Below are positions 1 to 64,000 of a stretch of 64,000 bases of DNA, piece by piece. A program made the translations under genes and the position numbers. The stretch spans positions 33,920,321 to 33,984,320 of the forward strand of contig OY365811.1 of NCBI GenBank assembly GCA_959347315.1, read 5' to 3'. The notes under the pieces were generated by a model, which saw only the letters and a program-made list of their open reading frames with translations, was not told the origin of the DNA and made no database searches. The stretch is from Bimastos eiseni (Eukaryota > Annelida > Clitellata > Crassiclitellata > Lumbricidae). Position 1 is the stretch's first letter, and every line of letters begins with the position of its first letter.

Positions 1-931
1 CAAAGCCACGTCACCAGCATCGGATCATTCACAGACGCTCAGTCAAAAATAAAGCGATAGGCACTTCCGTTGTCACATAATTATGACGTTTATCTATGGT
101 ATTTTCATATCCGACTGTCATTTTCCGGTTATCTATTTCTAGACTAAGAAGACGGTCGGGATTATACGTGCATGATTGGGATTCCCATGACCATGACACA
201 GCGGAAAAACATCTGAATCTAGGTCAAACTCGTGATTGCGAGCTAACCACATATGCATACAAGTGATATGAGTTTATAAATAGAATTATAGATATATCGC
301 TGGCCTATGACAATATATATATATATATATTTATAAATAGGTATTTTATAACACTTTCGATAGGGACGTTGGAGTCATCGCGTATAAGTAGGCCTATGTA
401 TATCTGCTGTATGTGTCTATGCATGGTTGTGTCTTTGCGGTGTGACCTGTGAACCCATCGCACACTGTGACCTAATTACGTGAGCATTTGCACCTGAAGT
501 GGCGTATGCCGTAGGACGAGTGGTCGTGCTCTGGGTCATTGCGATGTCTCCTTGAGCGTAGGCCCTGCAGAGCCCGACGACAGAGAAAGACCCCCTTGAC
601 AAGCACATGCCTGTATTCATAATAGGACGCCATCTTACGCTTTTCGGCCGAATTTAGCCTTACCAATATTTGCTCACCACAGGCGGACATGTATTGTTAT
701 CTGATTGACAGAGGCCTATAAGAGAAGGCTACCGAGGCTTTTAAGAGAAGGATATTATTCATACGGTGATAAGCTATTTTATCTCTGTGGTACATTTCCA
801 AATATCGTTACTGCATACAGTACGTTCGAACCATATCAGTATCTGGAGAAAAGTCATACAAACTGTGGAATTAAAGTTGAGATCGTCACCGGATAGCCGT
901 AGCATTTGAAAGCGTTCTACAGCTAGAAGAG
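1..931. other. Non-coding sequence upstream of the calpain gene
   Basis: No supportable gene is seen. Bases 31-48 carry a short motif (CAGACGCTCAGTCAAAA) that recurs near 19956-19972, so the left edge contains part of a dispersed repeat. A short AT run lies near 311-331. The promoter of the calpain gene should lie here, but no convincing core promoter was recognised. Confidence 0.5.
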
Positions 932-3900
932 ATGACGGCGAAAAGTCGCTATGAAGAAGTGAAGGCAAAGTGTCGAAGCACTGGTCAGCTGTACGAAGAC
1001 CCTGAGTTCCCAGCCGTTCAAAGATCCGTCTATTTCAGCAAAGTAGACCCAACGATACAATGGAGACGACCGACAGTGAGTAGACCAACAACGACTATTC
1101 GTCGTCGACATCATCATAATCATCGTCGTCGTCATCGTCGTCGTCGTCTTCGTCATCAATGACTCATCATCTTCATTACCACCACCACCACCACCACCAT
1201 CGTCGTCGTCATCACTGTCATTGGGGTCAACAATAATTATTGCTAATAATCATTACTAATTTTATTACCAGTCATATTGCTTGTCCTATCACTTATCTAA
1301 CTGCTCATCTTCTGGCTCAAATTATTTTTATTATTATTATTATTACTATTAATCGTATTGCAACGTTGTATAAGTAATATTATCGATGATGTTATAGCCT
1401 ACGAATGTCATTACTAATACAATTGCTGACACCGTCACCATAGTGTAACTAATGTTATCAATATAATTTTAATTATCATTACTATCATCATCCACCTCAT
1501 TATCACCACCATCATTGTCATCATCAGCAACAACATGAATGTCATCATCATCATCATTACCATTATCATCAACGTCATCATCATTATCTTATCATCATCA
1601 TAAACGTCATCATCGTCAACACCATCACAACCACAATTGTCATCATCGTCCAGGTCTTTGTCTTAGTTTTTGTTGTTGTCCCGACCCTATCCATTGCCAT
1701 CGTGCTCATTACGTCAATCAGTAGGCCTATACAAAACACGCATATTTGGATACATCGTCATCACAATTGTCATATTTACTAACTTTGAATTATCACTCTC
1801 GAATGAATGAGGATATATGAGCGTAGACACTAGATAAATATAAATGGAATATATAGATGAAGATATTGAAAATAGGGGCTTACTGATATACATGTGTCAA
1901 TTGAAGCTATAAGCTAGAAGCAAAAGCATTCATATGGATGAACGTCAGGCGCTTGTGCTGCTACCTAATCACCGATTGTCATCAAATTATTGTCATGAGG
2001 CATCTTATGTTGAATGTCTTCAGTGTTAGGGAATTAGAAATATAGCGTTGTTGTTTTTAAGCGTGAACGCGTTCTGCCTTCTGCAATCATGCCGAAGAGG
2101 AAGCAGGAGGATAATGAAGAGAAGGAGGAGGAGAACGCGGAGGAGTAGAACGAGAAGATGTAGAAGGAGGAGGAGAATGAGAAGGAGGAGCAGAATGAGG
2201 AGGAGAATAATGAGGAGGAAAATAAAGAGAATAAGGAAGAGGGTAGGACAAGGAAAATGAGGAAAAGGAAGATGAGGAGTAGGAGGAGGAGAATAATGAG
2301 GAAAAGACTGAGAAATAGGAGGAGAAGGAGGGAAGTAGTAGTAACCTACTTTAAACTAGGCCAAGCTGGGACATCAATGGAAATGAAGTGTTAGCAAACT
2401 TCATATTCTTATCCTTATCCTCTCTCTGTCTGTCTGTCTTTGTTTCTGTCTGTCTGTCTCTGTCTGTCTGTCTGTCTCTTTCTCTCTGTCTCTGTCTCTC
2501 TCTCTCTGATCATCTAACCTTCCCATCGATAGTATGCGGTCGGTACACTCATTATAGCTTAGTAGATCACTTAACTGATCAATAAATGACTTCATTTGTA
2601 GGAACTTTGTGCCAAACCGAAGTTTACAGTCGAAGATGCATCACGATTTGATCTCGATCAGGGAGAACTTGGTAAGGGTTGAGCACGCCTATTTCAATGT
2701 AGGCCTACACCTCTGAACATAGAAGATGGAGAGCATTCATTATCAATCTCCAGTACAATGTCGCATTTGTCACGTTCTCATCTGTTTGCACTTTGTCGAT
2801 AAAACCTGAGTCACTGTCTGGAGCATTATCTGATAATGCCTAGATCAGCGATAAGACCATTTGAAACGAAAGACCATTAGACTGTCTGCCAACAAGTAGG
2901 CCTACAGCTCCTCCAGTTCATATATTGAACGTAGTAATTATCCAGTCAATCCCATTGCCTTTCTGCGTCTGAAGCCTTTCTGCGTTTGCATAAGAAACCG
3001 TAACTGAACGAGGCTGACAGGAGCTTTGTCCGACCCTTGCTCTTGGGGCCTAAGTGCGAAGACACTTCTGATTAATATGTCTGCCTAAAACTGTGATATG
3101 GACGGAACGTACACCAACCTTCGTTGATTAATTGATGAGAGGCCAAGATTATTAATATCACCCCAGGGTTTTATTATTTCATAATAGTAAAACCATCTGC
3201 GAAGTCTAGCCATTCCATGCAGAACAACGCCCTCCTAATTCTTCGAAAACCAAAGGATCATATGTACCTCGGTAAAAAATACTAATAATGATAATGTTAA
3301 TAATAATAACTAATTATATTAATAATGTAACAATAATGACAGTAATAATAATAATAATAATAATAAATGATAATAATAATAATAATTATGATGATAGTAG
3401 CAATAATAGTAATAGTGATGAAGATGTTTTTAAGGTCATGTGGTTTACATCTGTGCACTATGTTATGAACAGTGGGAAAGAAGCAATACACACTACAGAG
3501 ATAGGAGCTAATTATTATAATTATTTATACACGTTCATTCATAAACACAGACATAAATAGATACATACATGCATAAATGTATGCATACGTGCTTGCATGC
3601 ATGCATACATTATATACGTACTTGCATGCACTGCTATTCATAAGCTTTATTTATACATTTATGTGGCGCCCAACTACCCTGTATCTAAATTTTCGTGTGC
3701 CAAAATGGCGGCGCCTGAAAATCCTGCCGCGCGTTTGTTGCAGTTCGCTCAGCGGTTTCAAACTTTCAATCGCTGGATTTCAGAATATCGTGCTTCTAAA
3801 TCGACCAGCGTTCGGTTGAAACTAAATTAAGTACATAAATACTGCTTATAACGTCTGTTAACCTCATCTCGTGAAATTTCTAGCATTGTCTCATGTGATT

Positions 3901-4716
3901 TTAAGTTCAGTTGTCGTAATACAATTGAATGGCTTGTGCAGGCGATTGCTGGTACATAGCTGCAGCAGCAACTCTGGCGACGAGACCAGAGTTATTCAAG
4001 CATGTCGTACCAGAACAGCAAGACTTCAACAAAGACTACGTCGGTACGACCATCATCATCAATTTTATATTCTATCTAATTAGATAATTAATGCCATATA
4101 TAATTTAATTAAGATTGTATATATATATTTTTAAGTTTATTTAAGAGGCTAAGTTAGGTAGAAGAATCATTAAAAGGTTAAATAAGCAAAAGGAAATACG
4201 ACTTAAGGGTGATCGTTGTAGACATACACAACATTAGATGCTAACCCTATTCTTTAGTTGAACATTTTATAAGACATTAAAAATACTGTTTAAACTCTGG
4301 TAATTATTAGGCTTAATCAACTGAAGTCGTTATTTTTAGTTTTTTTAAACGTGCTATTATCATATAAATCAGATACGGGTATGCAGATATTTGGGTCTAA
4401 GTATCAAAACATTATTAGCAATTGCATAGTTAAGACTTTTCGATTCTGTCTCATTTGCATGGCTTATATTTGATATTATTGCGCTACTACAGTAGAATGA
4501 ATTGATTTGTTGTGGTTGTAAATGTCGTAGGAGTGTTTCGCTTTAACTTCTGGTGCTATGGAACATGGATTGAGGTTCTCGTTGATGATAGGCTTCCAAC
4601 GCGAAGGGGAAAACTCGTCTTCTGCAGTAACAGAGAAAATCCAGACGAATTCTGGGCGGCTCTACTGGAAAAGGCTTCCGCTAAGTGAGCTCATACATAC
4701 ATACATACATACATAT

Positions 4717-4747
<31 letters not shown>

Positions 4748-7700
4748 CATACATGCATGCATACATACATGCATACATACATACATACATACATGCATAC
4801 ATACATGCATACATACATACATACATACATGCATGCATACATACATTCATACATACATACACACATACACACACAGACATACATACAGACAGAGATACAT
4901 CTGTGCTGTTCTGTTTCAACTATATAGCTAGCCGTCGAGCTCTTTGTTCTTTCTCTGCGGGCGAGCTATTGGTGTCTCATACAAATACCTCAGTCAAGCA
5001 GCCCCGTACCATTTCAGTTGTTGGCCCTCCCACCTGGAACATACCCTCCTTAAAGATACAATTGCCGTAAAGAAGCAATGCGCCTTTGGTTTACACTTCA
5101 CAAGTTGCACAAGACTGACTTGTACCGTAGTGTTTGGAATGGGAGCGCAACCGAATAGATCCCTTAGGGGGCGCTCTATAAATGTAACAATGAATTAATG
5201 AAAAGCATGCAGACATACATATACACGTACAAGCAGATGCACAAGTCTATATTGCATAATATTGCATAACTCTATCTAATACCCCCCCCCATGTACGGCT
5301 CTGCCTTGTGTGAGTGTATCAACTGGTTGATTATACAAACATTGCGATTCGAATATTGTTTATATATAGGTGAATCGATTAATTTATTAATTGGTTGATA
5401 GGTGATCATTTTGACTGATTTGATTAAGATCGAATCGCTCGATAGATCGATAGACGATAAGATTGATGTGTAGAGGATAAGAGAGCGACTGATGGATTGA
5501 ATAATTGCATGGTTGATTTCTAGATTGGTTGGCTCATATGAGGCGATGGAGGGTGGATGGACAGAAGATGCTTTGGTTGATTTCACGGGTGGCATCGGTC
5601 AAAGGGTTGACCTGACGAAACCCAAAGGACCAGAATTCTACCAGTTCCTCCAGCGCCAGTTCAAAATGAGCACCCTCATGGGTTGCTCAATCAACGTAAG
5701 CATAGGATTAATCCAGTAACATAGTCATACATTGTTTGCATTGTGTTGCATATGAAAACTTATAAGTAACGCAGGTAAACTATTTACAAACGCTCTCAGC
5801 GTGGTAGCAACTGGGAATAGGAAAGGTTCTGGTCAATAGAAGGAAAAGTAACTTCTCGTAATAATAAATTGACCTATAATAGCTAACGCACGATGTCGGA
5901 TCATAGCTACCCTTGCCTAGGGTAGAGAGATCAAGACGATTAAGTACCGAAGGAAGATGAGACGGATGAAGGCTTACGTACACATACGATCACAGACGGG
6001 CCTCTAGGGACAAAGACACGATCACATTGCGCATTCGACGTGCAACGGGGAGCCAATGCACATGCAGCGTTACGTCTCAGCGTTACGTCTCAATGGTCAT
6101 CTCTGACGATGGAGCTTAATTCTTTGGGTTCTACGTGCGTGCGTGGGTCAACCTGCGATATATATATATATACATATATAAATGTTCACATGTATATAAG
6201 TATTGGAACAGGAGAAAAGCAACACGCATGCGTAAGGTATACAAAGCATTGGAATGAGATTTGAAAATTTTTGATTATATTATGCGCGACTCTCTCCCTT
6301 CTGTCTGTCTGAGACAACGAGACTGTCTTTGGCTCTAAACTAAAGGTCTGCATGTACCTTTACGAGTCTACCTATGGCTCCTAATGGTTTCCCGGCTTCA
6401 ATGGGCACTTCTCAACTTTTTGTAAGGAGGCGTTATGAAATTACGGTTGTATTGTATTGTATTGATAGATTTGGCTGTGATTGTTCTAGGCCACAAAGGA
6501 GACAATGGAAAACGAGATGACGAACGGTCTCGTTGTTGGCCATGCCTACAGCATCACCGGTATCAAACAGGTTCGATTTGCGATGGTAGTTTTGTTGTTG
6601 CACAAAATGCTTTTGACCAATAGGTACAGAAGTGGTCTACAGAATTAGATGAGGCTCGGGTTTGATTGGGCGAAGTAGGCTGTGAACCTCTCTTCTCCTT
6701 TGTAGTCTGAGTTAAAGATCTTCAACTCTTCACTGTCTGTTATTGTTATTACTTATATTATTATTTTTAAAATTATATTATTATTTTTATTATTATTAAA
6801 ATTGTTGTTATTATTTTATTATTATTACTATCTTTACTATTATTGGTATTTCTTGCCCTGAGGCATTGAAATTCCCCAGGAACCTAAGCATCAATTATAA
6901 TTTGATTGTCATTACCATTATTAGTATTATTATTACTATTTTGTTACAGATTATTATTAGTATTTTTTATTTTATTGTCTGGAAATGGCCCAACTCGTTG
7001 TTGTTGTCCTGGTTGGTGAAAGTGCCTCGAAACGCAACATTATTATTGCTATTATTATTACTATTGTCATTATTATTATTATTATTTTCTTGTTTTTATT
7101 ATTGTTGTTGCCGTCGTCATCATCGTCTTCGCCATCGTCATCGTCATCATCATCATCTTCATTTTTATTACATGTATGTATTATCTTCACTATTAATAGC
7201 CATGAGGTCATCAATATGATCAAAGTCATTTACGCCTTCATCGGCACGATATTGTTCAGTGGTAAAATGCCATGAACTTTAAGGTTTCTTAAAAATAATT
7301 CATCTCAGGAAAGTACTTCTCAAATGGCATTCATTTTTCGGATACTTTCAAACGGATATTATCATCAGACGTCCTGAGAAATTGCATCCGGTGAACAAGC
7401 GACGTCTGACAATTGACGTCCAAAGATTAATTAATGTCCCAAGGTTTTTTTTATAAAAGTAAGGTAAAGCAAGGCTAAGTAAGATCATCTAAGAACAGGC
7501 GAGTAATGTAAGATGAGATTAAACAATGTGAAGTAATGCAGGGTGATGACTAATAACTAGGATAATGTTGCTTAATTAGTGAACGGAACACAAATCAATG
7601 AAAGGAGTGTAAGAAGTTGTCTTAAGTAGACGAGTCAAAATGGGACTGAGGAGAAAGTGAAAGTGGCTGTGGAACGTTTGACCCAAGTACGTCCGTCCAG

Positions 7701-10700
7701 CTGATGTTCTTGACAACTGCGAGCTATACACTGCCAACCGGGAAGGTGGTCTCAATCGCCCACCCGCCCACAGATGGCGGTAGTACTACTTACAGCGCTA
7801 CAAATTAATGAAAGGGAGGCCGGGGCCTATGGAGTGGACATCAATGAGGAAAACAGCCGAGATCCAGACGACCACAACTGTCTCCATACCCAGGTAGTAT
7901 TAATGATTGCCTGTAGTATGCTGAGGTATTGGATACATTCGTGTACCTTGGTATGCAGCCAGACACAACCAAGTGGATCCAGTGAACAAGGAGATCCAGT
8001 TTATGTTCTCTCGAGATAAGAACATTTGGCGCTTCAAGAAAAGACAATCAGAGAAAGACAACTAGAGGACCAACTCGACCCCCTACTCTGAATTGATCGG
8101 GTGAAACCCTTCACCACCGACCGCTGCCCGTTTGAATGGGTACCACACCATTTAAGATACCCTCTGTGTTCCCTACAATACTAGCCCCAGATCCAATCTC
8201 TGAAGTAAGCCAACATCGGGATGCGAACCTGGAACTCATGCGCACAGGTGCTTTGGACGTTGTTCTTGTTGATTTATTAACGACACCATTCCATATCGAA
8301 TATGATTTGGTGTCGCCCTCCTCCTTTCTCCAGACTTGGGACTGGCACTGTCAAAGTCCAAACATTGGTGGTGTTTGCTTTGGACGTCGACTCTAACCAA
8401 TGTTGATAGGCCTTATATAGTGGACACAGTTTGACCTGAATGTAATACGTCTTGTCAGCAGCTGCTCTAATGAAGCTTTGGTTGGTGGCATTATCACGCG
8501 AACGCCGAACAATTATGTAAGCAAGCATTTGTTAGCGGCGCCCTTTGTCTGTCGGCTGAAAGGAGATCGTAGGTTGAAAAGGGGTAATTGACAGCCATTA
8601 AGGGACAGTCGGCGGGGCGATATATAAATTATGTATGCTTAATGGAAGACAGTGTGAACTAGGTTGAAAACGCTTGTGGAACATGTATACGAGGAAAGGT
8701 GGAAGACTGTATAGATCAGAGAGTGAAGTCAGACCCCTTCCGTTATGTGAGTATGCGAGGCGTTAACAGGAATTGAACGAAATTTGAAGGAAAATTCAAC
8801 GGAAGCCAATTGCTTGAGGTGGACTCTTTGTTGGTCTCCATATCATCTGAGGCAGGAATAAACGCATTGGCCTTATGGCAATTTCGTCTGCTGATTACAC
8901 ACATACACACATATGCACACGTGTGTAATGTATATGTATGTGCATGGTATTTATTAATAGGGTTATGACTTCATGACTTGACAACTCGAAGAGAATGTGA
9001 GATCTGCTTAATGAATGATTACGGTGCTGTGGCAATTATTAGATTATATTGATGTGCTCCCGGCTTGTCGACTAAGATGCTGAGACCGGGTTCTGCGCAC
9101 GACCGCCCGTCATGTGAGCAGCATTCCTAAGTTCGACGGAATGTCAAGAGGTACACGCGGGACATCCTCCCAGAGGGAAGGACAAACAAACAGAGGGACA
9201 AACTATAATATCATGGCATATAGATTATCGTATATGATCAGACATTTCCAAATGATTCTTGATGGTCTTATTCTTTCAGGTTGTCATCAGTAAGAGTCAG
9301 CATCAGTTGCTGCGTCTGAGGAATCCCTGGGGAAAGAAGGAATGGAACGGAGCATGGAGTGACAGGTAGGTCTCATCTAAGTAGCCGCTCATCAAAGGAC
9401 GCCGCCGCCGAAGATCAAAAGACGCCGAACACCCACGGCATTGTTGATTGCATAAATTCTTATTATGATTTCTGAATATTCCCCCTCTGCCCGTCGCTCT
9501 GAGAGTTCTTGACAATTGCAATTCCAGGACCGTAGCTAAAATTGCGAACGATGTGTTTCCCCAAAACATAGGCCTTACTACTGCGACCCTAACTTCCCAT
9601 GCTGCTACAACTACTTCCCCTACTATCCCTACTTACTACTACTCCACCCACCACTTGCACCATCACTACTACTACTACTACTGCCATCACCACCACTGCC
9701 ACTACAATTTACCAATTGATACCAATTGATACCAATTGATACCAATTGATACCAATTGATGCCAATTGATACCAGTTTAGAGCAACAGCGATATATGTTA
9801 TTGTGTGTTTGTGAATATCTGAGTTAAGATTATTTAAGTTGCAAGTGAAGCACGGTCCTTGAACGATAGACACCACCATTCCATCAATTCGTAGTTTCTG
9901 TTCAATGATGCTATGTCTATATAAGTAATACGATTACTGTCGCCCTCCTCTCATTTCAGATTTCGGACTGGCACCAATTTAAACGGCAGTGGAAGAGTTA
10001 AACATCACTGAACTGATGACACGCATGAATTTCCTTTAAGACCGCACCCCAATTAAATGCCGGGGTCTAAGATATATTTGCCCGCCTTGGAATAAAGTGA
10101 TTTATTCAGCAAATTCCTGGAGCGTGTAAAAATTTTTAAGAAGATAAGAATAAACGGACAAGTTGTTGACAGTATTTAAGGCAACATTCGAAATTTTTGC
10201 AAGCAATGTTCATAATAGAGGGAAAGTGAGAACAGAGAGACCAGACAGACAAAGACGGAGATATAGAGAGATAGGCAGACAGAGTACATACATACATACA
10301 TACATACATACATACATACATACATACATACATACATACATACATACATACATACATACATACATACATACATACATACATACATACATACATACATACA
10401 TACATACATACATACATACATACATACATACATACATACATACATACATACATACATACATACATACATACATACATACATACATACATACATACATACA
10501 TACATACATACATACATACATACATACATACATACATACATACATACATACATACATACATACATACATACATACATACATACATACATACATACATACA
10601 TACATACATACATACATACATACATACATACATACATACATACATACATACATACATACATACATACATACATACATACATACATACATACATACATACA

Positions 10701-10986
10701 TACATACATACATACATACATACATGCATGCATGCATGCATGCTCATGCATGCATACATACTTACATGCATACATACATACATACATACTTACATGCATA
10801 CATACATACATACTTACATACATACATGCATACATACATACATACTTACATGCATACATACATACATACTTACATGCACGCATACATGAAATATATGCTT
10901 CTTTTCAGGTCTCGCGAATGGCTGAGTCTGGACCCAAAGACGAGACAGGAACTCGGGATCGTCATTCGAGAAGACGGAGAATTCTG
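932..10986 (+). CDS. Calpain-family cysteine protease, N-terminal and catalytic exons only (3' part missing)
   Basis: Calpains are intracellular calcium-regulated cysteine proteases that cut target proteins at limited sites. Eight exons join in frame: 932-1075, 2602-2671, 3942-4043, 4531-4684, 5524-5695, 6490-6570, 9280-9365 and 10909-10986, giving about 295 residues. Exon 1 carries YEDPEFPA and QWRRPT. The catalytic cysteine is in [11 protein letters not shown] (about residue 74), the histidine in VGHAYSITG (about 232) and the asparagine in [12 protein letters not shown] (about 256), so the triad is complete. ALVDFTGG and GEFW are further family signatures. The start is the first ATG in frame with the exon. 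The last exon ends in a split Trp codon at a GTATGG donor, but no exon for the end of the core or for the C2-like domain III was found before or after the assembly gap. Introns hold LINE relics and a long TACA array. The subfamily (classical or calpain-5-like) is unresolved. Confidence 0.92.
1081..1660. repeat. Low-complexity trinucleotide tracts (GTC/ATC/ACC)
   Basis: In calpain intron 1. The tracts are built from CGT/CAT triplets (1090-1160), ACC triplets (about 1180-1200), ATT triplets (about 1328-1350) and CATCAT/ATC triplets (1480-1650). They create spurious Ser/His/Arg-rich frames on both strands. They are simple sequence, not coding. Confidence 0.85.
2095..2340. repeat. Purine-rich AGG/GAA tract
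   Basis: About 245 bases are almost pure A/G on the plus strand, made of irregular AGGAGGAGAA units. The tract lies in calpain intron 1. The arginine-rich frame through it is a composition artefact. Confidence 0.85.
2415..2510. repeat. CTGT/CT microsatellite
   Basis: Pyrimidine-rich tract of CTGT and CT units, ending about 90 bases before calpain exon 2. It follows the purine-rich tract 2095-2340 closely, so the two strands alternate between purine and pyrimidine runs. Confidence 0.85.
3283..3420. repeat. AAT microsatellite
   Basis: Imperfect AAT/ATA tract in calpain intron 2. It is followed at about 3560-3640 by ATACATGC-type units related to the TACA arrays elsewhere in the window. Confidence 0.85.
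4688..4890. repeat. TACA/TGCA microsatellite directly after calpain exon 4
   Basis: About 200 bases of TACA with TGCA and TATA variants begin three bases after the GTGAGC donor of exon 4 (4685). The Tyr-Ile-His-Thr frames across it are artefacts. A slippage-prone array this close to a donor could affect splicing, but that is inference. Confidence 0.9.
4924..5200 (+). mobile_element. LINE 3' fragment (end of reverse-transcriptase ORF plus 3' tail)
   Basis: The frame reads [20 protein letters not shown] followed by GPPTWN, the usual carboxy end of CR1/L2-like non-LTR retrotransposon polyproteins, where an R-R-A-F-S-V-V-G-P-x-x-W-N signature precedes the stop. Frameshifts follow. It ends with the tail GGGGGCGCTCTATAAATG and a short ATGAATTAATGA run. 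It lies in calpain intron 4 in the same orientation as the gene and is clearly dead. The clade was not determined. Confidence 0.7.
6735..7165. repeat. ATT and ATC/GTC trinucleotide tracts
   Basis: Calpain intron 6 holds ATT-type repeats (about 6735-6850 and 7035-7090) followed by TCATCG/TCATCA units (about 7105-7160). Predicted frames across them are low-complexity Ile/Leu/Ser artefacts. Confidence 0.85.
7770..8060 (+). mobile_element. Possible LINE reverse-transcriptase fragment
   Basis: The stretch around 7925-7970 reads [12 protein letters not shown], which resembles the F-x-Y-L-G segment after the catalytic motif of non-LTR reverse transcriptases. The sequence around it has no long frame. 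It lies in calpain intron 6. The call rests on a single short motif and is tentative. Confidence 0.35.
8308..8375 (+). repeat. Dispersed repeat with TCGCCCTCCTCCTTT core
   Basis: The core GTCGCCCTCCTCCTTT followed by CCAG and GGACTGGCAC recurs near 9941-9985, 20467-20500 (weaker), 38369-38427 and, inverted, 58085-58130. Copies differ by several substitutions. This looks like part of an interspersed short repeat; full element ends were not defined. Confidence 0.55.
9640..9770. repeat. ACT triplet tract and 10-bp ACCAATTGAT tandem repeat
   Basis: An ACT/ACC triplet tract (about 9600-9705) leads into six near-perfect tandem copies of the 10-mer ACCAATTGAT (about 9709-9770). The last copies have single substitutions. 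The unit contains the palindrome CAATTG. It lies in calpain intron 7. Confidence 0.85.
10284..10890. repeat. Long TACA microsatellite (about 440 bases uninterrupted) with degenerate 3' flank
   Basis: An almost perfect TACA array runs from 10285 to about 10725, roughly 110 units. It is followed by interrupted TACATGCA and TACTTACATGCA units to 10890. It lies in calpain intron 7 and stops about 20 bases before exon 8. Every frame across it is open because the unit contains no stop codon, which produces long false ORFs on both strands. Confidence 0.95.
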
Positions 10987-12270
10987 GTATGGATCATAAA
11001 TATCTTAAAATCATTGTTTAAACAATGATATGTTATAGTTCTTTATGGTGATCTCCTATTCTAACGTTCGTTATAAGTGACTAATGCTACGCATTTCCAT
11101 TGACTATCTCCATTGCATGTAGCAAAGAATATATATATAACGACTTTATACTGTTGTCTAGGCCCTTGAATCCAACCTCACTTCACTATCTTCTTACAGG
11201 TCTATACATGCCATGTCCCCCACTCTGATGAAATTTAAATTGGCATAATCTCTTCTGATGAGTCTTGGCTAAGAAGAAATACTTTGCCATTTCAGGAACA
11301 AATACACACTGTATGCATGCATTAGGCTATTTATGTAGCACCTTAAGAGATCCTCTCGAAGGCACATTGGACTATAATACATGGTTGTATGATTTTATTA
11401 ATATGATATTGCCTAGCAATACGCACTTCATGCAAAGCATTAGGTATAGAGTGATTATATTTGTGGCATGGTCTCAGTCTCTTAGATAAGGTACGGATTT
11501 ATTTTTAAAAAACTTCGAATAAATTCCCGTAATTGGCTAACAGGTGTTTATGTTGCGCCAAACCATCCATCAGAATAATTCATCTTCTTATCGCAATCGC
11601 AACCACAGTCCCGTCTGACTATCCTGTGTTCCACAGATCCCATATATATATAAAACGGGCTCTCTTTTTAAACCTGAAATAGATTTTCAGCAAAGAATAT
11701 GAAACGACTCATAGCTGATGTCTGGGCCTTAAAACCAGCTTTACCATGTTCTTACATGTCTATTATTAAGCATCCGTACGCATCGACTTTGCGCTTTTAC
11801 AGTTTGTCCTTGTCATTGATTGAGTGATTGATTGATTGATTTTAAAACCCAGCATATTCAACAGCAATGGTCTGAGTCCCATGCTTATGTACGAGGCATA
11901 TTTCTTTTACAGTTAGCATTAGACGTCTGCTAACCTAAATGTGTTTTGTTCAAGAACGTCGTAAATATGCCTTTAGGCTTTAGTAAAGAAATTATTTGGT
12001 TAAATTGGTTTTATGGGTAGACCTTATGCCTTCCCAATGGCTAAACTGTATGGAATAGAATGCACAAAAGAACAGCGAGCAGCTGTATCAGTTGCACATG
12101 ATTTCAGGGCTCGTGAATAAGCTGGTACCCTGCACTTGGCTTTAGAATAATGCCTTAGAAGTTGTACCATCTCCAAATGTCTTGATAGCTTTTGATCTGA
12201 ATCCAATCAGATCTTTTTATAGTAATGTCTGCGCTATAACACTATACTCAGCACAGGCAACTGTTTGAAT
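10987..12270. other. Region after the last calpain exon, no further exon found
   Basis: Searched on the plus strand for the calpain core end (an M-S-F-x-D-F type exon) and domain III, and on the minus strand for the missing aldo-keto reductase exons. Neither was recognised. Bases 12112-12175 carry, inverted, the dispersed repeat whose other copies are near 18115, 20540, 43755 and 58648. Confidence 0.6.
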
Positions 12271-12389
12271 GCCTTCCTTCCTTCCTCCCTTCCTTCCTGC
12301 CTGCCTTCCTGCCTGCCTTCCTTCCTTCCTGCCTTCCTTCCTTCCTTCCTTCCTTCCTTCCTTCCTCCCTTCCTTCCTGCCTGCCTTCC
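12271..12389. repeat. CCTT microsatellite running into the assembly gap
   Basis: CTTC/CCTG/CCTC tetranucleotide array truncated by the N run. It is the probable reason that the assembly broke here. Confidence 0.9.
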
Positions 12390-12589
12390 NNNNNNNNNNN
12401 NNNNNNNNNNNNNNNNNNNNNNNNNNNNNNNNNNNNNNNNNNNNNNNNNNNNNNNNNNNNNNNNNNNNNNNNNNNNNNNNNNNNNNNNNNNNNNNNNNNN
12501 NNNNNNNNNNNNNNNNNNNNNNNNNNNNNNNNNNNNNNNNNNNNNNNNNNNNNNNNNNNNNNNNNNNNNNNNNNNNNNNNNNNNNNNNN
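12390..12589. other. Assembly gap (200 N)
   Basis: Exactly 200 unknown bases. A round number suggests a placeholder, so the true size is unknown. The 3' halves of both flanking, convergent genes (calpain and aldo-keto reductase) are absent, so the missing sequence is probably larger than 200 bases. Confidence 0.95.
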
Positions 12590-12690
12590 CTCAGAACTCG
12601 CTTCTTCTCGCGAGACCCTGCGCATCTGAGCGGTCCCCCTTATTAGAGGCGCTCTACAAATGCATAAATATGAATGCTTAAAATAATACA
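12590..12690 (+). repeat. Retroelement 3' tail (GCGCTCTACAAATGC)
   Basis: Starts right after the gap. The sequence up to AGAGGCGCTCTACAAATGC, followed by ATGAATGC, matches the tail seen at the LINE relics at 5165, 25170 and elsewhere. Confidence 0.55.
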
Positions 12691-12785
12691 ATATAATTAT
12701 AATATTATATCCTCTTTTATAAACAAGTAGACCATACCTTGCACACTAAATCGTAACAATTTCTAGTTGCCTCGTTCGGAGACAG

Positions 12786-12941
12786 CAGAGGCGGTGATCT
12801 CGTTTCAGAGGTGGGGGACACCCAATAGGCCTACCATAGGAGGGGTTAGAAATGTGTGGGGACAAACACATAAGGTGTCCCCTCTCTGTAAAAGGTGAGG
12901 GGAACTTGTCCCCCTCGACCATACCGGGATCGCCGCCCCTG
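12786..12941. mobile_element. hAT-type MITE, 156 bp, with 8-bp target duplication
   Basis: The left end CAGAGGCGGTGATC and the right end (reverse complement CAGGGGCGGCGATC) form imperfect terminal inverted repeats. The flanks are GGAGACAG (12778-12785) and GGAGAAAG (12942-12949), an 8-bp duplication with one mismatch, as expected for hAT transposition. No coding capacity. It lies between the gap and the last aldo-keto reductase exon found. Confidence 0.7.
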
Positions 12942-13134
12942 GGAGAAAGCATTAAATTCACAGAGATTGCGTGTGAGAGGAAGTTGGTCGAAATGCCCAC
13001 TGCGGCTTTGTTTAAAAGAGTTTTGTATTTCGGACTAGAAACATCTGCAGTGAATATAACTCATGGATTGAGCAATAGTTCAAATCCCCGTGGGACCAAG
13101 AAACGAACACTCAAAGACTTCAAAAGCTGTTCAC

Positions 13135-16100
13135 CTTCCACGTCTCTGTAAAGTCAGAATCCTCATCCAGAATCAAATGACCTTTCTCGTCCTTTGGAAC
13201 CAATTCGTCACCCGTCTGAAAGTCAAAGCAAAACTTCATTAGTTTTTTGTGTAACATATGCCTACCATATATTACATTTTCATGTAACTGGAACACAATA
13301 ATCCGGTGCATTTCATGCCATTAAAAGGCCAACAAACAAATGAACACATACGTACATACGCACATATATATACATAACTACATACATACGTACTTACTTA
13401 CATACGTGGTTCTAGGGCAATTCGTCGCGGACAATTATAATATGAAAATGATGGTAAATGCATCATTGAATAACCACACAAAAACATCGCAATATTAGAA
13501 CTGAAATATCATACTAGACTGTCAAGTTTTAAAACTATTTAGGTCCAATATCAAGTTTTAATGGAATATATACACTTTAATTAAATCCTGAAGGTACTCT
13601 AATCTATCGCATTGTCAACTAAATGTTAACATTTTTGGGAAGACTCTCTCCGAAATCGTTCAACTTTTAGTAAATCCTTACGATGGTTTCACTGTTAATT
13701 GCTTAATCCATTAAATCGACGAGAGCTAACTACCCGGCATTGACACTATAGATGCACTGAAATTTATCGCGACGATTTGTCCACGGCGAATTGTCCATTT
13801 TCTCCGTCTAGTTGTCCGCGCCGAATTGCCCTGCGACGAATTGTCCGATCACCACATACGTACATACATACATACATACATACATACAACATACATACAT
13901 ACATACATACATAAACGTATACATACATACATACAACATACATACATACATGCATACATACATACATACAAACACACACACATATATATGCATACATACA
14001 TACATTGTACCATTATGAACAACCAGACATACATACAATACATACATAGATATATAAGCACACATACATACACACATATGCATGTATGTATGTACATGAA
14101 CACATACATACATAATGACTGACAGACATACATGCATACATAATATTGGTACACGCGTATGTTATTAGACAGTGACTTTCAGTGTACGAGGCAACAGACC
14201 TTCGATCCAATTGGCCAGTGAATGAGAAACATATCAACGTATTCTAAGCCAAGTCTTTGGAGGCTTTGACGTAGAGCAGGAATGACGTCATCCTTACGAT
14301 GACTGTTACACCACAACTTTAAACCAGAAAAACAGACAATAAAACAATTGTAATTAGCAGAAATAGCAAAACGACTTTCAACATCACCGGGTAAAAATGC
14401 TGTGAACATTGCTGCTCCAAAGTTACGGCCTTCTCTTTCCTTGCCTTATCTGGATATTATCTTATCTTAACTGGATCTTATCTGGATATTAACTGAATCT
14501 TAACTGAATCTTATCTAGATCTCACCTGGAAGAGAACTTAATCTAATCTGGATCCATTCCCTAGCCACAGTCTGTCGCCTGAACTTACCCTACCCCGACG
14601 AATGAGAGACGTGCGTGACTTACTTTGGTGACGATGAAGATATCCTCCCTCTTGACGACTCCTGCCTGGATTTTCTCCCGCAAGGCCTCTCCAATTGGTT
14701 GCTCCGTGTCGTATAAGCAGGCCGTGTCAAAGAGACGGTAACCGAGATCTATGGCAGTCTTCACCGCCGCTAAAACTATGTCGTGGATACTCTACGTGGA
14801 TAAAAAAACATATATTTTCTAAGGACATATATATATATATATATATAGGACCCGGGGCTAATATCATAATAAAGAAGGCAACCAATCCATGATCGTCTTT
14901 TCTGTTATATTGATGTCTAAGATCGGCTATGTAATGAATAAAGTGACATCCGGGTACTCGGCAGAATAGCATTGAACGTATAGTCGCCTAAAAGTTCATC
15001 TGAATCGATGTCACTCCAGGGGCGACTGCCGATTTGTCCTCCAGCATAAGTCCTGGATGTAGTCACAGACATGATCTAGACCAATTTGTCGGCTTTGTAT
15101 CCCTTCCATATTAGTCCCAGGTTGGACCCTGAAGCATTTTGACAATTCAGTGATCGATTATCTAGAGCGATCGCCTTGTGACACAGAGGATCAGAGGAGT
15201 AACAAGCGGAGGGCAGGGGCACCGCCCCTCCAGTTACAAATTTGGAGGGCAAAGCCCCACAGTTTTAGTGCTCAGTGCCCCCATGAGCCCCCCCCCAAAT
15301 CGGTTCTTTTTTGTTTCTCTAATGGCTTTTTAAGATGACTTTTGTTAAGATAATTTGTGCCCCACCCATTTTTAAAATTTCTGGGGGGCAAAATTCAAAA
15401 AGTGGGGGGGGGGACAAAAATAATTTTGCGCTTTGCGCAAGATTTCTTTAATTATGCCCCCCACTTTCAAAACCTTGTTACACCTCTGCAGAGGATAAAT
15501 CTTTGTAAAATATATACGGGTTAGAAGCTCCTACCGTAAATCTGTTCAGCCATGCACCCTGAGCAACCAGAGGTGTAGGTAGGATATTTCGCGACCGGGG
15601 ACATGCTACGGAATTGGCCCCCCTTTGGGGGCCGTCCATAAATGACGTCACGCGCCTAGTAGGAGGAGGTCACACATTGTGTCGAAAAAAATAGTAATGC
15701 GCGTTGAACTAATAATAAGGAATTGTGACGTGTGATTGATGCTGCCAATCATCTTATTCTGACTTTGACGACTTTGTTCGTGACTTCTTTGGCCTATGTA
15801 ACTGTTAGTATCACTATTCTCATGAATCGAATAATGATCTCTCTTGCTGCTCCGTTGACGACAATTCTCCGCTGAAGGACAGCGCAGAGCTCGACTTCTC
15901 TTACAGAGATCGCTCTTGAAGTGATTAAATATATTATGTGCTGAATTTCAATTACGGAAGCGGTGAATACATGGACCATTTACATAGCGCCTTTTTGAGG
16001 TTCTATTAAGGCGCTATATAAATCGTCATATTAAACATACATAGGCCTACACAGCCCTATTGCCGATTCCAGAAACAGCGTGGATCGTAACTGGCACAGG

Positions 16101-16248
16101 TTACCCGATATCTTCTGCGACCTGACCTATATTCGAGGCCTCGTTAAATACCTACCGAATAGTCGTAGTTACCCTGGAACGTCCCGAGTCCGATCACTGG
16201 CATCGTATTACCATCGTTAAGTTTTATCTCCTTCTTTACAGTCGACAT
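13135..16248 (-). CDS. Aldo-keto reductase, N-terminal half only (3' part missing)
   Basis: Aldo-keto reductases are soluble NADPH-dependent enzymes that reduce aldehydes and ketones in a TIM barrel. Four exons join with phase 0 at every junction: 16156-16248, 14624-14791, 14200-14316 and 13135-13215, giving 153 residues. The product begins [17 protein letters not shown] and continues with VIGLGTFQ. The catalytic tetrad is complete: Asp53 and Tyr58 in [10 protein letters not shown], Lys87 in IFIVTK and His120 in FLIHWP. The third exon also holds the [12 protein letters not shown] family signature. Family members are usually about 310-330 residues, so half the barrel and the C-terminal cofactor-binding part are missing. 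Exon 4 ends at a GTGAAC donor, so more exons are expected towards lower coordinates, where the assembly gap lies. The gene converges with the calpain gene. Confidence 0.92.
13330..14140. repeat. TACA/TACG microsatellites inside aldo-keto reductase intron 3
   Basis: TACA-type arrays occupy about 13340-13400 and 13855-14140. Bases 13765-13850 hold a short internal repeat of GCGACGAATTGTCC-like units. Confidence 0.85.
15192..15488. mobile_element. hAT-type MITE, 297 bp, perfect 8-bp target duplication
   Basis: The left end CAGAGGAGTAACAAG and the right end (reverse complement CAGAGGTGTAACAAG) are terminal inverted repeats with one mismatch. Identical 8-bp flanks CAGAGGAT lie at 15184-15191 and 15489-15496. 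The interior is rich in G and C runs and non-coding. It sits in aldo-keto reductase intron 1. Confidence 0.88.
15624..15730 (+). mobile_element. Partial copy of the GGGGCCGTCC MITE family (left end)
   Basis: GGGGCCGTCCATAAATGACG followed by a GGTCACACATT-type segment matches the left ends at 35455 and 48201. No matching right end was found, so the copy is truncated. It lies in aldo-keto reductase intron 1. Confidence 0.65.
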
Positions 16249-18110
16249 TTTCCGATGATAGGTTCAGTTGTTGACTTTCGTTGTTGGTTGACCTGTGCAG
16301 CAATTGGCGTGATAGGATGTTGACCTGGGATTACGTTGACCTGCAGCAAGACGAATTCAGCATAAAGTCTAAACCTGCGCCAAGGCTTATATAATATTTG
16401 TCAGGCCTTCGGACAGCTAATGTTACAACTCAAGCCTCGCTTACTTTATGCGGTCTCACGCCATGCTACTTTGATTCATTGGCCTAGAGCCCTAGACCTA
16501 GATGCATACCAATTGAATATTTTGTCTGGGATCACTGAATATGGACAGCCGTACGCTTCATTATCATATTTATAAAGGCTATTTATACGTATCATCAGTC
16601 ACTGTGACGCATATAATTGTTGTTATGGATGCGTCGTTAAATAAACTTATATCAATCAACAACAAAAAACTGTGCAAAGTTGGCGTTCACATGACAGGCT
16701 GCTTCCTTAATCGATTAAAGGAGGTCTTGCATATTTATATACTGGTACTTTAGTTTTACCCATTTACTCATACGTACTTAGCTGTACCAATGGCCCGGCG
16801 TCAGAAACTGATGATGATGACGACAATGACGACGACGCAATGATGATGATGATCATCATGATGTAATGTATGTAACTTTTCGCTAGCCTATAGGGGCCTT
16901 TATGATGTTACGTGCATGCAGCATGCATTCAAAATCTCAGAGCCAGCACCTGAATTCACTTGATAGCGCTGTCGACCCGATTGGGTCTGGCGCCAACACC
17001 ATCTCTCGGGTTGCGTTCGACTCACTCCAGACGACGCTTCATCTGGAATGACTTGCGCCGTTCATGGCTGCAGTTTTCATCTAAATCGCCTGTCATCTTA
17101 TGATTGTTGTATATAGATAGGCCAATAGATAGGCAATATTACATATTATGTATTCGTACGCAATGCATGATTTTTCAGAGCCACAAAAACCTGCGCATTG
17201 TGAGGTCCATATTAAGTCTTAGAGTATCATATTAGTTCTATGTTAGATCCGACACTGAGTGGATTGGCCTCAATAAAGCAAAGTTCCTAATCCATCAAAT
17301 CATGGATTTATATATGTACATAAATTAAATATGTATGTAAAAGTACACGTGACCAGTCCGTCACCTTCAACAATCTCTACCCATGGATATGGCAGAGGAA
17401 CCATAAAAATAGTACAGGCAATGAAGCTTGAATATAGTTAATAGCCTAGACCCTATGCTAGTATGCTTCATAGCATATTTATTATAGGCCTACTGTGCGT
17501 TTACCATGTACGTAGGAATGGGCCTATAGGTCTATATTTTGTCGCAATTAACCCAATCAATAACTAAATGAAACTTTCGGAAAGACTCGAGACGCGCGCT
17601 CTGTTGGCTATGCCTCTCCATGTAGACCTAATGTGTAATGTGCTGTAAAAGCCACAAAGGCTGTCTAGACATATGTGCACCGAAGTTAGGCCTATATATA
17701 AAATCAAGTTGAGTAGAGATTGGTTGATTGGTCGATTGGAATCGCAGCCAGATCAGAATCCGTATCCATGTCCAGTAAACAACGTCTGGTTCTGCGAAGG
17801 ACATAGTTGGTGATTGAACTCATAGGATGACATTTTGACTTGAAACCAGCGGGCAAAGGGCGTGAACTATAGCTAGGTCTAAGCTAGGCCTACAAGTACG
17901 CTCCGAAATGCCACAATCAGTGCGTTTATTTTCATACTGAAATGCAAGGGAATATTGCATCAGATGTAAAACGGGTTTTCCATAGAAAGGGGCGTTTCTT
18001 TTGACATGGCCCGTACGCAATGGGTTGAAGTTCACCGGATGTATCGTCACCTGCACATGTCTACTCTTTTTTCGTTATTCTGATAGTCTGCTACATGGCG
18101 CCCCAAATGT
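16249..18110. other. Intergenic DNA 5' of the aldo-keto reductase gene
   Basis: No gene recognised. The aldo-keto reductase promoter should lie within the first few hundred bases above 16248. GGCCTA-containing motifs are frequent (for example near 17488, 17521 and 17690). A TGATGATGATGACGAC low-complexity tract lies at about 16810-16865. Confidence 0.5.
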
Positions 18111-18114
18111 CGTA

Positions 18115-18185
18115 ATCGGAATCTCCAAATTTCTAAAGCGCCACTTGAAAGCCAAGCGCAGGGCACCAGCTTATTCATGGGCGCT
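18115..18185 (+). repeat. Dispersed ~65-bp repeat (AATCTCCAAATTTCTAAAGC core)
   Basis: The core AATCTCCAAAYTTCTAAAGC, then GCCACTYGAAAG, then GGGCACCAGCTTATTCA, recurs near 12112-12175 (inverted), 20540-20612, 43755-43828 and 58648-58728. Here it abuts the 3' side of the minus-strand LINE relic. It may be the tail of a SINE or LINE family; element ends were not resolved. Confidence 0.65.
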
Positions 18186-18319
18186 GTGTCAAATCGAAAA
18201 TGTTGTCCAAAGGATAGTCCATAGGAGGTCAGAGTTCGGTGGTTTCCAGGTCAGCAGGGACCGAGGCAGAGCAGCTGTTACGGGAGTGTTGTTTTGGTCG
18301 AGGATTGACAGATGGAATG

Positions 18320-19660
18320 TCAAGTAATGAGTCTGGGTAAGAGTTCTTGAAAGGTGGGACTTAAGTTTAGAATGGAAAGCCCGAGGTGTGATGACAGGGA
18401 TGGGTAAGGGCGCTAGGAACTGATGATGTTGCATGGCGGCAGTGATGATGGTGGAACCTGCCGGGAACCGAAAGGACACGATATTCAGGAGGAAGGTCGT
18501 TCCAGAGATATGGCGCGGTGGTTGGAGAACTTGAGATGAGATGCAATCAGAGGTCGAGCGAGGGTGAGACAAGAGGACGATCGGGAAGAACGGGTTTGCT
18601 GGATGGTAAAGAGTTCACAAAGATATTTGGGCTTGGAGTATTATATGAGTGTAAGTTAGTTATAGGACTTTGAAATGTATACGTACATGCGCTCTGGGAT
18701 TTTTAGCCAGTCAAGTGACCTAAGGATTGGAGCGATGTGATGATGCCTTGGGCGTTGTGGTGACGGCTCTTGCTAATGAGTTTTGGATGAGTTTGATTTG
18801 CGTGGCTTCAAGGTTGAGGAAAAGGAAGTTGAAGTAATCGAGCGTGGAGTGGACGATGGAGTGGCAATGATGGAAGCAGTTTTGAAGCCGAGCATGGGTC
18901 GGATGCGGCGCAGGTCGCGAATGTGCATGAAACAGGAGCGAGAGAGGTTTGAAATGTAGTTGGAAAAGGAGAGATGAGGATCAAAGGTGACGCCAAGATT
19001 TCGGACTCGGGCATTTGAGGTGACGGGAAGGACGAACGGTTATAGTGGGTAAGTGAATAGGGGACTCTGTGAAATAGATGGCGCCAGTATCAAATGTGGG
19101 TAAGCTACCCGAGGTAAAATCGTGTGTGATGTATGTTTCTTCACACAAAAGTACTCTAAAAGTTAGCCAAATTATAAAATGCCTACATATTGCCGCGTGC
19201 CAAAATTCAAAGGAAAAAAGGCGGCAACATAGATCTGAAGGTTTTAACCTGCATGCAATATTTATAAATTTCTTGTTCGCGCAGCGGTAAATGGAAAGTC
19301 CGCTGTGATTGGACGCAAAAATGAGACATAGGTTGCCCTCTCCTCTCTCCATTTCTAGTGTTCAAACTTATGTATTTATCCATAATGGAATTACATTTTA
19401 ATTCTTACGCCAGCCATCGATCGGAACAACATAAATAAACAACGCATGGCTAATATAAAAAAGATTTCTTAGACCTATGTGCATACTGGCGCCATCTGTT
19501 TCTACTTAAGGAACTGCCCACAGAGTCCCCTATTGCAGGGTCGGGTATTTTCTTGATTTGATGAGGGAGGCCTATGAGGATAAATTCTGTCTTGGAAGGT
19601 TTGAGGCAGAGGAGGTAAGGTGACATTCATTCGGGGACTAAGCATAGTCTTCTATGTGTC
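18320..19660 (-). mobile_element. LINE relic: C-terminal reverse-transcriptase region, interrupted by a MITE
   Basis: On the minus strand, scattered frames read NARVRNLGVTFDPHLSFSNY, then SCFMHIRDLRRIRPML, then HHHIAPILRSLDWLKIPER and a C-terminal SLWN-like region. This order is typical of the part after the catalytic motif of CR1/L2-type non-LTR retrotransposons. Upstream (about 19545-19620) the frame reads PSKTEFILIGLPHQIKK, which normally directly precedes the VRNLGV segment; the 471-bp MITE at 19060-19530 separates them. Multiple frameshifts and stops make this a dead copy. Confidence 0.75.
19060..19530. mobile_element. TA-flanked MITE nested in the LINE relic
   Basis: The ends GGGGACTCTGTG and CACAGAGTCCCC are perfect inverted repeats, flanked by TA on both sides (19058-19059 and 19531-19532), as in Tc1/mariner-type insertions. 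The sub-terminal ATGGCGCCAGTAT and ATACTGGCGCCAT are also inverted. A second, shorter copy in the opposite orientation lies at 20957-21251. Confidence 0.8.
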
Positions 19661-20273
19661 GGACCTATTTCCAAATGGGATCCATATTAGCCTCAGAATT
19701 ATGCAAGCTTCTGTATGATTGGATTGAAGGAATGATGGAAGACCGACATAGATCAACAATAAAACGGTCCTTGACCGGTGACCTTGGCGACTGTTCTGAA
19801 TCCGTTGAGTGCTCCTCAATCACTATTACTCCAGAACACAATCTGACCGCCATCCTTCCTCTTCGACATATACATGATATACTCAATTGAGTCCTACATA
19901 TGTCCTCTTGCAAGAATTCTCCACTCCACTCTCGATCGCTGCCACGACTTATTCATAGACGCTCAGTCAAAACAAAATCTATAGGAAGAGGGTCATAAGT
20001 GAGACAGACGGACAGCCGATCATATACAGTTATGGAGATAGCAACGGGGACAAGGTCGGATAGGATTTGTAGAAAAGGAGTGCTTTTAGCTTCGAGTGGA
20101 AGATCTGTGCCACAGGTTTTGGTGAATTAGCCTATAAGCTTGGGGGCGGAACAACAATTCCGGACAGCAACGGCTACGAAACGCCACCCACGAGTTAGTA
20201 AACGTACAATAGGTCAGGCTGTCGTCTCAAAATGGTTTAAAAATAACATCAGCACATGATCAGTAAGTATAAT

Positions 20274-20276
<3 letters not shown>

Positions 20277-20351
<75 letters not shown>
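20277..20351. repeat. AT dinucleotide microsatellite
   Basis: About 37 uninterrupted TA units. Confidence 0.95.
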
Positions 20352-20352
<1 letters not shown>

Positions 20353-20539
20353 CCCTATTATAATTGTTTGCATTTTGAGGAGCATATTAAGTAGGACAAT
20401 ACACGGCGTTAAGTAAGGCATTTGTCTAACGACGCTAACTGGGTCATGACAATGATGATTGCATTGTGCCACCCGCCTCCTTTATCCAGGTTGAGAATCG
20501 GGTCAACTGAAGAGGGCAGTGGTGAAGTTCGTGATCGTA

Positions 20540-20612
20540 ATCGTAAACTCAAAACTTCCCAAGTGCCACTCGAAAGTCAAGCGTAGGCTAGAGCATCAGC
20601 TTATTCACAAGC
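20540..20612 (+). repeat. Dispersed ~65-bp repeat copy and AAGT tail
   Basis: Diverged copy of the repeat described at 18115 (CCACTCGAAAGTCAAGCG and CATCAGCTTATTCACAAGC are readable). A run of AAGTAAGTAAGT follows at about 20783-20797, similar to runs near 58743 and 59052. Confidence 0.55.
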
Positions 20613-20956
20613 TAGCTGCGTCTAGCCTAGCAGTTCGTCCAAAGGGTTGTGCGGAGTTCGGGAGGTGTGCGGAGTTAAATAGACGTGGTGCGTTGTTGGC
20701 TTGTTGGAAAATGGCTCAGTTGGAATTGAGACGAGTGATCACGAGTGGTGGAGAAAATGATGAAGCGAGGAGGGTCGGGTAAAGTAAGTAAGTAAGTATG
20801 TACTTTGTTGAACCGCTTGCAAACGCACAGCGGGACATCATAATATGGACGTTCAGAAAATGTACACTCTCAAAATAAACATATCAAGCAATTAGACATC
20901 TCAAAAGTAGTTAGAGTAAAACAATGTACACTCATAAAATAATCATAACTAGCAAT

Positions 20957-21251
20957 GGGGGACTCTGTGGGCAGTTCCTTAAGTAGAAACAGGTGGCGCC
21001 AGTATGCACATAGGTCTAAGAAATATTTTTTATATTGGCCGTGCGTTGTTTATTTATGTTGTTCCGATCGATGGCTGGCATAGGAATTATAATTATGAAT
21101 AAATACATAAATTTTATAATCTGGCTATCCTTTAGATTACCTTTGCGTGAAGAACATACAGAACAACAAACAATCAACATCAAGCACACAATTTTACCTC
21201 AAGTAGCTTACCCACATTTGATACTGGCGCCATCTATTTGACAGAGTCCCC
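20957..21251. mobile_element. Second copy of the GGGGACTCTGTG MITE
   Basis: Starts GGGGACTCTGTGGGC and ends ACAGAGTCCCC. The interior matches the 19060-19530 element in reverse complement (GGCGCCAGTATGCACATAGG and GCTTACCCACATTTGATACT) but lacks about 175 bases of it. A G/C homopolymer at the right end blurs the insertion site. Confidence 0.75.
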
Positions 21252-21935
21252 CCCCCCCCATTACACAACAGATATCCTATGAGTAGCTAAAGTAAATAGA
21301 AATCACGCAATACTAGGCCTATTTACACTCACAATAGGAATGTTAGATTCAATTGTATAGCATTCGGGTCATTGTGTCAACGTGCGGGATCTCTCGATTG
21401 TGCGCTCGAGGACGGAGTGAATAGGTAGCAATCTTTAAAGGTGGCAAAAGACAACTCAAGGATTGTGTGGCACAGAAGAGAAAAGAGAGTAATCTGCACG
21501 ACCACAGAGGTCGTCAAAAGTCACCTGCTGGTCAAAAGGCAGAAACTTAAGCCGTATCAGTGTCCTTACAATTGCGTTGAGAAATACAGCAGCAACCACT
21601 CCCAATTAGGTAGAGCGGGTTAATTGGATGGCGATGATATTTAGCTTAGGTGTATTGTAAGGAGTTGTTGGTTATTGATGAGACTTTGAAATGGATTCGC
21701 TCTGATAATTTTTAGGTGACCTATAGTAATTAGGTCACTCATTTTGTCGAAGCCGTCGGTGTCTATACAGTATACAACGCTTAATCTTTTTTAATGGTTA
21801 CTTCAAGGGGTACCGATGAGACGCGGTTTATCTGGTTCTAAACTCGTGTTTTCAGTAACTGCTCGTGTTGGTGGTTTCAAATAATATAATTTTTAACTAC
21901 AGTTATTGTTTTTAAGCTAAAAACGCTAAAGCACT

Positions 21936-24900
21936 ATGAAAGCGTGGTTGAGAATTTGGAAAACTGGTAGAATGGGGATCTCGTTAAAGCATTTAGTAAG
22001 CGCACGTACACGTGTGTGTTTCAAGAATTTTGAAGTCCAGTATTGCTGTTCAGTAACGGACGTTGAATATCAGACTACAATAATTGAGAAATCAAATGAG
22101 TATCATCACGAAGATGTCAAAATTAGGCCAGCAGAGTCTAGGGATGAGCCTGACCGTAAAATTGTCGCGAGTCAAATGAACCATGCTGCGCCGTTCGATA
22201 TAGTGTGCTCATCAAATTCAATTAATGCTGGAACAGCATCTTTCAACGATGACACAAATGGATTTGATAGCAGAAATAAAATTAAATCAGGGAAGAGCAC
22301 CACTTATTCACAAACAAAGTTTCTTTGCTTTAAGCCCGATATTTGCTTTCGGGAAACCAGTAGTGAAGCTTCGACTGTACATTCTCCATCGCATCTTGAC
22401 GGTGCTGATTCTATAAAGACTCAAAAAAATGACAGATTTCAGTTATATGAACTAGTCATTTTGAGAGTTTGCAAACCAAGTGGAAAGGAATCAGATTTCT
22501 TACTGCGACTTACTCTTGAAAAAAGTATAGCCATTAGCTCGCAAATCAATATTTCACCAGAGTCACTCCTGGAACGATCTGTGCGTGAAGGCAGTTGGGA
22601 GTTTTCAGGTTATAAAATGTCACTCAGGAGACCAACGCTGACAGAGTATCTGGAACTGCTGCGTCGAAATACAGCAGCGACCACTCCTAAGGTTAGAGGC
22701 AGAGGATTTGCTTGGTAATATGGAATTATCTGTATACTGGTTCAGATAGATCTCTAACTGAAGATTCTTGTATCTTATTCAATAAGATCTCAGTGTTACC
22801 TACGGTTTCTGTGAGAACATGCTATGTTCTGAAATTGAATTGTTTTATTTTCACATTTATTTGTATGTATGTGTTTTATTTATTGGATATGATTATGGCA
22901 CCTACTGAGTACAGCTTGATAGTGCTTGAATGCTGTTTATAATTTAGTTTCACTGAAGGTGTTTCTCTTGCTTCATCTGAAGCAGTTCGCATTTCAACAG
23001 GACTGCTCCATAGTCCTGCAAGCAATACTGATTTTTATTGACACAATTTCACAAGTACAATGAACTTTGATGAAGTGTCATCTTTGGTTTTAGTTCAAAG
23101 TTTGTTGTTGTGTTATGCATTGTGATGAAATTGTATGTTTCAGGTGTTGTACAGTATGTTTCATTCACTTGGCATTGGTAGAGGTATGGACATTTTGGAG
23201 ACTGGCTCTGGATCGGGCATAGCAACGCTAATCCTCTCTTCTCTAGGTGAGAAATTGTTTGGTTCATCCAAGGCTTTCCTTATGATCAATTTTAAGGTTT
23301 GTGATAGTTAGCATGCTGAAGCATTAATCATGGTGGTGGACTATGAATTCCATCAAGGAAATGATAAAACAAGCTGCAATATTGTTTTCACAAATTGTTT
23401 TTTTATTTTTTTTAGTTGGTGCAACTGGTCATGTGACTACTTTAGACCGATCTAAAAAGAACCACAGTTCAGCTAGACGTCATTTTGATGATTGGGCGAA
23501 CTCCTACAGTTTGTCCTATGGAATCCAGTGGCCACAAAATGTTACGTTTCTTCATGATGATATCTGCAGTTATAATATGGAAAGGAAATTTGATCTGGTA
23601 AAAAGTTGCTAAGTACCTCTTTTATGGTGCTGGTCAAGACTAAAGTCTGTCCTCTGATGTTTTTTGGCTATTTGTTATAGTTAACAAAGCTCTTGTTTTC
23701 TTAGTCATTAAAACATTTTATTTTAGATTTTGGGCTTATTACACTCTCATCCTTGCTGTTGAGAGAGACACTGCTGTTTCTTATGAGCTTATGAGCATAC
23801 TGTATCTGTGCTGATTCTTTGTGGGAATACAAAACCTCTGACTGGGTTTTCTGCTGTTCAGTTAGAAAAGGTCTCCACTTCTATTTTATTTATCATCAAT
23901 AGTCATCACCATGAATGACAGGTTCATGATAAAAGAGTGCGGGATAAGTTTTTATACTAAGTATCTGTGGGGACGGTTGAATGGTAATACACAGGCACGA
24001 GGAACGGAAGGTACTAGACCCGTGAGTTATACAATTGACTCTTGTTTAACTTGTTATCATGTGTGAGTACTATTTCATACATGTCTTGATGCTGCTGTTT
24101 GTCAGTTTGAATTGTATTAAATACATTACCTAACTTGTATCAGGTTTTTCTAGACGTATCTGATCTGAGCAGGGTGTTGGAAGTTTCATCACATTCATTG
24201 AAGAATGGGGGAATTCTGGCTGTCTATTCCCCTAGGTAATAATTTCTGCTGATGTTTTAAGTACAATTTGTTATGTCATATTTATCGATGCACTGTCAAA
24301 TGTCTCGGTTTTCTTAGAGATGTCATGGTTTCGTCGGTCATGTAACAACTTGACTCGTCTCCTGTGATCGACATAACTTATTCAGTTCATTCATTCGTTA
24401 TAACATTTATTTAGTGCCACAAAAGAAATCTACTCGGACACACTCCCAGCCCAATTACGCCATTACAAATCAGTCCTAAATAACTTGGTATATTATTCCA
24501 TTGTTTTGTGACATAAGGCTAAATGGTTTGAATAATGGATTGACTGCCTGAATTTAACTAACCAATGCATAACTTTGAATTCGACCGAAGTGCATGCAGT
24601 GATTCATTTGTTGAGTGCCCATCGAAAATGGATCTGAGATTTGTTGCTATTATCTTGATACCTCTGCTGTTTAGAATGTGTGATTATAGAAAAGAGTTGA
24701 CCATTGTTAATTGCTCTAGGGCGGTTGGATCAGGTTCTGCGCTCGGCTACTCGGCTTTTTGGGCGATTTCCTACTTTCTCCTCGGTTTCTGCATACATGC
24801 GCGATGTTTTGCACTAGGTGCCGTTGTCCCAGGAAATTTCATACCACATTGCTGCTGTTTTGCGTTGCGTTCTTCATTGTGCTCCATCTTACTTGCATGA

Positions 24901-27900
24901 CCTTTGCCGCTCAGGGTCTGATGTCGCAGCGCGTCGGGTGCTTCATTCTGTGACGAGGCGTGAGCTTCTAGTTCCTTGTGCTTGCTTGGCTGTTAGGCAG
25001 CGCCGTACTTTCTCGATTGTGGGCTCTTCAATCTGTTATGGTTGTCGTTTTGAGCATTAGTCAATCTGTCTGGTTGAGGTTGTGGCCCAACTGTCAAGTG
25101 TTTTACAAGTCCCTTAAGCCTTTTTTCATTAGTCGTGGCTGGAATGGGAGCGTTCCTGATTAGGTTTCTTGAAGGGGCGCTATATAAATACTGAGAATTA
25201 ATGAATAAATTAATAATAAATAGTAAATAAAGAAGTATATATTTGTCAGCGTTTCAAGACTCGTGATGGTGGATGAGGCAATTCGAGAGACCGGCCTACC
25301 TCTGACGCTTGAGGGCGTCTTTGAGGAAATTGACACTAGGTGGCATCTTCTTTCTAAAGGTCAGAGGTGCAAGATAGATTTTAGAAATAGACTTATGTAT
25401 ACATTTATTTGTATATGTATGTAGTATTTATCTGGGCATTTGATTGGCACCTTTTGAGTTCTTCACATTATTGCTGATGTACTAGCAATATATCTATTTG
25501 CATCCATTTGCTGAACATTTTATTATTGCTATCGTTTTTATTGTAGATTTAACTGCACTGTGGTAACGTGTATAATTGCTTCCTTCGAATAAAAGCAGCT
25601 GTTAGTTAGACACTTTTGTGTATATTTATATGCTTCTTATTGTTAGTTGAGCCATCTTTTTGTTGTGTTTCAATTGTGAATTTTGCTGCAGATGCTGCAC
25701 TGAATCTTGGTTGGCCAGAGAAGAAGGAAGATTTGACAGGTGAACCTGAAAACTTATTATGATTTGCTAAGACTAAATAGTATTGTTTGAAAGTATTGTT
25801 TTATGCTTTTATTAAAATTTCTAAGTATTTTACCAAATTACAGAGCAGTTATGTGATTAAATGACCATGGTTTCTTGCAATATTGCTAGACAAGTTTATT
25901 TTTTTTATTATGCTATAAAAGTTTATCAATTTATAGCAATTGTGTTGTTTAAGCACTATTTGGTTAGGTGCTTTGTTTGAACAACTTTGATGGTTGAAGT
26001 CACAATTTATACAATATATCAATAATAGTTACATTACTGTTACATTATTGGCAATGGCTTAAGTTTTAGAACAGTTTACTGTTAACAGGTTTGTAACTGA
26101 TGTTCCATTTGAACAATATTTCACCCTGCTGATTTTTCAAAAGACATTTAACTAAAATATTGACGGATGGGACTATTTAGTCTTTTAAGACTATCTTTTT
26201 CTGATTTCAGCTTTCCTTGCAAAATTTCGCAAAGTAGCGGTTCTGCATGATCTCCAAACGCCTGGATTGACTAAAGATGACAGGACAGCAGATGCTGCTG
26301 CTGCAAACTCTGATGTTTCTACTGTGAACGAGTTAACTGTTGTTCACTATACAGATGCAAGGAAGTCTGGCCGCCTTCGTGAGAAACTTATGAGGCTGAA
26401 GCACGGAAATGTATTTTATAATGACTTTGGTCGCATTGCTGCAGAAGATGTTATTGGAAAACCAGTGGCTTCATTCCTACAGTCTTCAGTAGGATTTCCG
26501 TTTTACTGTACAAGACCTACCATCATAGATCGGCTGCAGTTGGCTAAGGAGACGGCATTAAGAGCTTGGAACAAGGTTTTTAGACTGATGTTGTTTGTAT
26601 ATATAAATGAATTCTGGGTTTCTTTACATTTATGGATACAATACACTTCAAGTAGTTTCTAGTACTCTGTATTCATTTAGTTAACTTATTTTGTGCATAA
26701 ATTTTGTAACTTTGGATCATAAATACGAGATTTTTTGCATAAGCAACTTGTTCAAGGTTGTTACATTGAGTTCAGTCAGCAGGCTCTAACTTGCAATCAT
26801 TGGATGAGATGCTGAATGTGTCACTGAAGAGGCGCCTATGCCATTCCAGTTTCAGATGGTGAAAAGTTTTTGGCTAAATGATTCTTGCGGACAAACTTGA
26901 ACGTTAGTGACGTGAAATAAGTATGCATGTGTTTACATGCAGAAATTACTATTATGTGTTATCTCATAGTTAACTCAATGATAAAATGAGTACAGTTGAT
27001 GGGAGGATCAGAGGCAATGGAGAGGACTTGTCACCTACCCTCAGATGCCAAAGCTAAAACAAATATGGCCTAAAACACTGTCCTCTTGACTTGGCATTGG
27101 TCTACAGTAGTTGAATGGTTCTGGGATGTGAACTACTGAAGTAAATGGTGATTCTTAATGTCTGTTTCTAATGTCATTATAATATCTGTTGCTTGCTATG
27201 GGACGAAGTAGGTATGAGTCTTGGTATGACGTCTTGGCATGATGTCTATGTATTTGGTCTTGATGTGTGTATTTATATTCTGCCTGTGAAGTGTCTCTCT
27301 CTTTGTAGCACATTGGTTTATCGCTTCGGTTGATTGATCTCCAAGAAGGACGCAGCATCCTGGTGATTGACGATGACAAGGATCTCCAGATGGCAGCAAT
27401 TATGATGATTCTGCAGACAGGCTAGTAATTAATTGTTTCATTTTTGCTTCTGCTTCCCTTTTTTGGTTCATTTCTTCTTTTGTTTGGTTATTTGTCAGTT
27501 CATTGATAGTTTAATAATGATAATAACTGTTTTTATTATTTCAAAATGACAGGTATGCAGAGTACATGACATAGTACTTAGTAGCAGATGATCATGCGTT
27601 AAGCAAGAGTTGTATTTGATGGTTTGACATCCTGCAAGGCATTCATCTGTTGTAATGCTTTGGTCACCCTTAGAGAGTGTAAGGCTGAGTCAATCTCGTT
27701 GGTCTAGCGGCCATCGAGCCTGCATCCTTCTGATCTTCGCATCAAACGTTTTTATAATTATATAACCACTTTCATGTTTTTCTGAATTAGCAAATTTTGT
27801 ATTTAGTTTGAGAACGATCCTATCAAATGTTTGTAGTTCATCTGTCTGGACAGATCTTTGTTTCTCGACTGGAAACTGTGGAATGCTTTGAGAGTTCTTC

Positions 27901-30900
27901 TGAATGCAAGAGATTCTGCAATGAACTACTGACCTTTCTCGGAGAAGATCTTTGTCACTTCTGTCCGTCGCTTGAAAAGATTGCTTTTGTATCGACGTCG
28001 GAAGATGTCAAAGAGCAGTGTGACTGTGTAAGACCTCGAGTTTTGACTTTTGTGCCTCAATGACCATATAAGTTGTGTGAATAATAATAATTACAATCAG
28101 GTAATTGTAGTAGTAGTAACAAACTTGGTATACTGTTTACCCAATATTTACATTGTTGCACAATTAGTTGTTGATGCTACCCCAAGAGAAAGTGTGGGAC
28201 TTATAAGTGTTGGCATCGTTATTTTCTTAGCTTTGGCGTTGGTGCAGTAATAACAAGCTATTATAATGATGTGTGGTCACTTAAGTCACCAGTCCTCTTC
28301 CTCTTTGCTTCGTCTCAAGTCTGTGTTAAAACCTTACTCTTTTTGTCAGTTTGTGAGATAAAGAATTGTTCTCGAACAAGCTCTGAATTATTCTTTTGTC
28401 TGGGAATTCACTATAGCCAAGAGGCCTTTGTTTAGATGCAGGTCATGGTGTATTTTGCAATATGTTTTTGTGAGTATATTACATGACACTACTTTCAATA
28501 TTACATGACACTACTTTCAGATGGCCTGCAAAGCACCCATTGTAGACCCCTTCCATGTTTCTCTGCCCATCATTACACATCTCCCCGTGTGTGACCGTCC
28601 CTTTGTTATCCATCCGAAACTAAGCTTCTTATGTTCACATAGTGAAAATTTACACCAGTGTTGTGACAGTTTGCTTTTTTTGGCAAAATATGGTTTTAAA
28701 GTTTGTTAGATAATAATAATGTGCTTCTTATTACAGTGTGTAAACATTGAAGTGAAACTGGTGAAGCTCATGCTAATCGATTGGCTGCGTTGTCATTTAA
28801 AAAAAATAGAAGAATGTTTTGAAAATGGCTGGTTGTCTTAGTACAATATCCAGCTTAAACTTCTTCGTAAAGAAATATGGAGATTTCTGGGAGATTTTCT
28901 GAGCTGTGAATATCTCATCGTTCCTCTCCAGACATTTGTAAACTTTTGTAAAATCTTCATGATATTAGAAGCATTTTGATGACTTTTCTGGTTAGATTAA
29001 ACTGATGCCACGGGTTAGGCCGGAAGCGCCTCTGAGTTGATATATTGAAGGGGTGCTATATCAAGTATTTATGATTGATTAATTGATTGGGTTTTTTTTT
29101 TTGATTGATTTAGTGCATTGTCAATATATGTAGTCACCATTTTAGTAGTCACCAGTCCTCTTCCTCTTTGCTTCGTCTCAAGTCTGTGTTAAAACCTTAC
29201 TCTTTTTGTCAGTTTGTGAGATAAAGAATTGTTCTCGAACAAGCTCTGAATTATTCTTTTGTCTGGGAATTCACTATAGCCAAGAGGCCTTTGTTTAGAT
29301 GCAGGTCATGGTGTATTTTGCAATATGTTTTTGTGAGTATATTACATGACACTACTTTCAATATTACATGACACTACTTTCAGATGGCCTGCAAAGCACC
29401 CATTGTAGACCCCTTCCATGTTTCTCTGCCCATCATTACACATCTCCCCGTGTGTGACCGTCCCTTTGTTATCCATCCTAAACTAAGCTTCTTATGTTCA
29501 CATAGTGAAAATTTACACCAGTGTTGTGACAGTTTGCTTTTTTTGGCAAAATATGGTTTTAAAGTTTGTTAGATAATAATAATGTGCTTCTTATTACAGT
29601 GTGTAAATATTGAAGTGAAACTGGTGAAGCTCATGCTAATCGATTGGCTGCGTTGTCATTTAAAAAAAATAGAAGAATGTTTTGAAAATGGCTGGTTGTC
29701 TTAGTACAATATCCAGCTTAAACTTCTTCGTAAAGAAATATGGAGATTTCTGGGAGATTTTCTGAGCTGTGAATATCTCATCGTTCCTCTCCAGACATTT
29801 GTAAACTTTTGTAAAATCTTCATGATATTAGAAGCATTTTGATGACTTTTCTGGTTAGATTAAACTGATGCCACGGGTTAGGCCGGAAGCGCCTCTGAGT
29901 TGATATATTGAAGGGGTGCTATATCAAGTATTTATGATTGATTAATTGATTGGGTTTTTTTTTGATTGATTTAGTGCATTGTCAATATATGTAGTCACCA
30001 TTTTTGTAGTCACCAGTCCTCTTCCTCTTTGCTTCGTCTCAAGTCTGTGTTAAAACCTTACTCTTTTTGTCAGTTTGTGAGATAAAGAATTGTTCTCGAA
30101 CAAGCTCTGAATTATTCTTTGGGAATTCACTATAGCAAAGAGGCCTTTGTTTAGATGCAGGTCATGGTGTATTTTGCAACTTATGTTTTTGTGAGTATAT
30201 TACATGACACTACTTTCAGATGGCCTGCAAAGCACCCATTGTAGACCCCTTCCATGTTTCTCTGCCCATCATTACACATCTCCCCGTGTATGACCGTCCC
30301 TTTGTTATCCATCCTAAACTAAGCTTCTTATGTTCACATAGTGAAAATTTACACCAGTGTTGTGACAGTTTGCTTTTTTTGGCAAAATATGGTTTTAAAG
30401 TTTGTTAGATAATAATAATGTGCTTCTTATTACAGTGTGTAAATATTGAAGTGAAACTGGTGAAGCTCATGCTAATCGATTGGTTGCGTTGTCATTTAAA
30501 AAAAATAGGAGAATGTTTTGAAAATGGCTGGTTGTCTTAGTACAATATCCAGCTTAAACTTCTTCGTAAAGAAATATGGAGATTTCTGGGAGATTTTCTG
30601 AGCTGTGAATATCTCATCGTTCCTCTCCAGACATTTGTAAACTTTTGTAAAATCTTCATGATATTAGAAGCATTTTGATGATTTTTCTGGTTAGATTAAA
30701 CTGATGCCACGGGTTAGGCCGGAAGCGCCTCTGAGTAGATATATTGAAGGGGTGCTATATCAAGTATTTATGCTTGATTAATTGATTGATTGATTTTTTG
30801 ATTGATTTAGTGCATTGTCAATATATGTAGTCACCATTTGTCCATTAAATATCATTGATTGAATAACACAGACATGTTACCTAAAGTTTAAAAAAAATTA

Positions 30901-32780
30901 ACTTAACTGCAATTTGTGTTCATATTGATTTTCTCTTTGTGATTGTTTCTAGGCATACATTCGATGCAGAGATTCTGAGAAATATCTGTTTATTGCTGTG
31001 GGATCGCTAAGGAAAAATGGTCTTTTGGCTGTGCTTTGCAAGAGGTATACTTATATTGAAAGTACAAAATATGCTATTGTTACAGTAGATGTTTTAAGTG
31101 AAAAGTGACAACTGAATGAAGAGAGAGTTTGTGAGCTTTCGTGTCGTCTGTTTCTAAAGAGAAGATGTTTTGTTTGACTGAAGATTAGAGAGAACTAGAT
31201 AATTTAATGTATTCTGTTTTCATTGGCACACATCTAAAATGTAATACATACAAACATTTTGATGTCGTTTTGTCAATGCAAAACGGTGGCCGATTGGTTA
31301 GAGCGGTCGGCCCGTAACACTCAGTGTGCGCTGTCCGTTATTGAACATGTGTTTGTCTATATTTATGATATTTGTGTCAGTTCATCTTTCTGTCTCAGAA
31401 GTCTTTTTATGTCTCTACGTTTGCTTTGTTTCTGGTTATTTAGTGTTCTGTACTTCTGTAAAATGATCTACCTAGAGTGAGGAGGATACGGTCCAAATAG
31501 CCATTGTTCATTTTGTGGATAAAAGCAAGAAACTTTTATGGCTTCAAGGAAAACAAATTGTTAAGCTTTTTGGTGAGAGGCATCACTTTGTTCAAGTGGG
31601 AATATGATAAAATAGGTGTTTGAATATATGCTGAAAACACTAAAAACGCATCTGTTCCAGAGTTGATTAACAACACTATATTATACTGAGACACAGAATT
31701 AATCATGTGATCGTTCGACTACTTGGAACATTTACTAAACAAGTCACATATGTATATACATGTATTCACATATGGTGCAGTTGATATAGGACCAGCAGCC
31801 TAAGAGAGTGTTCGAAATGATGTGGTGTAAAGACTGTCTACCTTCTCATCATACATCTTAGAATTTAGATTTACTACTGACAGAAACTTGCGAGTAGTGA
31901 GCAATAATCTTGCCTTCCAATGCCAATATTAGGTGAATATTTATATATTGTGAAACGCTGCACTACTCTTTTGTTTTAGCATATCCGATGTCAGTCTTAT
32001 CCTTGCGCTTGTCCCAGAACTGCCCCTCAAATTGGTTGATGTCTATGAACATGTTGACAGACTCTGGGTGGTTCAGCCAATTGGCATTCAAAGAAAGATG
32101 CAACAGCCTGGTAAGTCTTAAACCATTTGGCCTTTCAATGTTGCTTTCAATTACCATTATTACAACTGAAATTCGATGTTGCCCTTCTTCCAAAATTTTT
32201 TGCTGTGAAATACACACACCTATACGACGCAACTGCACTTGTAATGCAGAGCAATTGTGCGTGAAGGACTTGCTCAAGGTCCCTACACAGTGACTCCTCG
32301 TCGAGGGTCGAACTCGCACACTCGGCGCACACTGAGCGTTACGAGCCGACCGCTCTAACCAATCAGCCACTGTTTTGCATTGACTAAACGACACCAAAAG
32401 GTTTTTATGTATTACATTTCAGAAGTCTCTAATAACGGAAGCTATATTTGTCGTCCCAAACAGCGACTACAGCTCAGGACTGGTGAGTAGTTGCTTTGGC
32501 ACAATGTGCTTATAATTATGAAACATACACTTTTTAATATATTTTTTTCTGCTAAGGGCATGTTAGCATTAATTTTTCCTAATCATTGAAAGTGATTGAT
32601 TTGCATGTTAATTTTATTCATATTTCTTACAAGTAATGTTATGTCTTACAGTTGTGAAATTCCTGATATAGCAGAGGAAAATAAGTGCAAAATATGGAAA
32701 TGGTATTTAATTTCACTGTGAAAAATGGTTTGTTTGTTTGTTTTTTTGCAGGGTACATCATGATCATGCGAAAACTTTGA
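21936..32780 (+). CDS. Tandem double TRMT61B-like tRNA (adenine-N1) methyltransferase, second unit degenerate
   Basis: TRMT61-type enzymes methylate N1 of adenine (m1A58) in tRNA using S-adenosylmethionine; TRMT61B is the mitochondrial form. Thirteen exons join without frame break into 756 residues: 21936-22691, 23144-23246, 23416-23597, 24144-24235, 25250-25359, 25692-25739, 26211-26575, 27309-27420, 27837-28027, 30953-31044, 31980-32110, 32423-32482, 32752-32780. The basic N-terminus suggests mitochondrial targeting. Unit 1 (about 165-440) has MSLRRPTLTEYLELL, the SAM loop LETGSGSG (270-277), Asp297, FLDVSD (349-354), NGGILAVYSP and the closing AFLAKFRKV. Unit 2 (about 485-756) repeats this layout with KHGNVFYNDFGR, VIGKPVASFL, NGLLAVL and a closing RPKQRLQLRTGYIMIMRKL. 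Its loop has become VIDDDKD (571-577), so SAM binding there is unlikely. Exon 26211-26575 encodes both the end of unit 1 and the start of unit 2. The seventh matched boundary, at 27421, uses a GC donor. Confidence 0.85.
24713..25210 (+). mobile_element. LINE 3' fragment with tail, in intron 4 of the methyltransferase gene
   Basis: The plus strand reads RLDQVLRSATRLFGRFPTFS, then SVSAYMRDVLH, SDVAARRVLHSVTRRELLVP and RQRRTFSIVGSS, with one in-frame stop and frame changes. This order matches the C-terminal region of CR1/L2-like LINE polyproteins. It ends in the tail GAAGGGGCGCTATATAAATA and an ATTAATGAATAA run. It is inert and carried in the same orientation as the host gene. Confidence 0.8.
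28284..30839 (+). repeat. Three tandem copies of a ~0.86-kb unit inside a methyltransferase intron
   Basis: The units begin with AGTCACCAGTCCTCTTCC at 28284, 29147 and 30008; lengths are 863, 861 and about 832 bases. Unit 3 lacks a 22-base internal duplication around TTACATGACACTACTTTCA and a few other bases. Copies differ at only a handful of sites, so the expansion is recent. Each holds a 62-codon open frame starting MACKAPIVDPFHVSLP (28521-28709, 29384-29572, 30220-30408) after an acceptor-like TTTCAG, and each ends in a GGTGCTATATCAAGTATTTA tail like the LINE tails. The whole array lies in the intron between 28027 and 30953. Confidence 0.92.
31240..31345 (+). mobile_element. Partial tRNA-derived SINE
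   Basis: Bases 31284-31325 read GTGGCCGATTGGTTAGAGCG then GTCGGCCCGTAAC, an RNA polymerase III A-box region from a tRNA-like head. About 40 bases upstream (from AATGTAATACATA to CAATGCAAAAC) also match the sequence upstream of the inverted copy at 32150-32425. The B box and tail are missing. In an intron of the methyltransferase gene. Confidence 0.65.
32150..32425 (-). mobile_element. tRNA-derived SINE, near complete
   Basis: On the minus strand: head GTGGCTGATTGGTTAGAGCG (A box), GAGTTCGACCCTCG (B box), then GACCTTGAGCAAGTCCTTCA, GCAATTGCTCTGCA-like body and a tail TTGGAAGAAGGGCAACATCG before ATAATGGTAATTG. It lies in the 32111-32422 intron and spans nearly all of it. Confidence 0.75.
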
Positions 32781-32986
32781 GAATTTTTGCCACTAAGAAC
32801 TCGATGACTATGGAAAGTACAGAATGAGACCGAAATAGATAATAAGGAGGTGTTCGTGATATAAAACGGTGGCTGTGTTATTTTGGACTTTTCTAATAAG
32901 AAGAAATACATGACATTGTGTAGCTTTCGTCTTCTGCCAATAGATTTTCATCAGTATTTTACTGAAATTTTGAGACTAATCTGGAC

Positions 32987-32992
32987 AATAAA
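32987..32992 (+). promoter_or_regulatory. Polyadenylation signal AATAAA of the methyltransferase gene
   Basis: Canonical hexamer about 207 bases after the stop codon at 32778-32780, in the same orientation. No other gene on this strand lies nearby. Confidence 0.6.
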
Positions 32993-33049
32993 TGCATGAG
33001 TTCTTTCTGGTCTCTTGGCTGCTTCATGTCTTCTGTTCTTACTTTATCA

Positions 33050-34970
33050 GGATCAAGTCTGATTCCATCCTGTGTGAAAATAGGCTTCCTAGATACTTGA
33101 CCTGTTAACCTTCAACTGGACTTTGTCCCTGTTGAGCCTGAGATGGGAGTTGCATGCCCGTTCTAGCACCTGGCATGAGTGTCGTCTTGTTCTCTTTCAT
33201 TGCTGGCTGTGATAATCAGGTCGTCGAACACCACATGTGCATTTGGGATGTCCCCAAAGACCTCTGTGCTACGCTTCTGGTACACTGCCGGTGCTGACGA
33301 AATGCCAAAGGGAAGATGAGCAAATGATTACATTTGAAACGAGGTGTTGAACGTGCAGAGTTTGAAGCTCTCTTCATCGAGCTTCACTTGCCAAAACCCA
33401 TCTTTCATATCTGTTATGGTGAACAGATTCTTTCCATTAAGGCGAGCAGTGACGTCGTCACTTGTTGGTATAGCATAATGCTATGCGCTGACGGCCATCC
33501 AGATGCAGGTGCTGGCATGGATCCAAATTCCGAAGAAGGGAGACATCTTTCTTTTCTAATAGTAATAAGCTGTTCACCCAATCACGTTTTACTTGGAACC
33601 CCTACTTTCACCATTCTGTCAAGTTGCTGCTTTAGCTTTGGTTGTAGTGACAGAGGAACCCTGTGTGTGGATAACAGTGGATAACCGGTGAGATTGATGT
33701 CCGTGGTAATGTGGTGATCTCCTCTGCGTATTCAGCTATACGGGTGTTTGTTGTTTCTAGGCCGACCCCATCGACTTTTCTCAATATGTCCAGTTTTGTA
33801 CATGTGGGGGAGGCCTGATAGGGGCAGCTATATGCTTCACAATGAGAAACTCAACTGGATGTGATTCCCTTATTATTTTCAAACGCAACGTGGTTATGAT
33901 AGGTTTCATGATTGCGTTATTGTATGTTGATAATACTACAGAGGTGGATCGAAGAATAGGCGGGTTTATAGACACATGAAAACAGCATGGAGGAGATCGC
34001 ATTGGCCTCTGACACATTTCTACTGACTCCTCTATCAAGCTTGCAATAGATTCATGTTTCCTGAATGTTAAACTCTCTGTATCAACATCTGTCATCTTTG
34101 GTGCTCAGGTTGCAGGAAGAGATAATCAGTGGGTGAGATTTAAACATTCTATTGAGACATGAATGGAGGAGGAAGAGGATGTGTGTTTGCGATAATTTGA
34201 TCTACCTGCTGTTGCATTGGATCAAAGACATTGTGCCATGAAGTGGTTGGGTTTGGAGTAGGAATGAATCTGAAACTCGGTTTGGAACTTGGCTATGCCC
34301 GAGTTTCGTAGTACTTGGCGTTACTCGGACTCTGACAAACAATGGGTCCGAGTATTAATCATTCAGATTTTCTGTTTTGAAACTAAATCGGATTTATTAA
34401 TTTACAAAACGACAATCGACCTAAGTAAAAACAAATACTGTTGCTTACTAGTTACAACTTTCTAGTGTTAACTGATGCAAAAAAACTCATGAAAGTTGTC
34501 CAAACTACAAATCGAGAGAATGAGACCTCTTTAAATATTCTGAACTCAGACTCAGTAAAATCGAAATCGCAATACTATTCGGTACTTGGACTCTGAAAGA
34601 AATTCAAACTTGGGTCATCCCTAGTTTGGAGCAGATGTTGCATTGCCTTCCAAAGGCTGGACAGGACTTGGGAGGGGGATAGTTCCACAGTTACCAGTGC
34701 TGGCATCTTTATTGCTGTTGAACGGACGTGGACGCACGGCTTCTGATCTCTGCCTCTTACTGCACTGACTGCTGCTGAGTCGTCGGAATGCAGTGCATTT
34801 GCTCTCTGGTGGACTCTAATGTACTAGAGATCATATCAAGTGCTTTCTGCACTGTCAAGTCTGATTCTTGTGTAAGTCTCTCTTGGCTCTGTCAAACAGG
34901 GTTCCCAAGGACAATGCTGTCGTGCAAGGATCATGGATGTATATTTAATAATCAAATAGCTAGACTAGCT
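33050..34970 (-). pseudogene. Decayed Ty3/Gypsy-like retrotransposon (gag and reverse transcriptase relics)
   Basis: On the minus strand, from high to low coordinates: a gag-like segment (LTVQKALDMISSTLESTREQ, about 34795-34880), a zinc-knuckle-like CPAFGRQCNICSK (about 34635-34675), then after an inserted MITE a stretch ending in LSLQPKLKQQLDRMVKVGV (about 33590-33650), FTITDMKDGFWQVKLDEESF (about 33360-33425) and LPFGISSAPAVYQ with VVFDDLIITA (about 33210-33310), the fingers and active-site region of Ty3/Gypsy reverse transcriptase. Stops and frameshifts separate the pieces. LTRs, RNase H and integrase were not recognised. Confidence 0.75.
34259..34623. mobile_element. hAT-type MITE, 365 bp, inserted in the Gypsy relic
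   Basis: The left end TAGGAATGA and right end TCATCCCTA form terminal inverted repeats with one mismatch. A perfect 8-bp target duplication GTTTGGAG flanks it (34251-34258 and 34624-34631), as expected of hAT elements. Internal segments such as GGACTCTGA recur. Removing it brings together the zinc-knuckle and protease/RT parts of the Gypsy relic. Confidence 0.88.
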
Positions 34971-35129
34971 ATAACTTTACAATTAGTAATGTAATTGTTC
35001 TTGTCTGTCCTAGTCGTTTTCTCCATGTGCACCACCAGTATCGCCACATATGTCTTGCATATCCAGAGTCAGACATATGATGTCATAGCTATATATATGG
35101 TACTACTCTTTACTGAAATCTGTTCCATT

Positions 35130-35210
35130 TGGCTATAGTTTGACTGGGAATGCCTCTTGAGTAGATATCTAAAGAGGTGATATATAAAGCTTCATTGATT
35201 GATTGGCTGA
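35130..35210 (+). repeat. Retroelement 3' tail with ATTG repeats
   Basis: GGGAATGCCTCTTGAGTAGA, then GGTGATATATAAAGC and GATTGATTGGCTGATTGATT. This is the same tail type as in the tandem units at 28284-30839, whose ends have GCTATATCAAG and GATTGATTAATTG. Confidence 0.6.
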
Positions 35211-35454
35211 TTGATTACATGTATTTTTCTGGAAATCGTTGAAATGAGAGCTATGGCAGAAAGCCATGCCTTTTAACATTGTGCATTGTATTTACCTTAG
35301 ATATGTCTGTATTGTTCAGAACAAAAACTGTCAGATGTGATATTTTTTATATTTAAAAAGATCCCAAAAATGTGCACTATAAATTTATGCAGTTTTAATG
35401 TGCTTTGCATGGAGATTCGTCTTAGAAAACATTTTCAAATGTTTCGTCATCTAA

Positions 35455-36173
35455 TGGGCCGTCCATAAATGACGTCACATAGGGGAGGGGTCACACATTT
35501 GTGATGATGTGTGACGAAGGGAGTGGTTCAACGAAATGTGACGTCGCATCATCACATCAAGCATTAAAATCCGTAACTTTATTTTTAAAATGTACACAAT
35601 GAAACAAGTTTCACATAACTAACAGTAATTGTTACCACATTTTAACAGCACTTATTATGATTATTGCATTCCTAATTTTTGGATTGTTTGCTTTACACTC
35701 TGTCAATTTTGGGAGTGAGGCAGCCATTCTGTAACACACAAGCAGAAATCAATTATCCTGCCCAAACGCACAGGCAACAGAGTCGCTGAAACGAAGAAAA
35801 TGAAGAGCATGCATGTGGATTGGATATTATTTATTTCATGAAGGAGCATTTTGCTTCGCCATTAGAGAAAGGGAGGCATAAAGTTTGAATTCTTTCGAGT
35901 TATTGTTACTAATTTTTAAATAATTGTACTGATTCTCTTGAGGAACGCATAAGATGGTAATAATTATACTTTCTTCATTTTTCTTCATTCTAGTATTTTT
36001 AAAGTATTGTTATAGGTACTTTTTTGATAATTATAGGAAACTTTGTATTACATTCTGGACATCTGGTTTTTTCGGATTGGGGTCAAAGCTTTGTGATGAC
36101 GTATTTGAGGGGTCGTGGCATTTGCGACAAAGGGGTGGTCCAAAATTGCGTGACATCATTTATGGACGGCCCC
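35455..36173. mobile_element. MITE of the GGGGCCGTCC family, 3-bp TAA duplication
   Basis: The left end (T)GGGCCGTCCATAAATGACG and the right end CATTTATGGACGGCCCC form inverted repeats of about 25 bases. Both sides are flanked by TAA (35452-35454 and 36174-36176). Sub-terminal GGTCACACATTTGTGATGA and AAATGTGACG segments are shared with the copy at 48201-48680. The interior is AT-rich with no supportable transposase. Confidence 0.8.
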
Positions 36174-36179
36174 TAAGGC

Positions 36180-37511
36180 AATTACGGTAGCATCTTATAT
36201 TTATATCTTTATAGCCATTTTCTCAGTTTTACACGACCCTAACACGTTCTTCACCAAATCCTACCTCCACTTCATCCCCACTCCATTCACCAATTAAGAC
36301 AGATCTCGCACACAACCATGTTCTCCCACCCAAAGACAGCTTTCAATTTATCCCCAGATCATTGTATAAAAATATCTAGTTTGTTATTAATTCTAACTAC
36401 TTTCACTGGTCGGTGTTATTCATTTTAGCATTTCTGCGTTTTTTGTCAGATTGTGTTCTTCCTAAAGAAACTAATAATCATATTAGTGTATGCCGGTGCA
36501 TCATTGCTATAGTATAGGCCTACTAGATGTTTGTCTGTCCCAAGACTGTTAAAAACTATTTTTAAATGTCTTCTTCCATCACCTCCGGCTCGCGTGCGTA
36601 ACAAAAATGTCTAGACAGACAAATATTTCTTGCCTTATTATATTCTGTACAAGAAACCGTTAAATGCATCTTGCCGTGGCTTTGACATTCCAATATTCTT
36701 GGCAATTATTGACAACGAGAGCTATACCCAATCCGCTCCGTTGTGTGTTAATACTAAAACAGGAAAATCCGCCTATTGCTTGAGTGGGACGTGAAGTCGA
36801 CCAGACTTTTTGCTTTGAAATGAATTTCGAATGCAGATCAACAATCGAAATTGTGTGCATCGTCATGTGGCTCTAGATGACAATTGTAGCATAAAATCCA
36901 AATCGACTTCACGCCCTGTCATCTAAGAGCCATGTGGACTATTAGTTCCATATGTGTTCTACATGGGTGCCATGTAGGCATGCTGGCAACGTACTTCACT
37001 TCAGACGTGGACGAATTGTTCAGTAACTGTTTCGTGATAGCATGTCAAAGTGTTCGTACTGGCCACTTTGTCTACAAAAATACCAGCAAATTTATGACGA
37101 TAGAAGCTTAAAGATGAGTAGCCTACGGTAGTCCTATTTGTAATCTTATGTGTGTTCATGGCGTAATTTTACACAAATAACAAGTGCGCAATAAATGAAT
37201 AGAATAAATAAAATTATTGCTCCCAAGTTGTCTGATCTGTGTTACATTAATTAATCATTCAATGGGAATTGAGACTTGAATGACGAGCTGCATTAATTTG
37301 TTGCCCATTCACTGTCAGCAGGCCTACACGCCCGTAGTTAAAGTGCTAAACGTGTAGCTTAACGATGTGTGACATTTTGTGCATGTTTTTAATGCATCTG
37401 TTTGAATGGAAATAATTTTTATCAGAGAAGCATCCACCTGAGAATTGGCCTATTAGCTGGCCTATTAAGAATTGGCCTATTAGAATTGGCCTATTAACTG
37501 CAGCTCGTCAT
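36180..37511. other. Intergenic DNA
   Basis: No gene recognised. Bases about 37443-37498 hold three or four short repeats of AATTGGCCTATTA. The LINE-type tail at 37520-37575 (GAAGGGGCGCTATATAAAT then GAATGAATGAATG on the plus strand) overlaps the last predicted coding part of the mucin-like gene. Confidence 0.5.
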
Positions 37512-40500
37512 TCAAGTCTCTGAGTAGGTTTCTTGAAGGGGCGCTATATAAATTTTCAGAATGAATGAATGAATGCCTGTACATTGACCAGATCTCTTGA
37601 CCTTCGAATCTGAACCTGACTGCATTTTGTCGATCTTGATATCTCGAGTCGTAGCTGACCCATAGAATCTGTTCTCAGTTAGGTCTTGTGACTTTTTCAA
37701 TCTGACTCTTCTGTGGACAATAACATGTCTCGACAGGATAAAATGGTATGTTGCTAGCCCTTGCCTTTGGAACTCCTCCGGTAAAAGTTCGCTCTGTAAA
37801 CACAGTCTGTTACGACCTTCAGAACCCAACTAAAGTATGGGCTACCTATTCCATTGTCTTTGACTCATTTCCTTCTTTCACAATTCTGGGATTCCCCTTC
37901 GTGGCGTTCTGTTGAACGCATCCTGAAATTCTGACAATGCATCTACATGTAACCTATTTTTGCTTTGTACCGACCATCAACCGATGCCTTGATTATTATA
38001 AACATTGGCGCTATAAAAGTTCATGGATTATTACACGAGGAATAGCCTACACACCTTTTGTATCTAATGATGAGGAAAACCGTGGCAGCGATTATTACGG
38101 CTCCAATAATTGAGCAGATGACGATGGCAGCGATTTCTCCTCCGCTTAATGAGGACGAAGAATCCTTAAATGCATCTGAAATGGTCGTAATAAGCGATTT
38201 ACATCCGTAGGTCAACGGTTAACCTTATGGATCATACATGTAAAGTTTACTGAGAAGTCTGTTTTTGTAACAGCCAAGTCGCGGAGATGAAAGAGATGGA
38301 TGTGAGATGGAGTAGGCCTAGTAGTGTAGTGTCAGGTTTTGCGACACTGTAATAATAAAGATCATTCGTGTCGCCCTCCTCCTTTATCCAGGTTTGGGGC
38401 TGGTACTTCCAGAGTGCAAGCAGTGGAGAAATCTGTGATATGGATATATATATATATTTGGGGATGCATTTACATAGGGGAGGAGGAAGACCGAGATATA
38501 GTACTGTTACTAGCGAATCTCGGACAACTTGGTCTACACATAATTGCGTCGGCTATAATACAAACTTATAGGCTACTATTCTAATCTGGTCGATTTCACT
38601 CCAGGTTGAAATCTTATAGTCTGATCGAGGCTATCGATGTAATTCACATTACAGACCCGGAATTCGAACCCGAGTCGCGTGCAGATGTGATAAACTGACA
38701 CCACCGCAATTATAATAATAAATAATACAATGCCATACAACTGTAATTTTAAATGCCCTCCTTACTAAGTTCAGAAGTGCACTTAGAAGCCGAGCAAAAA
38801 TTAGGAGCGACAGGCTAGGCTAAGTAAGAGGCGACAAAGAGTCGGAGATTTCTGGCACGTCCATGATGCTTTTCTGGTCCGCGTAGCCGTGGCCTAAGAT
38901 TGCTCAATTTGAGCATTAGTCTACTGTTCAAAATTTGTCACTTTTACGGCTGAATGTGAGATTCGCGTGATGTTCGTGACTGTAAATGAGCCTCAAAATT
39001 ACGATCTTTAAGCCTAATTAGACTGTAGGCCTATGTTAAAGATTATTCACCATGTAGGATTCAGTTGCGTCTAAATATTTCTCGGGAGCGATCCCTCTTC
39101 TATAGAAGCCCTGTCCCTATTTTGCTCAGGTGTCAGGCTGAGTGCTGACTGTCAACATCAGATGGAAGAAATTCACCACCAGGAATCTATCGATCCTAAT
39201 CTATTGGATCGAGACATAGGCCCACTTGCAAGGCATCTTATACTCGATGCGTATGTGCATTCCATTATTAGAATTGATGGGTGGATCCTGGTCAGCTGTC
39301 GCCAAGCGGTTAGAAGATATCTCATGGTATCTTCATGAGACTTCATCGTTAAACATTATTTCAACATTTTATGAGTTTGTGCCATTTTCGCCCCCACCTT
39401 CCTTAGTATACATATAGGCCTACATTGCATGTCTCGCAGCCTGTTGTTTGAGACGGAGCCTTTGCTCTGTACGTGGGATTGATGGAGCTGTGGTAGGCCA
39501 AGCTGTCTGTTTTCGCCTCATGGTGTTATTGTAGGAGCTCTATTGCCGTCGGTCCTTAATACATTATGAAACGGCTTCGGAGAATGACTTGTCTCCATCA
39601 TGTTAGCCTTGCCAACCCTGGCCATTAGGAGGCCTCTCTAAGCCAACGAATTGAAGACCCTTTGGCATAAACACCTAGAAACAAAGTCCGATGTTTTGGC
39701 GACACGTGTGAAACTCAGTCTATTGCCTTCGACTATCTTATCGACTTTAGGAAATAGTGATTAGGCCCAATCGAATGCGTGACCTACATGTATATGCTCA
39801 ATTTGGTCTGCAAAAAGCTGAATAGCCTATAGTCCATGAAAACGTGTCGCCTGTTATGCACAGTTGGTTTTTTATGTAAGAGTAGGCCTGAAGCAATTAA
39901 CACTAATTAGCAAATCAAATCATTTCTTTTTGTAACAGACCAAAAGACCACTTGTGACGAACGACTAGATCGGCTACGCAGGGGACCCTCAAGGATCGTA
40001 CGATCCCGCTTAGTAGGGCCCCCTATACAATGTAACGTAAATCTTCGAGAACAGAGTGGACAACGCGTTCCGAGAGTTTTGATAAGATGAAGAGATTTGA
40101 AATTGGACGGTAGTCGGAGAGGAGTTCCTTGTCTAGGAACAGTTTCTTGAGAAGTTGTTCAACAACTGAGTCTTGGATAAGCATAGGAAAAGTACCGGTC
40201 AATAGAGACAGACTGATGGTCTTGTTGGAAATGCAAGCTGGTGATGAAAGCCAAAATTAGTTAAACAGTCTAGATTGGCTGCTTAATCAAATTAAACATA
40301 AATCTTAACTCAAGACTTAGATCGGTTACGCAGAGGACACTGAACGAAATGAGCAGTCATTTTAATGTGAATAGCTATGACATAAAATTATGTTCCTCGA
40401 TAATAGCTATTAACACATGTAAACAATTAAGGTTTCCTCTTAATCACGTTTCAGAACTTCCGCGGACTATCTTTTTAGAAGTTGTGATTATGGTAGATGT

Positions 40501-42698
40501 GGATTCATAAGATGTGGTTGTGCAACCGCTGATAGATCAAATATGTTTCTGGAAGATCGAGTTCACATGGTTATGCCAATTAGAAAGCGGCACAGTCCTA
40601 TTTTAAAGAAGCATAAATTCTGGAGATATCTATGAACATATAGAGAGATCTCGTTAAAAATTAGGTGCTCTGCATATCTGATGAGACAGAGTCGGGAGTT
40701 CATGTACTTCAATCGTTGGAATTCATCTCGAGGTTCGTTTTTTCTAGAGACACCGTGTAGGTCAGCTAGACTACTCCCAAGGTATCTATATTATTAGCAT
40801 ATTGGTCCTTAGACTACTCGTTAGCTCAATAATTGAGGCCGATGAATTTTCGTCGATTTATACACCAGGTGTCCATGCCAGTTATATCAGCTTACTAATT
40901 AATTAAATAGAAGCAGCGAAAACTTTATTACGCAACCAGATATATATGTAATATATAAATAATATATATTTATATACGTTCTGTAATATGTAAGCCTAGG
41001 TATGAACATTGCATATTTGCAAGTAATTATCTCTTTGTTTGGGGCCTTTATGAATTACCTTAGGCCTATGAGCTAAATCATGGATATCTAACGAGACTTA
41101 ATTGAGCGCCTTGAGAGGTTGAAAATGACAATACAGTGTCAAACAATAGATATTTAACATCTAATATAATGCTGAGAACAATAACTTGTAATCTCTCGTG
41201 TGGGCATAATATACTTACTCGTGGTTGTCTCGACCATTTTTGTCGGTGTTGTCCCTTCTACCGTTAAATCTGACAGGCCGGTGATAGTGCTTTCTAGCGT
41301 TGCAGTGGATCCAACCGTGTAATTATCAGTTGGTATTGTCGACCACGTTGTGTTGTTACTGGTGCTAATGTCGTATGGTCCACTTGTTGTCCACGTTGTG
41401 TTGCTACTGGTGCTACTGTCGTATGGTCCACTTGTTGTCCACGTTGTGTTGTTACTGGTGCTATTGTCGTGCGGTATTGTCGTCCACGTCGTATTGTTTT
41501 CGGCCGTGCTATTGTCGTGCGGTACTGTCGTCCACGTTGTATTGTTATCAGTGCTATTGTAGTGCGGCATTGACGTCCATATTGTGCTGCTCTCAGTTGG
41601 TACTACCGTACTGATAGCGACAGTACTCGACGCTGTATTTCCAGTTGAAACTTTGGTGCTTGGAACGGCAGCTGTTGCTTGGGTACTTCCAGTCACAGTA
41701 TTTGGAGTTGTGCTTCCCTCAGTTGAGTTACCGTCTGTTGTTATAAACAGAGTTGTATTACCACTGGGTGGTACAGTGCTCGAGGTTACATTTTCTGTCG
41801 AGTTCAATGTCGAAACGTCTTTTGTGATCGACGCTGCAGAAGACGAACTTTGGGCGGAACACTTGGCGGAAAAACTGGAACAGGCGACAAACTGATAATA
41901 GTTCAACGCTTGAACGAGTCATATTAAGAGAATTAATCTCTGGTGAATATAAATCAATTTCAGTTGAAATGATAAAACGTGGAAGCAACTAATAGAAAAG
42001 GTGACTTTTGATCAACACGAAAATGTTATAATACACGAATGAGCACACATGTCAAGATCCATGGGCGTCAATCCCCCTCTGAGTGATGGAGGCAAGCCCC
42101 CGGTCCCAAGGGTATGGAAGGCAAAATATTCCCCTGTAAGACTTTAAAAAATATCCCCCATACGTGAAATGGGAGGCATTGCCTCCGGACCCCCATATCT
42201 GGACGCCACTGATCATTTACTAACATTTAGGTCACGACTTCCTCCTAAACATAATTTAGGCCTTTATGAGCCCCAATTACGCTGTCCCCAAATCCTAGAA
42301 CAGGGAATTGTGATGTGGTCCTACGAAACTTTTGCAGATTTACAAATAGGCTTCTATAACCAGAGATGTCCTAAGACAACAAGATTATGCCTAAGTCTAC
42401 GGACGCGTTCAAGGTCCTGGTCTCCTTGAACAATCGCAAAAATCAAAACGTATTCGAAAAGGCCATAGGCCTAGGAGGCTAGGCCTACCTGTCACTGGCT
42501 GCTATAGGGGATCGCAGTTTGCATCCCATCTTTTGAGACATGAGACGGTCTTGAAAGCAGTGAGCAAAATCGTTTCAATTTACCTTCTAAAAATACGTCT
42601 TTAACTGATTTACATACTTACATGCATGCTATGAAGAAGAAGAAGCCAAGTGCTGCGAATGTAGGTCGAAACGAAACCTGGTGATGTTCAGAGGCCAT
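37512..42698 (-). CDS. Mucin-like single-pass type I membrane protein
   Basis: Four exons join in phase into 341 residues: 42622-42698, 41219-41847, 38055-38175 and 37512-37710. Exon 1 gives a signal peptide with the core ALGFFFFIAC and ends at a GTAAGT donor. Exon 2 encodes about 210 residues that are nearly all Ser, Thr and Asn, with six or seven diverged ~15-residue repeats built on NNTTWTT and PHDNST; most units carry N-glycosylation sequons. This predicts a heavily glycosylated ectodomain. Exon 3 is a transmembrane exon, with GEIAAIVICSIIGAVIIAAT followed by VFLIIRYK. Exon 4 gives a basic cytoplasmic tail (RRVRLKKSQDLTENRFYG) and then runs into a repeat tail that supplies the stop, so the real C-terminus may differ. 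The exon-2 acceptor (CCGCCCAAAG) was chosen because it fits the incoming phase; others are possible. Family unknown. Confidence 0.7.
38369..38430 (+). repeat. Dispersed repeat with TCGCCCTCCTCCTTT core
   Basis: GTCGCCCTCCTCCTTTATCC, then GGTTTGGGGCTGGTAC, the clearest copy of the repeat described at 8308. It lies just outside the transmembrane exon, in intron 2 of the minus-strand mucin-like gene. Confidence 0.6.
40020..40240 (-). mobile_element. LINE reverse-transcriptase fragment (N-terminal part of the RT domain)
   Basis: The minus strand is open for about 70 codons and reads QDSVVEQLLKKLFLDKELLS, then DYRPISNLFILSKLSERVV. The pattern K-K-x-x-x-D-x-x-x-L-x-x-Y-R-P-I-S-N-L-x-x-L-S-K marks the start of non-LTR reverse transcriptases. 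The rest of the element was not found nearby. It lies in intron 2 of the mucin-like gene, in the same orientation. Confidence 0.8.
42060..42215. mobile_element. Possible MITE with GGCGTC ends
   Basis: CATGGGCGTCAATCCCC at the left and GGACGCCACTG at the right are roughly inverted. The interior holds GGAGGCAAGCCCCCGG and GGAGGCATTGCCTCCGG, also self-complementary. No clear target duplication was found. In intron 1 of the mucin-like gene. Confidence 0.4.
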
Positions 42699-44270
42699 GA
42701 CCGAATCTGTAAATATCCAAAAGGACTTTACACCTATACAGCCGGAGACAGACCGAATTGTTCTAGAAAAACGTCAGCTATAGTCTTTACCAACAACGAG
42801 AAGACAGCAGCGACAGCGGCTAAGACTACAACTGACTGATGAACTCCGACATATGAGTAGCAGCCTATTATTAGCTATAGGCAAATTGCCATCCATATGA
42901 ACAACGCGTGACTTTCCTTTGTAAACTAAAGTTTGCATATTCTTATCCGTAGACAGGTACCTGATGAAATAGGATACTCTCGATGCACTTTACACGTGAA
43001 CATTTTTAAACTGAAAAAGGATTTTCGTACCTGAAGCACGCGTTGATGCGTACTAAAAACTTTTTATTATGTATATTGCAGTAGACTTAAGTGTAGACTA
43101 CATTCACTAACTGCTGTAGCAAGTATGATATCGTATATATATATATAATATATATATATATTAATATCTGGTGCTCAACATTAGCATAATTATGCCCATA
43201 TACACATGAGCATAAGTATATGAATTTACAGCAAACACAATTAATTGGTCAATATTCAACTGCTTGATATACGAGAAGGGTGTAGGCCTACTGATTAATT
43301 GACCATATATATACGCAAGTAAATCGTAGACATGCTTTGTATACAGATAACGTCCATAATCAATCATACCAATATACACCACATGCTAGTATACATATAT
43401 ATAATATATATAGATATATAGTTTTATATATATATATACAGAGATGCTGCGGTCCGTGTTTACTTTGAACCCGCAAGAGTCTTTACTTAGCTTCTTCTCG
43501 CTCGCGGTGAAAGGTCGACCCTGTTAGGTGTTCAGTAGTAGGTTACTCAGAGCATCGAGTGTTATCAGAGATAAGAATCGCTGGGTGGTTTCAATGGATG
43601 AGTTCTGTTGGTCGTCGAGTGGACTCTTGCCCGTTTCTACCTGTACAGAACTATGCGCCTCACACACCACGCAAGCTGTAGGGCTGCAGTGTTAATTCGC
43701 CTATCTGGCTATGTGAGTGTCATGCTGACGCTTTCACAGTGTGTCTATAATCACAATCGTAATCTCCAAACTTCTAAAGCGCCACTCGAAAGTCAAACGT
43801 AGGGCACCAGCTCATTCACGGGCGCAGCGTTAAATCAAATGGATTGTCAAAAAGGTAGTCCGTGGAAGTTCTGGTTCCGTTTTCCAGAGGTTCAGAGGAG
43901 GCAAAGTAGCTGTTGGGTCTAGTCTACTAGCATAATTGTGAATTTAGGAATAATAGTTGTACGCAAAGCGCAGCAGAGGCTTAATTTGCTGAGAGCAAAA
44001 CACGAAAGCTATGTTTGTAAGAAAATATCCCGACAATGTATAGTAATGTAAGCAAACATTTACTCATTACAATAACACAATCTGGCTTTCAATCTTACTA
44101 ACAATAGAAACTTTAGCAAATATTTTTAACTAAGCTTTTATTTGTTTTACACTCGTAGTAATCCAGGCCTACAGAGTTTGTTATATTAATTGTGTTATCA
44201 GTTTATTACTATATTGGTAAATGTAAAAAATTACACACGTGCTGCCTGGACATGGAAATGAAATGCAATA
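42699..44270. other. Intergenic DNA 5' of the mucin-like gene
   Basis: No gene recognised. Short AT runs lie at 43133-43162 and 43395-43440. The dispersed ~65-bp repeat (ATCTCCAAACTTCTAAAGCG) is at 43755-43828. The promoter of the mucin-like gene should lie just above 42698, but no TATA element is evident. Confidence 0.5.
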
Positions 44271-44280
44271 CTCTATAAAT

Positions 44281-44410
44281 TATCTGAGACAGACTAGCGG
44301 TTTAGTCGTTCTTGCATAATACGGCTGCGAAGGTCGTTCTTGGTCAAGTTAAGTTTTGAGAAAGAACGTTCACACAGTTTGTCATCTAATCGTTGATAGA
44401 AACATTCTTA
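44281..44410 (-). pseudogene. hAT transposase C-terminal (dimerisation) relic
   Basis: The minus strand reads DDKLCERSFSKLNLTKNDLR followed by SRIMQERLNR, the conserved C-E-R-x-F-S-K-L-x-x-x-K-x-x-L-R-x-x-M-x-x-E-R-L motif of the hAT-family dimerisation domain. An in-frame stop follows. No intact transposase frame was found around it. An autonomous relative of this kind may have mobilised the four hAT-type MITEs in the window, but no shared ends were shown. Confidence 0.7.
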
Positions 44411-44899
44411 TTGCAATTTAAACGTTTGTAGACATTGATTCCAGATTGTCATTCTTTGTCGTGGTTTAGATTACTGACATAGATGACATTGATGTTTTTG
44501 CAAATGACACTGGCATAATATGCCAGTAGTAGGCCTACGAACTAATTTCAGAATTGCACACTTACAACCGTATTATAGTTTCAGGTGTACAATTCTGAAA
44601 TTAGTTTGTTTTGGTCAAGATCTTGATGATAGAACTTTGGAAGATTTCACTACATTCTATTATTTGTTCAATAGGCCTATTCAAATGATCCAGTTTCATT
44701 AAGAATGTAAATCTGCTGACGGAAACAGGAATCAGTTAAGCGACGTCTTTGCAACTTATCTCCAGTTCTATACGCGCGTTGAGTCGTACTAAAATCAGAT
44801 TCTTTAATATTTATGCTGGCAACTAGCAAGACCTCTACGAATCCAATAAGATCGTAATTCCTCATTGATTGTACTCCGTAAGGCTGCATCTGTTGGATA

Positions 44900-46160
44900 G
44901 AGTTAGGATTAGTATCACGTTTTCTCTGTTTTCATATGAATTATGTATTCCAAACTACAATTTATTTAACAATAATTAACCATCAGTTACTTACCACAAT
45001 TTGGGCTAGCGGACATTGCCATGTGGGGCCTCTGCTGCGCTTTGCCCTAGGCTTTGAAAGCTACATAATTACTGCATGGTCTTCAGGTTCAGTAGTTGAA
45101 GCCTCATTATTTGGTTAGTGTATCATTTGTAAATTCTCTATGCTGCTGTTCGTTTAATTCAATGCCAAGATACACTCATTACAAGTATTTGTTTCTCCGT
45201 AACTTGACCCAGAGACTCTGAACACCCATGTCATCTTTCAGCTCACTCAGCCGTCGACGGGAATCTGTTGGTTGGTCCCACGTTTGCGCATGGGCCCACC
45301 ACTGGTGACACTTTTCAGCTTACTGTGCATAGTTTTGCTACCAGATGCATTTTGCTCGTTCACTACAAGATGGGCACAAATATTTTCAAATGTAGTTTAA
45401 AAGATGGTTGTAGCCTAGTCGTAGTAAAAGTAAACGAACAAAAAGTAGTTTCAAAAGTAGCTTTAGACTTAGTTAAGCCGACCATGTCTTAGTTCACATC
45501 ATAATACATTGCATAACGTAATCTACGATTTCGTATCCGAGCTGTAGCGTCAGGAGTTCTAGGTGTTTTGTTTGGAGTTAGAGACTTGGGACAAGGCTTT
45601 GGAACGTAATCTGCGCTGCCCTTCCACGGTCTGTGCAAGGAATTCACTCGTTTTTGAAAAGCTACTCTAGGGACATCTATCGAATCGATCGGAAGTAAAG
45701 CCAATGTATATATATATATGTTATATATATATATTATATATATGTTATATATATATCATGGCGACCAGCGTAGTAGCGTACACGTCACCTTTAACAACTC
45801 AAGCGTAGGTGAATGGATTGGAGGGAGGAATGGATGAACGGATGGATGGATGAAGGAAAGGAGTGATGGGTGTAAGTGTGGATAAAGTGCAGGATGATGG
45901 ATTGCATGTATTGATTTGAATTATAGATGGACGTCTTCAATTTGGAAGCACAGCTGCGCACTACTACACCAGGCCTATAGGCCTACCTTTGCGATCTCGT
46001 TTATAGCACTCAAGTGTTGAATAAGCATGCAAAAGCAAAACGTCTGATTGCTTATACTGTGCATTGGACAAGTTATTATTCAGGCACAGCCACTATTTTA
46101 TCCATTCAACCATCCATCCATCTACTATTTAGCCACAGCAGTATTTGTGTCAATTAGTCT
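44900..46160. other. No gene recognised; AT repeat and low-complexity GGAT tract
   Basis: Frames at 45268-45492 and 45489-45704 are open but show no family motif or splice structure. An interrupted TATA run lies at 45706-45757, and a GGATGGAT-like tract at about 45835-45900. Confidence 0.45.
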
Positions 46161-46165
46161 TAAAT

Positions 46166-46384
46166 TATTATTATTATTATTATTATTTTCGAAATTTGAT
46201 ACCGCTCTTCTTCCAACATCTTTTTGCTCAGAAGTGCAAACACACGCCTCGACGGCGCAATTGTACTGCAGAGCAATGTTGCGCGAAGAACTTGCTCAAG
46301 CACTGACGCCCCGGACGAGGCTCGAACCCGCGCGCTCAGCACACGCTGAACGCTACGGGCTGACCGCTTTAACCGATCGGCCAC
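46166..46384 (-). mobile_element. tRNA-derived SINE with AAT tail
   Basis: On the minus strand: head GTGGCCGATCGGTTAAAGCG (A box), GGGTTCGAGCCTCG (B box), CTTGAGCAAGTTCTTCGCGC, GTTGGAAGAAGAGCGGTATC and a tail of AAT repeats. Same family as 32150-32425 but without that copy's extra 5' segment. Confidence 0.8.
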
Positions 46385-46867
46385 GGTGACTTAACAAGCA
46401 GACCCTCGCATCGAAGACATTGGCTCCTTCGATGTTACACAGAGTTCAACAAAAACAGTAGACTCCTCTGATCAATGCGTCGTGTATAAACCTACATGTC
46501 CACTTAGTTCAGTCGTTGACCTCAACTATCAAAGTAAACATCAGACAACGTAATAATAGACTCGTCTTTATGCCATCCCGTGTGAAATATCGGCATGATC
46601 AAACTACATCAGAGTTGCTCAGGGGTCTAATTTTCATAAACCGACCCAACCCTACCATCCAGAATGAACCCGACTCGACTTCTTAAGCGAAATAACTAAC
46701 CCGACCCGACCCGTGAAGTGCATACCCGATCCAATCCGACCCGACCCGCATTTAGTGCAAATTTTGCTAATATTTTTTTATCGTCAAATTTTAATGTCGT
46801 AAAACCGCAACACAGCCAGACCGCCATTTATGATAACGACCGGCTGTTGATTTGCGAGAACTTATCA

Positions 46868-47115
46868 GGGAAGATAGGGGAGACCGGGGATGAATGTAAA
46901 AAATTTCGAACTTCACCAAATTTTTTAAATTTGTAATTGTAATCCTTTCATATCAAACTATAGCCTAACGCGTCGGATCGATAATGGCAAAGTATTAAGT
47001 GGTTTCGGCATCAAATATAGCTTAGACCAACAAAATAACGAACCTCATCGGATGTTACAAGTTGCCCCACTAGCGGGGTGAGTTGTAACACGAGCCGGGG
47101 CATGTTGTACCGATA
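46868..47115 (+). repeat. Dispersed element end (GAGACCGGGGATGAATGTAA)
   Basis: GGGGAGACCGGGGATGAATG and, about 180 bases on, GATGTTACAAGTTGCCCCA. A second copy in the same orientation is at 49465-49670 (GAGACCGGGAATGAATGTAA and GTGTTACAACTAACCCCA). Between the copies lies a transposase-like relic, but the copies are direct, not inverted, so they are not obviously its two ends. Confidence 0.45.
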
Positions 47116-47344
47116 TTGAGAAGAAACTTACTTTTTAAAAATTTTGCTTCTTTGGCAAAGGCAAAACAGGAAATGTTTGTAATTACATCATAAAAGCATA
47201 AAATTACAATCAGGCTGTCACACTAACGGTTGTTGCAATGTTCAGTACACAGTTACACCTAGACCTAGGCCAATTGTAGGCGATAGTGTCTATGCTGTGA
47301 GTCTATAAAAACGTCATGGCTAGAGGCTACTTGCAATGTACACA

Positions 47345-47470
47345 GGGCTTAAAGTGTACCTGGACGGTCTTGGACGGCGTCCAGGCACTTATTTTCGAGG
47401 CTGGACAACGTCCTGCCACTTATTTGGCCAGCAGAACCTGGACGCCGTCCATGAACGTCCATGCAACAGT
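47345..47470. repeat. GGACGGCGTCCAGG inverted repeats
   Basis: GGACGGCGTCCAGG and CCTGGACGCCGTCC face each other about 60 bases apart, with further GTCCAGG/CCTGGAC words. Strong hairpin potential; possibly a small foldback element. Confidence 0.5.
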
Positions 47471-48047
47471 GAAATTCCTCTATATGCGTAAGTTATTATC
47501 AACAGGAAAAAGAGGAAATGAGGAAAAAATTTCGTACATTTACAAACTTTTTTTCCCAGCTTTCAAAACGATGCCGGCGCCACTGCATGGCCCCTTGTCG
47601 GCAATTTCACACAGGAAAGCAATTCTCTGCAGGCCTACGCTTTAAATTAAAACAAATATTACACCAACACATAATTTACGAGTAAACAATGGTTGATGGA
47701 CAAAAAGCCAAACGAATGATAACAAATTCTATTTTTCGCCCATTGTATTTGATTAAATAGAAGTTGGATTGATAATAATAATATCTGCAAGTCCAGCTTC
47801 TGGTTCAGCAAGAACCATTTTTGTCAATTCAACTTCTATTTAGGAAAATATTCTTTTCGATGACCAAACTTTTATTTCAGTAGGCATTATGTTTATCTAA
47901 ATGGCATCTGTTTTGGAAGAATTTCGTTTACTCATTCAACTTCTATTCCAGCATCATTAATACCACCAATCCAACTTATATTTTAACGAACACGGTGGAC
48001 CACAGTGCACGAACCATTTGTCGTCGACTTAATATGTTGGTACTCTG

Positions 48048-48156
48048 CAGAGGCGGACTGGAGGAAAGTCAGCTTGTGTGTGAAAAAGAAAAGTTATTTA
48101 GTGACCTTGCCAAGCCAGGTCACCGGGCAAATGCCCGGTGGGCCAGTCCGCCTCTG
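48048..48156. mobile_element. Very short hAT-type MITE, 109 bp
   Basis: The ends CAGAGGCGGACTGG and CCAGTCCGCCTCTG are perfect 14-base inverted repeats. The flanks GTACTCTG (48040-48047) and GTGCTCTG (48157-48164) form an 8-bp duplication with one mismatch. Confidence 0.8.
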
Positions 48157-48200
48157 GTGCTCTGCCTTTGCAATTTTTAGTTCTTAATTTTTTAACACTA

Positions 48201-48680
48201 GGGGCCGTCCATATGTGACGATGTGCGACAAGGGGTAGAGGGGTCGACGAAATGTGACGCCACATCATCACATCAAAATACATAATTTTATTAAAAACTT
48301 ACACTCATTTAAACAAGTTCCACTTAATTAGCAGTTGTTGTTACCACGATTAAACAACACTAATTAGGATTATGAGTCCTTAATCGTGAGGAATGTATAA
48401 GATTGTAGGTCTAATCATCATAAGCTACTTAGTTTTTCCATTTTTCTTTGTTCTACTATTATAATTTAAAATATTTTGTAGATACAAATAAATTTTTTGA
48501 TAATTATAAGAAAATTTGCCTTACATTCTGGACATCTGGTTTGATTTTTTTTGGGTGGGGGGTCAGGGCCTTGTGACTTGACGTCATATTTGAGGGGGCA
48601 TAGCATTTGTGACGACGCGTGACGAAGGGGAGGGTCAAAAATCGTCCAAAATTGCGTGACGTCATTTGTGGACGGCTCCC
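48201..48680. mobile_element. MITE of the GGGGCCGTCC family, CTA-flanked
   Basis: Left end GGGGCCGTCCATATGTGACG; right end GACGTCATTTGTGGACGGCTC. Both sides are flanked by CTA. Internal segments AAATGTGACG and CACATCATCACATCA match the copy at 35455-36173, which is about 240 bases longer. Confidence 0.75.
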
Positions 48681-48714
48681 CTAGCGTCCAGGTACTTCTT
48701 TTTTTACACTTTAA

Positions 48715-49310
48715 GCACTAAATGGACACAAATAGTATGATTCCGGACTATCTGCATCACTACATGCTTTGTGTGCCCAACAGCCACATCTATACAATGC
48801 ATCTGAAAGACCATCCTCATCCCGTGCCGAAGTCCTCACATACAATGCATTTATCATTTGCTGAGACAAGGTCTTCCACAGATCTCTTTATTGCATTTTA
48901 AGTTCTCTTGGATTTATTTGTAGTCATGTCATCTTCTTCATCGCTGGTGTCCTCGCATAGATTGCAGCTAGTTCACCATCTTCGTCACTACTGCCATTTG
49001 TTTAAGAGAGTAAGCCTAGTATAGCATCCATTAGAGCCTCACTTAGGCCTACATGTGCTTCTTTGGGGCCAACTTCTTCATCTTCAGCTTAGCATTTTCT
49101 GTACGTGATCTTCCTTTGACACTGACAGCACAGGACTGTCCTTTGGCAATTATGACACTTGATTTTCCGTCTAGAGCGACTGTTCTTGACTTTCCTTTGG
49201 CACAATCTGCACAAGACGTTAGCCTGACACTGGCGGCAACTAACTTTCCTTTGATAACAACTGCCTTTGAGTCTTGTTTTTAAGCCTACTACCGCTTCTA
49301 GTTGCATATA
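48715..49310 (-). pseudogene. Degenerate transposase C-terminus with Cys-rich repeats
   Basis: The minus strand first shows repeated C-x-x-C-Q-R-K-V units (for example CHNCQRTVLCCQCQRKI, about 49100-49230), then in shifting frames KCIVCEDFG and RCGCWAHKACSD with YYLCPF (about 48725-48850). The latter matches the small zinc-binding (PHD-like) C-terminus, with its C-x-x-W-A-H-x-x-C core, seen in some pogo/Tigger-like DDE transposases of invertebrates. Stops and frameshifts make it dead. No DDE catalytic core was recognised. Confidence 0.5.
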
Positions 49311-49679
49311 TTTTCTGGTGTGTCAGTCAGCATGACTGCAGGTCTCTTCCTAGCATTTTACAACCATGACAAAGAAGGACAAGCAGAACGCTTATTACAG
49401 GAGAGCTTCTAGAAATTCGATAGGCCTACAAGTGAAAAGCTGTCCGAACTTTTGGCTGCCTAACGTAGAGGAGACCGGGAATGAATGTAACAACTTTCGA
49501 ATTTCTACTCTTGTAACTAACTGCGTTGCGTCACTTTTGTCTAATAAACGAAGATACATGCATAGGCAACCTCAAAAATGATGGAGAATCCTGGATCGTA
49601 TATTACTGATGCCGACGCCGTGTTACAACTAACCCCAGACGATGTGGTACAACCGACCCCGCTCGCTCATGGTTCCCAG

Positions 49680-50740
49680 TTTTTACTTCACATCTTTGGA
49701 AATTGTCAACTTCCAGTAATATCGTTTACACAATCGCTAATTGAATAACAACTTGTCAACTCATAGCAATCAGTAAAAATGCTTCAAAGAATAAGAGACC
49801 GCTAATAATCATTGACAATATATTCATAAATAGCTGTAGATCACAGAGAGGACATTGTACAAAACTTAATACATAAATAGGTAAATGCACGTCTAAAAAA
49901 ACGAAGAGTTGATAGATACGGGAAAGTAGCGGTTCCAGAATGTTCCTTCGTGCGTTATATTTTCCGCTCAATCGTTAAGAATCAGTTCACAACTATAATG
50001 GTAATTAATAATTATTATTCAGTTTCATAATTTTCATGTTCCTATCATAAAACGATTACAGTTTCTCAGCTCACTTTTGAGCGCATCGTCCGATAAAGGA
50101 ACTTCAATGTTTAGGGTCAAATTTTTTTTTTAATATAAGAGAGCAACATAGCCATGGATATAGGCTCCGCTTTGTCTTTCTTCAATCCATCCTACTGAGG
50201 TTCCTCGTCACACCCACGTGATAGCCCTAAAATACAGGGTTTGCCTTGAACATTGTTCCCTGGTAGGTTTGTAATTTTACAACCATGACAATTCAAAACG
50301 TTCCGTTTCAATTAAAATCTAAATAGATATTAAAGCCTTTTAAAGCAGTCACCACAGTCATAATGCATTTATAACTCATTAAGTCCCAAAATGTGATGGT
50401 CGACCCACAGGCGTATATTTTATTTGTTAACGTTTCTTTTGCTCATAAAACAAAACGATGTTGAAAGCAACTGCGCCAAGGTTTTGTGGCTGAGAAACTG
50501 CTACGGGACACCGGGTTCGTGGCCTTAAAAGGAAAAGAACTTATTAGTAATAACAACGATAATTAGTATAATTAAAAGATGTCTGCTGTTTGAACAACGC
50601 ATAAAATTCCTAGCCGTCAGCGTTACGTGACTGTATCTTATCATTAAGAGGTGTGCGCCAAAGGACCGTCGGCGATCACTCGATTTTTCTTTTTCGTGTA
50701 TTATCGGACGTTGTGATTGGCCATCGTCTGCGCTCTGTGA
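49680..50740. other. Intergenic DNA, no gene recognised
   Basis: AT-rich sequence without splice-flanked conserved frames. It lies downstream of the six-cysteine precursor, so a minus-strand 3' UTR or further exons of that gene may be present, but none was identified. Confidence 0.45.
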
Positions 50741-50743
50741 CGC

Positions 50744-51097
50744 TTACGTCAGCAGATTGTTGCAGAAGTCGACCATCTCGGACAATCTCTGACAACATCG
50801 TTGGTATATGATGTAGCTTTCGGCGACCTTTCCGCACAAGAAGCAGTCGGTGAAAATGGCGTCATGCTTGCACCCCTCCGTGCGTTCAATTGGGCGGGCC
50901 ACACGGCGCGGGTGCTTCGCCTGCTGGTGGTGTGAAGAGGATCCGGAACGCGTCGAAAGGGACCCGTGGGATCGACGTGGCACCGTCCCAATGGCCGCCG
51001 GATGGCTCGAGGTTTCGCGAACGATCAGAGCGATTGCGAGCGCCAGAAGAACGGCGCATTGTATCCAGCCACGCCTACAACCGACGATACTCTTCAT
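50744..51097 (-). CDS. Small secreted six-cysteine precursor (peptide-hormone-like)
   Basis: The 117-residue frame begins MKSIVGCRRGWIQ, followed by the hydrophobic core CAVLLALAIALIV, which looks like a signal peptide or membrane anchor. A basic linker (with RR, KHPRR and ERTEG) leads to a C-terminal module with cysteines spaced C-x8-C-x2-C-x12-C-C-x9-C, including DCFLCGK and YQRCC. Basic cleavage sites before a compact Cys-rich module are typical of secreted peptides. The exon is more CpG-rich than its surroundings. A TTTCAG acceptor-like site directly precedes the ATG, and the frame stops at ACGTAAGC, which is also a donor-like site, so the true ends could differ. I do not recognise the family. 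It could instead be a fortuitous frame in a CpG-rich exon, but the cysteine pattern argues against that. Confidence 0.55.
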   Translation of the reverse strand: MKSIVGCRRGWIQCAVLLALAIALIVRETSSHPAAIGTVPRRSHGSLSTRSGSSSHHQQAKHPRRVARPIERTEGCKHDAIFTDCFLCGKVAESYIIYQRCCQRLSEMVDFCNNLLT

Positions 51098-51548
51098 CTG
51101 AAACTGAACATGGACCAAAGTCATTATAATTAACTCTGATCACTGACAAACATGTAATATTTATATATAATTATTATATATGTTGTATATTACAAAATAT
51201 AAAACGTACATAATATTTATTGGTCCATAGGTCTATATATGACAAGTTCCTTAGATAAATTCTAAGCTTCAATCGACTTCGCGTCTGCTGTTTATGGACA
51301 AAAATAATTAACTTCGTGGGTGGTTGGGACCAGAGTTTAACGTCATCTTATGACATCAAAGGCAGAAATTATTTGGGATCGTGCAAGACTTTGACCAATA
51401 CGGCATCAAAGCCACTTATCAGCCGCACAATCAAGAACCACCCTTGTTCGCTTTCTATGAAATCGCCATCTATTTTTCTGATATTTTAAAATCTACCCAT
51501 GCATACGGTATATGTTGACCAAAGAATTCGGGCATCAAGTAGATAGGC

Positions 51549-51590
<42 letters not shown>

Positions 51591-54500
51591 TGATCATCAC
51601 AATAGTCGCATATATATATATTAGAGATGTAGACATGTTCACCCCATGTCATCCCATGTAGCCTTTAACAGGTACGTACACTAAGTCCAATTAAAAAAAA
51701 TCAATTAAGTAATTAATTCTTTGAATAGGGATACCTGTTGGATTAAATTAAAGATTATATCCGCAGCAATCAATAGTGAATTGCTTCTGGCCCAAGGCTT
51801 CTGAATCGCTATCGACTGCTACATACATATGCAGACTAAAGGACATTCAACTTTCAAGGTTCGAAAATCGACCCGGCAAAAGCTTATCGGGTCCTAATTC
51901 CTAAACGAATCGTCCCATCATCCTTCGACCCTGTGGTCTCTAAAAATGTCATATGCATTAACCTACTTACTGACTCGATCCTTCGCATGGCCTTCATGTT
52001 CCGCCCTTTGCCAAGCCATCTGGTAATATACCGTATACGATAGAAGGCTACAAGTCCACTGGGGCATCACCAGCAATATGCACGTGATATAACATGAGTT
52101 TCACACCTGATTTGATCATCACTTAAGATAGCGTTTCTGAAGTAATATTTCAGACTTTATCCTACACAGAGGTGTCCTACACATTGTACATTGGCTTGTT
52201 CCGTCTTAAATTCCTCTGCAGACTATGATAAGTATACAGGGCCTAAATAGCAGACGCTGATAAACCAGGTCTCATCACAATTTCCAGATCCACCTCCTCA
52301 CGTGATTATCAAAAGTCCTTGACCTTGCCTCGCCCGCTCAAACAGAATTATATAATATACAGTCTACAATTTTCATTGGGGGCAACGAAATTCAATAGCC
52401 TCAGAAACCATATCTTACACTCAGAATGGCAGGACCCGATAACAGCCAGCTTCAGTGCATCCTCTAAGTGGATCATATAATTACATACACATATACATCA
52501 CCTAACTACCACGTAAACACTGGCACAGCCAGTCTGTAATTAAGCAAATTGTATCCAAGATTCAGTCCAACAACGTAGAAAATGTCAGCTTCTATATATC
52601 GGACGCTTATTCCCTGTGGTGTGTAAATGCACGGTATATACCATGTTTTCTCGAGCGACCACACGGCCTCGTCCCTACTCAATAAGCAAGTAACGCATGT
52701 GTTACCAAGCCATACATGTAAATCCGTCGACTAGCCAATATATTGCAGGAGCATCATGGGTGGAGCTGTCAAAATATGTCAAACTGCTACCCGTACAAAT
52801 TTCTGACGGAGTACTGATTAGGTACCCGTCTTGATTCTGAGCCATGGGAGTCGGTTAGGGTCAGATCAAGCCTAGCATGGGTCGACTAGATGAAATGCAA
52901 GACCTTAGGCCGCATAAGAATCTCTCCATGCGTTGTGTGGCCGTATTTTATGCCGCAGAAGCACCACGCATTACCGATATATATCCCGATATGATGTCCG
53001 CTATCCACTCCTTACATGATGGGCGACATTTTGGAATACAGTGATTGTGGAAGGAGGTATAAGAATTGCTGACGTGTGTTATAACAATTATGTTGAAAGG
53101 CACCCACGCAATTCGGATAGACTTAACATGTGTAGGCCTACGTATCCGTTGTACCCGTTTGTTAAGAATATTTGCTACAGGATCATATGATGATAATTTA
53201 GAAAAATCACTTTTAAAGGCAGTGTCAGGTTCTTCACATATATATTCTGAGGCAACCAATACACTGTGTAGTGTGTAGACTAAGGACATTGACCAAAGTT
53301 AAGCCCATGCATCAACATCAAACAAGCTAAGTTCACTAGTAAATGTGTTTGTGCATTATGCGTGGCATAAAGTTCATATACAATTCGATTAAAAAACAAT
53401 TAGGCTTTTTAGGTATGCGTAAAAACCTAAACAGACATCAAAAGTTAAAAAAAGTGTCTTAGGTGCTATACATTTCAAAGTCTGAAGTTCAACATTTATT
53501 GGAACTACTACTTGTGACATTCACATGACATTCTTCACTCACTAGATTAATCAGTAGCATTGAACGTTAAAGATCTGATAAAGTTAAAATTTTGTGTCGG
53601 GTGTGTGATTGTACGATGTACGTTCAGTACGTTAAATACCTAAAAAGCTTAAAAACCTGAAGACTTTCTAACGAAACCTATGTTTTTGAAGCCATGATAC
53701 GAGACAGACAAAAACAGCAGACCGACCAGTAGCATCGACTATGTCATGAGACCTACGTAAATCGACCTATTTATAGACAATGTGACGTAATGTTAGGGCG
53801 CATTTTAGTCCAATCTGTAAATAGATTTGTTTCCTCTAGGTACCTGCTTCTACGAATGCTCTCTCCGCGATATCTTCTGAAGGACGCTATAATTATATGG
53901 ATATGAGGTTAATAGCCACACACATGTCAATCACAGAGACCTCTGGTGGTGTTGTCGGAGTTGACTTTAAGCCAAGACATCGTCAACTTGACGTAGATAA
54001 GGATGTCACCCACCCAGCCCTTGAATGAGCAAAAGGCAATTTTTATGTAGCCATTGTGCGCCAAAAATAGATATACGTTAAAAACTTTGTATCAGTCATG
54101 ACACTTATCTTGTGATAGAATGATTTTTCAAGCATGCTCAGTCACGGCGAAGGGAGCCCTTGTTTTTTGCAAATATTTAAAAATAATAAAATCGTTTGAT
54201 TATTGTGATAATTACACCACAATTTTTGAGGTTAGCAGTTTTGTTATTGAAATAAACGTTCAGATATATTAGCTGCAAACGAGATCCCAGAACGCTATCA
54301 AAAGGTCCAACATCATGTCAAATGCTTCCAAAAACGCTGTAGCGGCTGTTTGGGGCTACATTCACATCATGTGGCCATATATAAAGGCTTGTTCAACTTT
54401 AACCGTTGCCAATTTTAAAAATTGCATTTTATTATATTTAACGAGAAATTTAATTTAGCGTTGCACACCGGCCTGTATGCCTATAAGCCCAACGTACAGA

Positions 54501-54949
54501 TAAGAAGGTAACTCCCTCAGTCCTAATATATCCGACGATAACAATAACGTATAAAAACGAAACGACGCTATGTATAGGCCTAGATGTCAGTGCATAGGCC
54601 TACGTCCACCATCAAATCACGTTTGTTTTGACTAAGGTGTAATTAATGTAATCATATCAAAAGCATAGATCAAATCAGTGACGTCACATTGTAGTGTGAA
54701 AGAGTCAACGGTTGGTCTAGTGTTTAGGCCTATATAAAGTTCTGCAAATTGTGGACCATCACTTTATATAGTTCTCGTCTCTAAAACTTTGACGCTAAGA
54801 AAAAAGACGAAATACTACGTCAGTTCATTATTGCATTATTTTCACTAAATTTCCCTAAATTGTGGCAAGCCGCGGCATTTTCTTAAATTCACTTAACACC
54901 ACGAAATAGACGACTTTCGTGACTTTGTGAATATCTACAATACCTACGG
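51098..54949. other. Intergenic DNA, no gene recognised
   Basis: An AT microsatellite lies at 51550-51590. The 113-codon minus frame at 52948-53289 and the plus frame at 53066-53278 show no motif or domain. No repeat family was resolved except scattered GGCCTA words. Confidence 0.45.
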
Positions 54950-54952
54950 TTA

Positions 54953-55786
54953 GGGGCCGTTCACATATTATATAACGCTCAAGGGGTAGGTGGGTGGGTT
55001 CCTATTTTGTTAGCGTTATACTGCGCAGGGTGGGGGGATAGGTGGAAGGATTTGTTATATAACAAACTTTTCAGCTTATTGGAAATTCCATGTACCACTG
55101 ACCTTTTTTGTTTAATCTAAGTTCACAATACGCTGTGAACCTAAACTAGCACCATCAGCTGTCACCTGGCGAATTGATTTATTATTTATAAATCCACTCT
55201 TAAGAATTTCCTGATTACAATTTTAACAACTTCCTGTGCATAGCTTTAAACGCTCTTAGATTCAATTCTGTGTGATTTGGTATTAGTGTGGTTTAAATTG
55301 AAATTAACTTACTTGAATTAATTACTTTCGTTCGTATTTTCAAGATGTTTGATTTCATTTTCTATAGTATGTGTAAATAGTTTATGTTGGCTTAAATACC
55401 CAATTGTAGTTGTAGTATACACTCTGTATCATGCGCTGTTAAATTGACAGAGTAGTACCGCGAACCTATCGATAAATACCTGATAGTGCAATATTAAGTC
55501 AATGAATTCTGGGTGATACTGTAATCCTCATTTCTAGTGCAAAACAGGAGGGAAACGAAAATGGTGTTTTTAGATAGAATTTACGTCACTACAATGTATT
55601 ATCACGCTGTAGGCTATTAGTAGGCTTTGTTGTTGCTTCTCGGGTGGAGTAGGGGAGTAGGTAGCATATCTGTTATATAATATAGGGGTGAGGGGGGGTC
55701 ATAGCTGCTGTTATATAACGCTATTATGGGTAGGGGGTGGGTCAAAAATTGGGATTTTGTGTGTTATATTATATGTGAACAGCCCC
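54953..55786. mobile_element. MITE, 834 bp, perfect TTA target duplication
   Basis: The left end GGGGCCGTTCACATATTATA then TAACGC, and the right end GTTATATTATATGTGAACAG then CCCC, form inverted repeats of about 25 bases. TTA flanks both sides (54950-54952 and 55787-55789). Sub-terminal G-rich blocks (GGGTAGGTGGGTGGG and GGGTAGGGGGTGGG) recur inside. The TTA duplication fits PIF/Harbinger-type insertion; the interior has no recognised coding sequence. Confidence 0.85.
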
Positions 55787-56534
55787 TTACTACTCTGGAC
55801 GGCCCTCTGCAGCACGGCTGAAAAGGATAGTTTAAAGGTGAGTGATGAACAAATGTGAACCCTGGTGACAAGCGCAACGCCAACGGGAATGTGTTCCAGA
55901 TCGAGGGTCAACCACCGAGAAGGCACGATTATTTGTAATATGGCTGTGTGGGCAATGAGCATGCCTCGCTCAAAGATCGCGAAGGTAGGCAGAGGCGAGA
56001 CCCAGCAAGGACTGTTATGTTTGAATAAAACATTAATGATAACAAATCTTTATTACTGTTCAGTATAAGTGTCATCCATTGACTCTTGGTCCTCCGTGCT
56101 CGCTCTACCGGAAGTGTCCAAAGATCCCGAATCTAGTCAGTTATTCATATGTTACAAGGACCGCCAGATCAAAGCGATGATACAGTAAGAAATCCAATGC
56201 TGGAGGCATGCTAGTGGCGCACATCCGGCACATAGTCGGAGACATGGCCAAATTTCGGAATGCGCTCGACTGGACGTGCGGCTAGTGGCGGCGCTGGTCT
56301 TGAAAATATGATACGCAATAGCGGCAATGCGCATGTTTGGCACATGATGTTCATTTAAAACATGTTGAAAGATGTACCATAATTTCGTTAAAATTTATCT
56401 TTTATCTCTCTTTTGGTACGCAATTGAGTGTTTTGCTTACATGAAGCGTACTACTAGTACTACGTTCGGTTAAACGCAGGCACACTACCATACAGCAAGA
56501 CCAAGAGTTTACCTTCGATATTAATATTAATATT

Positions 56535-56656
56535 ATGGCGAATGCAGCTAAGCTCTTGGTCCAGCGTGACTCCAAGGTCCCAGACAACACAGGAAAAGAT
56601 AAGAAAGGGAAGTCAGCAGTTAAGTACAATAATACAGTAATCCTTTACAAGCAGAG
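56535..56656 (+). CDS. First coding exon of an unidentified gene
   Basis: An ATG in good context (TATTATGGCG) opens a frame beginning MANAAKLLVQRDSKVPDN and continuing with a Lys-rich GKDKKGKSAVKYNN, ending VILYKQR at an excellent donor (AG|GTAAGT) in phase 2. The 41-residue exon looks like a cytosolic N-terminus without signal peptide. No continuing exon was recognised in the remaining 7.3 kb; the next exon may lie beyond the window after a long intron. The product is not recognised. It might also be a lone retained exon of a lost gene. Confidence 0.5.
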
Positions 56657-56659
56657 GTA

Positions 56660-59510
56660 AGTGAATTTGAATGGATTTCGGTCAAGGGTATAATAGCAGT
56701 CAAATAGCATAGAATTCGTACATGGCACTAGTGTTTAATGAGTTCCTGGTTTATGTTAGGACGATACGTCCCTATTCTCCAAACTTAACAGGCTTAGCAT
56801 GTTAAGCATTTTAAGTAAGTTTAGTATAGAGCGAAACAAAGATGACTACGCAATATCCATAACGGATACGTCGTCTCATGTTGAAACTGCTGTGGGCCTA
56901 CATTTTGATCACATATATTACGAAACGAATTAAACATTAAAGTTTCGACTTTGAGATTCTAGATCAACAGGAGATCTCTTTTAGTTACCAAAATAAATGC
57001 AATGGATTTCCAAGAAGCAGTCTACAAGAATCTTAAATACAAATTCTCAATTAAATAAAAAAATTGTAGATTGAATTTGAGTCACAGCGTACAGCTCGTG
57101 AATCTAGATATATAATAGAACTGCCACGGAGCGCAGTAGTCAGACTGTGACAATGCGATTACACGACAACGTCAGGATGTTTTCATTGTCGAAGAACGAT
57201 CATAACAAATTCATGGACCTATATATATGCTTACTGATATGGAGCCAATGCAGACCAATATGTTCCATTTCTAGAGACAATTATTAGGCCCATACCATCA
57301 TGCGGCGGTTCTACCTTCAGGTTTCATAAGCTATCACGATTTACATCAACTTCTTGTGTTGAAGGATAAATTCAAGGAAATATGAAAGCTACTGGTACAA
57401 TACGATTCTAAAGGTATGAGTTTGAGCAGGAGCTGAAAACGATTCGAAAGTTTCAGCATAAATAAAAACTCAACTAAAATTTCCTACGCAATGTAGTTTT
57501 TTGGATTCAGGCAATATATAGACTTGCATACAAAGGAAACGGATGTTTTGACCGCGCCCCCGGGATCATGCAGGATGTAATTTAGCATTTATTATCAAAA
57601 TACAACACACCACTTGACGTTTTCAAGACTTTCTCCTCTACGCCTTCAGACTTTGAAGTTTGATGTAATAATAGATAGTAGACCATAATACAAATATATA
57701 AATAGTGCACACAGGCATTTCAATCATAATTGGATACGTGAAGTTTGTGAACATTCAAAAGATGGCCACTTAACCTGATCTATTTATATTTACATTTTAC
57801 ACTAAGGTAACCAAATGACTAAAATATCAGCTGACCCTCCACCTCAGTCACTTGTCATATAGATTGGCATTGCGGCAGGTACGCTAGAACACGCATGCGT
57901 GGCCCCTGCACGAAATCGTTTGTAGGCTATGTTCAACGTGACCGGATGTAGCCTACTTGAACCTCTTTATATTACTTATATAATAGTTCACGATCGTCAT
58001 CAGCTCGTCTAAGACGGAAGGCCTGTTTCACGTTGGTTTATAGCTTCGACACACTTTCTGCACGACTCCGCCACTTCATACACTATGGAAGTGCCAGTCC
58101 AAAGCTTGGCTAGAAGAGGAGGAGGACTCTACTTATCGTCGATATCACAGTGTCTTTAAACTGAAACTACTACAACTATTACTACTACCACCACTACTAC
58201 TAGTATACTACTACTACTACTACTACTACTACCATCACCACTACTATTAGCAGTATACTACTACTACTACCACCACTACTGCACGACTAGCAACTGTTTA
58301 ATCTGTGCATCTATAGGGGAGGTGCCACTGGGAGTTTTCTGGTGCTCAAGATGGTGTACAACTGAACAACTGCGATCTATTATCTCTGCAGAGACCTTTC
58401 ACTTCCTGTCCTTGAACTTGTTGGCTATCGGGTCCTTGATCCGTTGCTCGTTATGTCGACATTTTAATCGGACATATTCAGCCTCGGTGTTCACCGCCTT
58501 ATCTTTCCAAACGCCCACTTGTCTATACAAGCGTTCACCACAAGCTATCCTTTACACTTCAAGCGACGATTCAGCTTCCGCCCACCCACCTTTCTTCTTC
58601 TCCATCCGCCTCTTACATCATCCGGCGGTATCTAAAGACCCTCGCAATAGTAATCTCCAATTGCTTAAAGCGATCCGCCAACACTAAGTGCTATTCAAAC
58701 GCCAAGCGCTGAGGAGCACCAGCTGATTTCAGAACTCTGGCTATGATAAGTAAGTAACGTAAGTAAGAATATTCTTTATTAGACTACCAGCAAGCACATA
58801 GTAGCTTACATAATGTATAAACAATAGTATCAAATTTAAACAAGGTCAAAGAACATTCTCGTATTGAAAGTACTCTTGACCAATATACCAACGCTGGCTA
58901 TGATGGCACTAACAGAAATTGCAAATAGACAAAATGTATCAGCAATAGGATTCTAACAAGCCAGTCTTTTAGTCTCATATACAAAGAAATCTGGATAACG
59001 CAATTCAGTGTGTGTCTAAAAATATAAGTTTCTTATGTGTAGTGTAATTTAAGTAAGTAAGTAAGAATCTTCTATATTAGACGACCAGCAAATGCATAAT
59101 AACATAATGATGCGTCGTTGTCATAGGCCAGAATAGGTTGTAACGACACCATCCGCATAAAAGATTTAGCTTTATAAAAAGAAAGAAAACTCCATGACAA
59201 TGATGTCATGAAACTCAACATTTCATTGCGTCTTTTATGTAGCTATCGAATGAATGCCCTGATCGCTGGCCGAAATGATGCTTAAGATTATTAACAATAG
59301 GACGCTTATTTGTAAGAATATAATTATACCAAAGAACTAGCGGTTTTTCTTTGAAAATGCAACGATGAAAAAGAAGTGAACGAGTGTCTAATACAGAGTT
59401 GACGGCTGACACGCTCTCTCGGTCCATGTTAATCGGGGATATGGAACGGTGACAACAGTCAGTATTAAGTCGAGGTCAACTGATACAGCATTAGTTTGGT
59501 GAAACTGGTA
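56660..59510. other. Probable intron or intergenic DNA with simple repeats
   Basis: An ACT/ACC triplet tract occupies about 58165-58285. The inverted TCGCCCTCCTCC-type repeat is at 58085-58130 and the ~65-bp repeat at 58648-58728. Two copies of an AAGTAAGTAAGAAT segment with RGACNACCAGCAA lie at 58743-58810 and 59052-59105. The frame at 58322-58687 runs into the repeat at its end and shows no domain. Confidence 0.5.
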
Positions 59511-59514
59511 GCCA

Positions 59515-59523
59515 TATATAAAG
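59515..59523 (+). promoter_or_regulatory. Candidate TATA-box promoter
   Basis: TATATAAAG followed about 27-32 bases later by CACTCAACAC, an initiator-like site (about 59545-59550), in a CpG-rich stretch that continues to about 60070. Short frames downstream start at 59605 and at 59985 (the latter with a strong AGCCATGGCC context and a later AG|GTACAA donor-like site). Neither encodes a recognised protein, so any transcript may be non-coding or begin with a small exon. Confidence 0.3.
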
Positions 59524-59599
59524 GGGTCCCCGATCCGAACCTCCACTCAACACACGTTTAGTTTAAGCAACGAAGGTCTTTGGCGACACTGACAGGACG

Positions 59600-62340
59600 C
59601 TCGCATGGACAGTTGCCTAGAACACAGAACCGTTGTCTGCATGCGGTTGACGGTTCACCTAGTCGAGACTCGACGGAATGTAGCATTATGTTTTCATCAT
59701 CGCTGTGATTGCGCCGACAGTCACACGGCAACGAGGTTACAATTACTATTAATTAGTCAACGAACAAAAAAGTTGCGTGTGTACTGCATGCATGTGCAAG
59801 ACTACGGATAAACGTTTTGGGCAAAAATGAAGTATCAGAGTGCGTATTTAGTCTATATACCGGGCGTCGTGAGGGTCGTTTAGGGTCAGGTCAGGCGTCG
59901 TGTTAATCGGGGAGGGTAAGTTTACTGGTGTCGTGAGAATCGATTAGAGTTACGGTTAGTGTCGTCATAACCTTTCGCGCAGCCATGGCCGCATGCCAAA
60001 ATATATTGAAGTACGCCCGGAAACCTACGCACCCCGACGCTGCACTTTCGAAGCGTTATGTGCGTATACGGCATCGGTGTAGGTACAATGTATACATGTA
60101 TGCATGCATGTATATATGTGTATGTAGAAAAGTAAGTAAGTGGCTATGTAGGTATGTCGAATCGTCATCACTGGCAGCGTCACATGCATTGTCAATCGAA
60201 GATGACAGTTGATTCATAGATGTATCGAGGAGACAGACGATCATATAATCCTCCCTGCCCCAACACACTGTTGTAACACCGGCGGGCAGCCAGTCTCTCG
60301 CAGTAGGTACTTTAGGCCATACATGCCCCTGCAATTGTAAACGGAGACTCCACACTTATAAAGCGTCAGTCTTAACGTAAGCACCAAATTGTTGAAGAGC
60401 GAAGATCGTAGGTCTATAATAGTGCTTTATACCTAGATCTGTTAAATGTATAAAAAATTTAACTAAATACAATGTAAGCAATCTGAAAAAAGATGTACGG
60501 GCATTACATAGTAAGACCAGCTACGTGAACACATTCACTCATGCCCCGTGAGCGCATGCGTGTGCGTGTGAAACCTTGTGTCGATTTTATTTACGTACAG
60601 TTGTGGCATGTGCATCAATCTAATTACAGGATTAGACTGCTCCAACGGTTGGGTTGGTCATTAGGTCTGGGCATAATTGGTATTTTTAATTGCGACATAA
60701 ATTTCTGCTCCGAGATCTTGAGTTTAGCAACGGTGCACAGAAGTTGTTCCTCATGAGAACGAATCAAAAAGACATTTATTGCCGCAACGCTGTTTCTGCA
60801 ATTAACGGAGGACCTAAATTTGTTAATAGCCGCTCATTAGCCTTTAGGTGAGTTGGGATTGAACAATTCGATTTAAAAAACCTCAGAAGTATAAACATTA
60901 GCTCTTTCTATTTTTTACTTGTTGAAGTCAAAAGCTCTAAATGTATTGGAATTGCGATTTGAGATGCTTACATGGCATTCTGGGTTCACTGAATTTGTCG
61001 CTAGTAAGATTGTGTACATACAGCGCGTGAGAAGTTCTTCATGTAGAGTAGACCTATACTTTTAAGTCGTTATGTTGTGTTCGGTGTGCGACTATGCGTG
61101 TGTATACGGTATGTTAAACACCTAAAAACCTAGTAATAATAAGAAAAGATTTTATTGAAAAAACCTGCGTTGTACTCAGCCCAGAGCTTTAGGCCTACAC
61201 ACGACGTTCGACTCGACTGACTGACTGACCGACTTTCCTCTGCAATTTCCTTTAACTAACCGACTATCTGCTCCGTTTGCAACGTATTTTGCCCGCTTCC
61301 ACCTCTTTTCCTGTTGTGTGTCGTCTGCTTTGCAAGTATACGAATATTTCTGTATCGTACGCTATTTACTACGAGTGCAAAACACTGTCAAATGGTCGTC
61401 GTTTTTAGGCCAAGTTACAAGGTGGAATTTTACCGGCGTCTCATCTCCTTAGAAAATTAAGGCATTCAGCGAAGCCTCGTCGGAAAATTACCAGTGAAGT
61501 GACGCCGTTCATGAAACTTTTATGGCTGCTGGATCCCATAGGAATCCTTGAGGATGTCGCTGTAAAAAATTAGGACGGATATTATTATCTTGTTTTTGTT
61601 CGTACGAGTGTGAATACGTGAACTATAGCGTGTAGTTATTGTCGCATTTATGTAGGTCTGTACATTATTGTACGTGTGTGTATTTTATCAAAAATACGCT
61701 CATGCAACTATGCATAATTATGTATACATTAATTGTTATCTCTTAGTTCATTAAATTCTGTTGTTCCTCTATCGTGTGTCTAAATTTACAATAACTCCAT
61801 CTCGGAAAACTTACTTCATCAGCTTTAATATAGTCAGAAGGAAATGGTCGAGATTTCGAGTCTATTTGCTGCTTGCCCATTAAAGGTTGCGCTCATCGCA
61901 GTTCACACACATTGGCAAAACACAAACGAGTGGCCTGTATAATATACTCATAGAAATATACGTAGGCTTACATAATATATATACATACAAAATATATATA
62001 TATATAATTATAGATAATATAATATATATCTCCGTCAGGCTTGAATTAATCCTTCAAAAAAAATATATAGGCCTATGTATTATTGCATATGTATATATAT
62101 TATATATATATATATAGTTGCATATTATAGCAAGACGATGCATTTTTGCGGTGATATCTGTGGCTGACGAGCTGGAACAACTGATATGTGTTTCTTCAAT
62201 TATCTTATAAGGTTAATGTATATGCAAATTATTCATGCATGCAACATGCATGTAATAAGACAAAAATCCTAAAGAAAGGTGAACTGTATAGGCTTACTTA
62301 TGAAAGTAAGATCTATGTATTTCCTTTCGCTGTCTCCTCT
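59600..62340. other. No supportable gene
   Basis: Open frames at 59605, 59985 and 60541 lack family motifs. AT runs lie near 61975-62040 and 62085-62120. Nothing else was resolved. Confidence 0.4.
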
Positions 62341-62344
62341 GGAC

Positions 62345-62352
62345 AGAGCGAG

Positions 62353-62417
<65 letters not shown>

Positions 62418-62480
62418 AGACAGACAGACTGAGACAGACAGACAGACTGAGACAGACAGACAGACAGACAGAGAGGGAAG
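62345..62480. repeat. GA microsatellite followed by ACAG/ACTG repeats
   Basis: About 30 GA units from about 62355 to 62415, then CAGACAGACTGAGA units to 62471. The Arg-Glu and Asp-Arg-Gln-Thr frames across them are artefacts. Confidence 0.95.
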
Positions 62481-64000
62481 GGAGAGAAAGATTGTTACAT
62501 ATGTTTCAGTAGTAAATCAAACTTATTCGCGACTAATCGGGTCAAAGCTACGTGTCTGCATTTTCCATTTGGAGTCGGTATAATTTCCCAGTTTGTCTGC
62601 CATCTCCTATCTGCTGTTTATACATTACGTCAATTCCACATCAGCTAAATAATGAAACAGATACAGAACGGAGGAGTGGCAATGTAAACACGGTCGGCTA
62701 TAGCTTTCAACCTAATAGTTAGAATTCAGGAATTAGAAACATTAATCAATAATCTCATTAAACTATGCATAAATAGTCTTATGCAATTACCAGATAACGA
62801 CGATAGCATAATTATAACTGACAACCATTTTATGAGGTGTATGCCTACGTTAAGCGTAAATAGACAACATAGATTCCATTCATTAGTCAACCCAAATATA
62901 CTCGCACGCTTAATGAATCGCAGCAATTGGCAATAAAACCTCAAAAGGATTTCAAGCAAATATTGTCCATACATGAATTATATGCATCTATGTCAATGTG
63001 CGTAAACCCTCGTGTCTGCGTGGGTTGGTGGTCGAAAGGGTATTTATTCAATGCGCAATGGACTTTGATAGAACTGCATCTGATGGATGGCCCACCCTGT
63101 AGAGCTCAGCAGATGTGCGCATGACCATACGTCGGAGTATCGATGGCATTGAGCAACTGTGAAAGAGGGCGTTGACTAAGGTACAATACAACACAATACA
63201 ACTGTAATTTGATATTGTCAGGTAGGTCCATAGACTCCATATGCAGTATCAAATCCGTTACCAAATCGATCGCCGAAATATTGGCCATGGGTGGATTGGT
63301 GGACGATTGGGTGATTGAATGCAAAGTGCTTGCGTGCATTATGATCAGAATGACTTGGCTTTAGACAAAGAAAGACGTGACCTTAGACAAAGCAACAGCG
63401 AACGAGAAAGTAAAAGGAATGAGAGATAGACGAATTTCAATGTCTTGCGAAAAGCCATCGATGTTGACACTCATTTCGGTTAGCTACTTATTCCAGACAG
63501 GTAGGAAATTGAAGGAAAACACTGTCCAGTCCTATCTACGTCCAGGTTGATATATATCGTCAAAGAAAACAAAGAAAGAAAACTCCAGCGGACAGAAATG
63601 TCATCAAAAATTATGTAGGCCTATTATAAATCGCCGGGATGTGGTTTACTTGCAAAATCAAAGAGTCCCGCCTCATCAGCTTACACAATTACTGATTAAA
63701 GCGACGTCTTGTCTAATTATCACAGCCAATTAGTATATCGAATAACGGTTGATATAAACAAAACACTTTTGAAACAAAGGTGACGCTATATTACCCACAA
63801 TTCTCAGTTCTTTTCGCGTATACCGACAACCTTGTGTAAATTTACGATGGAATATGAAGGCGTTGTGGATTTGCTTCCAACGGCAAATTGCTTTTGATAA
63901 TTATTTGGTCTGTTGTATGAAGCGTTAAATTGACAGCGAGTCTTTTGTTATTGCATTTGCATTTGGACAATTACACACACACACACCCATCCACACACAC
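62481..64000. other. No gene recognised; CA repeat at the window edge
   Basis: AT-rich sequence. A CA dinucleotide tract begins at about 63974 and continues to the window edge with one CCCATC interruption. No exon-like frame with splice sites was identified. Confidence 0.45.

Follow-up and report, generated by a model that had tools for sequence, protein, structure and literature searches.

The gene and its fusion exon

The window, the whole stretch of 64,000 nucleotides of Bimastos eiseni DNA that was analysed, contains a gene whose 13 exons at 21936-32780 keep one frame over 2262 nt. The 754 codons including TGA, that is 753 codons and a stop at 32778-32780, reproduce the exon chain proposed in the first-pass annotation. 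An in-frame TAA (21927-21929) lies upstream of the ATG at 21936. All 12 splice acceptors are AG, and 11 of the 12 donors are GT, the exception being the GC donor of exon 8 (cag/gctagt). The model was assembled by hand, partly guided by similarity, and is divided below into two methyltransferase-like units:

21936..22691, + strand: exon 1; start codon, K/R-rich N-terminus, variable region and unit-1 head (residues about 166-252)
23144..23246, + strand: exon 2; unit 1 motif I ETGSGSG (SAM binding), intact
23416..23597, + strand: exon 3; unit 1, with the W..S.....WPxNV insert common to 2b25
24144..24235, + strand: exon 4; unit 1 motif IV FLDVSD, D351 kept at the catalytic Asp position
25259..25359, + strand: exon 5; unit 1 interface strand, E400 and W406 kept
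25692..25739, + strand: exon 6; unit 1 C-terminal region
26211..26575, + strand: exon 7 (fusion exon); last 9 unit-1 residues, linker of ~28 residues and unit-2 head
27309..27420, + strand: exon 8; unit 2, DDDKD in place of motif I, GC donor; weakest exon
27837..28027, + strand: exon 9; unit 2 Rossmann part
30953..31044, + strand: exon 10; unit 2, R654 at the catalytic Asp position
31980..32110, + strand: exon 11; unit 2 interface strand, E704/R708/W710 all kept
32423..32482, + strand: exon 12; unit 2 C-terminal region
32752..32780, + strand: exon 13; final GYIMIMRKL and TGA stop
32987..32992, + strand: AATAAA, read directly; possible polyadenylation signal

Exons 8, 12 and 13 are predictions that rest on frame, phase and alignment. 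The tail encoded by exon 13 is nine residues long, the same length as the unit-1 tail within exon 7. Intron 9 is filled with repeats. An Rfam scan gave no matches at gathering score, and a tRNA scan gave no tRNAs.

Exon 7 reads in a single frame from AFLAKFRKV, the end of unit 1, to KHGNVFYNDFGR at the start of unit 2. There is no stop between them, which confirms the earlier observation that one exon holds both. The same fusion, again uninterrupted by a stop, is spanned by P0004, one database ORF of other source; P0005 covers the linker and the unit-2 head, and P0006 the unit-2 head. Identity over the unit-2 head in P0004-P0006 is 67/85, 65/85 and 67/84, and past the exon 7 donor it drops to 14/28, 13/26 and 10/28, so that conservation in other sources covers exon 7 of unit 2. 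Three exon-1 ORFs, P0001-P0003, match the unit-1 head with identities of 75/87, 74/87 and 72/87. Of the 7994 candidates scored in a search for long relatives with residues 200-753, none reached E <= 10, and the predicted structure of exon 7 alone (pLDDT 37.7) is unusable.

An assembly or gene-model artefact, in which two adjacent genes were joined in error, is extremely improbable. Although the model is hand-made with guidance from similarity, the fusion is contained in one exon, and a database contig of other source shows it again. It is also quite improbable that the locus yields two transcripts, and hence two subunits, through an internal promoter for unit 2 or an internal poly(A) site after unit 1. 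A Met inside exon 7 could start unit 2, but exon 7 carries the unit-1 tail with no stop before unit 2, both here and in P0004.

Unit 1 and its family

The Pfam GCD14 profile matches unit 1 at 3.3e-8 (33.9 bits, cut-off 26), with scores for the PF13847 and PCMT profiles nearly equal to it. Unit 1 also aligns over residues 225-408 to PDB 2b25, which we take to be TRMT61B, at 2.6e-28. The query is closer to 2b25 (102 bits) than to the TrmI structure 5c0o (55 bits), and the W..S.....WPxNV insert of unit 1 is present in 2b25 too. By these comparisons, unit 1 is TRMT61B-like. The title of the 2b25 entry in the structure search is "hypothetical protein", and the accessible text of PMC5372732 labels the entry a Trm6-Trm61A complex.

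Unit 1 keeps the GxGxG glycines (G273/G275/G277), the motif II acid, D351, E400 and W406. At the position of TrmI's interface Arg it has T404, with an Arg one residue beyond (R405). It differs at 8 of the 22 columns conserved in TrmI, and because of these losses its activity is not certain. The whole protein could be non-enzymatic, an RNA-binding or mitoribosome-assembly factor in which both units are pseudoenzymes to unequal degree. In keeping with such a role, unit 1 has V253 in place of the PKD Asp and M381 in place of the NITQ Gln, and lacks six more TrmI-conserved columns. However, we regard it as unlikely, as GxGxG, D351 and the motif II acid all remain in unit 1, whose GCD14 score exceeds the cut-off.

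The first 40 residues include eight K/R and one acidic residue, and their hydrophobic moment is not exceptional. This K/R-rich N-terminus is a possible mitochondrial presequence, on a weak call.

Unit 2, a duplicated and altered copy

Each unit is interrupted by six introns, whose phases (0,1,0,2,1,1) are identical and in the same order in both. Five of the six fall in the same alignment column, and the sixth is three columns off. These shared phases and positions indicate that the exons were duplicated within the gene. TRMT61A of the same genome, as judged from open frames, breaks elsewhere, once inside motif I.

Direct alignment of the two units by Smith-Waterman scores 86, versus 32.4 +/- 4.5 in shuffles (0 of 1000 as high), a test that is partly circular because the exons were chosen partly by similarity. 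Less circular is a spliced-profile search of 26576-33000, which holds exons 8-13 only, using a profile in which unit 2 carried no weight, though its row stood in the alignment. It scored 39.4, versus 26.7 +/- 2.0 (maximum 30.4) in 25 control stretches that overlap in part. With introns left free, one dinucleotide shuffle in 200 scored as high (39.4), and the path matches the exons only partly. When introns were restricted to the positions and phases of unit 1, the score was 43.6, versus 25.9 +/- 2.1 (maximum 30.3) in 31 partly overlapping control stretches. The restricted path independently recovers the junction 28027/30953 and the donor at 31044, then passes through a brief spurious block, joins exon 11 about 13 bases late and ends at 32067. 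It leaves out exon 8, exons 12 and 13 and the greater part of exon 9.

Unit 2 matches the TrmI structure 1o54 at 1.8e-4 and 2b25 at 1.1e-3. The Pfam GCD14 profile does not match it. The TR61B_FKBP-like profile matches the unit-2 head at 0.0014 (18.9 bits, below the cut-off of 27), with the unit-1 head not among its rows, and a TrmI-like_N match in unit 2 (0.17) is below threshold. The proposal of two TRMT61B-like units in one gene is supported by GCD14, 2b25, 1o54 and the matching intron phases. Judged by the GCD14 profile alone, 26211-32780 would count against that proposal; the relation of unit 2 comes instead from 1o54 and 2b25, the two sub-threshold matches and the intron phases.

In unit 2, the SAM-binding GxGxG is replaced by DDDKD and the catalytic Asp by R654. 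The motif II acid is kept, as are E704, R708 and W710 near the subunit interface, and 9 of the 22 TrmI-conserved columns are retained. GxGxG, Asp, E, R and W are invariant in 23 of 23 TrmI-like proteins, a narrow set with 16 members from one bacterial family. The loss of the SAM site and of the catalytic Asp is a new aspect of this gene, and by its sequence unit 2 is a degenerate copy of a methyltransferase unit. We rejected the reading of unit 2 as a second active enzyme, as GxGxG and the Asp are gone. The tRNA m1A methyltransferase proposed earlier as a covalent dimer thus survives as a pseudo-heterodimer only, and is better described as a presumably active half plus a pseudoenzyme half.

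Unit 2 might instead be a decaying passenger, duplicated but with its part past exon 7 dispensable or often skipped, in which case unit 1 alone would form an ordinary oligomer. The 9 of 22 conserved columns, the GC donor of exon 8, the repeat-filled intron 9, conservation elsewhere demonstrated for exon 7 only, and the position of exons 8, 12 and 13 outside the restricted-intron path could all reflect such decay. However, the six unit-2 exons past exon 7 all have open frames and matching phases, E704/R708/W710 are retained and the unit-2 head is well conserved across P0004-P0006, and we consider this alternative rather unlikely.

Comparison with known methyltransferases

We consider that the gene probably encodes a mitochondrial TRMT61B-family m1A methyltransferase, in which exon duplication placed an active unit 1 and a pseudoenzyme unit 2 in one chain. 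Unit 1 would bind SAM and methylate adenosine at N1, whereas unit 2 may have been retained for subunit contacts and for gripping RNA. Two such chains could pair into a TrmI-like body of four units, two of whose sites would be active and two dead; by analogy, this would be the cytosolic TRM61-TRM6 assembly in covalent form. The basic N-terminus would direct the protein to mitochondria, where its target might be A58 of tRNA, and perhaps rRNA.

TRMT61B is a mitochondrial m1A58 and 16S rRNA methyltransferase with one unit per chain, whereas the present protein has two, the second without an active site. The resemblance lies in the alignment of unit 1 to 2b25, the shared insert and the basic N-terminus of this protein. 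The available portion of PMC5372732 describes TRMT61B, with one unit per chain, as a tetramer, and as a homodimer in its conclusion. The first-pass annotation took TRMT61B and TRMT61A to be single-unit proteins that form oligomers. In the part of the TRMT61B literature covered, as titles and abstract openings, no tandem TRMT61B appears; most subscription journals, and animal proteomes, lie outside that scope, and such genes may be unremarked rather than unknown.

Bacterial and archaeal TrmI proteins belong to the same sequence family, and unit 2, which matches 1o54, has the same interface E and R. TrmI differs in having one unit per chain, and the excerpted text of PMC5007650 gives it as a homotetramer of catalytic subunits. 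According to PMC3281791, as many as two tRNAs can bind to one TrmI tetramer. PRMT7 and PRMT9 likewise carry methyltransferase units in tandem with the degenerate one C-terminal; they are unrelated protein-arginine methyltransferases and offer an analogy only. In PRMT7, which forms an intramolecular pseudodimer, the inactive C-terminal unit is required for activity (PMC10908127, in the section available).

The cytosolic TRM61-TRM6 heterotetramer also pairs an active unit with a paralogue that has no SAM site. TRM6 has lost SAM binding yet contributes to tRNA-binding regions, as stated in the same portion of PMC5007650. We do not read unit 2 as a TRM6 or TRMT61A taken up by the gene: the Gcd10p profile (PF04189) gave no row for it at E <= 1, and the exon breaks of TRMT61A are unlike those of either unit. 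Unit 2 is thus not a TRM6, although it may have a function like that of TRM6. The active-plus-dead pair would have arisen independently of TRM61-TRM6. It is about an even call whether, in an animal lineage, the like-subunit mitochondrial TRMT61B oligomer has given way to one chain that joins an active and a dead unit. Fusion would there have fixed a division of labour like that of TRM61-TRM6, invented a second time and independently, with interface residues in the dead unit and catalytic ones in the active unit. If true, this would be a natural test, inside one mitochondrial chain, of half the sites being dispensable and of the role of silent units.

TRM61 and TRM6 are, in contrast, encoded by two separate genes, and matching loci, C2 and C9, are found elsewhere in this genome. 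PF08704 gave three rows in the genome, all at the C2 locus that we read as TRMT61A, and missed unit 1; the PF04189 matches lie at C9. PF21985 gave one row at E <= 1, in exon 7 (E 0.132, below cut-off). These profile searches suggest that the gene is the only TRMT61B in the genome.

Gene model and fusion exon

Rebuilt from the window sequence, the thirteen exons that the first-pass annotation gave for the gene at 21936-32780 (+ strand) join into 2262 nt in a single frame, encoding 753 residues and closing with TGA at 32778-32780. Unit 1 lies in exons 1-6 and the start of exon 7, and unit 2 runs from the later part of exon 7 through exon 13. The claim that exon 7 holds both the end of one unit and the start of the other is likewise borne out: after AFLAKFRKV, unit 1 continues with an Ala codon, whereas unit 2 at the corresponding point ends with GYIMIMRKL and the TGA stop. 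Acceptors are AG in all twelve introns, and donors are GT in 11 of 12. Two features of the model are:

26211-26575, + strand: exon 7, the end of unit 1 (AFLAKFRKV) and the start of unit 2
27421-27426, + strand: exon 8 donor of a GC-AG intron (cag/gctagt), the sole non-GT donor of the gene

Three direct repeats, spaced by 863 and 836 bases, occupy most of intron 9 (28231-30839); a 300-base block within them is 99% alike, whereas the first copy has one block of 166 bases with just 78% likeness. Exon 11 is flanked by an inverted pair (31230-31331 and 32325-32426; 102 nt, 90% complementary) that resembles a tRNA-derived SINE head by eye, and ARAGORN found no tRNA in the window.

Kinship of the two units

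A search of the whole predicted protein against Pfam GCD14 (PF08704) recovers unit 1 at 33.9 bits, above the cut-off of 26, with general methyltransferase families scoring almost equally, and returns no row for unit 2. Among PDB sequences the top match of unit 1 is 2b25 (2.6e-28), followed by bacterial and archaeal TrmI. Unit 1 and 2b25 share an insert, W..S.....WPxNV, that is absent from the TrmI rows printed in the PDB comparison. We take 2b25, labelled 'hypothetical protein' in the match itself, to be human TRMT61B. One review labels it otherwise (PMC5372732).

For unit 2, TR61B_FKBP-like (PF21985; 0.0014) and TrmI-like_N (0.17) both fall short of the curated Pfam cut-offs. Its PDB matches are TrmI 1o54 (1.8e-4), covering residues 23-247 of the 289 submitted, and 2b25 (1.1e-3) in the head region only. 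The two units align with a score of 86, against 32.4 +/- 4.5 for shuffles, none of 1000 of which reaches 86, although the exon choice had leaned partly on similarity. For that reason 26576-33000 was searched with a spliced profile that drew its weight solely from unit 1 and 23 TrmI-like proteins. With free introns the stretch scores 39.4, against a mean of 26.7 and a maximum of 30.4 in 25 partly overlapping control stretches; one of 200 dinucleotide shuffles reaches this value (mean 27.2, SD 3.4, maximum 43.4), and the traceback matches the modelled exons only partly. With introns limited to unit 1 positions and phases, the score is 43.6, against 25.9 +/- 2.1 and a maximum of 30.3 in 31 partly overlapping controls. 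This path recovers, without guidance, both the junction 28027/30953 and the donor 31044. It then takes in a small spurious segment, joins exon 11 late and stops at 32067, and it does not cover exons 8, 12 and 13 or most of exon 9.

Intron phases are 0,1,0,2,1,1 after exons 1-6 and again after exons 7-12. Five of the six intron pairs coincide in the alignment, column for column; the remaining pair differs by 3 columns, in a gapped loop. In the same genome a locus read as TRMT61A (L025/L026, about C2:2248896-2251029) breaks at other places, one within motif I, as judged from open-frame ends, so the shared pattern is no default of the wider family. The simplest account is exon duplication within the gene.

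Active-site residues and proposed division of labour

All 23 TrmI-like proteins in the alignment (16 Thermaceae and 7 archaeal) carry three Gly in GxGxG, Asp in motif IV, and E, R and W in a C-terminal strand. Unit 1 has G273, G275, G277, D351, E400, T404 and W406 at these columns, with Thr at the R position, yet Arg one residue further (R405). Unit 2 has D570, D572, D574, R654, E704, R708 and W710. The motif II acid is present in both. Of 22 columns each conserved in at least 22 of the 23 proteins, unit 1 keeps 14 (missing at V253, I269, L355, S376, L379, M381, T404 and L426) and unit 2 keeps 9. D351 probably corresponds to D335 of human TRMT61B, and the D335A form is termed an active-site mutant without methylation (PMC5025228).

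By the 1o54 alignment, allowing for the length of the tag, E704 and R708 presumably correspond to Glu226 and Arg230 of the T. maritima enzyme. There the two residues are described as forming an ionic contact within the tetramer that is conserved, and TrmI tetramers, whose subunits are alike, bind up to two tRNAs (PMC3281791). TRM6 has lost its SAM site and forms tRNA-binding regions jointly with TRM61 (PMC5007650), a review ties heteromultimers to multi-substrate recognition (PMC6382703), and PRMT7 joins an active and a required inactive unit on one chain (PMC10908127). By analogy, unit 1 would be the catalytic half and unit 2 a scaffold and RNA grip, and two chains could assemble into a body of four units, two of them with active sites.

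The first-pass annotation read the gene as two TRMT61B-like units in tandem that make a covalent dimer of a tRNA m1A methyltransferase. The tandem arrangement stands, and the second unit is instead a predicted pseudoenzyme, given D570, D572, D574 and R654; judged from sequence, the gene is a tandem TRMT61B of this kind, and at least one further source shares its fusion exon. Among the first 40 residues of the protein 8 are K/R, the first acid comes at residue 33, and the hydrophobic moment of the N-terminus is not above that of the rest of the protein; mitochondrial targeting by this basic N-terminus is plausible.

Relatives and genomic surroundings

With unit 1 as query, three of 2127 candidate proteins reached E <= 0.001, each an exon-1 ORF (P0001-P0003), with identities of 75/87, 74/87 and 72/87 in the unit-1 head and 98/156, 89/156 and 104/156 in the N-terminal part. 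Exon 7 gave three matches at E <= 10 among 47 candidates. P0004 runs from the unit-1 tail across the linker into the unit-2 head within a single ORF, and the fusion therefore exists beyond the B. eiseni assembly; P0005 holds the linker and unit-2 head, and P0006 the unit-2 head. Identity in P0004-P0006 is 67/85, 65/85 and 67/84 in the unit-2 head and 14/28, 13/26 and 10/28 past the exon 7 donor, and linker identity is 14/24 and 12/19. The unit-2 head thus looks to be under constraint. The sources are presumed to be related species, and the ORFs may be paralogues. With residues 200-753 as query, no long relative appeared among 7994 candidates scored.

Profile searches of the assembly (660 Mb, 118 contigs, window included) placed three GCD14 rows at a single locus on contig C2, the one read as TRMT61A, and three Gcd10p (TRM6; PF04189) rows at a single locus on contig C9, the best of which has a stop within the open stretch. 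Ordinary TRM61 and TRM6 loci thus seem to be present and separate from the tandem gene. The one TR61B_FKBP-like row is exon 7 (E 0.132, short of the cut-off). The six-frame GCD14 search did not find unit 1, so a second divergent TRMT61B could exist elsewhere in the genome.

Just downstream of the gene, a short open stretch at 33163-33324 (- strand) with a weak RVT_1 match (E 0.0024, short of the cut-off) is likely a retroelement remnant. An ORF at 881-1159 (+ strand) weakly matches calpain (PF00648, E 0.0043, also short of the cut-off). Two further open stretches lack a Pfam row: 254 repetitive, Ser/Thr/Asn-rich codons at 41157-41918 (- strand), mucin-like by eye, and 130 codons at 50750-51139 (- strand), possibly a secreted peptide, which include a hydrophobic segment and end in a tail rich in Cys.
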